In this document: one piece after another, positions 1 to 64,000 of the stretch | How the letters are laid out: the number at the start of each line of letters is the position of its first letter | Position numbering within the stretch: the stretch's first letter is position 1 | Assembly: GCA_019054805.1 (NCBI GenBank) | Contig: JAHQIY010000023.1 | Span: 372,001-436,000 of the forward strand | Length of the DNA: 64,000 bases | Direction: 5' to 3' | Source: Brachionus manjavacas | Taxonomy: Eukaryota > Rotifera > Eurotatoria > Ploima > Brachionidae | The notes under the pieces: model-generated | Database searches by the model: none | What the model saw: only the letters and a program-made list of their open reading frames with translations | Told to the model about the DNA's origin: nothing | Position numbers and translations under genes: made by a program

Positions 1-2316
1 ATTCACTAAGACTTTTTAAGATATCGAAATTAAATTTGTATATCAACAAATATGACTGACGACGACACAATAACAATCGTAAACAAAATTTTAAAAGTTG
101 ATTTTCAATTTTTTCAGAAATCAACTTGATTCAGTTAGAGTTTAAAATTGGGAAAAATCTTATTTTTATAAAAAAACTTTTAAGCTAAGATAAAAACGAA
201 GATTTGAACAAAATCATTTATTAGGAATCAAACGCTTTTGTGTACTTTTCTAATTATATAATCCTCATTCTTTTCGTTCAATTCAGTTGAAGATATTTTA
301 ATTGCTTGTTCTTCCAACTTCTTGTTAGTTTTTTGTAAATTTTTATTTATAACAAAATATTTGGGGCTGAAAACCCTTAAAAGCTCTTTTTTGTTGTTGG
401 CTAGGAGTTGTTTTCTTTAACTGTTAGACTTTTTGTAATCAATTTTAAGCCATGTGTGTGTAAATAGTTCAGTTAAGTAATGTGTAAATAATAAATTCCT
501 TTTAAATTAAATTTTTCATTGATCACTAATTCGTTTTAAAAAATTCTTAGAGTAAGCAGTTTTTAATTTGTTTCCTATTATTCATATTATTTTATTTCGC
601 CTAAGATACAACAAAAAATTCGCTTTTCAATGTAGAAAAAGCTCATTTTCCTAATGCTACAGTAAATTATTTGATAAGAGTGTTTTTTGTTCTTCCATTG
701 ATAATATTAAAAAATCATTATATTTATTGATTTTTTAGCAAGAAAACTTGGTTTTTAATGAAAACTATGTGTTTAATGTAAGCCGCTCAAATAAGATAAT
801 TTTAATTATGAATTGTGAGAGTCGTCGTCGTCTAAAAACTTGGTTCATTTGCTAGCTGTTTTGTTTGGAGTTACTTTGAATTTGACAAACAAAAAAGACA
901 TGATTAAATGAGATATGTGTGTTGGAAAATAGAAGCTTTGATGAAAAAAAAAAAACCCAATAAAAGTCCTAATTTGCATATTCTTTGGTTATTTTTCAGT
1001 TTTCAATATTCGAATCATATCTGTATGATTTATTTAGAAATTCAATAATTAATTTCGAATTAGTCGAAAATTAAAATTGTAAATTTTGAATTAGTACCAC
1101 TGCTTCATTTATTAAAATGACATTTTAGATTTTAAGACAATGCCCAGTAGAAAACTTTGGTATAAAATATGTCATCTTGATTCACAAAATGGAGCCATTT
1201 TGTTAGTTTTTGAACATTCTGAAATGTTTTCACATGCGAACGTATGAGGCCAAATATTTTCTACTCAATGAATAATAATATTCTGAATGGAAAATCAATA
1301 TTTATTGATTTTATTTATTTTATTTCTAAAACAAAGTGATACTTGAAAACAAAATGATGATTTAAATTTCTAAAGCTTTAATTTAGTCGAATAAAAAATA
1401 TTGATAGAAAGAAACTATTTCTGAAAAGATAAATTGTAAATAGTTATTCATTTTTTGTTTTGTTTATCTGATCATTTTTCCCCTACAAACAAAGTTGTCA
1501 AAATAACGTAAGTGCTGCATTTTTCTGGCTCGTCGCTGAACAAAAGAGTAATTTAGTTTTATTCTAACCCACAGCTCATTAAAACCGGCACTAGCACACG
1601 TCAACTGTAAATTTTCGATTCGTTCAGCTAACCCATTTCAATTTAAAAATTTTAAGTTTTTCGTCCAGAAAAAAAAATTTAATTGTAGTGAAAAAAATTT
1701 TTTTTTAATTTCCATGAACTTGATTTAATTAGTGCCAGTAGATAGAGCTACTTATAAAAAAAATTTATATTCAATTTAGTTTTTTTTTCTATTTTACATT
1801 TCTAAAAATAATTTTAACAAATTTTAACATGCTTAAGTATTGAGTTTTAATGAGACAACGTAATTTCAAAATTTAAAAAAAGTTAAATAGAAAAAAAAGA
1901 ACCTGCCATTTGGATTTGAAGAAAAAATTAAAAATTTAAATAATGTTCTGATTTTCGATCAAGATTAAATAATTTATCTTAATTTTTTGACACATCCTTT
2001 AAATAATCGTGCCGCAGCCATTAATTCTTTTAATTTTTGTGCTATTATTCACGAAGAAAAAAAATCGATAAATGATTAAACCATAGCATACTAATTTTTA
2101 ACTTAAATTATGTTTATTTCTCTGTTGTTGTTGTTTTTTGTTTTTTTTTTTTGTTCAAATATCAGTCTAAAACCTTGTGAACCAAAAAAAAATTATTGAT
2201 TTTCTCTATCTCAAGAAAAATTCTTATTCTTCTTTTATCGCTTGATGTTTTTGGCATATTATTCAATTCTTATTTTTAGATATTTATTGTTCTATTAAAA
2301 AAAAAAAAAAGAAATA
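1..2316. other. A/T-rich intergenic DNA, no gene seen
   Basis: I see no convincing reading frame on either strand, only homopolymer runs and scattered A/T-rich sequence. The part next to 2317 presumably holds the promoter and 5' UTR of the immunoglobulin-domain gene, but no core promoter motif can be supported by eye. Confidence 0.6.
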
Positions 2317-3747
2317 ATGTATTTGAATTATGCAATGCTGTTTTTAATGGGTTTTTGCTCATCGATTGATGCTCGTTTGTTGAAAAAGAGACAGCATTCA
2401 TTCATTTTGACTCTTGATGTCAATCCATACCAGGGAATAGAGCCAACTAATACGCATGCATCTAAGCCAATGTCAGAGTATCATTTTCCTATCGATTCGC
2501 CCATTTTGAATATTACATGTACTGTTATGAATCCATCGTACAAATCAAGACTTTCTATCACAAAGCAACAAAAATTTGAAAGTGAATTTTTTTTTTTTCT
2601 TCAATTTATTTAAATTAAAAATTTAAAAAAAAAAAGGTGGTGAATCGAGTATTCCATTAGACATACTAGCACAAAACGAGTACACACTTTCGCCTAAATT
2701 GGACTCAAACAAATATAACATCGAGTTTACACAAACATCGTCAGACTCATATAGCATAGTGCTGTCAATAAAAAATCTAAAATTAGAAGACAATGGCATT
2801 TATACTTGTAAATACAACCAGATTGTGAAAAAAATCAACGCTATAATTTACAGTAATTTTGTTTATTTTGCTAATTGAATAATTAGGCTTTCATTTTGTT
2901 TTGAAAATCTTTGACAGAACCGCCAACATTATCACATTTGAGTTTTCCAGTGGCAAAAATGGAAAGATTCACTCTGAACAGTATTGCCTCAGTGGCGTGT
3001 CGCGTCACTGACGTGTTTCCCAAGCCCACGCTCACCATTTCTCATCCGACAAAGAATCTAAATGATTCAATCATAATCAAAGACATTTCGAACACCAAGC
3101 ACAAAGAGTACTATTCGTACTCAATTTCTGCCGTGGTTAATTTCACAACAGACTACGCGGACAACAACAAGATTTTGAACTGTACCGTTCAATCTTTTGG
3201 TTCGAATGAGATTGAATTGACCAAGTCGTATCAGCTGCAAATTCATGGCACACAAATAATTGAAAGTGAGTGCGCCGATAATGTGATTGCTAAAAAAGGC
3301 GAGAAAAATTTTGAAATCAAGTGCGAATTTTTCTCTAATCCAAGAGAATATGTTGAGTGGACTGTTGAAAAGTCAAACATTGCTGCAACAACGACTGGTG
3401 AGCAAGCCGAGTTTTCGAACATAGATAACTCAGACAATGAATCTGTTGAGGATTTGGTTTTAAGAGAAGGTGATGTGAATGAACACTTGACTGTGCTGGT
3501 CGATCAAGGCCAGGACGGAATTTACACTGCAAAATTAAAATTTGACAAAATTCAGGAAGATGACTTCAGAAGTTACAAGTTACAGATAGGCTCTTTGACT
3601 CACTCGATTCGCCTTGTTTCAAGCGATACAGAATTGGCCAAGAGCATCCTGTCTGAACAAGACACATCAATTGGTTCGAGATCTCATTCCAAATTTAGCT
3701 TCTTATTGCTTAACTTGACTTTTTACTTTATTTTTTTGCGTCGATAA
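2317..3747 (+). CDS. Immunoglobulin-domain secreted/cell-surface protein
   Basis: Three exons (2317-2581, 2637-2852, 2918-3747) with GT-AG introns of 55 and 65 bp join in phase to give 436 residues. The first ~19 residues look like a signal peptide (MYLNYAMLFLMGFCSSIDA). Exon 2 ends an Ig-type fold with the DNGIYTC signature; its partner cysteine lies in the NITCTV stretch near the end of exon 1. Exon 3 has further Cys pairs (VACRV with LNCTV, and IKCEF) suggesting one or two more Ig-like domains, followed by a Ser/Asp-rich linker. The C terminus ends in a short hydrophobic stretch (FSFLLLNLTFYFIFL) and two arginines, which fits a GPI-anchor signal or a single membrane anchor. Adhesion or recognition at the cell surface is the family expectation. 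The precise orthologue is not recognised. Confidence 0.75.
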
Positions 3748-6745
3748 TTAAGCTAGAATTTGGATCTAATGATAAAAATCAACTTAATGACTAAAACAAT
3801 TAATCTCATCATATACTATTTCAAAATTGGCTAGTTTTTTTAAGTGAATTTTGAGACGGACAAAAATTTTGTTAATAGTCATAATATAAATTAGCATTTA
3901 TTATTGTAAATAAGGGACTTAGCTTATTATTAGTCGAATATTTGTAGAATCGTTTTAATTAACCCTATAGCTCAAATGAAAAATAGATGTTCATCGAACC
4001 GTTTACCTTTTTTAATATTTAATAATATATTTATGATTTTTTAATGTTTGTCATTACCTAATAGATAATGACATATAATGAATTTTTAAATAAATGTTAT
4101 TATACTAAATATGTTTGTAATTAAAATCTTTGAAATTTTTTAGAAAATTATTTTTTTTTCTGTGACAGCGAGCCTACATTGGTATTCTTATTCATTTATC
4201 AACTTATTTCACATTCTTGGTTTTTCTCAATAATATCTTATCGTCGCACAATTTAATAAAATTAAAAAAAATAATCTATTTTTTTCACTCAACAACAATT
4301 GATTTTTTTAAAATTATACATAAAATAAAGAAATTACAAATAAGATTGATAATTAGACCAAATTTTAATCTGTTTCTTCCTGAATAATTTATTAATATGA
4401 CCATTTATTTCTACTCATTGAGTTGATGATATTTTTTGCTTGATTTTTATTTTACTTTAAATAGAAAAATAAAAATAAAAACTGAATAATAATTTGTGAA
4501 ATTATTAATAAAAATATTTTTTTTTGATTCTCTTCACTTTTTATCGTCTTATAAAATTTTTGGAACAGTTTTTATCTACCATATTAACACTCAAAGGGCA
4601 AAATATTTTTATACGTTTGCAAAAGCCTTTAGGTTACATAACAACCATGTTATGCAAAATATGTTAAAAAATAAGTGGTTTAATTTTTTGTGTTTGAATT
4701 ACAAAATGTATCCAATGTTAAAATTGAAAAAGAACGATGTTTCAAATATTTTTTTTAAGTTTCAAAAAAAAATAATTTTAAGTTTATATTGCAAACATTT
4801 TCATATTTGAAATTTAACTCTTTGGTGAATTAGAATGAGCATAATTTTTGTTTTAAAATTTGAAAATTCTTTTTTAACTTTTAAACAATTCATTTATTTA
4901 TTTTTTATCGAACAAATGCTCCTTCAGAATAAATAAAATAAGATAAAAGTAGAAAACGAATAAAAAGAAAAATATTTCATTCAGATTAAAGTTTCAGTCG
5001 TTGAAAAACTGTGTCTATTCGGTTAGGTGAATCACTCCGAAAAATGGTATAGCTCTTTCAACAATTTCAAATATCCAAATGCGCTCTCTACTTAAATCTT
5101 TGCCTTTCAGCAAAAAACAATAAAAATTAAAGAAAATTAAATTAATTTTTCACCTTTTAAGTGTTTGACTTTGGGGAACAAAGATTCATCTATTTCGCAA
5201 AATTTACCTAGTCCGCTCAAATTTAAATTTTCTATGCAACTATTTTTATCAGTACATTACCTTTTTCCTTAAATTCAACAAACAAAAGAAGTACCAAAAA
5301 GGGTCAAAAAAAACTCTCCGGCCTCTAAGTGTTAAAATTGTTTAAGTTATTTATTAAAAAATTTAGACTCTATAAAACTGTTCCAAGATGATTATTTGAG
5401 AAACTTTATGTTGTGTCAGCTTCAAAAATTTTAACTTTCAAGTCTTAAAATCAGGATTATAAATTTTTTGTTTAGAAAAAGAAAATGCATAACACATAAA
5501 ACAGATCCTTGCGTGACTCGATATTTCATCTTTACTTGTTTGTATAATTCGATGTTTATACGAAGAGTTGAGTTTTATTTTCAAAACAATTCAAAAGAAG
5601 AATTGATAAAGGGAGTTAGTTTACAGCTATTTTGAATAATTCAAAAGAAAATTCATTAGATACAAATTCTAGTGTCATAAAGATTTTTTTCAATTTCAGA
5701 TTTAAAAGTAGTTAATAAAAAAAAGTAAATAAAAAAGTAAACGATTTATTTTTTTTTAAATAAAAACCAAACATTCTTTGTTTGATGTAATTTATTTGAT
5801 TTAGATGTAACAAGATTGCAAAAGTAACTCCAATTTATTTTTTTAAAAAAATAAATTTTAAGCATCTCACTTATTTCATGCTTTATCAAAATTGTATAAA
5901 AATTTTTATCAAATTACGAAAAAATATACCAAATAAATAAATATTTTAAGCCGTAAAAATGAAAATGAAGATGGGAAAAGTGTTAATTATCAAGAGATTT
6001 CTTTAGAGATTTGCAGATATAAAAAATTCAGTTTAAAATTATTTGTTGACTTTAAACATGCTTTTGAACAACGATTAAAGAGCAAAAATATTTTAAACAT
6101 CTTTATTGAGTAATAATTTTTGAGAATGGTGAAAATTTTTATTATAAACTTCAATTTGGTTTCTAAAGTTAGGCTTCGATTTTAAATGCCGGATTTCAAT
6201 TCTTGAAATTTAAATTAAAATTCAACGTCCCCAAAAATCTAATCATTTTTTAAGCTTATTTTTTTTATAAAGAGTTATTTTGAATACAGGCACGTTTGAT
6301 TCTTTAATTTAGCTACTTTTTAAAAAGGATTTTATAGAACAAACTTTCAAATATTTTCAGCTCTAAAAAGTTTTTTTTTGGATTAAGTTAAAGATCATGT
6401 ATGTATTGCAAGATTGCATTAAAAATTGAAAAAAATTGTTAGCAATCATGAAATTGGTTTCGCTTATAATATAGGTTGACTATCATTTCCAACTTTAGAT
6501 TTATGTATTGATAATATTGAAAGGTCGCAGAAAGATAACACTTGAAAAAAATTCAATGGGTCTAACAAAACAAGAACTTTTTCTTTTTCCCTTTTCCTTT
6601 TTCAAAAAAAAAAGATGAAATTCGTTTTTTTGAATTTTCAATATATTTTTCAAATTGAATAAGGTGTTGAAAATTTTTATTTTTTAATTTATTATAAACA
6701 TTTTAAGATATTTAAATTTTTCTATTTTCCAAAGTGTTATATTTA
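3748..6745. other. A/T-rich intergenic DNA with one LINE-tail-like stub
   Basis: No supportable gene. An open frame at 4496-4810 has only Phe/Lys/Ile/Asn-rich composition and is probably chance. Around 4885-4985 the sequence GCTCCTTCAGAATAA followed by A-rich repeats matches the 3' ends of the LINE copies elsewhere in this window (16.2 kb, 41.0 kb), so this is probably a heavily 5'-truncated insertion. Confidence 0.5.
4885..4985 (-). repeat. LINE 3'-tail stub
   Basis: The block carrying GCTCCTTCAGAATAA next to (AAATA)-like repeats resembles the 3' termini at 16190-16290 and 41005-41100. The orientation matches those minus-strand copies. No coding part is left. Confidence 0.45.
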
Positions 6746-7136
6746 CAGTAGCGCTACGCCACATGGATTTTACGTAAATTTACGTCAAATTACGTTAATT
6801 TACGTAATTTTACGTAAAAAAAAGTAAATTTACGTAAATTAACGTAAAGATAGAAAAGTAAAATTACGTTTATTAACGTAAAATAACGTAAATTTACGTA
6901 ATTTGACGTAAATTTACTTTTTTTTACGTAAAATGTAAAACGGCCAAAAAACAGTCGAAAATTCAATATTTTAGACGATTTTTTTGAAAATTTGAATTTT
7001 CTGAGTTTTTTAACTAAAATTTTCAAAAAAGTAAATTTACGTAAATTTTCGTAAAATTTCATTTTTTTACCAGGTAAAATTTGGTAAAATTTGGTAAATT
7101 TTCGTAAAAAAAAGTAAAAAAATGTAAATTTCTCAG
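6746..7136. repeat. Left terminal inverted repeat of the Tc1/mariner element
   Basis: The 391-bp arm is rich in iterated TTTACGTAAA variants and ends internally at a CTCAG. It pairs with 8388-8778 with only slight length shuffling of a GGTAAAATTT sub-repeat near the inner edge. Confidence 0.92.
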
Positions 7137-7188
7137 TTTTATTAGATTTTTTTTAAAGTTGTATTAATTTTATCTTAATATAGTTTGT

Positions 7189-8180
7189 TTAGTGATTTGA
7201 CCATTCTCCATTCTTTTCAATCACTATTTCAATTACCTTTAATACTTGATTAGAGTTTAAAAAAATGAAAATTATGAAAATACCTTTTTTAAATGGTTTA
7301 TATAAGACTGGCATTTTGATGGACTTAGACTTTTTTGGAAATCAAAAATTGCCTCAACTGCTTCTTGTTCATTTTTGATCCCCTTTTTTCTAAGTGAATC
7401 TTTCAACTCATTCCAAACCATTTCAATTGGGTTTAGGTCTGGAGACTTTGGAGGAGACCTTATCTTTTAAAAATATTCCTTAGCTATTTTATATTATTAT
7501 TTTTTTTATAAAAAACACACCCAGTTTATGCTGTTTCTTTCCAAAAAATCACAGCAAAGATCTGATTTGTGCTTTGGGTCATTGTCTTGGTGCAATTTAA
7601 AATTAAATGAATTATTTTCAGACACAAATGGGATTAAATATTCAGCTAAAATATCCTTATACAATTCAGAATCCATAGTGCACTTAAAAAGCTAAAAAAA
7701 ATTTCAATTTAATTTGCTAAAGAATAAAAATTTACTGCAAATTCGGTGGCTCCGTTATACGAGATACCACCCCACACATGGATTTTACATTCAAATTTTG
7801 AGCTAGATGGGATAGCTTCAGGCCTTGATGACGGTAGTCTTAGATGATAAATATGCTGATCATACACTACTATTGTTGTCTCATCAACGAATATGTAATC
7901 TTTAAAATCACAGTCCCTATTACGCTGACACCAAATTAAGCGCTGGAGCTTTTGCAAATCGTTCTGTTTAGGACATTTTCTTAAACGTCTCAGCCTAAAG
8001 CCTTAATATAATATTTAAATTTTATTTTAATTAAAAAAAATTATAGTTTAACCTAGTTTAAATCTATACTTCCTTATTACACTACTGCTATATATTTTCC
8101 CAAATTTTTCTTCTATTTTATGAGCCGTTTTATAAGAAGCTTCAAGTCCTTTTTTTTTTAATAGTCCTTTGCTTATTAAA
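7189..8180 (-). CDS. Tc1/mariner DD34E transposase, multi-exon
   Basis: Minus-strand exons at about 8180-8053, 8001-7736, 7691-7521, 7463-7284 and 7236-7189 join in phase with GT-AG introns of roughly 47-57 bp. Joined, they give a Tc1-type transposase. Visible parts are the DNA-binding region end (ASYKTAHKIEEKFG, then VIRKYRFKLG), catalytic D in YIFVDETTI, the VWGGISYNGAT block, catalytic D in HQDNDPKH, and catalytic E in PDLNPIEMVW. The spacing between second D and E is exactly 34 residues. It ends IEKNGEWSNH with a stop, a typical Tc1 C terminus. All catalytic residues are present and I see no frameshift in these exons. The N-terminal helix-turn-helix exon(s) upstream of 8180 are not resolved, so the start is unknown. 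It would cut and paste DNA at TA sites. Several introns in a small cut-and-paste transposase are unusual. Confidence 0.85.
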
Positions 8181-8387
8181 CTTTAATTAAAACTATTTAA
8201 AATATATCTTAAATTTACTTAAAAAACCTTAATAAATCGAATAATTGCAACTAATGCAACGAACAGTATGAAAACCGATAGAGCAGCTGCAAAAAAATAA
8301 GTATAGACATAAACTTTTGTGTTTTTTTCATTGTATTATCTTTATAAACAGAAATTAAAACTTAGAAACTAAAGAAATAAATAAAAT

Positions 8388-8778
8388 CTGAGAAATTTAC
8401 ATTTTTTTACTTTTTTTTACGAAATTTTACGAAAATTTACCAAATTTTACCTGGTAAAAAAATGAAATTTTACGAAAATTTACGTAAATTTACTTTTTTG
8501 AAAATTTTAGTTAAAAAACTCAGAAAATTCAAATTTTCAAAAAAATCGTCTAAAATATTGAATTTTCGACTGTTTTTTGGCCGTTTTACATTTTACGTAA
8601 AAAAAAGTAAATTTACGTCAAATTACGTAAATTTACGTTATTTTACGTTAATAAACGTAATTTTACTTTTCTATCTTTACGTTAATTTACGTAAATTTAC
8701 TTTTTTTTACGTAAAATTACGTAAATTAACGTAATTTGACGTAAATTTACGTAAAATCCATGTGGCGTAGCGCTACTG
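8388..8778. repeat. Right terminal inverted repeat of the Tc1/mariner element
   Basis: Reverse complement of the left arm, ending GGCGTAGCGCTACTG and followed by TA. Confidence 0.92.
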
Positions 8779-8818
8779 TAATAGTATGGAAATACTTAAC
8801 CAATATGATTAACACCGC

Positions 8819-9007
8819 AAATGTACAAATTTACTTGCTTTAAATCCTGGATTAAAAGCTGATAATTTTATTAGCATTGAATCTGCTCAAGGAAACCAAG
8901 ATTTGTACCAAATCAAAAATGGCTCCCAGCACGAGTTAACCACAAAGAATTGCAATTCTAATCAGCTTGGTCCTTTTATTTTAATAGTAGCAATCTTTCG
9001 GACTTAA
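8819..9007 (+). pseudogene. Possible gene fragment beside the Tc1 element
   Basis: A 62-codon open stretch without an initiator has a balanced composition (for example NPGLKADNFISIESAQGNQ) quite unlike translated A/T-rich spacer. It starts about 40 bp outside the right end of the Tc1/mariner element. I do not recognise it. It may be an exon or a remnant of a gene or transposon. Confidence 0.3.
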
Positions 9008-9204
9008 TTACCATTTTTATCAATAATCTTGGTATGGGATTGAGTGGTTCTGATTAAATAATTTTATTTTAAAAATAATAGCCATACTTAACGGGTGTTC
9101 AAAAAAGAATGTTCAAAAGTTTGTGATTTAAAAAAAAATGGTTTCCCATTGACTAAAATTAACCAAATTTTGTTAAGTTTTTTGTATCATCTAATAATTA
9201 AAAA

Positions 9205-9556
9205 ATTATAAAAAACTAGTTGTTACAATTTTTGTTAATAGAAACAGACCATTTGAAGCACCTTTGCCTAAAATGAAGAGTGTCCTTTGATGATTTTATA
9301 GTAAACATAAATGATTAATAATTCATTTTAAAGAGAAAAATGAACTTTTTTAAAAAAATAATTGAAATTTGACTTTTTGAATTTCCTCAAAAACATTACG
9401 TATCAATATGCTTTTTGCTATAACTTACGAAGGTCCAAATGTTGTCAAATTATATATTTATTAAAAAAACATCAAAAGACACTCGTCATTTTTAGGCAAA
9501 GGTGCTCCAGATGGTCTGTTTCTATTAATAAAAATTGTATCAACTAGTTATAAAAT
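9205..9556. repeat. Foldback element with ~90-bp arms
   Basis: The arm at about 9205-9300, containing GAAACAGACCAT and GCACCTTTGCCTAAAAT, is repeated in inverted orientation at about 9460-9556 with a few mismatches. The loop is about 160 bp. It resembles a non-autonomous foldback/MITE. Target duplications were not identified. Confidence 0.75.
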
Positions 9557-10739
9557 TGATTAAAATTGTAAAATTGATTCAGATTAATTCTAATTATAAT
9601 TTAGGTTGAAATTAAATTTAAGTTTGAACAAAATGATCTTGGAAAATAAACATAAAATTTTTTTTTTTAAAGCTGTAAAATTCAGCAAATTTCTCAAACA
9701 AATACTTTATCTATTGAAAAAAAGTTTCCAAATAATTATCAATCCTAATGATTAATTTAAAAAAAATTAGATCGAATTAATCAATTCTTAGATGCTGTTA
9801 GCTTTTTCTAAATTTATTTTTTTCACTTTAGAAATCCAAAAAATAGTTAATTTTAGTCATTTGCAAATTTCCAGACCGACTTCGATTTGATAATTGGGAC
9901 ACTGTGGGATACCAGAGCTTTTTTTAAAATATTTATTCGAATAATTAATGACTAATTCTATTAATAATGATATTGTTTTAAAATTAAATTGTGTATTCAT
10001 TTTGTTCAATTCTTTTTACTTTTATTTGATAATCTTAATTATTCTTATGAAAAACAGAATATTCGTGGTGTTTTAGTAAAATTTGCTTTCCGTTTATTGT
10101 TAAATCATCAAATTATTTGATTAATTGGTATTTTAATTTCTGAGCATGGTGATTTGATTCAAAATTTAATTTCTTATGTTAAGTGTTGGTCACCGATGGT
10201 TTAGTCTGTTGTGAGATAAATCAGTAATAGAAACGCTAGATAACTAATTTTGATAATACAAAAAATATTTCAAAAACTTTTCTTATTATAAGAGTGTTAA
10301 ATGAATAGAATATATTGCTGAAATCCGCCATTTATTTAAAAAAGATCAATTTCATTGCGGATGCCTAAATCATTACTTTTTCAAAATTTCAATACTTTAA
10401 CGAGATTTTAACCAAAATAAGACAATGAAGATAATATAAAGTCGATAAGTTGACATATGCACTAAAATTCTTTTATCAAGAAATATGAAAAATAAATTTC
10501 AAATTTTTTTAAAATTATTTCACTGAAAATTTTTGAAATTACATGATTCAATTTAAAAAAAAAATATTAGTCTTAAATGAGATGCTACCAAGTTCAATTA
10601 AATTTTTTTCTATTAAATAAGGTCAATTTTTGAAAATTTATTTAAAAAAATGTGAAAAATAAAAAAAAGTTCTAGTTTATTTTGTGTAGTTATTAAATAT
10701 CTGATTTGATCGATTTTAAAGTTTTTCTCTTTTTAAAAT

Positions 10740-11933
10740 TTACCATGGAAAATGATTGTTTTGATTATTTTGATTGTTGGAATTATTTATACTTTGGTTA
10801 TAAGTATTTGGAATATTTAATTTTGGCTGACTTGCTATTGAAGCCTGATTTGGGATTTCTGGCGGTGGCCTATTTATCATTTGAGTTTGATTAGAATACA
10901 TATTAAATGTTCCAAATGGATTTTGATATGGAGTTGAAAATTGAGGAGGTTGTTGATAAGGACTCAAATTTTGTGTACCATTATGACTTAGCGGCGAATT
11001 TAAAGGCTGCGTATAAGAAACTAAGGGATTTCTTTGCTCAGGACTTGTCGATAAATTAGACAATTCATTTAAAAGTGAATTGTATTTATCATTTTGGCTA
11101 TTTTCATTATTTTTTTTTGATGAAGCATCATCATTAGCCGATGTCTGATTTTGAAAAGAGTTATCAAAAACATCTAATAGTTCGTCTGAAGCTTGCTTTA
11201 AAGGTCCTGATTTTGAAGGATTTGGATCAGAATTTTCTTGCCAAGAATCATGAAAGTTATTAGAAGGAAAATCAAGAAGATTATTTGAAATTGGTGTTTT
11301 TGTCTCAGGCGCTGAATCACTCTGAGCTCTTAATTCATTTTGTGCCAAAGGCTCACTTTTTTTCTCTTCAAGGCTATTCTCTGCTTCTTTCAATTCAGTT
11401 GTTTTTTCCTCATTTTTTTTCTTTTCTGCCGTTCTCATCATGAGGACAACCTCGAATAAATCTTTCAGATTATTAAAAAATTCTTGAGCTTGTCTTTCTG
11501 TTTTGATTGCAAAATATTGAAAGTTGTTTTGTGAATTTTTGTATATGTACCCAATTGCTCTTGGATCAGTTGTGTCTCTTGCAATATATGAAATGCTTTT
11601 AACCGAATGTTTAAACATCAATTGATTAGTTTTCTCATCTAAAATTTCTATTCCTTCTAGATTTATTTTGATGCAAATGCGCTGCTTGTGTTCTTTCTTT
11701 GCAAGAACAACAGCTTTTAATTTTACCATTGCTGTCTGGCACACATCATCACCGTTCTCCTTTTTTACATCTTCGACGCCAATAAATTTACCACGAATTA
11801 AAACACCATGTTTAAATCTATCCGGATCGTTTGAGACTGATAATTTTTTTCCAGGTTTTGATTTTTTTGTTTCAGATTCATTCGCAGTGTCACTGGACAG
11901 AATTGGTGTTCCCATTTCGCCTGGCGTACTCAT
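10740..11933 (-). CDS. Dab: Disabled-like PTB-domain endocytic adaptor
   Basis: Single-exon frame of 397 residues starting MSTPGEMGTP. Residues ~38-168 form a phosphotyrosine-binding domain of the Disabled type: DPDRFKHGVLIRGKFIGVE, then the basic KKEHKQRICIKINLEGIEI block, ISYIARDTTDPRAIGYIY, and a C-terminal helix EFFNNLKDLFEVVL. In the family this domain binds NPxY tails of LDL-receptor-type receptors and PI(4,5)P2. The rest is low complexity, Ser/Asn/Gln/Pro rich, with an NPF tripeptide at residues 338-340 (EH-domain ligand) and acidic LLDF/LLDVF motifs that could contact clathrin or AP2. This fits a Dab1/Dab2 orthologue that sorts receptors at the plasma membrane. Lack of introns is notable. 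A TAG acceptor-like site lies 6 nt before the ATG. Confidence 0.88.
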   Translation of the reverse strand: MSTPGEMGTPILSSDTANESETKKSKPGKKLSVSNDPDRFKHGVLIRGKFIGVEDVKKENGDDVCQTAMVKLKAVVLAKKEHKQRICIKINLEGIEILDEKTNQLMFKHSVKSISYIARDTTDPRAIGYIYKNSQNNFQYFAIKTERQAQEFFNNLKDLFEVVLMMRTAEKKKNEEKTTELKEAENSLEEKKSEPLAQNELRAQSDSAPETKTPISNNLLDFPSNNFHDSWQENSDPNPSKSGPLKQASDELLDVFDNSFQNQTSANDDASSKKNNENSQNDKYNSLLNELSNLSTSPEQRNPLVSYTQPLNSPLSHNGTQNLSPYQQPPQFSTPYQNPFGTFNMYSNQTQMINRPPPEIPNQASIASQPKLNIPNTYNQSINNSNNQNNQNNHFPW

Positions 11934-12836
11934 TTTTCTCTATTATTTTTTACAAGATTGAATTTAAAAAAAAAATTTAAATCTTATTTAAGAACAATTT
12001 ATTTTAAAATGTTTAAAAGCAATTATTTAATCGCGTGAGTTTTATCTTTTTTTGTTTGTAAATTAAAAGAAAGAAATTATCATGAAAAAAACAATCAAAA
12101 TATTCAATTAATTATCTTTTCTTTTTTTCAAATTTTAGCTAGTCTTGATAGACTATATTAAAAAACTTTATCTTTTATATATATATATATATATTATCTA
12201 ATAGATACTAAAACTTTATGCGATAAGCATTAAATATTGTATTTTTAAGTCTTTTTGATTTGAAAATTTTCTATTAAAATCAAAACAGCATGAGAAATAA
12301 GAATTTAATACTCTAATACTAATTTTGAGAGCTAATTTTTTTTTTTTAAATTTGAAAATATCTTTTCAGCAAAAAAATAAAGATACAAAAAAACAAAATT
12401 TAATCTGCCCTAATTTTTTGTTTTAATTTAAAAACTTTCAGAACTTACTGGAAACAATTTCTCAAAAATTCAGTATAATTATCTGTTTAAATTTGATTCA
12501 AGCAATGTGAGCATTTTTTTTAAAATAATAATTGAATTGTCCAGCTTTTTTGAAAATTAATAAAATTTGCACTAAATTTTTTTCTGAAATTGTTCAATTC
12601 AACTTATGATCTACGAATGATAAAAGATTTGATTAATTTTTCTTATGATTTTAAAATTGCTTTGCCTAAAACGACGATTCATCTAGAGTGCAGCCTATCC
12701 CTATTATTATAATTAAAACATTCTTAAATTTCAACTCTAATGAAGTTAATTTTTTGATCAAAACAAACTTTGCGTTTTTTCAAAATTTTCATAATAATCT
12801 GATACTTTAATTTTAGTTAAAATTTTTAGATAAAAG
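11934..12836. other. Divergent intergenic spacer with an AT microsatellite
   Basis: This lies between the minus-strand Dab gene and the plus-strand WDFY gene, so both promoters are probably here. It holds a perfect (AT)n run at about 12177-12194. No other feature can be supported. Confidence 0.5.
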
Positions 12837-14391
12837 ATGGCTGCTCAAATTAAAGATGCCAGAAACGAGGCTCAAGACAGAAAGCCAATTTTAATTGATC
12901 GAATCGATGGCATCGATTCGGATGTTTTATGCGCAAGCATTTTGCCTAATGAAGATGGCTTCATTTCCATAAACGATGACAAGTCTTAAAAACCAAAACT
13001 TTTTTTACTGCTCTAAATTTTTGCATTATTTCCAGATCTATTCGTATTTGGCTTAAACGAGACACTGGCAAATATTGGCCAAGCGTTTGCCACTACACCG
13101 ACAGAGTACCAACATGCATGTTCCATCAGCCTGATTCACGAAGACTTTTCATCGGGCTGGATAGTGGCAACATTTTAGAATACGCTGTCGGTGAAGACTA
13201 CAATAAAATAACACTAATTAAACAGTATCAAGCTCATACAGGAAGAGTCACTTATGTTTACAATTCGGTTGAGCATGACTGGATTTTATCTGCTTCTAAA
13301 GATAAATATTTTACATTCCATTCGACAGAAAATGCCCAAAGAGTTGGCTCACATTCAATTGGTAGCGTGGCAACGTGTCTAGTTTTTGACACTGGTTCAA
13401 AGCATTGTTTTGTGGGCGATGACAATGGCAAGATAACATTTCTTAAATTAACCGATGCAGGCTGTGAATTTAAGGCTTTACTAAACAGACATGAATGTAA
13501 TGAATTTGTTCCGTTTGTTTAATTGATTTTTTAATTTTTTTTAAATTGATTTCAAACTAGCAAGTATATCATGTTTGGCTTGGGATGCCGATCGAAAATT
13601 TTTGTTCTCTGGCTCATTTGATAAAACCATCATTTGCTGGGACATTGGCGGACAAAAGGGAATAACATATGATTTAGAAGGACACCATGAAAGAATTCAG
13701 AAAGTAATCTTTGTCAGCAAAACGCATCAATTAGTGAGCGGCTCAGAAGACAGTTTTATTGTAATATGGGACATGGATGCGAAACGCATAGAAAATCCTC
13801 AGTGGCGCGAAAGTGATGTGTGTGAATATTGTAAAAAACCATTTATATGGAATTTAAAGGGCATGTGGGAGCAGAAAACAGTTGGCAAACGTCAACACCA
13901 TTGTAGACGATGCGGTGCTGCTATTTGTGACGATTGTAGCAAGAGTCGTGTTTCTATTCCTATACTAGGACACGAATTTGAAGTCAGAATCTGTTGTGAA
14001 TGCGGACCGAAAATAACAAGCGCAGAGTATTATAATGATCGGTGTTAAGGTTTGTCAAAAAATGCTCTAATCACAGTCTTTGGCTTTTGTAAATGCTGTG
14101 AATTTGTGATCAACTTGCAAGTTTTTGACAAACCATCATCTTGATCAAATTTACTTTTTTTTCTTATTTATTTTATTTTTTAAATTAAATATAGAAAAAC
14201 TCCATTAGCACAATTCTATGATTCAAAGCATAGCATTTTAGACATGAGTTTCGATGAAAAAAGAAAATACTTACTTACTGTAGGACTCGACCGCGTTATT
14301 AAGGTAATTTAGATACTTTATTTGATTTGGTTTCATTAACGTAAGTTTTTTCTTAAATTAGATATGGGACATGAACAGTATAATTGCATAG
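12837..14391 (+). CDS. WDFY: WD-repeat and FYVE-domain protein (WDFY1/2-like)
   Basis: Five exons (12837-12982, 13036-13496, 13561-14041, 14195-14303, 14362-14391) with GT-AG junctions in phase encode 408 residues, close to the ~400-410 of vertebrate WDFY1/WDFY2. WD40 blades run through most of the protein ([35 protein letters not shown]). A FYVE zinc finger (RQHHCRRCG core, CDDCSKSR) is inserted before the last blade, which ends IKIWDMNS. That domain order is diagnostic for the family. The FYVE finger binds PI3P, so the protein should sit on early endosomes as a scaffold. A TTTTAG acceptor-like site lies 7 nt before the ATG. It is head-to-head with Dab. Confidence 0.93.
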
Positions 14392-14705
14392 AATCATTAA
14401 TATCCTATTTATTTTCAGATTGACAACAACCCTAACATGTAAATTTCGGTTATTTTTTTTTAAAAGACCTTTAAAAAAAATATAAATAAATTTATATTTA
14501 ATAAAATTAGAATAAATAAATTTTTAAAAGTTAATTTTAATCTTTATTTAAAACAAGCAACAAAAGGTAGTACAGTCAATAACCGGTTATCCGGATTGAG
14601 ATTCGAGCTCTTTTTTCCATAGTCTTCCGGATAATAAATTTTCCGGATAACACGATTTGATAACGAAAAGAGGGGTAAACACAGTGATAATTGATTTAGA
14701 GTGTT

Positions 14706-15140
14706 TCAGAGAGATGCACTGAAGTTTTCGGCGGCTGGATAGAACTCTCTTTGAAATATCTTTGCTTGAAAGGCAACTGTTTCGAAGTTGATTGGCACTT
14801 TGCTGCTGCGAACTTGGTAAAACCATAAGTTGAGTGCTTCGTCTAATAGCGGATAGCTTGAAGTCTTAAATGTGCATCTGATCGCACTGTCTGGATTATC
14901 TTTTCTGAATTTGCTAAGTTCTGCTGAACCTTTGGCGATAATGTCGTAAATCGTACTTAAGACAACCATATAATCTAGCGCAAGTTTTTTTGGGCATTAC
15001 CCATTCTTTTTCTTAGTGATGATCTCCTCCCGCTGAACAAAGTTAAGAACAACCTTCTTGCGTTTTGCAATCGTAGTATCAATAACTTTCTTACTAGCGT
15101 TCTTGCGAGGCTTAGAGACTTGATACATAGGTCTTGTCAT
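14706..15140 (-). pseudogene. Broken CENP-B/pogo-type transposase N-terminus
   Basis: Read from an ATG at 15140, a basic N-terminal segment (MTRPMYQVSKPRKNASKK) leads to a helix-turn-helix (ARLYG, then STIYDIIAKGSAEL) and a CENP-B-type DNA-binding domain (LLDEALNLWFYQVRSSKVPI). A stop and a frame change separate the segments near 14970-15000. The sequence ends shortly after the CENP-B domain, about 130 bp from the left transposon end, with no DDE catalytic core. It cannot encode a working transposase. Confidence 0.75.
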
Positions 15141-15184
15141 TTTTAATGCGAATAACAGAATGACTTTTTTTTTTGGATAAACGT

Positions 15185-16165
15185 CTTTATTTAAATAAAT
15201 AAATAAATATTGGCTCGAGCTTTCGCTTCTTTGCCAAGCTTAAATAAAATGTTTCAAAAAACAAAAAAAAACAAATATAAAATAATATTATTATCTCATA
15301 AGTTTTTTTTTTTTTTTTTTTTTTTTTAATTACAAAACAAGAAAAGATAAAAAAGAAGAGAAAAAAAAAATATAAGACAAATTGGGCAATGTTTCTATTA
15401 GTTATTTTTTCTTTTACTGCAACACTTTTAGGTTACCAAGAAAAGTATCGAATTTAAGTTTATTTATTCTACCTCTTTTAAATAGTTTGTATTCGTTTAT
15501 TAAATCATTAATTAATGGATTTTTATTCTGAATAGAACCGCTTAAGTAATTTTCATTTAGTTCCCTATATCTATCCTCTAGAACTTTAATGCCTGCTATT
15601 CTATGAATGTTTTGAGTGTTTTCCCGATAATTTAGCTTAAAAATTACCTTAATAGCACAATTTTGAATTCTCTGTTAATTTTTTAGATTTGTTGCAGACA
15701 ATTGGTAAAATTACCGAAGAATAGTCTAGAACCGATCTTACAAGAGCAAAGTAGATTTGTTTTAAGGTATTTTAAGACAATTTCCACGATTTATGCGAAA
15801 GAATTTTCAAGCAATTAAGTCGCTGCTGGCAATTTTTTTTAATGAATTCTACCTGATTTTTGAAACTCAAACTATGATCGAATCTTATACCCAAAAAACA
15901 AATGTTATCTGAAGGTGTTAGGTCTCTATTAAACATTTTTAACTTCAATTTTTTGGTCAGATTTTTCTTCGTACTTGAAAAAATTATATAATTGCATTTT
16001 TCTGCTGCCATACTTAAGCGCCACAGTGAGAGCCAATGTTCTATGTTCCTAATAAAACCATTTATCATTTTTTGAATGTTATTGTACTTATTAAAGATAA
16101 AATAAGACACTAGATCGTCCGCAAAAAGTAGCGAATAACTTTTGTCTTTATTATATTTAATACTT
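15185..16165 (-). mobile_element. LINE copy B, 5'-truncated reverse-transcriptase remnant
   Basis: Minus-strand translation starts inside the catalytic motif (YSLLFADDLV at about 16145-16110) and continues through the thumb region (15772-16110), with decay towards the 3' end. It ends near 15185-15235 with GAAGCGAAAGCTCGAGCC plus (AAATA)n, like the tail of copy A. It is clearly diverged from copy A at the amino-acid level. Everything 5' of the FADD motif is missing. Confidence 0.75.
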
Positions 16166-16396
16166 ATATTTATTTATTTATTTGTTTTCTGTACCGAGCT
16201 AGAGCTCCTTCAGAATAAGTTAAAAATTAAAAAAATAAAATAAAAATGAAATAAAATAAAATAAAAATAAAATTAAAGTTAATAAAATAAGATAAAAAAA
16301 AAAAAGAATTAAAAAAAGTAAATAAGCTAAATAAATGAAAATTAAGAATATATAAAATTGGAAAAGATTGTTACATGTGGCTCATGTTTAAATAGT

Positions 16397-19214
16397 TCAA
16401 GTTTCAGGAAAAAAAGAAGAAATAGTGAGGTAGCAATTACACAATGGAGTTGGGTAGTCAATATATCTTGATTCGAAACCTTCTTTGTATTCCTTCACCA
16501 GCTTTACAACCAATGGAATAGAATGACTCAGTCCTGCCCCAACATATCTCTCACTCAATTCAAAAAGCCGATTCGAGACTGTTAGTAATTTTAGTTTATT
16601 AAAAGCTTCATGTTGCACAATGTTGGAGGGAGTATCATATTTTAACTTAAGGATAGATCTTACTGCTGTATTCTGAATTGCTTGTAGTTTTTTGATATTA
16701 TTTCCTGAAAATGAATTCAAGCAAGGAAAAGAATAGTCTAAAATTGATCCGACTAAAGATTTATATAGATTTCCTAGTGTGTTCTGATTAAGACCCCATT
16801 TTTTGTTTGACAATATCTTAATAATATTTAGCCTTTTATTGCAGCGCTCTTTAATTTCATCTACCAGTATATTAAAGTTTAATTTAGAATCAAATTTAAT
16901 ACCAAGAAACTTGATTTCTTTTCGTCTCTCTATTCTGTTTCCATAAATTTTTAAGTTAAGATTATCACTCTCTTTTTTGTACCTAGAAAAGACTAATGAA
17001 CACGACTTTTCAACCGATATCTTCATTTTCCACTTAATAAGCCATTGTTCTAATTCGTTGAGGTATTTATTGATCTTATTTTCTAGGTTCCCTTTTTTGT
17101 TATAAATGAAGAATGTAACTAGATCATCTGCAAAAAGCAGAGAGTATTCATTATTTGTTTTTTTTATTTTAGGGATGTCATTAATGTATATACTAAATAA
17201 AAGAGGACTAATTACTGAGCCTTGAGGAACACCTGCAGTTATTTGATATTCTTCGCTCAAATGGTCATTCACATTTACCTTAAATGTCCTAGAGTCTAAA
17301 AAGGATTTTATCCAGTTAGTCAAGTAATGAGGTGGATTTATTTTAATCAATTTAAAAAGTAAACCTTCATGCCAAACCCTATCAAAGGCTTTAGAAATAT
17401 CAAAAAAAAGGCCGCAAACCTTTTTTTTTTCTATTAAATGATTCCACAATTTTTTGAATTAAGAAGAAAAGATTATCTGCTGTTCGCCGGTGTTTCCTAA
17501 ATCCAGATTGCTCCTGGATAAGGAGTGAATTTTGCTCTAAAAAATTGTATAATCTTGAATATACTATGCGTTCCAGTAGCTTTCCTAAACAACTCGTTAT
17601 ACTAATTGGTCTATAATTTAAAGGATCGTGTAAACTAGAGGCCTTTTTTTGAATCATAGTAATGTAAGATGTTATCCACGCTTTCGGGACTCTACCTTCT
17701 CGAAGAGTTAAATTAAATAGTTCTATGATTTCTATTAATGAATTTCTAGGTAAGTTTTTTAACATTAAATTATGAATTTGGTCAGGTCCTGATGCCGCTT
17801 CATTTTTTAATCTCTTTAAAGCCATAATTAATTCATTTAAGCAAATTGGATCATTAAAATTAGACTGGTTATAATTCCTAAAGAAAACAGAGTTAGAATT
17901 TAGAATTTCGATATCTTTATCAGTATCAATTAAATCAGAATTAGAACTAAATATTGACGATAAGAGTTCTCCAAAGCATTTTCCCTTTTCTTCATTAGTT
18001 TTGAATTCCCTTTCATTTAAAATCAATTAAGGAATTAAATTTGATCCTTTTTTTGTTCTAAATTTATTTATTTTTTTCCAAAAAGGTCTACTTGTCAGTG
18101 GGTTTTTTCCCATCTTCTCAATAAAATCAAACCAATTTTGATTCCAGAATTTTTTTAAAGAGGCCTTTAACTCAGATGTAAGTTGATTAAATTTTTGCTT
18201 GAGCTTTTGACAGTGAGTTTTCTGGTAATTTCTTCTTACTTTCCTACGTTCTTTTATCAAATTAACAATGTTTGGCGGAAGACTCGTTTTGTAGATTTTC
18301 TGAGAAAGATATGGAATGCTTTTATGTGAAGCAGAAATAATTTTTTCTGTTATTTTATCATTTAGTTGATCTATTATGAGGGAACTTTCAGTGACATTCA
18401 CTATTTGAGAATTTAAAATCTCGCTGAGTAATTGCCAGTTTGCTTTCTTATAGTTAAGCCTTTTAGCTGCTGATTTATTTTCTAATTGATAGCCCATAGA
18501 AATCGATGCTTCGATTGGGAAATGGTCACTAGTCATGTCTTGACTATTTAAGACACTAAAGTCGGTAATTTTGTCAATCAATGAAGATGAAACTAAAAAA
18601 AGGTCAAGAATTTCAAAGTAATTCTTATTAAAAATATTGAAAGTAGGATGCTTATCATTGATTACTGAAAAGTCTAGCTCGTTGATTATTCTTTCTAATA
18701 TTATCCCGTTTTCATTTTCCCCTACGCAGCCTATTTGCTTTGTTCTAGCGTTTAGATCACCACCTAAAATGTAGTTTCTACATGTTTTAATTACTGTTTT
18801 AAAAAACTCAAACTTCAGAAGCACATTAGGTGGATTATAAAGACAAAATACAAACAGTTCATTTTTCTTTCCTAAGTTCATTTTTATACAAAGGAGTTCG
18901 GAATTGAATTCCTCGTAAGAAAAATCTTGTATAAATTCGATTCCTTCTTTATTTAAAATAGCTACTCCTCCTCCGTACTTGTTGCGTGGTTTTGTTAAGA
19001 ACTGATAATTTTGAAAATCAAGATAAATATTTGCCTCACTCAAATCTATCTTTAATTCATTGAGCAAAACAATGTCGGGACATTTTTGAGCTAAAAAATT
19101 GTCTAAGAGATGAACCCTACTAGGTAAATGAAGACAATTCCAGTGTGTAATTACTAACCTTGTTTTATTAAGAGGTTTTGTTCTTAAAGTTGATTTATTT
19201 AGCTTCTTGTTCAT
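16397..19214 (-). pseudogene. LINE copy A ORF2: APE endonuclease and reverse transcriptase
   Basis: The endonuclease (19214-18030) shows VITHWNCLHLPSR, VLLNELK, the GGDLNARTKQIG block and SDHFPIEASI, the expected AP-endonuclease-like motifs. The reverse transcriptase follows: FFDISKAFDRVWHEGL (first catalytic Asp), AGVPQGSVISPLLFS, and YSLLFADDLV (catalytic DD). A TAA at 18027-18029 interrupts the frame between the two domains. A +1 slip in a ten-base A/T run at 17421-17430 splits the RT; copy C has the uninterrupted reading there. Otherwise the frame is open, so only two mutations separate it from an intact ORF2. Confidence 0.88.
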
Positions 19215-19828
19215 TCTAAATTTTCTTGACTGGCAGTTTGCTGACCAATTTTGTTAGATGATTGATCTACTTGAATTGAACATTCAGTTGTTGAACTGTT
19301 TGATTCAGACTCGAAGGTACTGTCGTTTTGATTTTCTAATACAACTAATGGTTTCTTTGATTCATTTTCGGAAAGCTCTTTTTCATTTGGATCAGATTCG
19401 GGAAATCTCTTGATTTGATTTTTTGTTTGGAAAAAAGCTTCAGTCTCATTCTGATCATTTGAGAGGACATTGACAGGTCTCTGACTTATTGGTAGAAGAT
19501 CGTTTAAATGGCTTACCAAACTGTCTTCTAACACTGAAGTTTTGAGGTCTTGAGGACTAATTTCTGACATTACGTCATTGAGATTTGATGGCTGATATCC
19601 AGGCGTTTTTGGCATCAGATTTTCATCATTGTCTTTTAGGTCAGCTTCAATTATTGATTGGGTTTCTTCTTGGTCAATGTAAAGATCATTGTAGTCAATC
19701 TTTTTCCTCTCAAGCGACTTTAGCTTTTCAGCAATGGAGCATTTTTGTGTTAAGTGTCCTTTCTGATGACACTTTTCGCATAGTTTTTCTTTGACAGGGC
19801 ATTTCGCTATGTTGTGCCCTTCTATATC
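19211..19828 (-). pseudogene. LINE copy A ORF1, 5'-truncated, with CCHC zinc knuckle
   Basis: Reading from about 19828, the frame gives a GHNIAKC segment and a clean knuckle CEKCHQKGHLTQKC (C-x2-C-x4-H-x4-C). An acidic Ser/Asn/Glu-rich region follows, to a stop at 19211. In such elements ORF1 protein binds the RNA in the retrotransposition particle. The stop TGA overlaps the ORF2 start as ATGA, which argues for coupled translation. The N-terminal part is missing. Confidence 0.75.
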
Positions 19829-20004
19829 ATCGTTTATTTTTATATATTAAGGTTTAACAGGAAGTAATACGGAAGTAATGCTGTTCTAATTAGCTCAAAG
19901 CCTAAAAAGAAGGAAGCGAAAGGCTCAAAGTAAAAAATCAAAAAGTGCTGTTCCGAAAATTGATTCCGGATAATCGGGCATTCCGGATAACCGATTATTG
20001 ACTG

Positions 20005-22646
20005 TATTTGAAAAAAAAATTTTCATGCAACTAGATATTTTAGAGAGGACTTAATCTTTAAAAAAAATTTGCAGACCGAATACTTAGAGTTATTATTTTG
20101 GCGCTATTTAAAAACTGATTCAATTCTCTTCTGATCAAAATTGATGAAATTATCTGCACAGATAATTACATAAAAGAGCTTTCAGAAACTAACAAACTTT
20201 GATTAAATCTTAAAATTCTAATAAATTAGTGCAAAATCTGTAGTTTCTTAAACTTTAATCTTATCCCGATCAATCGAATCTTTCTTTTGGATTTAATATA
20301 TAAAAAACTTTTCATTTCACAAAAAAATCTTTTCTGTTGTACTTTTTTTAAATTCAAAATTGAAAAAAAAGCACATCAAAATTGTCAAAGTTTCGTCGAC
20401 AAAACTTAAATTTTTTATTCATTTTTTTGTTAAATTTTATATTGCAAATAAAATTTAAGTATACCAGAAACTAAGACAATTTTTTTTAAAATAAACTAAT
20501 AAAAAAGAATGATTATTTCAGAAAAAGAATCCCTTGAAATATAAATAATTTTACGATATTACCTTGTGCTTTATCATTTACCCTAGTGATTTTTTTTCGT
20601 AATATATTTATTTATGGCTGTCAGTATTTAACTCTTAAAAGACCTATCTTTAAAATAAATTTTATTTTAAATTTATAGATACAATAAATAAAAATTAATA
20701 AATTTCAAGTTTATGATTAAATTAGGCCTGGTACAACGGTTCTGTAAAACTGGATTGAAAACGGTTTTGGAAATAAAACAGGTTCCGAAAAACCAATTTG
20801 GTAATTCATGTTTTGTCTCTTTATTAGAGGTAGATATTAAATTATTTCTTAAATAATAAAACATTTCAAAATTTATTTGATTTATTTAAAAAAATTAAGA
20901 ATTTAAAATTCGTGTTAAATTAAATAAAATAATTGTTTAAAATTTTTTAAATAAAGTTTTTTTCAAAAATTTATTTTTATTATCTTCTTTTAAAATAATA
21001 ATGCATTAGTTTTTTTATGTATTTTGATTTAATAATTGTAGTAACAGCTAAACAAAATTATTAAAACATTAAAATCCAAAAACTAGTTGCTTTTATTAAT
21101 TTAAAAAAAAAAACAGAAACCCAAAGGAATCAGGATCAAGCGAACTCTAAAATTATTGAGTCCAATTTATATTAAAGAGTAAATTTAATCTAATTCTTGG
21201 AACCCAAAACGTGCAAATTTACAACAGTGAATAGTAAGAGGATTGCGGAAGTTGTGTTTTTAAAAAGAGAATGAGAAAATATTTTTTATTTAAATGGTAA
21301 GAAAGTTGTATTTTAGAAACTGAGATAATCAGTAAATGAAAGAATCAAAATTATAAAAATCAGATTCAGAAGCATTTTCAGAGGCCCGATTTCAAAATTG
21401 GTTCAGTAATTATTAAATTTACTGAACCAATTTTTTATTAATAAAAATTTAGTAATGTACTTTATTTTGTTCTTAGATTCAGAATTAAATATTATCAATA
21501 TTGAATAGCTGAAATTTACAAATACTTTGTTGATAAATAAAGGTAAAAAGCAAATTAGAGAATTGACGAAATTCGGCTGTCAAAATTCGAAAGTATCCAC
21601 TTGTTTCCGTGATACCTTTTAATTTATTAATTGGACTCTAGATTCAATAAATTTGGCCTCAATTTAATCGCTTTCAAGCTTTTCAAATTGAAAATTATTT
21701 TTAACTATCAAAATTGCTTAAAAAGTAAGATGATCTCTGAAAATTATTGATAAGTAAACTTTAAAATGGAATTTAAATTTGGCGTTAAGTTAAGATTAAA
21801 ATAAAAATTGATATAAAAAAAATTCTCGATCAGACCATCCGCTCTGTTACCAAAGTTGTATAGAAAAGGCACAATTGAAACTATTCAAGCCTAGATAAAC
21901 AAATTGAAATAAAAAAATTAATTTTTTTAATTCCATAAAAAAAATTTGCGATATTAAATATATTTTTTTTCTGCAAAAAGTTTGATTTATTTAAAATTTT
22001 ATTTTACTATAAAATAATTAGAATTTTTTTAATTAATTAAAATATTCTTTTCAAGCAATATTTTAAATTTTTTTGTAAATTTATAGAGATCTGTTTTGTT
22101 AAGATAACTCGCGTAATATTTTGTTTAAAGCTCCCATCACTAGTTTTAAGAAACATTAATTTTAGTTAATTTTTTGTCGTATTAAAATTGGGTAAAATAA
22201 AAAACTTGACCAGATTATTGAGTTAAAAATTTTTAAAATTTGAAGATTTATCATTCAAAAAAAATTTTTACTAACTAAATGAGAATCATGAAAAATATGA
22301 GAAGCGGTCTTTTTAAATTGACCCTATATTCCACAAAAAGTGAACAAGGAAAAAAAATTCCTTTCAAATAGTCAAATTTCATCTAGACGAGATAATTGAA
22401 AGACTTAAAGAGCAAAAAAAATAGCTATAAGCTGATCTCATTTGTTTTTTTTGGGCTAAAATTTGAAAAAATTTTATAACTTATAATTTTGCTCTTATGA
22501 ATAGAATTTAATTTAGGTCGAGAACAAAATTTTGGATTTGAAAAAATATAAAATATAATTAGAAAGTTTATTATTGTTTAAAAAAAATTCATTTTTAAAA
22601 AATTATAAAAGCGATATTAATTCAAATTTAAAAGTTCTCACCGGGT
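20005..22646. other. A/T-rich intergenic DNA with one perfect hairpin
   Basis: No gene could be supported on either strand. The only distinct structure is the hairpin at 21394-21434. Confidence 0.5.
21394..21434. repeat. Perfect 16-bp stem hairpin
   Basis: AAAATTGGTTCAGTAA at 21394-21409 is followed after 9 nt by its exact reverse complement at 21419-21434. It could be a transposon remnant or a chance palindrome. No neighbouring gene explains it. Confidence 0.6.
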
Positions 22647-25600
22647 TTACACGTTAAATAATTGGCCCATCTTATAATACGGCTCATGTCGACTTCCTTT
22701 ACTAAAACTTGGTCTTTTTTGAAATTTCATTGAGCTACTTGGTAAATGATTATTGTTAAGATCATTAGGTGTTTCTTCTTCATCACTAGATTTGTTAATC
22801 AAATTTGATATAGGCGTGCCCGAAGTTATACTTCCTCGTGATTGTTTGGCACAAGATTCCGACTCACTTTTCAGAAAATCGACATTTTCAATATTCAATG
22901 AATTTGAAGTGTCTCTATCGCTAGCTAGAGTGGTGTTGCTCGAAATGATTGCATTATAACAAAATTGATATTTTAAATTGTACAAGTGATTAAATAAACA
23001 AATGTTGGAGCCACCATCACTTGCACGCCGACCGCTGCTTAATATTGGTGGCGGGTTAAGAAAATTTTTTTGAAACTGAAAATCGTCATATTTATCGTTC
23101 TTGGCGTTTGAGTCATGTTTTGATTTTATGCATTTGTTTTGAAAAAAGTCATTGTGGTAAGAGTGCTTTCGAGGATTATGCTCCAGTTGAATTGTCTGAT
23201 AGTCCTGGTCAATGTTGAAATGTTCCGAGCTAATATTTGGCAAATTAAAATTTGAATTTAAGCTCTGACCGATTTCTGCTATCTGATGCAAATTTTGAGC
23301 GGAACTTTCTTCATTTATAGATTCGGAATTAGTAGCAATCGTATGTCTACGGATAGCACTATACCGAGCCAAATAATCACGGCCTAATTCTTCAATCGGC
23401 TTGATGTCTTCATCAATGCTAATCTTTTCACTTGAATCAACATTGTTTTCGTATTTGTGCAGACTGGTTTTAAATTTAGACTTTGCCATCGTGTATCCAT
23501 TTGTTCTGAATGCGTCTGGTCCCATATCAACACAATTTGGCTCCTGAATTCGGTATTTTTGTGTGTCAAACAAATGTTGACTTCTATTCTGAAATAAGTT
23601 GGCTTCAGTCAAATAATACAATCCAGATAAACTATCGAACTCATTATTTACCAAAGACTTGAAAACAGCAACTTAGATTTTAAGAAAACTAAAATTTGTT
23701 TAAAAAAAATACCTCAACCACTTTGGTTAAATCTAAGTCATATCTCTTTGAAAGCTCATTGAGAACTTCTTCGTTTGGAGTATTGTCTTCTATTGATCTT
23801 TTGGTAAATTTGTGTAATTTTATTTTTATAAAATAATTTAACAAAAAAATAGTAGAAAAAAGTGAAAATAATATTTCAATGATCATTGTTTAGAAATTTA
23901 TTCTTCTTACTATTAAATTAAGACACGCTTTTGAACCATGCACCAAATTAAATCTCGCCCATGCTAAGCAATTGTGAATTTTCATACAAAAATTTAATAA
24001 AAATATGGATTTTGTACCAGAGATTTTTGTGTAAGTTTTAAAATGTGAAAAATACAATGTTTCACTTTACAGTCCAGTTTTAAAAAAAAATTAAACAAGT
24101 GTTTGTCAAAAATTGATTATTCCTAATCAAATTGTAGGTTAATTTAGAATTGAAAATTAATTTTTTTCAATTATAACCACTTAATTCAAAATCATTTAAG
24201 CAACGATGACATGAATTTAGCATATAAATAAAATTAATTAATAAATTGCAAAAAAAATTCGAATTAGAATAGATCATAGAGACAAAAAATATCTAATTTT
24301 CAAAATATTGATATTTTTTATTTTATCATTAATATTTTCCTGTTAGTAGAAATTTATCTTTATTTTTGTTGAGTTTAGTGAAACATAATTTGTTTCATGG
24401 TGTTTCATCATCAAAGTCTAAAAAGCTCAATTTTGTCAATTTAAATTAATGAAAAATAATTTTATTTTGAAATTTTTGGAAAATTCCAATGTTAAAGAAA
24501 GAAAGAAAGAGAGCATTGCCTAATAGTATTATCACGGGTTTGTGGCCGCATCAAACTCTGAAATTCTTAATTTAATGCATCATCAAGACTTGAGTTTAAG
24601 ACAAAAAATAAAAAGAAATTTTTTTTTTTTACCATGCATTTGGTGCAGCACCAAGAATTAAGAAAACAAAATATTGGAAAAATTAATTTTCAAAAGCGTG
24701 TCTTAATTGAACGAAGGTTAGGGTGATTGTTTGGATAATCAATTAGCTTTGGAAAAAAAAAAAAAATTTTTTTTCATGTCTTAGATTTAATTTTCGAAAA
24801 AAAAAAGAAAAACAACTTACATGCTTTCTATTTGATTTATCAAATAAGTGAATTCTTTGTTGCTAGATGAAAACTCATTTGTGTCGCAATTTTTTTCCGA
24901 GTTAAGCCATCTACTGTTAATTATTTCATTCAGAGATATTCTTTTTTCAGGATTTACAGTCAACATTCCGTTAATCAAATTTTTACAATCTTTTTTGTTT
25001 CAAATTAGATTAAATTGAATTGAATTAGAATCAAAATTGAAGCTTGTCAAAATTACCTTCAGATAAAAAAAATGGCAGCTTATAATTTCCGCTTATAACT
25101 TGAGATCTCAATAAAGAAAATTGATTTGCTTCAAATGGCAAGTAACCACAAACAATAACATACAGAATAACACCTAAACTCCAAATGTCAACTTTTGAGC
25201 CGTCGTATTTTTTGGCCAAAAATAGTTCAGGTGCACAGTAAGGCGGACTGCCGCAATAAATGTCCAATAGTTCACCCAATTTAAAAGCACTTGAAAATCC
25301 AAAATCAGCTAGCTTTATACCCCAATTGGCATCTAGCAATAAATTTTCAACTTTTAAATCGCGATGCACAATCCTGTTCGAATGACAATAATAAACTGCT
25401 GAAATTATTTGTCCGAATACATTTTTCGCTTCTCGTTCACTCAGTCGCTTTTTGTGAACTATGAAGTCGTAGAGTTCTCCATTACAGGCATACTCAGTCA
25501 CTAAACAAATAAGCTTGTTTGTCTCCATTATTTCGTACAGCTTTATGATGTTGGGGTGTTTTTTAAGTTGTTTCATTGAGTCTATCTCGCGCTCGAGTCT

Positions 25601-25765
25601 TTGTTGCTTTTCGCTGTCAAGAACAGATTTGTCGAAGATTTTAATTGCCACTTTTTGTTTGGTCATCGAATGTGTTGCAATTTTTACCACAGCTGAGTTT
25701 CCTTTTCCGATCGTATTGCCAAGAATGTAGTTTCCAATCTTTATCTGCTTCGAATTTGATTCCAT
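22647..25765 (-). CDS. SIK: Salt-inducible kinase (SIK/QIK family)
   Basis: Four exons (25765-25057, 24989-24821, 23797-23713, 23657-22647) join in phase to 657 residues. The kinase domain opens IGNYILGNTIGKGNSAVVKI, with the catalytic Lys at ~42, HRDLKVENLLL (134-144) and DFG (154-156), and ends within exon 2 (NPEKRISLNEIINSRWL). Exons 3-4 encode a UBA-like segment (NEEVLNELSKRYDLDLTKVV, then ESLVNNEFDSLSGLYYLTEA) as in SIKs. The long tail carries RRASDGGSNI (Ser ~534), matching the PKA-phosphorylated 14-3-3 site of SIK1/2, plus RRHT (~427) and RKHS. The family phosphorylates CRTC and class IIa HDACs under cAMP control. The activation loop reads LLDIYCGSPPY; the LKB1-target Thr is Ile169 here. 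The start at 25765 is chosen because the kinase starts soon after; an upstream in-frame ATG at 25840 adds 25 residues rich in Ile and Phe and is less likely. Confidence 0.9.
23921..24706. repeat. TTAA-flanked foldback/MITE in a SIK intron
   Basis: Within the ~1-kb second intron of SIK, GACACGCTTTTGAA at the left and TTCAAAAGCGTGTC at the right are inverted repeats, each immediately flanked by TTAA. A second inner pair (GCACCAAAT/ATTTGGTGC) occurs. TTAA is the piggyBac target site, so a non-autonomous piggyBac-type element is possible, though the ends lack the usual CCC/GGG. Confidence 0.55.
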
Positions 25766-25840
25766 GTTTCGATGAAAAAAATTCTTTTTGTAAATTTTTC
25801 TGATGATAATAATTGAAAAAAAAGCGCTGTTAGAAATCAA

Positions 25841-28800
25841 ACTAATTAGACATCAATTAAAAGATTTTTGAAATTTGTGAAACTTGAAATTTAAAGAAAA
25901 GCGCAAACGAAAAATAACAATAATAGAAGGTATATTGCAAAAATTTTTTATGCTTATTTTTTTTTCAATTATTTTCTTTCAGGCTTTCAGAAGCTTTAAG
26001 GCAAATCAAAATTAAAATATTAAATATTTGATTAGCATAAAATAATATTCGTGCAAATTTTGTATGAAATTTTTACGCTACTATATTCATACATTTCAGT
26101 GTAAAGAACACAAGTGGAATGGTTTTCTAAAATTTAACTAAACAGACAAGCTTTATATTTCGTCTTTATAACACTAAATTCTATTTACGTCAACAAAATT
26201 ATTATAATTTCTAGATATAAGAAGTATATATTATCTAAAAGAAGAAGCAATGCCTTTTTCAATACATGTCGCATTATAATTAAGTAGTTTTTTAACACAT
26301 TACATATTTCGCTACTTTAAATTTTAAAACATAATCATGAGACAAATTTTTACACTTGGCATGTGAAATATCACAATAATTCTAAAAGCACTAAACAAAA
26401 CGTTAGACATATCACTAGAATATCAATAATCACAAAGAGCTTGTAATAAAAATGATGCAGATATAAAAAAAAAAAGATAAACTATTTTAATGACGGACTT
26501 TAATAATTTTAAGCAAAAGAAACATTTTTTTCTAAATTTTATTTAGAATAATAAAGTGAAAAAAAAATTACAAAAATTTTCAAGGCAATTAAAGCTATCT
26601 TTTATTTAAAAAAATTTTTTTACTTTATTATTTTATTATAGTAAACCGGTCTAATGTGGTGACCTATTTTTTTTTATTGCTGATTTGGGGTTCTGACCAC
26701 CTGAAAACTTCGAAAATGCTCACCGAATTTACCCCAATTTTTATTCTCACCATATTACCTCAGTCATGTAATTATGTGAGGGGTTACCCGAAAATGAGTC
26801 CGATTACCCAGTTTTCTCACTTCATTAGCCTAAAATTCACTAAATAACCCAAGTGCATAAAAGCTCATTTTTAAAAAAATATTTATTTACTACAAAAAAC
26901 AACGAATTTTAACAGATTTTCGATTTAAATTTAAAATAACTTAGATAAATAATTAAAAATAATTTAAGTCTATCGATTTTGTATGTTTGATTTTGTACAT
27001 TAATTAACATGAATTGCATTTATATTCATTATAACAGTTAAATTTAAACTTTTCCGGAAGACAATCGTAACATGACAGTTTTCTTTATCTTCTTCTATTT
27101 GTATTGGGCAAACATAACAAAAAATTATTTTTTAATTCTTACAAAGCAATTTTCCTTTTATGTATTGCAATTAAATTTTTTCAAAAATAGACCGTTATAA
27201 GCTATTTGTCTTCAAAGGTTAATTGTGTGAAAAATTAGAGAATTTGGAGGAGATTTGGTGAATTTGGGGCAGAAATGGTGCAACCAAATTAACCATACTT
27301 ACCCCCTTTTTTACATAATTTGCCAGTTCGATGAAAAAAAAACATTCCTCAATAAAAAAATTTTTTTTATGATCATGGTCATGTTTGAAAACCAAAAAGC
27401 CAAAATGGGAATTAGAATTGGAAGCTAATTCATGCTTAAATTAACGTTGTTCAAATTACTAATTTGACTAAAATTCAAGTTATCTCACTAATTACCCTTT
27501 TGAGACCGATTTCTAATCAGCTGGGAAATTTTCGGAGTCGGACGAAAAATAAATGTTGAAAAATGCTTTTTATTTAAAAATTTAATTTCATATTATATTA
27601 CAAATAGTTACCCTAGAATCAACGTTAAAATATCTAAGTCAGAATTCAATAATCTTATAGTGGACTCTTGAGGGCCTGGATTGGCTAAATCATGATTAAT
27701 AGTTAATTTTGTTAAACCGACCACAAAATCGTATTTCTTGACCCCAGAAATCACAAAAAAGTTGTTTCTTTCACTGAAAAACATTTTTAAAAAAGAAATA
27801 TTCAGGGTGTTTTGAAAAATCCGGTCTAAACCTGTTTTAGCGGTTTTTATAGGGTTTTCACATCTCCAGACCTTTTGAAAAAAAATTTGCCAGGTAGAAC
27901 TTTTTGTTCTCTATCAAAATCAAAAGGGTGTTTCAGGGTGTTTTAAAGTGTTTTGTACAAATTATTTTTAAACTTGAAAATTTAATATAATGACAATATT
28001 TTTTTAAAATATAAATTGATTTTTATTAAAATTGAGGTTGTTAGAAATAAATATAAAAAAAAAATATTTTATAATAATTAATACAGTTTACACAGGGTGC
28101 TTTTTTTTCGCTTTTTTGACGGGTGCTGTTTTTAAAGAATACCAAGAAAGATACTTTAAATGTTTTAATTTAAAATTTGAATGTAGAATTCAAATTTCGA
28201 CTTAAGAGTTCAAAAGAAACGTTAATTATACAATGAAATATAAATTTTGAATTATCAAAATACGAATCAAAGATTTTTGGTAATTATTAAAAGTTTCAAA
28301 TAATTAGTATATATCGACTATTCATTCACAAATATCGAAACAAGATTGAAATTTTGTATATTTTATTTATTTCTAATAAATTCCCTGAAGGATTTATATA
28401 TGAATTAATGAGAAGCCGAAAAAGACATACCACTAATGTTCCAAATTAGATTTGGTCCTTTTTCTATTTAGAAACAATAACTATAATTATGGAATAAAAA
28501 TTAAAAAACTTTTCAAAACAATGTTAGCTATTATTTATAATAAAAATTTTTCGGATCCGAAGGCTTATTTTGATTTTAGTAGCTCTAGATCCAGTCATCC
28601 ATAGCCTCACATGAGCTGATGAATCAACTATTCCAGCACCATTTTAACAGGTTTATAATTAATAAAAATAAATTATTCATATAAATGTATTTTATTCTAT
28701 TTTTTTAGTCGACTGAAAAATGCGGAAGATATTTATTCCATTTAATTTAAGCAGAATAAAATCTAAAGCAAATATAGAATAGAGATAAAATTAAAATAAA

Positions 28801-29858
28801 AAAAATGTAACAAATACAATTTTTTAGAAAAATCTTTCTCTAGGTGGTCATTTAATAGAGCATAAAAATTTTAGTAGTCAACGCCTAATTAAAATATAAA
28901 AATATGGTCTTTTTTCTATTTTGAAACTAAAATTTTGGGAATAAAAATAACAAAACTTTTCAAGACAATATTAGCTAGGCTCTTTAATATCTAGGCCATA
29001 AATTTAGAATAAAATAAGAAGATATTGGGCTTGCTCAAATAAATGTGGAAAAAAGTAAATTTTTGGGGTAAGTATGCTCTGAATTCGACTAAATTTTTGG
29101 GGTTAAAAATAATAAAATAGTTCATTTTTATTAATTTTGGTATTTTTATAATTAATTTGGTGTCGATTATAAAATAAAATTGTCATTTTATTTTTTTAAT
29201 TTCTTTTTTATTTTTTGGTGTTATCTTAATAAAATAGGGGTAAAAAATTAAAAATTTGGGGTATTTTATTCAAAATTTGGGGTAATAAAACTAAAAAAGT
29301 CTATTAGCTATTATTTATATAAAAAATTTATGAAAAAAATTTTTAGCAAATATACAAATCGAAATTTTTTTTGGACACAAATTTAAATTTAATTTTAATA
29401 AATAAAAAATCTGAACTGACGATCTATGAGAGTAGCAAAATTATCACAAAATGAAGCATTTTACACACTCTATTTATTATTTAAAAAGAAGCTTTTAATT
29501 TTTTTGAATTAAAAAGTGTAAAAGTTGAGTACTTTTTGTTTTTCGTTTTAAAAAAAATAATTAGAATTATAAAATAACTTTCTTCAAAAAAGTTTTTTAT
29601 GAAATTTTAATTAATATAGGAGATAAAAAAAATTTGGTATTTCAAATTAGAAAAATTAACCTTTCGTATTCTCCAGTAGGTTAATTTCCTACTATAAACT
29701 TAATTTTGGCTTACATGAAATAAATTTTTCAAAAAAAATAATTTTGAAAAAAAAATAAATGAGAAACATTAATGTATTATTTTAAAAAATATTTATATGT
29801 TTTTGGAATTTTTCAACCATTCGAACATATTTCTTAAATAAAACTTTAAATTTAAGAT
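25841..29858. other. Long A/T-rich intergenic stretch
   Basis: No supportable gene. Two sub-regions (26640-27620 and 29065-29290) are enriched in TTACCC or GGGGTAA words. A CAGGGTGTTTT word recurs near 27805, 27933 and 28093. Both may be remnants of unrecognised repeats. The open frame at 26656-26847 is short and unconvincing. Confidence 0.45.
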
Positions 29859-30690
29859 AGTAGTAGTAGTAGTAGTAAAAATAACTGCGACTCGAGCAAG
29901 TCAAGTTAGACCGTTAGGCTGTGGCAGTTTTTTGCAATCACACCAGATTCTGTACCATAAACCATTCATCAAGTCTTGCTTTGAAGGAATTTAATGAATT
30001 TGCTTCAGCAACATTTTTTGGTAAACGGTTTCAGTCGTTTACAACCCTGTTTGTGATAAAGTTGAACCGTGATTGACAATTTTTAATAAGTTCTCTTGTA
30101 ACCATCTTTGCATGACTCCTCAAAATATAATTATTTCTTTGAACGTACCTGATTCCACTTACCAATTTAACAGTTTCTAGACTGTCAACAATTTAAAAAA
30201 ACTGAATCAAATCACCTCTTCCTCTCGTATCCAAAGATGCAAGTTTTATTCTATTCAATCTTTCTTCATACTCAAGATTCTTAAAGGCTGGAATCATTTT
30301 CGTAGCTCTACGTTGTACTTTTTCTAATTCTTTTTTATCTTCTTTCAGGTATGGAGTCCAAAAACTAACTCCATATTCAATAAGAGGTCTTACCAATGAG
30401 GTATACAATAACTTGACTACATTGGGGTCCAAAAATTTGAAATTTTTCCAAATCATTCCCAAATTCTTATTTGCTCTGTCAGAAGAGCTAACATGTGCAC
30501 CCCATTTTAGATCATTTTGAAAAAACACACCCAAATCCTTTTCCAATTTTGTTTTATCTAATGATTCTGTTCCATATTTATTAAAATTTAGAGGATTTTT
30601 ATTACCAATATGCATAACTTTACACTTTTCTAGGTTTAAATCAGTCGCCCATGTAATCGCCCAGCTTGAAACAGTATCTAAGGTGTAATA
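29859..30690 (-). mobile_element. CR1-like LINE 3' fragment with ACT-repeat tail
   Basis: Minus-strand translation at 30680-30193 gives the end of a reverse-transcriptase ORF. Visible are W-ATDLNLEKCKVMHIG, DLGVFFQNDLKWG, VRPLIEYGVSFWTPY, LEKVQRRATKMIP and TRGRGDLIQFF, the standard C-terminal region of CR1/L2-type elements. It continues with several stops through a NDWNRLPKNV-type segment to ~29930, and ends in (ACT)n at 29859-29880 on the minus strand. It is 5'-truncated just after the catalytic core and inactive. Confidence 0.82.
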
Positions 30691-30735
30691 AATTAAAAAA
30701 AATAAAGCACTATGATAAACTGACAGATTTATCAT

Positions 30736-32298
30736 TCAAGGCTTATTTTGATATAAATTTAAAATTATGTAAATTTTGATACAAGAAAAGATAAAATTTC
30801 GGTTTTGGCTTAAAAGTGGAAAAAAGTTCCAATATAATGTTGAACCATTTTCAAACAATTAAGTTAAAATTAATCATGTGAAAAAAAACTCAGATAGGAA
30901 AAACTTTGTTATTGTTAACAGATTATTTTTATAATCGAAATTCTAACATGTTTGAAGTAGAGTCACGCTCAGTCATATCTAGCCAAAAATCAGGTAGTGA
31001 AGGGCATTTTGAAGTTTATGATCAATTTTTGATGCTCAAAATGATCATTCTGAGTTTTAATTATGAAATGAATTGTTATTTCTTAATATAATTAATTCAG
31101 AGGTTCATTTTTGGATGTAACATTTTTTGTTAAATTTAAAGGTAACTTCTGCAATAACAAAACGCACATTGAAGAGTGACACCATCTAAAAGATGCTATT
31201 TTTAATTGAATAATTTTTTGCAGAATTTAGCTTTAAATTTAACAAAGTATGTTAAATCCAAAAATGTACTTCTGCATTAATTCTATTAAGAAATAACTAT
31301 TTATTTCATAATTAAAACTAAGTATGATCATTTTGAGCATCAAATATTGATCATAAACTTCAAAGTGCCTAGTGAAGGTGATGTGTTTCGTTCGTAGTTG
31401 GCTCGACGATGAAGCATAAGAACCAAGACAGATTTCTTCAAGTCAAATTTTGAATTTCGATAGAGGTCGCATCACATCCACTGCAAATAAAATAATTCAG
31501 TATAATGAAAATGCAATGAGTATCATAGTTCATTGCATTTACATAAAATTTGTTGGCTAGCGATTAAAATTTAATAATTCATTAAAGCTCATTAATTATT
31601 TTTAGTGATTTATTTGAGAGATTAACTAATTAACGAATGTTCTCAGATTTTTTAAGACAATCTGGTCACATTTTCGTCTATATCATGATTTATGAAGAAG
31701 TAAATTTAATACTCGGAAAGAAAGTTTCGAGCACATGATTTAATAATTCTTTTATGTAATTGCTTTAGTTGGTTTTTTGTTATGTTTTTTTTTCTCTTTT
31801 AATAAGAATAAAAGAAATTTTTGTTTAGTTAATGTTTTTAAAATTTTATTAAAAGTGAATTATCGAGGCAAATTTTATTCTAAAATAAATGAAATAGTCA
31901 TATTTTAATTGAAAAATTAAAAAAATCAAAACCAATGAAAAAAATCTTTTTTTGGTTTAAATGGATACTTTTGAATGCTGAAGCATTTTGAAAACTTTCC
32001 AAGACAAATTTGACTACTTTACACAAGAATGCAGAATTTTAAATGGTGAAGGCTAAATAGAAGCCATAATAAATTTATAAAAAAATTAAATTATTTAAAA
32101 GTGATTTTTAATAAAGAAACTATACGTTTGAAAATTGAAATCTGAGCATGCATTTTTCGTTTTAGGTATTTTTTCTGTTCATTTTAAAGTTTTTTTCCTG
32201 TGGATAAAAATATCCATTTTAATCATTTAACCATTACAATCGACTTTTGTAATTTTTACTTTAATCCCAAGATTAAACTCTTCTTTAGATAGAGAAGA
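30736..32298. other. Intergenic DNA upstream of RPL8
   Basis: This contains the foldback at 31003-31369 and otherwise no supportable gene. The last part presumably holds the RPL8 promoter. TTTCTTTAG-like acceptor sequence occurs 10 nt before the RPL8 ATG. Confidence 0.5.
31003..31369. mobile_element. hAT-like foldback MITE with 8-bp target duplication
   Basis: Arms of ~150 bp at each side (GGCATTTTGAAGTTTATGAT on the left, inverted GGCACTTTGAAGTTTATGAT on the right) are separated by a short loop. The element is bracketed by a perfect direct repeat TAGTGAAG at 30995-31002 and 31370-31377. An 8-bp duplication is characteristic of hAT transposons. No coding capacity. A relative sits in the last CPSF1 intron. 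Confidence 0.85.
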
Positions 32299-34005
32299 AT
32301 GGGTCGAGTCATCAGAGCACAAAGAAAAGGTTCAAGTCATTTGTTCAAGTCCCATACTTTTCATAGAAAAGGTGCAGCTAAATTGAGAAATTTAGACTTT
32401 GCTGAGCGAAATGGGTACATCAAAGGAGTAGTACGAGAAATCATTCATGATCCTGGTCGTGGTGCCCCATTAGCTGTTGTCGCTTTTCGTGACCGATATA
32501 AATACGGTCTAAAAAAAGAGTTGATGGTAGCAGCTGAAGGTCTATACACAGGTCAATACATATATTGCGGAAAAAAAGGTACAGAATTCTTTACAATAAA
32601 AAATGCTATGATGTAATAATATCTTCACGTTGACCTGAATAGAGTGATGTCAACACTTTTAATTTACTGAGCAATTTTTTATAGAAATTATTTAAAATAA
32701 CTAAATGTATTTCTTTTGAGCTGGTATTGCCGTTGGAAATATCCTGCCTGTTGGTCAAATGCCGGAAGGTACAGTTGTTTGTCAATTAGAAGAGAAATCT
32801 GGAGATAGAGGAAAATTAGCCAAAGCTTCAGGAAACTATGCTACAATTGTGTCTCACAATGCCGATGCCCACAAAACAAAAATCAAATTGCCATCGGGAT
32901 CTAAAAAAACGATTTCATCTTTTAACAGAGGCATGATAGGTATGAACATGGTATTAAAATTTAATTAGATTATAGCATTAAATTGGCTTTGATAGAAGTT
33001 TATAAAACTAATTTTGGTCTTTTAGAGATTTTTGTAAAATAATTTTAATTAGTCAAATACTAGTTTAATAATTTATTTTTTGGTTAGTTAATAATGATGA
33101 AATATTTTGAGCATTGGGTTATGAACAATTATGACTTATAAATTAAAATATTCTGAAATATTCAATTTAAATTTTTTTAAATATTAAATGAGAATCAAGA
33201 GTCAATAGAAGTTAATTAAACTAATTTTGATCTTTTAAGAGATTTTGTACAATAATTTTAAAAAGTGAAATATTAGTTTAATAATTTCGTCTTTGAATAT
33301 TTAATGATGATTAATTATTTTGAGCATTGGGTTATGAACAATAATGACTTATAAATTAAAATATTCTGAAATATTCAAATTTATTTTGATAAATGTTAAA
33401 TATTTTTAAATTTAAAAGATACGTTTTTAAACTTAAAAAATGTGTTAAAGGTATTGTTGCCGGCGGTGGTCGTATTGACAAACCAATCTTAAAAGCTGGA
33501 AGAGCTTATTTCAAATACAAAGCTAAACGTCATAGCTGGCCCAAAGTTAGAGGTGTTTGCATGAATGTAAGTGCTCAAAGAAAAATATTTAATTTTATAT
33601 TAAAGATAATTATTTTTTATTAATAGCCCGTGGACCATCCATTTGGTGGTGGTAACCATCAACATATTGGTAAACCATCTACTGTAAACAGATTCAAGTC
33701 ACCAGGAAGAAAAGTGAGTCATTTGACATATTTGATATCTTTAAAAGCAAATTGCACTCTGTTATCGGTTCAAAAATTAACCGAAAATAATTTTTAAAAT
33801 TTGCAAAATCAAATATTATTTTTCTTTAATACTTGTCTAAATTATTTTGTGAATTTTAGACATTTTAAAGAATTTTAAACACTTGTTTAATATTTAAAAA
33901 TCGAAATTTTAATCTTGACTTAATTTTTAGGTCGGTTTGATTGCTGCTCGTCGTACTGGCAGAGTACGTGGTACAAAAGTTGTCATCGACAAATCAGAGA
34001 AATAA
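32299..34005 (+). CDS. RPL8: 60S ribosomal protein L8 (uL2)
   Basis: Five exons (32299-32578, 32721-32939, 33451-33566, 33627-33713, 33931-34005) give 258 residues; human RPL8 has 257. Universally conserved stretches are present: [42 protein letters not shown]-type [56 protein letters not shown] and [14 protein letters not shown]. The [10 protein letters not shown] loop carries the conserved histidine near the peptidyl-transferase centre. It works in the large ribosomal subunit. Intron 2 (32940-33450) is unusually long for this gene and contains an internal tandem duplication. Confidence 0.97.
32991..33381. repeat. Two diverged ~213-bp tandem copies inside an RPL8 intron
   Basis: The segment at about 32991-33172 is repeated at about 33203-33381 with several substitutions and small indels. 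The shared core includes TTTTGAGCATTGGGTTATGA and ATGACTTATAAATTAAAATA. Both copies lie within intron 2. Confidence 0.85.
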
Positions 34006-36795
34006 ATATTTTAATACATTTTAAATTATTTATTTGTCAAAAAAAAATAAAATTTTAAATACAACCACTCTTTGCTTATATTCTCTAAAATTATTCTACA
34101 ATTTGAAATCCTGCTTTTTTAACAGTTAATATAGATCTAAATGAGATGGTTAGCTATTGAAATTATTTTGAAAGCAAACAATGAATCAAATGTTCAATCT
34201 AAATTAAAAAAAAGCAAGTTTCCATAAATAAAAACAAGTTTTTTACAATAATTTTAATGTCTTTTCTCATAAAAATCAAATTATTGATAAGAATCGTTTC
34301 GAAGTCATTCATGTGTCCGAATTTGATCATTGATTAGTATTTTAATGGTCTGATTTAAACTTTTTGTCCAAAGTAAAATATAAACAATTTAACTAAAAAA
34401 TAAAAAAATAGAGAATTTAGTGAACTGAGTCATTTTTTTACTTTTCACAAATGTATCTATGAAAAAATTATTTTTTTAACAATGGTTGTACTGGAGAAAA
34501 AATCTTGGCCATGTTAAAAGATCTTTATATGAGATTGGGCTGCTCTCAGTGAATCGAGCAGCTTTCGGACTTTATTTTGTTAAATTCTTAATAAAAACGA
34601 ATGACTCGTGATCAAGCCTGAACCGGTCAGTCAACATTTTAGGCAGTTAGAGAGGTTTAAGTTTTGCTTCCAAAAAAATTTAGTAGACATTAAAAACTGA
34701 TCTTTTTATTTGAATTATTCAAATTAATTTATTAATTAATAGTAGTTAATTAATTTAAAAAAGAGCGAATTTAATTTTAATTGATTTTTTGACAAATTAA
34801 AAAGCGCACAATATTGAGGCTAAATCTAATGCTCTAAGAAAAAATCCAATATTTTCTTTCCACCTTTTAAATAGTCAATTGCTTACCCAATATATTTTAG
34901 AAACAATTCAGGAAAGATGCAAAAACTTCCCTACTCCGAATGGTACCTTTCAAACTTCTATCAAATAGTCCATATTTCATCAACCATTAAATGATTAGAT
35001 TAGAATTTGTTAATATTAAGGTTTTGTGAAATTCAGTACAAAAGAACAAAACAAAGTGTAAAAAAATTAAATAAGTTTTTTTTCAAAAATTTAAAATAAA
35101 AAAAAACTGCAACATTCAAAGATGCATCAACTGTAAAAGTCTGCTAATGATGTGCAAAATTGCTGCAAAATTCGCTACGCTCGATTAAATTGAAGTTTAA
35201 TTTCTAAACTTTATCTTGCAAATCTATCAGACTTTTATACTTGATGCAACTTTGAATGTTGCACTATGTTGTATTTACATAACTAAGTTTTAACCTTTAG
35301 AAAAAAAGTTATTTAATTATTAAATTTATTTAAGTTATTAAATTTTTTTACATTTTTTTCTGTTCCTTTTTTTATTTTGTACTGAATTTCATTTGAGTTG
35401 AAAAGAAAAAGAATTTGAAAAAAATATAAGCAGTTAGCAACTGAGTTGAAAATTTTTTTTATAAATTTTGAAATCAATATAAAGACTTGGTTTATAAGGA
35501 GTGAAAAAATCCACTCTCAGGCAGACAATTTTGGAAGAATAAATAAATTTATTTATTTATTATTATTATTCTCTTCCATTGGTTTTCAGGCTGGTGAATG
35601 AAAAAAATCCTAATTTTCTTTAATGCCAGTTATTGAAAAAAGTTATTAAAAGTTAAATAAAAAAATTTAATTACTGAATTTTTTAATTGTTAAATCAGTA
35701 ATTGAATTTTTCACTAATAATTGAACTCATGAAATTTTTCCATTTCCAGATAATAAATAGATTATTTGACTAATCTCTTGCGATTCTCATCGAGTCAAAC
35801 TGATGGTAAAGACTAACATCAATAGATGAAAAGCTTTTTACAAATCAAAACAAAACAATTAACAATATTTTTAAGGTTTCTCTATGTATATATACGGAGC
35901 TCGTAAAGCAACTTATGTTAATATGCAGTAATAGAACTTTGTTTCTAAAATTTTTGAAATAAATCATTTATTACAAAAATCTTTTATTTATTGAAATATG
36001 AATTTTTTTTAGAGAAAAACCAAATAATTTTTTTATTCAAAGAGGTCTAGGGAGCGAAAATTTAATTGTATTTGCATTATTTGATAGGATTCAAACATTT
36101 CGGTCAATTTTGAAAAAAAAATTTTAAATAAAAAAATATAAAAAATTAAATACTTTTAAAAAGAAAAAAAGGATCCTCACAAAAAAGAAAGTTCCAATAC
36201 TCAATTTTTTTTTTATATAAAAAATTAATTACTAATTAACGGTTCAGTCTTCAAGTGAATTTTTTTTAAAAAAATATGTTTTTTCTTTGAATTAAAAAGA
36301 GATCTTTATGAAAAAAAATAAAAATCAGAGTCAAAAAAACATAAAATAAAATAATAATAATATAATAATAATAATAAGCTACAGCAGGAGACCTGTGGAG
36401 CGAGACTAGATCTAGTTTCACTATGGTAGCTATCTTTCTGCAAAAAAAAAAAAAAAAAATTTCATTAAATTTGCAATTCAGTCAAGTTCATTCATATACT
36501 AAACATTCATATAGATTATTTATATTTATATTTTTTCAAGAAGTTTTTTTGCAAGCGGTATCTTTTTTTATATATTTTGGGTTTATTTTTACAATCAATT
36601 TAAAAAAATACAAAATGAGACAGGTTTAATATGAATTGATAAATTCGTAGAAAAGAAAATGGAACAAAAGTAATTTTTTTTGGGCTAAAAAAAGTTGTGT
36701 GAGATCAAAAAACATTTATGAATATTACTTCTTGGTCGTTTCAAGGCGTATATAGTTCATTTAATTCAACATTGAATCTTCATAATCAATTTTAG
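34006..36795. other. Intergenic A/T-rich DNA with a foldback
   Basis: No gene supported. It holds the foldback at 35027-35391 and a trinucleotide AAT-type repeat at ~36350-36378. The open frame at 36423-36629 is low complexity. Confidence 0.5.
35027..35391. repeat. Foldback element, ~365 bp
   Basis: TGAAATTCAGTAC at the left end is inverted at the right end (35379-35391). An inner pair, GCAACATTCAAAGATGCATC with AAAAGTCTG at 35110-35145, is inverted at 35235-35273. Between the arms the match is broken by A/T-rich indels, so it is old. No clear target duplication. Confidence 0.65.
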
Positions 36796-37765
36796 TAGTA
36801 GTAGTAGTTTTAACTGTAGCTGGCTAGCCAGTGAGTGTGCTGATAAGGCACACTAAGACAGCTGATGTGATTGATTGCTGCTCATCCAGCAATCAATGCC
36901 TGCTTTAAAGCTGTTAACATTGCGGGGCTTCAACTAATTGATTTGGCAGTGAGTTCCAAAAGTTAGCGGTTCTGTTTAAAAAAAAATTTATCTCTATGCT
37001 GGAGCCTCGAAATTTCTTTGTGATTTTTAAAGCAGTGACCTCTTCCTTGGATTTTGGTGACATTAAAATTGTTGCTTTTTTCAAACAATTCTAATCAAAG
37101 CATGAACTTGTATAAATGAATTAAATAACCTCTTCCATCAGATTTGGAATGTTCAAAGCCCTCAATCTGCTTTCATACGGTTTGTTTTTAATTGAAGAAA
37201 CAAATTTCGTAGCTCTGCGTTGAATCCTCTCAAGATTCTCACAGTCCGAATTAAGAATTGGAGACCACACAGGCACAGCAAATTCCAAAAAGGACGAACA
37301 AAAGTTAAATAACGTAATTATCCGAATTTAGTGACATGTTATTAAATTTTTTAGTGACACGTCAGTATGGAATCATTTACATGTTATTACAGAGTGTCAC
37401 TAAAAAAGAGTACTCTATTTTAAAGACATGTCACTCAATTCGGATGATTACGTTACAATGATCTAAATTACCTACAATCAAAACGAGCGAATGATTTCCT
37501 GATGCGACCCATCATTTAATTTGCATTTTTTGTAGCCTCTATCACTTGATTTTTCCATTTAAGATTTGTATTGAAGATAACTCTAAGATCTCTTTCGGTT
37601 TCTGACGTTGATAACTGTTACCATTAATAAAATAAGTGAATTTTTTGTTTTTATGACCGTAATGCATAACCACACATTTTGATGTGTTGAAGAGAAGCAG
37701 CCAATCTTGAGTCCACTTGAAAATAAACTCTAAATCTGATTGTAGTTTCACTGTGCTTATTTCTG
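36796..37765 (-). mobile_element. Second CR1-like LINE 3' fragment, interrupted by a MITE
   Basis: Minus-strand translation at 37751-37560 gives LQSDLEFIFKWTQDWLLLFN and KCVVMHYGHKNKK, and further on ERIQRRATKF-type and SLPNQLVEAP-type segments with stops and frame changes. These are the same landmarks as in the fragment at 29.9-30.7 kb. The 3' end is again an ACT repeat (TAGTAGTAGTAGT on the plus strand at 36796-36808). It is decayed and 5'-truncated, and split by the 146-bp element at 37310-37455. Confidence 0.75.
37310..37455. mobile_element. 146-bp MITE inserted in the LINE fragment
   Basis: The ends TAACGTAATTATCCGAATTT and the inverted TAACGTAATCATCCGAATTG form inverted repeats of about 30 bp reaching AGTGACATGT. 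Flanking TA fits Tc1/mariner-type target use. It interrupts the reverse-transcriptase reading, which resumes on both sides. Confidence 0.75.
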
Positions 37766-38229
37766 ATACCGTTTGCGAGAATATTTTTTAAAAAAATTAA
37801 AAAAAAAAATGCTAAATTTAAAAATATTTCAAAATTCTCGTATAACCGTCGAAAAGTTATAAATTAAATTGCGACAATAGTATAATAAAATTTGGTTTTA
37901 TTTCTGATTAATGATTTTAATCTTAATCAACCCAATTAATATTTTATTTTAAGTATGCAATAAAAATGAACTTATTTATGCAGTTTTAATAATTTTAACC
38001 TAGCTTATAGTTTTCAAAAAAAAAAAAAGAGAACACAAAGAGAGAAACATAATTTATTTTGCTACAACAAAAATACTTAAGAAAATTTATTTATTTTAAA
38101 AAAAAATTATGAAGCTATTTCGTGTTGTGTATTAGCTGGAAAATATTATTCTTATTCAAATTTTTTACATTTACTTAAATTAATGTGCATTTAGGATTTA
38201 AATAAAGAGATATTTATTAATTTACCAAA

Positions 38230-40206
38230 ATGGCAGCCAAAAATCAATCGGCTTCTCAGCAAAAAATTGACCCTGAGAAGAGATTTACAAAACAAGAAAA
38301 GATCGGTCGCGGGTCCTTTGGAGAGGTTTACAAGGGAATCGACAGACAAGACAACTCAGTTGTTGCTATCAAAATAATTGATCTTGAAGAAGCTGAAGAC
38401 GAGATTGAGGATATTCAACAAGAGATTCAAGTTTTGTCTCAGTGTGATTCGCCATTTGTGACAAAATATTATGGGTCGTTCTTAAAAGGAACTAAACTGT
38501 GGATAATAATGGAATATCTGGGAGGTGGCTCCGCTCTAGATTTAATGAAACCAGGCCCATTCGAAGAAAATTACATCGCAATTATTCTGCGAGAAGTCTT
38601 AAAAGGCTTAGAGTATTTGCATAACGAAAAAAAAATTCACCGAGATGTAAAGGCTGCTAATGTTCTTTTATCTGAGCAAGGTGATGTAAAACTTGCTGAT
38701 TTTGGAGTGGCTAAACAACTAACTCAATCGGTGTGCAAAGGAAACACATTTGTCGGAACTCCGTTTTGGATGGCACCTGAAGTAATTAAACAAGACGCGT
38801 ATGATTTCAAAGCAGATATTTGGTCTCTGGGAATAACAGCCTATGAATTGGCTAAAGGTGAGCCGCCATATTCAGATCTTCATCCAATGCGTGTACTCTT
38901 GCAAATTCCGAAAAATCCACCGCCTCAATTACAAGGCAACCAATTTAGCAGACCTTTTAAAGAATTTATAGAGATGTGCTTGCAGAAAGATCCTGCGAAT
39001 CGGCCATCAGCTAAAGAGCTGCTCAGACACGCGTTTATTAGAAAAGCTAAGAGAACTGGATATCTAACAGAACTGATCGAACGACACAAAGATTGGAAAC
39101 GGAATCGAGCGCTTAGAGGCGACCAAAGCTTGAACTCAAGTTCAGATCAATCAGATCAGAGTGAGAGTGATGAGGAAAACGAAGCAAATTCAGGCAGAAA
39201 TAACTATTTAGATGACGGCAATGGTTGGATTGAGACAATAAGAATGAGCAGTAAAAAGACGCAAATAATGAATAATTCGAATGAAATAGACAAGGATGAA
39301 TCAGAGCAGAATTCAAATATGCATTTTCAATCGAAATTTGTTCCTCAAAATTTTCACGACACAGATTCGAATAAACAGGTAGCTTTGCAGACAATTATGG
39401 CTAAAGTTTTTTAATTTTGATTTTTATTGTACTAAAATTTTTTCCTATACTTTAGTTTAAAATCTTTTAGCTGATCAATCAAATTGAATATTTACAATTT
39501 CAGATTGATTTTAATAATTATTTAAAGGGAGCACTGAACGGACTAAATCATTCGAAACTTGATGATTCATTGGGCGACTCTAATTTTTTCTTTGGAGATC
39601 CAAATGTAATTAAAATTTTGTTTACATTTTTTTTTTTAATTTTTTCTATATTAATAAATATTTAACAAACAGAAAAATCATCAATTATCAAATTTGTATT
39701 CGACAACCAATTCGCCAAATCAAACCAGCCAAAAAAGTCAAATAAGAACTCATTCGAGCTTTTATCACCCACAAGCTTTCAACCAAAACATTGTTTCAAA
39801 TAAAGAAAGTGCGGCCGCGGAAGTTCCAATAAACAAAGCTAATCTAGACGAAAATTTAAATGGGTCAAATCATTTGAGTTCAAGCTCATTTCATAAGATA
39901 ATTCCGCAAATGCCAAACCTTACTTCCATGAACGCCAAAACAACTAATATTCTACAACATGATCTAAGCAAGTCTTCTAAAATTGTCTTCCAAGCTTTAA
40001 GTAACATTACGAATAAATATAAGCAATCAGAAAACATAATTGATGAGCTAAAGACTTCTTTTATCTATTTGGAAAATAGCAATTCCAACTCACTTGATTT
40101 GTTTGTGAAAAATCTGTTCGAAATTTTACAATCAAAAGGCAGAAATCAATCGGCTCTATTATCACAATATGGTATAATAAATTATTCCGGATTATCGAAC
40201 AAATGA
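38230..40206 (+). CDS. Germinal-centre kinase III (STK24/25/26-like)
   Basis: Three exons (38230-39378, 39504-39605, 39673-40206) join in phase to 594 residues. The Ste20-type kinase domain has [11 protein letters not shown] (26-36), catalytic Lys48, [19 protein letters not shown] (157-164) and activation loop [15 protein letters not shown] with the phospho-threonine. The best family match is MST3/MST4/YSK1. A long Ser/Asn-rich linker follows. The C-terminal ~70 residues ([14 protein letters not shown] to the end) are predicted helical and sit where GCK-III kinases carry the CCM3/PDCD10-binding dimerisation domain. The family acts in STRIPAK, Golgi polarity and Hippo-linked signalling. The protein is longer than human STK25 (426 residues) because of the linker. 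Confidence 0.9.
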
Positions 40207-40990
40207 ATTTTATTGTATATTCCGACTTGAAGCCAAATCAAAGTTGATGGCGAAATAAAGTCATATCTTTTTAGACTGAATGATAGCAGTATATTTTTTA
40301 AACATTTTTTGCTTCAAATTAAAATTGTATTTATTCAATCAAAATTCTAAATTCGAACGATTTAAGCCTTTTAAATGTTTTGCTATCAAATAATTAATTA
40401 GTTTAAAAAATGTATTTCATTATTGTGTAAGTTAGTTTTAAAAAAATAACTTCCAAGTTTAACATTACTTTTGAATTAATGCTAAAATCTCAATTTAATA
40501 TAAATTCTTATTAAAATATTTAATTCTTTTGATTAATTGAATAAATAAATAATTATAAATTGCCATTTTTAAAATAAAAAAAGTTAAATAACAACCTTTT
40601 TCTGAATTATTGGCTGCTTATATTTTATCAATTAAATTTATTTGATTCAAATGATCTATTTTGCGATAAAAATTAAAAATACATCAAGAATTGTATCAGA
40701 CTGAAATACGTCTAATAGAAGATAATTTTAAAATTTTAAAAGTTTAATCTTGAATTGAAAGAAAAACAAAAAATACTGAGAATAAGATCATCTTTTTCTT
40801 TTTGGAGATTTACTGTAAATTAATGTTAAAATATTTTATTGTCAAATAATTAATGTCAGTGAGTATGTCTAAAATCTTAATTAAGGAATCTATTGTAAAA
40901 AATTAAATAAGAAATTAATTTTTATTTGCTAATTAAGAAAAATAATGTTAAATCTTATTGAATAATCTAATGTTAATCTTATGTAAATCT
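40207..40990. other. A/T-rich spacer
   Basis: Downstream of the kinase gene; no gene seen. Probably contains its 3' UTR. Confidence 0.5.
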
Positions 40991-40995
40991 TATGT

Positions 40996-42390
40996 TATTT
41001 ATTTGTTTTCTGTACCGAGCTAGAGCATCTTCAGAATAAGTTAAAAATAAAATAAAAAAAATAAAATACAAATAAAATTAAAGTTAATAAAATTAGATAA
41101 AAAAAAAAATCAAAATATAGTAAATAAGCTAAAAAAATGAAAGTTGAAAAGACATAAATTGGAAAAGATTGTTACATGTGGCACATGTTTGAAAAGTTCA
41201 AGTTTCAGGAAAAAAAGAAGAGATAGTGAGGTAGCAATTACACAATGGAGTTGGGTATTCAATATATCTTGATTCGAAACCTTCTTTGTATTCTTTCATC
41301 AGTCTTTCAACCAATGGAATAGAATGACTCAGTCCTGTCCCAACATATTTCTCACTCAACTCAAAAAGACGATTCGAGACTGTTAGTAATTTTAGTTTAT
41401 TTAAAGCTTCATGTTGCACAATGTTGGAGGGAGTATCATATTTTAACTTAAGGATAGATCTTACTTCTGTATTCTGAATTGCTTGTAGTTATTTGATATT
41501 ATTTCCTGAAAATGAATTCAAGCAAGGAAAAGAATAGTCTAAAATCGATCCGACTAAAGATTTGTATAAATTTCCTAGTGTGTTTTGATTGAGACCCCAT
41601 TTTTTGTTTGACAATATCTTAATAATATTTAGCCTTTTGTTGCAGCGTTCTTTAATTTCGTCTACTAGTGTATTAAAGTTTAACTTAGAATCAAATTTAA
41701 TACCAAGAAACTTGATTTCTTTTTGGCTCACTATTCTGTTTCCATAGATTTTTAAGTTTAGATTATCACCCTCTTTTTTGTACCTAGAAAAGACTACTGA
41801 ACATGACTTTTCAACTGATATCTTCATTTTCCATTTAATAAGCCATTGTTCTAGTTCGTTGGTGTATTTATTTATCTTATTTTCTAGGTTCCCCATTTTG
41901 TTATAAATGAAGAATGTAACTAGATCATCTGCGAAAAACAGAGAGTATTCATTATTTGTTTTGTTTCTTTTTGGGATGTCATTAATATATATACTAAATA
42001 AAAGAGGACTAATTACTGAGCCTTGAGGAACACCTGCAGTTATTCTTCGCTCAGATGATTTTTCACATTTACCTTAAATGTCCTACTATCTAAAAAGGAT
42101 CTAATCCAGTTAGTCAAGTAATGAGGTGGATTCATTTTAATCAATTTAAAATGTAGACCTTCATGCCAAACCCTATCAAAGGCTTTAGAAATATCAAAAA
42201 AAAGGCTGCAAACTCTTTTTTTTCTATTAAATGATTCCACAATTTTTTGAATTAAAAAGAAAAGATTATCTGATGTTCGCCGGTGTTTCCTAAATCCAGA
42301 TTGCTCCTGGATAAGGAGTGAATTTTTTTCCAAATAATTGTATAATCTTGAAAATACTATGCGTTCCAGGAGCTTTCCTAAACAACTCTA
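40996..42390 (-). mobile_element. LINE copy C, 5'-truncated RT fragment
   Basis: Nearly identical in long stretches to copy A (16.2-19.8 kb): same RT landmarks (RVCSLFFDISKAFDRVWHEG, YSLLFADD-type, LGIKFDSKLNFN) and same 3' tail CTGTACCGAGCTAGAGC plus A-rich end at 41000-41110. Truncated at ~42390 upstream of the SGFRKHRR block. Frame breaks at about 42040 and 41490 make it inactive. At 42215-42230 it keeps the reading frame that copy A has lost, so the copy A frameshift is private to copy A. Confidence 0.88.
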
Positions 42391-43243
42391 AAAATTAATC
42401 TTTTTTATTTTGATTTGATTTTACTTCTAAATCTAGCAATCAAATACTAATTGACCGCTTCCTTTCGTATTAAAAAAAGCTTTGAATCAATACAAGTCCA
42501 AAATTTTTTTTAAATTGACATCCTTTTGATAAAAATTAATTGTTTACCCCTTGAATAATTGATAAGTAGTCTAATATTTACTTTAAAGCTACATTTAAAC
42601 TAAAATATGGTTATTTATTATTTTATTAAAAATATAGTTTGGGAAGAAACCCAGGCAGTTTGGAACGGAGCTTAGTCCTTCTTTTCAGCCTAATGAGAAG
42701 AGATAGATTTGTTAAGTTAAAAAATATGGTTGATATCAACATCCTTATTTAACTTTAATTAGAAAATTAGAAAATTTAACATTAATTTCATTTTTAAAAT
42801 TAAATTGTTTTGACATTTAAATTTTTGACAAAATATTTTTAACATCAAAATCATTTAACAACAATTTACAATGGACCCTTTTGGACAACTGGACGCTATA
42901 GATTTCTGCAAAGTTTCTTGAGTTCTCACTTGAGAAATATTAGCTTCACATTTTTAATAGATTATAGAATGAGTATTGAAATAGACTGAAAATCTTAATT
43001 ATTTTTGTACAGAATACAAAAAATAAAAACTTACAGTTTTTTTTTCTTTTATCAGTGGATTTCTCAAATGTTAACTTAATTTTTTTAACAAGTCAAAAAA
43101 AAAACATTTATCATGTTTCTCTTTAAAATTTAATTCATATATCTAAAAAAATTTAATTTTAACCCAACAAAACTATAGAAGCTTTAATTGATTATTTTTA
43201 TTTTATTTAATTTTTTAAGATAATTATTTAAAAGAATAAAAAA
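42391..43243. other. A/T-rich intergenic DNA upstream of LAMTOR1
   Basis: No gene or recognisable repeat. The end of this stretch should contain the LAMTOR1 promoter. Confidence 0.5.
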
Positions 43244-43861
43244 ATGGGATGTTGTTGTCCAAAGCAATCGAATGAAAGTGAAGAGGAGTCATCAAGTGAA
43301 AGGACGCGGCTTTTGTCCAACGATCAAAAATCACGTTTTGTTGATTCAAACATATCTCAAGGAAATTTAAATTTAAATCAACCTTTAAGTTCAGCGTACA
43401 ATAGTGGCCTAAACTTTATAGAGGGATATCAGCAAGCAGAAAACTATGACCCGAATGCCATAAATCAAAACAGGACTTTTCAAAATAATTCTAATGCCTT
43501 ATCTCAAGAAAACCAAATAATTGATAAGATACTAAGTGAAGTGATACAAGTGTCTGCATTTGATCAGAGATCAGCAATCCAAGCCTCTGATCTAATGCAA
43601 TTCACCTCAGATCAACTTGATGGTGGTCAAGATTTACATTTAAAGATGAAAGGCTTCCTAGAACCAAATCTTAGCAAACAACAATTGTCTTTACCTGACG
43701 GTGTCTCTGCTCCTTTTAGTGTTCTTTCCGCTCAGCCACCATTTCCCGAAGACATTAAATTTATCAATCAGATGGCTCAAGAGGCGTGGAATTGTGTCAA
43801 TAATTTTAGTCTCAATATCCCTGATAATGTAGCTTTTGATTTCAAACCAGTTAACATTTGA
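43244..43861 (+). CDS. LAMTOR1: Ragulator subunit LAMTOR1 (p18)
   Basis: Single exon, 205 residues. The N-terminus MGCCCPKQ provides the Gly2 myristoylation site and Cys3-5 palmitoylation sites that anchor p18 to late endosomes and lysosomes. An acidic Ser/Glu stretch and ERTRLLSND follow, as in the family. The C-terminal half (IIDKILSEVIQVSAFDQRSA, then EDIKFINQMAQEAWNCVNNF) matches the helices that wrap the LAMTOR2-5 roadblock dimers. Ragulator docks Rag GTPases and mTORC1 at the lysosome. It is longer than human (161) owing to an Asn/Gln-rich insert at ~45-90. Confidence 0.88.
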   Translation: MGCCCPKQSNESEEESSSERTRLLSNDQKSRFVDSNISQGNLNLNQPLSSAYNSGLNFIEGYQQAENYDPNAINQNRTFQNNSNALSQENQIIDKILSEVIQVSAFDQRSAIQASDLMQFTSDQLDGGQDLHLKMKGFLEPNLSKQQLSLPDGVSAPFSVLSAQPPFPEDIKFINQMAQEAWNCVNNFSLNIPDNVAFDFKPVNI

Positions 43862-44254
43862 AGCTTACTTTTTCTTCTGACTAAATAATACCGTGATTTT
43901 GATATTTTTTCATAATAGAAAAATTTTGTAGCATTTAATTTAATCATTTAAAATTTGACAAAACTTTTTTTTTCTAGAGAAACAATAAAAGGATTTGGTG
44001 AATTTTGTTTAAATGATAATAAAAATAATAACCAAACAATACTAATAGACATAATTAGTCTATTAATTAAATTTAAAGAATGAAAAAAAAAATTCTGTTT
44101 TATTAAAAAGCTTCAAATAATTAACCGAGCTTAAGCTCCTTCAGAACTGAAAAAAAAAAAAAAATAAAAAAATAAAAAATAAAAAATCAGAATAAAGTTA
44201 AATTAAATTAAATCAAACAGAACTTATTCATAACTATTATTTGTATTAAAATAG
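43862..44254. other. Spacer with LINE tail stub
   Basis: Between LAMTOR1 and CPSF1. At 44125-44200 the sequence GCTTAAGCTCCTTCAGAA followed by A-rich repeats matches the LINE 3' tail. Nothing else is visible. A TAG acceptor-like site directly abuts the CPSF1 ATG. Confidence 0.5.
44125..44200 (-). repeat. LINE 3'-tail stub
   Basis: CGAGCTTAAGCTCCTTCAGA followed by A-rich repeats resembles the tails of copies A and C in the same orientation; no coding part. Confidence 0.5.
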
Positions 44255-47200
44255 ATGCACAGTTTGTACAAAACAATTCATCCCCCCACCGGAGTCGATA
44301 ATTCTGTGTGTTGTAACTTCCGATCTTCAGTCGAAAATAATCTGATAACATCCTGTTCAAATCGCTTAAATGTATATAGATTTTATTCATGTCAAGTTGG
44401 GTCCGATTCAAATGATACAACATCCACGAAAAATAAGCTAGAGCTTGTCGAATCATTTTTTCTATATGGTACAATATCGAGCATTAAATCTTGTCGATAT
44501 GGAAACATGAACAAAGATTCGTTGATTATTGCTTTCAAAGACGCTAAGCTATCGATTGTTGAATATGACGAAAAATTGTGTGATTTGACCACACTGTCAA
44601 TTCATTTTTTCGAGGATGAAATTGATACAGAAGGAATTCACTATAACATCTATGACCCTATTTTGAAAGTTGATCCAAATATGAGATGCGCTTGCATGCT
44701 AATATATGGCTTTAAACTGGTGGTAATTCCATTTACTTCTAATCACGAAGCGACTGAAATTAATGATGAAAATTATGAGGAAAATTCCAAGAGCTTATCC
44801 AGCTACACAATCGACCTGAAAAAAGTCGACAACTGGCTCGAAATGCGAATCATCGATATTGAATTTTTACATGGATACTACGAGCCGACTTTGTTCATCT
44901 TGTGCGAATCGAACATGACTTGGGTTGGCAGATATGCCATCAAAAAGGATACTTGCAACAGTGTGGCCTTGTCGCTCAACTTAAATCAAAGAACTCATCC
45001 GATTATATGGCCGGTGGAAAAATTGCCGTCGGACTGCCTTAAAAGCTATGCGGTTCCGGATCCAATCGGAGGCGCTCTAATTTTCGCGGTCAACAGTCTA
45101 ATTTACATAAATCAAAGTGTGCCTTCATATGCAGTATCTTTAAATTCAATTGCTAGAAATACAAGTCACTATCCATTTAAAACTCATTTTGAATCCTTGA
45201 AAATAACCCTAGACTCTAGTCAAGCTTTATTTATTTCACATAACAAAATTTGTATTTCATTGAAAGGTAATTTTATTATCAAGATCTTTTGTTGATTCAT
45301 TAATTGGTAAATAGTCGATTGATCGTACTAAAAAAGTATAAGAAGTTTAGTTTGTTAAGACAAAACTTGTGCTGGGAAAAATGAAATTGATGATAAATGT
45401 CAAAAATTATTACTAAAATAGGATTCTAGTTAATTTTCTAATTTGAAAAATATTAACCACAGATTTATTTTTTTTTTCTTTAAAATATAATTTAGAAAGA
45501 ATAGTTCCTCGTGGCAGCCACAGATTTAAAAACAGAAGCAAAGCATTTCTTCTTTTTTTTAATTCTTTATTATTTATCCCGAAGGAGCATTAGCTCGATG
45601 CAGATTAACAAATAGAAAAATTTTTTTTAAAGTAAGTTTGTTTTTTTTTGTCTATTTGAAAAACAATGCAAAATATTTGTTTGAATTTGGTTTAATTATT
45701 TTATTTATTTGTAAATCTGTACCTAGCTAATGCTTCTTCAGAATAAAATAAATAAAATTTAGAATAAAGTTAAATCGGATAAAATAAAAAAAAAAGATTT
45801 AAATATTTGATAGTTCAGAAAAAAAAGAAGAAATTTTTAGGAAACAATTAAACAATGGAATTAGATATTCGATATATCTTGATTCGAAATCTTCTCTTTA
45901 TTCTTCTTCCAGTCTGACGACATAAGTAACTCAATAACTCAAACTTGCCCTGACATGTCTCTCAGTTAACTCAAAAAGTCGATTTGAGACTGCTAGTATT
46001 TTAAGTTTAATGAAATATATGGAAATAATGTTTAGTCATAAATTTAATTATTTTATTTATTAAGTAAAATTTTTGTCGAGCCAAGCTCCTTCAGATAAAA
46101 AAAAAAAAAAATTAATAAAAAGTTTCCGTTAGTTTTACATATTTTGAATACATGATCAGTTCATGTTTGTATTCTGAGTATTTAAACTAGACCAATTGAT
46201 TGTCAATCAATTAATCACCAATTTAACAACTCAATAAAACATTAAGAATTAAAAACAATTCATATCATTTTAAAAGGAGGCGAACTTTATGTCATAACTC
46301 TACTAACTGATTCCGAATCATTGAGAAGTATAAGAAGCTTTGATATTGAAAAATGTGTTAATTCTGTTATTTCAACGGGAATGACTAAGTGTTTTGATGA
46401 CTATTTGTTCGTTGGATCACGTTTGGGTAACTCGATTTTGTTGAAGTTTTCTAATTGTGAGCCAGAGATCGAACAAGACAAGCACAATTCAAATGAAACA
46501 TTAAGTGTGCCCAAAAAAGATAATGACAATAGCAAAAAGCAGTCGAACTATTTGTTTGAAATATGCGATGTACTTTTAAACATAGCGCCATGCGGCGATT
46601 CCATTATAGGCGAATCTGCAGGAGACTTAGGCGAATATTCAACTCAAGAAGATCCTTTAAATCCAATACACTTGAATCACATTGATATCGTTACCACAAG
46701 TGGTTTCACAAAAAACGGCTCTATATCTGTTTTGCAGAGGAGTATCAGGCCAGACATAATAGCCACCTTTCAAATTCCAGACATAATTGACATCTGGTCG
46801 GTGAATATCTTCGATTCAAGCTCAGAACTAAATGAATACGTTGTCAACTATCTTTTTCTTTCCAAAATAGATTCAACAGTAATTTTACAGATCGGCAACG
46901 AAATAACTGAATTAGACAAAGAAAGCTGCGATTTTGCGACCAAAGAGCCAACTTTATGTGTAGCTAACATGGAAATGAATAAATACATCATTCAGGTCAC
47001 TATAAACAATATTTATGTTTACAAAAAAGAAACCTCAATTGATATTGTTGATACTTTCAATTTGAAAAAATTAACTGACAGAGCAATAAAAAGTGTGTGC
47101 GTTTTGGACACGTTCGTTGGCATTCTAGATGAAAGCTACAAGTTGTACTTATTGAAATTTGATGCAATGATACAACAAATGGCTTTAAATATGAATGAAC

Positions 47201-50200
47201 CCATAAGTTGTTTTAGTTTTTATGATGACAAGACTGGAATTTTGACTAAAATAGAGTACCAAAGGGAAAGAACCGAAACAGAGGAAATGAAAGAAGAGGC
47301 GGCTGAAGCGAAAACATTTTATAATGAAACAAATGAAACAAATCATATAGATGATGAAGATGAAATTCTTTACGGTAGCTCATGTTCCGACTCCAAATTA
47401 GCTTCGCCCAACGACTACATAAACCGACTGCTAACTGAAAAAAATCCTGTAAATTCAAATTCAAGCAATTTATTTATTAGCAAGTGTCAAGTACAAAAAA
47501 ATTCCAACGATGTCAAGAAGCCAAGCTTTAAACTGTTTCTTGTTACTTTAGAAGGATCGTTACAAATTTATAATTTAAACAATTTAAAACTTGAATTTAA
47601 TATTCTAAATTTCAATCATGCTCTTAGAATTTTGAGTTTAAACAGCTCGTTGGAAAGTGGCAAAAATTTGAATGCTCAAGTTCACGAGATGTTGATAGTG
47701 CCTCATGGAGCTGATCTCTCGAGGCCACTTGTTGTAGCTCGAATGGAAGACGATTTGATCATTTATGAACTGGGTGAAAATTTGATGCTAAAAAAATTAA
47801 ATCACGAAATTTTGATTCGAGATAAAAAAATCAAGCGCCAAAAGCCACAAATTCAACAAAATCAGCGAACAACTGAAACACCTTTGGTGAGAAAATTTGA
47901 CAATTTGTGTTCGTGCAGCGGATTTGCAGTCATCGGTTCTTCGCTTTCTTCTTATCTTGTTTTTAACACCAGTCGAAATGGCTTGACAGCTCATCCCATT
48001 TGGAAAGATACCAGCTTTCCGATCATTAGTTTTACTCAATTTAAAAATAGCTCAATAACCATGTCCGGTTTTATTTACATAAATAAAAATTTCGACATTC
48101 GCATTTGCACACTGCCAAATGACGACTGCAAAGGGAAATTGCAAATTTATTACGATTTTCCGTGGATTTTGAAAAAAATTCAAATTCGACAAACAGTCAA
48201 TTTTATTTGCTATCATGAGGAGAGCAGAACTTATGCTGTTTCGTACAATCAAAACGAAACAACTAACAAATTAATGCAATTAGGTGAAGAAGATAAGGAA
48301 ATTGGCGAATTTCAGAAAGAAGACAATTTTATCTATCCAAACAAGAGTCAATTTTTTATTCAATTGTTTAACTCTATGGAATGGGAAGAGCTTCCTTATG
48401 GCAAATACCAACTAAACGAATGGGAGCATGTTAGCTGCTTGAAGATAGTTGATCTGCCATACGAAGGTCACACCTCAGGTCTTAGATCTTATCTTGTTGT
48501 TTCGACAATTTTTTGCTATTCAGAAGATGTTAATTCAAGAGGCAGAATTATTCTATTTGACATAATTGAGACAGTGCCTGAGCCAGACAAGCCTCTTACA
48601 AACACCAAATTGAAATTAATCTACGAAAAAGAACAAAAAGGCCCGGTCACTTGTGTAGACTCGGTCAATGCACATTTGATTGGATGCGTTGGTCAAAAAA
48701 TATTCATTTGGGAATTTAAAAATAACGAACTCATTGGCAAAGCTTTCATCGATTGTAGCTTCTATATTCATAGAATGATCACATTGAAAGATTTCGTTTT
48801 AATAGCAGACTTACACAAGAGCATTTCATTAATACGATTTCAAAGTGAATATACCAAATTGTCATTTGTAGCAAAAGTTAGTTTTCAAAGTCCAATTTCA
48901 AATCATGTCAAATTTTAATTTTTCTTTTTTTTAATTCAAAGGATAAGCATTTGATTGATATTTTTGCTTGTGAATACTTTGTAGACAATTCCAATCTTGG
49001 TTTTATTGGTAACTTTACAATTCATATGTTTCTAGAGTATTTTCTAACTTAAAGTATCAAGCATCAGACTCGGAAAGTAACATTAGTATTTTTGCATATC
49101 AAAACGAATGTGAGTAGTGTTTGATTGTTTAATTGTATTATTAAACCATCGTTTTGAATTTTTGAAGCGCATGACAGTCAAGGAGGAGCATGGCTAATAA
49201 AGAAAGCAGAGTTCAACATTGGTTCTAAGATCAATTCGATGTTTCGATTAAAATGCCGAGTTAATGATTCTGGTACAGACAGAAGAGCAATTATGGCTGA
49301 AAAAAGACAAGTTACTTATTGTAGTAAGTTATTTAATAACAATAATAATAATAATGATATTTATTCAGTAAATACCGCGAAGGTGATGTAAAGAAAAAAA
49401 AAATAAAATAAAAAAAAAAGATAGTTTTGTCTTTCTAACTAAATTAAAAAAGTAAATTAGAGTGCTTTCATAACTGTGTTAGTCACATTATTCAATTGAA
49501 TCAAAATAACTAATATAAATAATTTTTCAAATTCGATTGTTAAAAACAAGTTAAATGGAAATTTCGTAGATAAACATATTTTTTTTCTTGCGTTTTTGCT
49601 TAGAAAGCTTTAGTTAAAAGTTGTAGGATTTTTTCTTGTTTTTCTTTGGTCATTGATCCAGAAATACAAAACTTTATTCACTCAGTTATTCCATCTTTCT
49701 TACATTCTCGATTGTTTAAGGAGATTTTTCTTTGATCTCGTTTTTTCCTCGAGATCGTCTAAGTTTTCTATGCTTTCATTTTCACTTTCTAAAAGTTCGT
49801 TTGAGTCGTTGAGGACCAATTTCTTACTGGTATTTTTTCGGTTTTGTATTAATTCTTTTAATAGTCAATCGACAAATTATTTTGTAAATTTATTATTTGC
49901 TGCTGTTTTAATCTATTGACCGTCAGGCAAATTGAAGTTCATGATCAAATGTTAAGTTTAAATCAAAATTTTTAAGTTTTTGATTTAAATAAAAAGATTT
50001 TGATTTAAATAATTTTTTATCAGTTTTTTTAATAATAAATTACTAAACTTTATTAAACATTATTTGTTTAATCAGTAATTAGATAGAAAACTTTATGAAT
50101 TTTTTTTAGAAGTTAATTGAATACTTAATCAATATTTGAAATTTTACATTACAAAATTTAACTTTGTTTCGGCTTAATATAATTTAAGTGTTTATTTGAG

Positions 50201-50966
50201 CCATAATTTGGGTACCTAAATGTCGATTTTAAATTTGTCTTTAAAGTTTTCAAATAAAGATTTTAGAGGAATCAATTAAAGGTCAATTAGAGAAAAAAAG
50301 ATTTTTTTTTTTTAATTTAAATAATAAACATCTTATGTTTAATTAAAAAAAATTAAAAAAATCTAATTTTATCATTTTTATTAAGATTTTAATCAATTAA
50401 ATTTTGATCATTTGATTATGATCATGAACTTCAAGTTGCCTGACCGTCAGCCTTTTCACAAAATGTAGTTTTCTTTTTAGTATTTAATCTATAAAAATAA
50501 ATTAAATGATCAGTTAAAATGCATTTTATTTTTTTTTCAAACGAAACGATGAAAAGTAATGTTAAAAGATTACAAATAAAATAATAGATGATCAATACTA
50601 CTCTAAGAAATGAATATTGATAAATTAAATATTTAAGCAAATCTGGATGGTGGAATCGGATATTTGTTGCCAATTAGTAGTAAAACTTCACTGCGGCTAT
50701 TCATGTTGCAAAACTCAATAATAGCAATGAAACAACATTATGCAGGGTTAAATCCAAAGGCTTACAGAATGTACAGAGGCAAACGAAAAGAATTATTCTA
50801 CACTATTATAAACTTTCCTAAAAACGTATTAGATGGCGATTTGTTATTCGAATTCTTCAATATGAGCTACCCGGAAAGAAACGAAATAGCTAAAAAAATA
50901 AAAGCTAGTTGTGATCATCTTTTGGATGATCTAACCGAAGTGTTTCAATTGACTTGCCACTTTTGA
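44255..50966 (+). CDS. CPSF1: Cleavage and polyadenylation specificity factor subunit 1 (CPSF160)
   Basis: Six exons (44255-45266, 46277-48876, 48942-49008, 49062-49109, 49168-49323, 50638-50966) join in phase to 1403 residues; human has 1443. The start MHSLYKTIHPPTGVDNSVCC matches the diagnostic HPPTG N-terminus. Junction sequences such as KGGELYVITLLTD and YLFVGSRLGNSILLKF are classic CPSF1, and the C-terminus LDGGIGYLLP, HYAGLNPKAYRM and NVLDGDLLFEF matches the MMS1/CPSF_A domain. It is a three-beta-propeller scaffold that holds WDR33 and CPSF30 for AAUAAA recognition in the nucleus. Low-complexity Glu/Lys/Asn inserts sit between propeller blades. Introns 1 (1010 bp) and 5 (1314 bp) are far longer than the others (52-65 bp) and hold transposon debris. 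Confidence 0.95.
45560..45610 (+). repeat. LINE 3'-tail stub, opposite orientation
   Basis: In CPSF1 intron 1, GAAGGAGCATTAGCTCGATG reads as a LINE tail on the plus strand, opposite to the other copies. Confidence 0.45.
45700..46115 (-). repeat. LINE 3' fragments in CPSF1 intron 1
   Basis: 45700-46010 aligns by eye with the 3' end of copy A (16190-16590). It shares GATATATCTTGATTCGAAA and CTCAAAAAGTCGATTTGAGA, and the CTGTACCTAGCTAATGCTTC tail. A second, shorter tail follows at 46055-46115 (GAGCCAAGCTCCTTCAGA). Both are heavily 5'-truncated. Confidence 0.75.
49595..49875 (-). pseudogene. Coding-like stretch antisense in CPSF1 intron 5
   Basis: On the minus strand about 50 codons read NRKNTSKKLVLNDSNELLES and continue acidic/basic to KKNLLKQSRM. 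After a frame change they read ISGSMTKEKQEKILQLL and stop. The composition is protein-like rather than A/T noise, but I do not recognise it. It may be a decayed nested gene or part of a transposon protein. Confidence 0.3.
49926..50440. mobile_element. hAT-like foldback element in CPSF1 intron 5
   Basis: The ends GGCAAATTGAAGTTCATGAT and the inverted GGCAACTTGAAGTTCATGAT are related to those of the element at 31003-31369. A direct repeat TGACCGTCA flanks it at 49917-49925 and 50441-50449, fitting an 8-9-bp target duplication. The interior is A/T rich and non-coding. Confidence 0.82.
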
Positions 50967-51248
50967 TTTCTCTTTATTTTCGAATACATAACAAATTAAA
51001 AATAAATGATCACAATTAGAAAAATTGTCAAAAATATATCAAACTAATAAATAATAAAATTTGATTAAACACTGAATAAAAATTAAAAAAAACACTTTGA
51101 TAGACTTTATTTGTATTCTAATAAAATTATAAACAAATTGATGCAAAAGCTTAATGAGAATGGGTTAAAATATTTTTTTTTATTTATCGTGATTATGAGT
51201 TTACCGAAAGAAATCGTTTTTTCAACCTGTTAAGAGTAAGACTCTAAG

Positions 51249-51565
51249 ATGAAGGTAAGCAAGTCAGAAATTATCATTAATCTAATGCATCAATTTTTTG
51301 TTTAATTTCTCGGATATCAATTTTTAAATCTTCAGAACTTTTTAAAATAATTTTTAAAATTGGTGATTTTTATTTGTAATGTGACTCTTTATTTAGTTTT
51401 AAAAATGAATTCGAATACCTTTTAAAAAGATAGTCTAAATAGAAGATTTTGTTTTCTCAGAATATCAAAAATTTATCCACTAATCCAAAATACGATCAAA
51501 ATGACAAACTTAACCTGATCATTCCGCCACAAGAACTACAAACCAACATTAGATATTATTATTAG
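51249..51565 (+). CDS. Candidate 36-residue two-exon protein
   Basis: Exon 1 (51249-51254) would encode only Met-Lys before a GTAAGC donor. Exon 2 (51461-51565) after a TTTTCTCAG acceptor encodes STNPKYDQNDKLNLIIPPQE and ends NIRYYY with a stop. A CTAAG acceptor-like site abuts the ATG. The codon composition of exon 2 is far from A/T-rich spacer. There is no hydrophobic segment and I do not recognise a family. It is convergent with RPS25, ~125 bp between stops. It could instead be the last exon of a longer gene. Confidence 0.4.
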
Positions 51566-51689
51566 TAGTTTTATCGTGATTTGATTTTCTTAAAAGATTT
51601 AAATCGTAAGAAATAAAAAAAGGAAGTTTTATTTTAAATATTTATTTATAATTGATTAAATTGCTAAATAAATATTTAGGAGCGTTTGT

Positions 51690-52165
51690 TTATTTTTCTG
51701 CTGGAGCTTCGGTCTCACGCTCGATTTTGGTGTAAATTTCTTGCTTACTGTGTCGTGAAACGGTTCTTATCAAATCTTTAAAAAGTAAAGAAATAAATCA
51801 ATATATAATAACAATTGGATAAAAGCATTGGATTACTTTTTGACACTAATTCTTTAAGAGCTGCTCTTGCCAAAGAACCTCTAACTTTAAGACGCTCTGA
51901 GACAACTGACGGAGTTATTAATTTATAAGTAGGAACTTCTTTTAGGAATTTTTCATAAGTAGGTTTGTCGAATAACACCAAATTGTTTAGTTTATCGCGT
52001 GTTTTTCCCTTAGACCACTTCTTCTTTTTTTGTTTGCCACCACCTCCACCGGAATCTTTGGCTGGTTTAGCTTTTCCTTTTGAGGCATTATCTTTCGGTT
52101 TGTTAGCCTTGTTGTCAAAAAATTGATTAAATTGGATAATTAAAAAAGGAGTAAAAAAATACCAT
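51690..52165 (-). CDS. RPS25: 40S ribosomal protein S25 (eS25)
   Basis: Three exons: 52165-52163 (only the ATG), 52107-51837 and 51775-51690, with GT-AG introns of 55 and 61 bp, give 119 residues. The conserved core [56 protein letters not shown] and HSKQEIYTK is unmistakable. The N-terminus is Lys/Ala/Gly rich as usual. It is on the small-subunit head next to the E site. An in-frame continuation upstream of exon 2 (without splicing) gives hydrophobic residues not found in the family, so the split after the start codon is preferred. A TTCTTTAG acceptor-like site is 10 nt before the ATG. Confidence 0.94.
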
Positions 52166-55100
52166 TCTTTGTTCTCTAAAGAAAATTTCAAAATACCTCG
52201 TTTATAGTTTGTAAAACTTTTCGCTTACAAAAAATTATAATTTTGCTGTCTGCAGACAATAAAATTATAAATTTTTGCTTAAAATTTTAAATATTTGAAC
52301 AGTTTCGAAAAACAGTTTCGAAATTATTCGTTATTTTTTTTGTCTTTAATTGTGAGATTCTTTTTTTGATCATAGTATGCCAATATTTTTTAATTTCTCT
52401 AAACGATATCTCCAAAGATTTGTCAATTCTTATTTCTATTGTGTATACAAATTACTCAAAATCAATATCAAAGTATCTATAATATTGAAGATTTCCACAA
52501 GTTAAATACTGAAATGAACAAGTAAAATATTCCTGCTATCAACATAGACTAATAAAAAGAACTGCACGCTTCATGTTTAAGATCACCTACAATATTGACA
52601 AACCATTCAACCTAAAAGTTTTACTTACGAGAAATAATTTTAGTCTGCTGTAGATTTTTATTGTTATTAATGTTCGAAATTAAGTTTCTTATGAACTATT
52701 AAATAATAGCTTTTTTATATATTTATATATTCCAAAAGGAAAGTTTATTGACAATATGGAATGCACTTTTGAATGCTTTTTTAAAATTTCTTAAACCAAT
52801 CTTTATTACATGATTTAAATCTATGTTTTAATCATTTTAGTAGATGAATTGAAAATAATGGTGGTCATTTAATTTTTCAAAAATAAAAATACAAAATTTT
52901 TTTTCAAATAAAATCCAAATTTTTGATAAAAAATAATAAAATTTAATTTAGATTAAATTTTTTTCATTTAAATTTAAAATTTTTGTAAAAAAAACCAAAT
53001 TTAGCAAATAATTTACACCATCTATTGTAAATTAAGTTTATAATATTAAGTACAGACATCTTGAAGTGATTAAAAGTTAAATTGATTTTTTCATTTTTCG
53101 TTAAATCAATTTTGGAAAAAAAAATAATAAAAGGTCATTTCATCAAATTTTGATATAGCACCATTTTGTACCAATAAATATGAATTCCGTAAATTTTGTT
53201 TTTAAATTTCTTGATTGATACGTTGGAAGTTGTTGACTGGTTTGTTTAAGATTGTAGGTGCTTTATCAAATTTCATATTTTTAAACGAAATACTTAATAA
53301 TTTCGATAAAAAACCATGTCAAAAGGAATTAGACTATATTTTTCTGAAAAGAAATTGTTAACAGTATTATAGTCAAAAAAAATCAAATTTAAAAAGTTTA
53401 TTCAAACAAGTGTAAAAGAAATTACAAATTTTTTGAAGGAAAGGCTTTTTGAAATAAATAATTAATGAAAGAAAATTGTCTAAAAAGGTTAGATTAATGA
53501 TTTAAAAGATTTAATTTCAATTTCTTTTATTATTTTATAATAATTTCCCTATTTTTTTCTGTTAAATTTAATAAATAAATTCAATCGACCTTGCAAATGA
53601 GTTTTACACTAGTCTCTTCGATTCTTTAGTCCAAGATTCTAAAGGAAAAATTTTTATTCTTTTCTTTAAGATATCATTTCATTTTATTGTACTATCTCTA
53701 GATTGATTTTAAAACAATTAAAAATTAACAAAGCGTTCAATTCTTATTTTTTTCTTTTTACTAGGTTACTTTTCTTTTAAAATTTTATCATCGCCAAAAT
53801 TACGATAAATTGAAAATAAAAAAAATAATAATAAAATAAATAAATATAATGAAAAAAAAATATTACAAAAGACGCATTAAAGCATTTTTTATAGATTAAT
53901 ACAAAATTGTGAATTCAAATATTAAAATATTGGATTTCTATCTATTTTTATTAATTTATTTTTCAAACGATCATGTTTGAGCATATTCATCATTTTATTT
54001 TATAAAACAAATATTTATTCTAAATTTTCTTAAAATAAAATTAAAAAAAAAAATTAAATGAGAAAATCTGATCAAAATTCATGATAGGTTTAGCACAATG
54101 GACTTAAAAATTTTTTTTTCTATTGATGGTCCATTTGAAAACATCAGAGATTATAAACTCATAAGGAAATTTACAATAAGCATTACTCAAGAGCACTTTT
54201 ATCAAAAAGAGCTGTAATTTAGTTCTTTTCTTTTTATTGTTATTATATATTGAACCAAAATCAATTACATATCATCAAAAATTTTAGATATTTGGTTTTC
54301 CTGTTTAAATTCAATGAATAGTTATAAAATAAAGATTCGTACAAACAGACACAATAACTCGGTTATTTATCTTTATTTTTTTATCTGATGTTATAGTTTT
54401 GATGGTTAAATGAAATATAAAAGTTATTTCCATTCTTTGATTTAAGTAGCTGTTTTATGGCTTTTTCAGATCGAAATCAAGAATAATAAACACATACAAA
54501 TTAAAACTTTGCTTTTAACTCTAATTTCAAGATTTTTATTTGATTTTTTTAAATCATCATTTAACAAATTTTTGGATAAGTTACTTTAAAATAAATAGTT
54601 AAATTAACTAAATATTGAATAAAAAAGAAGAAAAGGAAGAAACAACATTATTTTTGCAAGTCTAATTTAATGATTTTCTCAAATTTTATAATTAAAACTT
54701 GATGTTTTAAATTAAATAATAGGTCAAACGAAAATTTTTCATATTTTAAAAATTCTTTGATTCATTTTTTTACCCAAAAAAATGCCTAAATGACCTTAGT
54801 CCAACAACAAATTCAAAAAAATTCTTTAATATATTAGTAAATTAAAATTTATTTCATTTGTTTATTTATTATTTCATAATCTTTCTTTTATACGATTGCA
54901 TTGAGGGTGATATGCGCTTGTTTTAAGCTGATCAGAAAAGTAGGGAAGAAAAAGTTAATTTAAATATTGTAAGTATTTATAAGGAGAAAACAAGTGTTAA
55001 TTTTATCATATACAATTCAGCTAAACTTGAATAACTATTTAGAGGAATAAGCTTTTTTCTTAATTTTTTTTGCTCAAAAATTAAGCAAATTTGCTTAATT

Positions 55101-55313
55101 AAAAATTTAAATTTAAATTTTTTTTTTAAATTAGTCGTTCAGGTGTCATTTTGAAAAAAAAATTAAAATTAGGAAGACAAAAATTAAATCAGAACCAGAT
55201 ATTTTTGAAAAATGAAATATATCTTTTTAAATAACTATTCAAAATTCAAAAAATCAAAAAAAGCTCAAATTTCGACTGGATTACGAACTATGAGCAGTTT
55301 GCCAGTCAGATAG
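52166..55313. other. Long A/T-rich gene-free stretch
   Basis: No supportable gene or recognisable transposon on either strand; composition is extremely A/T rich. The final ~50 bp (55265-55313) is open in another frame (SNFDWITNYEQFASQIAQ) and may belong to the next gene. Confidence 0.5.
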
Positions 55314-55319
55314 CACAGC

Positions 55320-56674
55320 CTGGATTTCGGCTCATTCTCAGCTCCATCCAGTGGCCACAATGGCAAAAACGAGTCCAAAATCGGCTTGTCCACTTCCCTT
55401 GGCCTGTCTTTCTTTGACCAAAATGGCGACGAAGTAATCATCACCAATTCAAAGAAACCAATTGACATTTGGATACTAAGAGATTTGCCCGACTTTCCAT
55501 TCCAGCATGTGAACACATCCAACTTGACAATATCATCAGGAGGCCAAATACTTCCAAATAGCTTTGTAATCCACTCGGACAATTCTTCCATTCATTTGGA
55601 GATAAGACCTGACATTGACTTGACTCATGTTTTGAACTCAAGCTACAAAATTTATGACCACTTGTTCATTGTGTGTCCACACACAGCCATTAAATCTTCT
55701 TTCCAAAACCAAACTCAGCATGTCCAGTTCACATTTTTCATGAACATCAGCCAAGTCAAATGCTTCACTGGCTACGGAATCAGACAATTAACTCAAACTG
55801 AATCAAACTTTAAATGTCCCAACAGTTCTCTCACCCAGCCACCATCGATCAGCAATGATTCCCAATTGTTCACTAGTGACTTTTCTGTCCGAGTGTACTG
55901 TTACTATTTGGACAAATATTCAGGCAAGTGGAAGTCAGAAGGAATGAAAATTTTTCCTGATAGCACACTAGAAATGGCCCATTGTCAATCGAGCCACTTG
56001 ACACAGTTTGCCGGCGGCCTGGTCGTCCTTCCGTCCAAAATCAACTTTGAGCATGTGTTTGCCAATGTCAGTTTTCTGAAAAATCCGGTCATTTACTCAA
56101 CTGTGATTGCCATTTTGGCTTTCTATGTGATGAGTGTTGTGTGGGCTTATGTGAATGACAGACTGGACAAAAAAAGAGCTGGTCTGAGTATCTTGCAGGA
56201 CAAGTATTCGATAAATAGTTATTTTTATGAGGTAATTGTGTTCACTAGGAGCAGAAAGAAAGCGGCAACTGATTCCAAGGTGAGCATGATTTTGAGTGGA
56301 GATGTGGGCGAAACAGAGCCAAGGCACTTGTTGGAAAAAAAGAGAAAAGTGTTGAGACGTGGCGGAATCGACTCGTTTCTAATGGGAGTCGATGGACCTT
56401 TGGGAAATTTGAATTATGTGAGGAAATTGCATGATAATGGCGGCAAGGGAAACATGGCTTCGTGGTACCTCAAATTTGTGATTGTCCACGATGTGCAGAC
56501 TAGAGAAAAGCACTATTTTTTGTGCGAAAAGTGGCTCGGAGTGGAAAAAGGAGATGGTCTAATTGACCGGATATTGCCGATAGCTGGCGACATGCAAAAA
56601 ACCGAAATAAAGTTTTTGGTCAAAAAACAGACCAAAAAAAACATGAGAGATGGTCACTTGTGGTTTTTTAGGTA
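55320..56674 (+). CDS. Polycystin-1-like GPS-TM-PLAT segment (partial)
   Basis: One long exon, open from ~55314, with no clear start codon, encodes ~450 residues. The first ~150 resemble the extracellular stalk. A GPS/GAIN motif follows (YCYYLDKYSGKW, then AHCQSSHLTQF with the HLT cleavage site), then one membrane helix (NPVIYSTVIAILAFYVMSVV), then a PLAT/LH2 domain (YFYEVIVFTRSRKK; NMASWYLKFVIVHDV; EKWLGVEKGDGLIDR; GHLWFF). This order is specific to PKD1/PKD1L/PKDREJ proteins. The exon ends TTTTTAG followed by GTAAAAAT, a plausible donor, but no downstream exon with the remaining ten membrane helices is in the window, and transposase-like sequence starts 15 bp later. So it is either truncated or a fragment. 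GC content is clearly higher than the surroundings. Confidence 0.8.
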
Positions 56675-56689
56675 AAAATAAGCGATAAG

Positions 56690-57640
56690 ATGCGTGCAGA
56701 ATTTATTTATTGCTTTATAATGCTTCAAAACTCTTACTCGATTGATGAATTTAATCAGAATTTGGAAGATATGGTCAATATATTTTGTCAACCTAAATTA
56801 TCTCAGTTATTACTTTGTTCGCTCGTTAGAATGAACATAGAGATTAGCATTAGGAATTATGACAGATTGAATCAACTTTTTAAAAAATTTGATTGAAAAT
56901 TTTTGATAACTTCAAAGGAATCTGGAATAGAAGATATATATTTCCCAAATGATATAACTAAAAATTATATTTTAGATTCACCAGTTACAAAGTTCTTTGA
57001 TCAACGGTTGAGTTTTTATAAAAATGCATAAAATAAAAGTCTAAGGATCAAATTATTAAAACAAATGAGTTTTACAAGCCAATTTTGATGAAAATATTAG
57101 AAAAAAGGATTCATTTGGTACCTTTATGGAGTGGAGTTCTAATTTCGTTGGAAAAAGACAATTTTCCTCAAAGATCTCGACTAACACGATTGACTAATAA
57201 TCCTGTAGAATCAAAGTTTGTATATTTCAGAAATAATATTCTATACATAAATAAACGGTTAAAATTTAAGCGTCTTCTTTTTCCAAGCGAAATCGTAATT
57301 CCATATTACAGTTATCTTACGATGAAATTTAAACAGTTATTTGAAAAAGATTGTATTGATTTCTCTAAAATCAAAGATGAACACAACAATTCCGAGGAAG
57401 AAGAAAAATGGGAGTTTAAAAAGGAAGAAAAATTAACCAAAGAAAAAGGAATATATTTTAATAAAAAGTTTGCTTTCGGGATTGACAATTTTAAGCAGGA
57501 AGATTCCCTCAAAACTCAGTTTCGTGGAAAATCAGAATTGTTTTCAATACCATAAATAGATGTTGAGAATTCCGAATTTAGTGCCGAAGTTTCGATAGAT
57601 AATTGTATCATGGGTTTATATAGAGATTCGTTAATAGTAT
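56690..57640 (+). pseudogene. Decayed transposase C-terminal region
   Basis: Segments in changing frames read as one protein: YCFIMLQNSYSIDEFNQNLE, VNIFCQPKLSQLLLCSLVRM, then (57085-57555) LVPLWSGVLISLEK and SRLTRLTNNPVESKFVYFRN. The TNNPVE motif resembles the region following the last catalytic residue in MULE-like transposases. Stops interrupt at ~56894, 57028 and 57553. No terminal inverted repeats were found. Family assignment is tentative. Confidence 0.5.
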
Positions 57641-57683
57641 ATGTTTAAGAGACCATATCTTTTTTAATTCAAATTATTCGAAA

Positions 57684-58505
57684 ATGACATGCAAAATTGC
57701 TTTTGAGATTCTAAATAATGACCTGTTAAGTGACGAAGTAAAAAATATTTTTTAAAAAAATTTTAGTTTTTAAATTTGATTTGTAAATTTTAATTTTTAG
57801 ATTATTTTTAATTATTTCAAAACTAAAGGCCAAACATTTAATATAAGAATCATTGATTATTTTACGACAACTAAAATTTTTAATGGTGTGAGTGAGAATA
57901 TTTTTGATGAAGTAATTTTAATTTTTTATAAATAACATATTTTAAAAATAAAATTTAAAAATATTCTTGTAGGATTTAAAATTCGTATTCAATGATCGCT
58001 GGCTTAGTTTATGATCCACTCCGTCATCATTGGTGTCTATTCTTTATAGATGTGAAGAATCAAAGTTTTTCGTTCTTAGATTCATTTGGTGCCGAGAATG
58101 ATAATATCTATTTTGAAAAGTGGAAGTAATAGAAAATAGCTTGCTTTCTTCAATATTTAATCCTTTGAAAATTTTTAGATTGTTTTGCACCTATCGGAAG
58201 GATTTATGTAATAAAAAATGGATTTTTAGGAAATTTGTACATCTTTTGCAAAATGATGGAGTAAGCTGTGGTGTTTTCGTTTGTATGTTTTTCGAAAGCT
58301 TATTAAATGTTGATGTAAGAGAAAAAGAGTTAAAATAAGAGAAAAATGCCTTTATCGATTCAGAAAAGTGATTTTTGATGAATTATATAGAGAAAAATTG
58401 AAATATGTAGGCAAAGTGAAATTATGTTGTATATGTGGTAAGAAAGATTCCGATCAAGAAATAAAAGGTTTTGATTGCATTGATTCTTATCATTCAAATT
58501 GCTAA
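57684..58505 (+). pseudogene. Ulp1/C48-like SUMO-peptidase domain with Cys/His finger
   Basis: The first segment reads EILNNDLLSDEV, matching the start of Ulp1 domains. After a probable short intron it reads FNYFKTKGQTFNIRIIDYF. A later segment reads GLVYDPLRHHWCLFFIDVKN and SFSFLDSFG, giving the catalytic His and Asp. The third reads LLQNDGVSCGVFVCMFFESL with Gln and Cys of the catalytic set. After a 1-nt frame change near 58337, REKLKYVGKVKLCCICGKKD leads to GFDCIDSYHSNC, a PHD-like Cys/His finger, and a stop. All four catalytic-type residues are visible. The frames do not join without at least one indel, so it is probably not functional. Confidence 0.6.
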
Positions 58506-59105
58506 AAAAAAAAGGAATGCGAGCAAAATGAAATTATTGATTGCTATTCAATCGCGCACGCACTCGTCCTTGAGTAAGCTTAGTACAATTTATTATAAAA
58601 TAAATTAACAAAAGATTTTTGCGATTAAATATGTTTATTCAAAAAAATCTTAATTTTTTATTTTTCTCTTCCCCCAAAAAAATAAAAGCTCCCCGAAGCT
58701 CAGATTTAACTGACTTCCACGTTGTGTCAAAAATAATAAGTTTTACTTGCAACATTTAAAAACTTGAAAGATGCAAATAAATATTAGAACCTAAGAAATG
58801 TCTTACTAAAATAATAAATTTCTGACTAAGCATCTATTATTTAAGATAAGCTTAATATAATTTAAATTAGATAGTCTTAACTACATTACAGATTGCTTAC
58901 TTGTAAAATACAACCATTCTTAAATCTGCTTTTCTTAAGATCAAATAAACTTAAAATTTTTAAAAATAATAAATCTAAATTTATTTTTTTTTATTTGTTG
59001 GCCATTTTGTTGTCTTTATAAACAACACTTTTTTTGAAATTCATATTCAATATTGATTTATTAACTCAAAATTTAGATTTAAAAAAAATCTAAATCATCG
59101 AAAAA
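58506..59105. other. A/T-rich spacer
   Basis: Nothing supportable between the Ulp1-like remnant and the small gene at 59106. Confidence 0.5.
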
Positions 59106-59474
59106 ATGAACGGAAACTTCTGGAAGTCGAAGTCTAACGAAACCTTGGCTAGTTTGGCCAAGAAAATTACTGGAAATTCATTTGCAAGGAAATCGAAAAG
59201 TGAATTTAATATTTTGAGACCAAAAATTCAGGAACATTTCAAAGAAGTTTTAAAGGGATTTTTCGCAAACTGCTCAAAAAATCGTTTTAATTACTCGATC
59301 AATTGTTTAAAGGTTGTTTTATTTAAATAATGAATATAAATTTGTAAAAAATTTTAGAAATATGTTAATAAAAATCCTATAGAAGCTTTTGCGAGCATCA
59401 GAGAGAAGATAATGAATTCTTTTAAAGGAATTTCAGAAATAAATCAACAATCTCGTAAAGATTTTCTTTGTTAA
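59106..59474 (+). CDS. Small hypothetical protein, two exons
   Basis: ATG at 59106 (MNGNFWKSKSNETLASLAKK, then FNILRPKIQEHFKEVLKGFF) followed by a donor at ~59313 and an acceptor at ~59357 leads in phase to KYVNKNPIEAFASIREKIMN and a stop near 59474. About 108 residues, basic, helix-rich, no known domain. A further acceptor at ~59528 may continue into the homeodomain-like remnant, in which case this is the 5' part of that gene. Confidence 0.4.
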
Positions 59475-59529
59475 AATTTTATTAAAATGCTAAAAAATTA
59501 TTAACAAATAACAACCAACAACAACAAGA

Positions 59530-59860
59530 CGAAAAAAAAAAGGGACAGTTATTAAATCCAATTCCGAATCAGAAACACCTCTTTCACCAACTTTATTTTT
59601 TCAGAAAAAAAAGAGAGGTAGAAATAGTATTTTTGATAGGAATGATTTTATTTATCTGAATACTTATTATGCGCGGAACAACGAACCAAATCATTCAGAA
59701 ATAAGAAACATAATTCTATATTTGTAATATCGATACCAAAAACAACAAATTCGTGTAAGTTTATTTTTTTATAAATTAAATAAACTTTAAAACAAAATAT
59801 CATTAATTAAATCAAAATTTTTTGTCCAGAATTAGTTTTCAAATAAAAGATTTAAATAAA
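59530..59860 (+). pseudogene. Possible degenerate homeodomain
   Basis: Translated, the stretch gives a Ser/Glu-rich lead, then KKKRGRNSIFDRNDFIYLNT, YYARNNEPNHSEIRNII, and after a stop/frame change and an intron-like gap (GTAAGT at ~59755, CAG at ~59830) an FSNKRFK motif preceded by a TAG in the position of the invariant Trp. The spacing fits helix 1, helix 2 and the recognition helix (WFxNKR) of a homeodomain. There are at least two stops, so it is not functional in this form. Confidence 0.4.
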
Positions 59861-59868
59861 AATCTTTA

Positions 59869-61555
59869 ATGAACATTCAACATCTTGAAATGAATATAGA
59901 CATGAAAGAAGAAGCTGACCAAAATATTAGAAATAGCAAAGAATTTTTCGAAACGATTAAAAATAGAGGTGATGGTAAATTAAGCACAGAATTAGATGAA
60001 GAAGAAGTTTTCAGCTCGGAGAATGAAGATGGTGAATTTTCAGATTCAGTGATGGAGGTTGTGAAATTTCATGCTCAGAGTTAGATGAAGAAGGAGTTAT
60101 CATTTCAGAGAAATAAGATGGTGAAATTTTAGATTCTGCAAAGGAGGATGGTGAAATTTTTAGCCCAAAGCCAGATGAAGAAGTTTCCAGCTTGATGAAA
60201 GACAACGGCGATATTTCATTCACTCTGAAAAATGATATGCAATTAGGAGAACAAATATCAATATATTGGTATACATCTTTTATAAACTCTCAATATGTGT
60301 TTGAAGTTGAAAACATCTTGAATGCAATGAATAAGCAGTTTTCTTTAGAAAAAGAGGGACTCGAAATCAAAATAAATGATTTTCAAGAGGAAATTAAAAA
60401 AGACAACCATAAAATAATGCAGACATCATACAATTCAGAAAAACTGAAACTTAGAAAACAGATTTCTGATCTCAAATTTGCGAATAAAACTCATAAACAA
60501 AATTTGTCGACAATTAAATCTACAAGTAAAACTATTTAAATTCATTCTTTAATTCAAATTTTATAAATATTCAAATACAAAATTATTTATGAAAGAAAAC
60601 AATGAGAAATAAAAAGCAAAAGATCAGCGTCTAAAAGAATTGGAACAAAAAGTTAAAGAAAATGAAGGTTTGACGTCGAATCTCGAATCGGACCAGAAAG
60701 CGATTTTTGAAAAATTACGAACGTCAAAAGATCAAGGTTTAATCACTTTTCGATGAAATATTGAATATTTATTATTTATTATCATTTTTATTTTTAAGTG
60801 ATTAAACATAAAGATGATTTGCTTAAGGACAAAGAACAATAGCTAAAGGAATTAGCATTAGATGACAAAGAAAAGCAAATTACTGATCTCAAATTTGTGA
60901 ATAAAAAGGGAAGATCATTCCTTTGGCAAGACACTAATAGCCAGAATTCTCATAGAAAAACTGATTTTGAAAAGGGCTATGGGAGCAAATTATCAGTTTC
61001 TGTCAATGGTTTTTAAATTTACAAATTGAATATTTATATATATATTTTTTTTTCAGATTTTAATAAAAATCAAAATTTAGTACATAATGACTTTACAATA
61101 ATATCAAATAATCAATCAAAATGTCCTTCAAAAAATTTCGATGGTTCTGGAAACAGTGAGATTGGTCGTAATAAGCATTTTTGGTATGATATTATTTCAT
61201 TATTATTAAATTGTCATAGTTATCATTATATTTAAAGTTTTGCTAATTGTCGAAAAATTCTGTCAATGCAAAAATTATCAAATACAAGGAACTTTCTGAA
61301 AAATATCTCAAATCGGAAAATGAATATCTTAACAAACTAATTAAACCGGACGATTTAAAAAAGAGTCATTTGTTTTCTTTTTTGCTTGAGGATGACGATT
61401 TTTTAGATGAACGAAAATCAGATAATAAAAAAGAAATTCTCCTTTTTTTTTTAATAATTTCGAATATGAACGATAATAAGAAAGAGTTCATCAATGAAAA
61501 TTATGAAAACCATTACGATACTCTTATTACCAAAATTCAACAATTGGTGAATTAA
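59869..61555 (+). pseudogene. Coiled-coil acidic-repeat gene with premature stops
   Basis: A run of coding-like segments appears separated by intron-like gaps (for example 60740-60799, ~61015-61056, 61182-61238). The first part (59869-60230) has three or four imperfect DGE-containing acidic units (EDGEFSDS, DGEILDSAKEDGEIFS). The second part is Lys/Glu/Gln coiled coil (LKELEQKVKENEG; KEKQITDLKFVNKK). The last (61247-61555) reads SEKYLKSENEYLNKLI and ends with a stop. TAA or TAG interrupts at ~60115, ~60610 and ~60839, and there is a frame change near 60060. No family recognised. Confidence 0.45.
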
Positions 61556-61559
61556 AAAA

Positions 61560-64000
61560 AAATTCTGAACAAATTATTTTTCGTCTTTCAAATGTTTATC
61601 CTTGTTTTAAAATCTCTTTTTTTTTAACTTTTTATAAATCAAAGGGATTTCATAATACTCTGAATTACTTTAATAGATAAAGGCTATTATTAAAAAAATT
61701 AAGACAAATCAAAGCTTCAATTTCAAAATTGATAAAAAAATTAAAGTTAAAGACGAAAAATTTCCACGTAAAATCTTTGTTAAAATTTACCAAAATTAAA
61801 GGAAAATGAGCAAAAAATTTTAAAAGAAAGATTTGATGAGAAAACTCTACCCAATGGAGATATCAAAGAGACAAGAGTAATTTATTAATAAAATAAAAAT
61901 TATTAAAATTTAAAATTGAAATTATTTTAAAACCTCTCTGTACGCGAAAATCAAAAAAAACAAAGGTTGGTTAATTTGTGAGTAGTCGTAGTCGTTGTGG
62001 CAGAAACGTTTATCTTAGGCCACAAGGAGGACTTTTTCTTTAAAATCAAAGTGGATCACTTGATTATCATCATGGAAAGGAAAGACACCAGATAAATTTT
62101 TTAGGTGAATATAAATATTTAGAAAACTACATATAAAAACGTCCTTGTTATTTTGTTTTTAATTATTATTTTTGTAAAAGTTTTTTTTTTCACTTTAATT
62201 TTTCATCTTTTTGTAATGAAGATTTTCTAATATTCCTCTTTTTATTCTAAAATGAGTTTTTTATTTTTCCCGTTGTTTTACTTTTAAAAAATTTTTAAGA
62301 AGGCTGGGATAAATCTTGCTCTTTTAATATAATTTCATCAAGGGAGATATTTTTATATAGATCAGAATCATTTAAACTATTCTGATCTAAAAAAAATTCA
62401 ATTTTTTAACCCTCTCATTCAAATTTAATTTTAAAATCTCCTGCTTTTTCGCTCAAAATCCGAAAATCTGCTCGATTAGATTGGTCTGGCTTTTTTGACT
62501 TCTGAAAAAAAAGATCTTAAAAAAGCAAATACGGAAGAGTGAAAAAATAAGCAGCTTGTTGCGAGGGACTGTAAAAAAGGAATTGGAAGTGTACAAATCG
62601 TTTATTGACTGTTTGTGTAGAAAAGCAATATTTCTTTTTTTGAAAAACTTAAATGTATTAAAAATGCCTTTTGACAGGATGAAAAGATCATTCATATTCT
62701 ATAGAATTCGTTATGAATTAAAAAAGAAATCCTCTCTAAAAGAAATTAGAATTGTTAGTTAAAGCAAAAAGTTGAATTTTCGAAATTCAGTTAATTCTCG
62801 TTTCGACTCGATCCTTTGCTTTTTTTGCCAAAATCCAACAATGCTTGTTTTTTCCCGATCTAAACGAGCGTACTAAGAGAGAACAGGAAATGCTTACTCA
62901 TTAAGCACTTAAAGCGATAAAGTAAGATATTTTAAATATTAAAAACTTTAATTGTTGAAATTACATAATTTAGCTGATTTTTTTCATCAATATTAAAGAA
63001 ATTTTATTAGTAATACAATGAGATAAAATGAAAATCGCTTTTTTGATGAAAAAGAACAATATCAGTGATTTTGAGTTTATTTACCTTCTTTTTATTTTTT
63101 TTATATGTTTATTAAATTGAAAAAAAATTATTTTTATATTAATTATTGTTGCGAACAAAAAAATATTAAGGTTTAAATAATTTTTTTTTTGATTATTTAA
63201 ATTGCACCAAAAATTAGTATTTGCTTTCATTCTGTATTTAACATTGAAAACAATTGCCAAACAAGCTGTTGAGTTAAAAAGGTGAAATGCAATTTAAATG
63301 CGGACATTGAAAAAAAAAAAGCAAAAACTATTATTTACAAAAAAAACTTTTCATTTTAGATCAAGTCAGGTAAGGTTAAAGAAAATGATTAAAATTAATG
63401 ACCTCTTAATTAATTAATTAAATTTTCTAATCCTATAAATAAAATAAAATGAAATTATCGCATTAAATTAAAAAATTTATTTGAATAGAAAATTTTAATT
63501 TTTCAATATTATGAAATAAATTTTAAATTCCTCCACTGTTAATAAAAAAATTTCAGAGTTTTTTGTTCGACCAAGTTATTTGTGAACAAATAATGTTTTT
63601 TTTTTTTGAATAATTTTTAATTCTTTTAAAGTTAGATTTTTAAAAATTTGTTTGAAATGAAAATTTTTCAATATTTATGAAATATGGATACATGGATAGA
63701 CAATGAGATTTAAATATTAAAAAAACGTCACTGTTAGTTATTGTACTTTTTGTACTTTTTCAAATGGACGAGGGGTTTTGACGCATAAATGAAAATAATA
63801 AAGCATAGAAAATTAAACCATAGCATAACGAATAAAATGTTAAGTTAACTTTTTTTTCTTGTTCTCGCATGTTTTTTTTTACTAAAGCATAAAAAATATT
63901 TTGGAAGCATTCGAATTTTTAATTTCAAGCATAAGTAATTTAAAAAAATTGACTTGTTTTAAATTATATTTTGCCTCCAAATAGTAAAATAAAATACGAA
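61560..64000. other. A/T-rich terminal stretch, one basic-motif trace
   Basis: Around 61980-62095 one frame reads RSRCGRNVYLRPQGGLFL, a stop, then NQSGSLDYHHGKERHQ, ending at a GTGAAT donor-like site. It looks like a decayed exon of unknown type. Otherwise I see no gene up to the window end; the short frames at 62453-62762 overlap on opposite strands and are not supported. Confidence 0.4.

Follow-up and report, generated by a model that had tools for sequence, protein, structure and literature searches.

Isoleucine at the LKB1-target position of a SIK3-type kinase gene in the rotifer Brachionus manjavacas

Can a SIK-type kinase remain in use after losing the threonine through which LKB1 switches it on? 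The question is raised by a gene within a 64-kb stretch of Brachionus manjavacas DNA (contig C23:372001-436000, here called the window), which comes from a 114 Mb assembly of 61 contigs with GC content of 26-28%. Phosphorylation of the activation-loop threonine by LKB1 is taken as needed for the activity of all AMPK-related kinases (PMC6890249, PMC8057676).

The gene occupies positions 25765-22647 on the minus strand and is predicted to encode 657 amino acids in four exons:

25057..25765, minus strand: exon 1, 709 bases; N-terminus and the larger part of the kinase domain (residues 1-236), with Pkinase match
24821..24989, minus strand: exon 2, 169 bases; last part of the kinase domain, and linker
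23713..23797, minus strand: exon 3, 85 bases; first half of a UBA-like segment
22647..23657, minus strand: exon 4, 1011 bases; remainder of the UBA-like segment and tail, through the stop codon

The Pfam Pkinase match spans residues 15-265 of the spliced protein. Since all junctions of the splice model are GT-AG, exons (28-36% GC) stand apart from introns (20-23%), and the 657-codon coding sequence is open although its 1000 mononucleotide shuffles yield at most 143 open codons in a run, this frame represents a gene and not a chance ORF. The splicing pattern and the stop codon at 22647 are both predicted from the genomic DNA, and additional 3' exons are possible. A structure model of exon 1 was set aside as evidence, also for any contact made by Asp168 (mean pLDDT 67.3, below 50 over residues 167-236). 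Rfam search of the 64-kb window gave zero matches. The spliced leader of bdelloids was absent at up to 1 mismatch, which is compatible with a monogonont, since Brachionus plicatilis also showed none (PMC1925144).

Two residues of the activation loop are central to the question:

25259..25261, minus strand: Ile169 (ATT) at the LKB1-target threonine position (splice model, alignment, codon reading)
25262..25264, minus strand: Asp168, the MARK-like residue preceding that position (splice model, alignment)

Minus-strand codon 25261-25259 reads ATT, which places Ile169 within the sequence LLDIYCGSPPY. In an alignment of 12 rows including the window gene, this column holds threonine in all seven SIK/MARK references (one of them the MARK of the same genome) and in 4/4 other paralogues of the genome; isoleucine occurs solely in the window gene. 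The alignment has no gap nearby and offers no alternative threonine for the LKB1 position. Remaining serines, threonines and tyrosines of the activation segment are S158, S159, Y170, S173 and Y176. Among them, S173 is the conserved +4 serine, which reportedly autophosphorylates in SIK1 and SIK2, not in SIK3 (PMC8057676). Among the genome-search matches listed, none is a second kinase exon with threonine near 397 kb on C23, the other matches on this contig lying at 410 kb (28%), 1.00 Mb (41%) and 76 kb (33%). The sequence-only reading, which had reported replacement of threonine by isoleucine and Asp at the preceding residue, is thus confirmed on both counts, and the activation-loop threonine of LKB1-activated AMPK-related kinases is indeed lost in this gene. 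Search of the open-access literature, covering titles and abstract openings, found no paper on a natural SIK without this threonine.

To what family does the gene belong? Among solved chains, SIK3 comes first (303.8 bits, 59.9% identity), ahead of MARK2 (285.6 bits, 58.0%). A tree of 10 rows places the gene with the SIK clade at support 81/86 (not starred). In topology tests, a tree that pairs it with SIK3 carries no penalty (p-AU 0.499), and one that holds it with the MARKs is not rejected either (p-AU 0.21). An earlier 12-row tree that included long-branched paralogues, and in which the human SIK1, SIK2 and Drosophila Sik2 sequences were entered without a database record, put it beside NIM1 at support 46/35. 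On PF23312 UBA_SIK3 the UBA-like segment (residues 303-337) reaches 14.6 bits (E 0.035), short of the cut-off of 27; with 16.5 bits, the genome's own MARK scores higher on the same model. Six-frame search of the genome with this model lists MARK alone, because an intron divides the segment of the window gene. Kinase-domain data alone do not prove SIK against MARK.

The tail carries three candidate regulatory sites:

23340..23342, minus strand: Thr427 in RRHT (424-427), putative PKA-type site (motif scan)
23160..23162, minus strand: Ser487 in RKHS (484-487), putative PKA-type site (motif scan)
23011..23033, minus strand: Ser534 in GRRASDGG (RRAS 531-534), PKA/14-3-3 site (motif scan, genome pattern search)

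All three correspond in sequence to the tail PKA/14-3-3 sites of SIKs, and the window gene is the single match of the GRRASDGG pattern in the whole genome. The motif scan thus bears out the earlier claim that a cAMP/14-3-3 site, RRASDGG, is kept, and adds RRHT and RKHS to it. Since these sites and the GRRASDGG pattern favour SIK, we call the gene SIK3-type. It resembles human SIK3 (8r4o, 8oku) in layout, with the UBA-like segment between the kinase and the PKA-site tail, and UBA_SIK3 is its best-matching UBA model, if sub-threshold; it differs in having isoleucine where SIK3 has T221 and in its far longer branch. With MARK/PAR-1 it shares Asp before the threonine position (LDxxCGSPPY), besides the identity to MARK2 and the tolerated MARK grouping given above. 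MARKs, however, retain the threonine, and the window gene scores best to SIK3 and carries GRRASDGG together with the other PKA-type sites. Pfam reported no KA1 domain in the window protein. Taken together, splice model, alignment and PKA-type tail sites support a SIK-type kinase without the LKB1-target threonine. Kinase-domain scans for orthologues in viral and prokaryotic contig collections gave 0 pattern matches in the viral set and 18 in the other, with no relative among them; they are uninformative on animals.

Further, we examined the catalytic core, whose main elements are:

25640..25642, minus strand: catalytic Lys42 (alignment)
25358..25366, minus strand: HRD catalytic motif, residues 134-136 (alignment)
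25298..25306, minus strand: DFG motif, residues 154-156 (alignment)

All 22 catalytic landmarks are kept, including the catalytic Lys, alphaC Glu, HRD, DFG and APE. Together with the CGSPPY of the activation loop, this agrees with the sequence-only reading, which had described DFG, HRD, catalytic Lys and CGSPPY as intact. Elsewhere the kinase has changed considerably. It departs at 21 of the 109 columns invariant in the seven SIK/MARK references, for example by F24S in the glycine loop and by two changes around the activation segment, N159S and A177C. None of the changed columns is among the 22 landmarks, as compared with 21/87 of the others (Fisher p 0.006, an optimistic value, as the landmarks were picked from textbook motifs and the main ones were already known to be intact). 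The end branch of the window gene in the tree is 1.07 long, against 0.078 for both human SIK3 and the genome's own MARK. The gene is thus accelerated with its catalytic core spared, the threonine loss being one among many changes. Because the gene evolves fast, this loss may belong to a general loosening. Four paralogues, namely a SIK/MARK-like gene on contig C7 (19 departures), AMPK-alpha (27), NIM1 (33) and SNRK (35), all retain the threonine, with changes counted at the same 109 columns.

Is the threonine missing from related kinases of the same genome as well? Among the matches listed, it is present in 10/10 other AMPK-related kinases examined; they form a part of the listed kinases, and further AMPK-related genes are possible. 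MARK (L040) was identified by about 90% identity to MARK2/3, SNRK (L042) and MELK (L045) by their best solved matches, and the C7 gene (L039) has the loop LNTFCGSPPY. From sequence features we take the remaining ones to be NIM1-like (L043), NUAK-like (L044), BRSK-like (L047), HUNK-like (L041) and AMPK-alpha (L046, L064). The NUAK-like gene is a fragment with MARK2 as best solved match. Both AMPK-alpha genes lie on contig C5 about 25 kb apart and are closely similar, with identical activation loops. Two kinases outside the ten, one CHK1-like (L018) with Pro and one PASK-like (L017) with Thr at the position, were left uncounted, since PMC6890249 does not list them as LKB1 clients.

The sequence-only reading had proposed a search for a second SIK with threonine. 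A Thr-bearing paralogue does exist in the C7 gene, which may be a SIK or a MARK by scores and tree. Among solved chains it matches MARK2 best (348.8 bits, against 340.4 for SIK3). Of the rows compared, human SIK2 (again entered without a database record) gives the highest aligned score, 828, and in the tree the gene falls with the SIKs at 71/92, MARK grouping not being rejected (p-AU 0.39). Its 514-aa ORF contains neither a UBA match in Pfam nor the GRRASDGG pattern. The kinase of the C7 gene evolves about as fast as that of the window gene (end branches 0.86 and 1.07).

As for the upstream kinase, LKB1 is encoded on contig C28, with STK11 as best solved match (7e-70; next other kinase 5.5e-28). 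MO25 is represented by a PF08569 match (7.3e-102) that crosses in-frame stops, as read-through introns would lead one to expect, STRAD by a partial candidate on C12 (44% across query residues 99-221 of 226), and the CRTC N-terminus by TORC_N (5.2e-13, 31/63 positions). Since LKB1 is present and ten other AMPK-related kinases keep their threonine, the loss is specific to the window gene among the AMPK-related kinases examined. The LKB1 gene (L063, minus strand) has CDFS at the position of the human LKB1 motif SDLG, and its C-terminus, CLLM, resembles a CAAX box.

Loss of the threonine would imply either weak constitutive activity, made possible by compensating changes, or inactivity. We prefer the former because the catalytic core is spared, and give a probability of roughly 0.5 to a functioning SIK3-type kinase without its LKB1 switch, with low constitutive activity and under restraint by PKA and 14-3-3. 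LKB1 cannot phosphorylate the usual site, since the residue there is Ile169. As the catalytic machinery is kept, the kinase most likely runs at a low constitutive level, which would depend on how strongly the gene is expressed and on PKA/14-3-3 restraint via the tail sites. LKB1 signalling itself probably goes on via the AMPK-related kinases in which the site is retained. We thus infer, as the sequence-only reading did, that activation is uncoupled from LKB1 with activity persisting. A bolder version, in which a natural, constitutively competent SIK3-type kinase is freed from LKB1 for good, PKA is its sole switch and LKB1-dependent SIK-like duties rest on the Thr-bearing C7 paralogue, is put forward tentatively. 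Against a living kinase with low activity stand the inactivation of mammalian SIKs by a Thr-to-Ala change (PMC8057676), the acceleration of the gene and the reported lack of +4 serine autophosphorylation in SIK3; tolerance of Ile169 is conjectural. In mammalian SIK3, T221A is without kinase activity and T221E retains 40-50% (PMC11807893). LKB1 phosphorylation at the residue is impossible in these engineered alleles as in the window gene, whose isoleucine is, however, natural and neither acidic nor alanine.

The behaviour of T221A is also what a catalytically weak or dead SIK would lead us to expect, either under relaxed selection or kept as a scaffold or dominant-negative that works by way of the UBA-like segment and the 14-3-3-binding tail. 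The long branch and the 21 changed invariant columns (F24S, N159S, A177C and others) agree with this, and species-specific decay is possible because the gene is accelerated (1.07 against 0.078). Yet the landmark columns are unchanged, the frame is open across four exons and the C7 paralogue keeps its threonine at a similar count of changes (19/109), so we regard this explanation as rather unlikely. It is quite improbable that Asp168 replaces the phosphate and builds an active loop, as the sequence-only reading had suggested with a fixed negative charge. Precedents for such a role do exist: in Ire1, loop phosphorylation is partly replaced by Asp836, and in phosphorylase kinase a Glu of the loop is used (PMC5533888), and the partial activity of T221E points the same way, though there the charge sits at the threonine position itself. 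Asp, however, is the ordinary residue of MARKs (KLDT), including that of the same genome; MARK2 with this Asp still requires its threonine, and the SIK2 double change L172K A174D had no detectable effect in vitro (both PMC6890249), which leaves the charge proposal weak. Finally, a single C-to-T difference separates ATT from the threonine codon ACT, the base rests on one assembly and threonine occurs in every other AMPK-related kinase examined. A sequence error or rare allele is nevertheless very improbable, as the segment holds further changes of invariant columns (N159S, A177C) and the loop is not otherwise typical.

If the kinase is active without its threonine, a natural SIK would reveal residues able to replace the switch, and LKB1 input would be separable from cAMP input, which laboratory alleles of the T221E type achieve only partly. 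If it is inactive, the gene documents one SIK lost in an animal that keeps the remaining pathway.

Several other coding regions were observed in the window. Downstream of the SIK-type gene, a LINE-type retroelement with ORFs for endonuclease and reverse transcriptase lies on the minus strand (16397-19846), and an ORF with PTB/PID domain is found on the same strand at 10740-11939. The plus strand contains a complete kinase ORF with the loop GTPFWMAPE (38221-39414), which we take to resemble GCKIII/STK24-25 kinases, a region with RSE1/DDB1/CPSF1-type beta-propeller and CPSF_A domains (44255-48918) and an ORF with PLAT domain (55314-56675).
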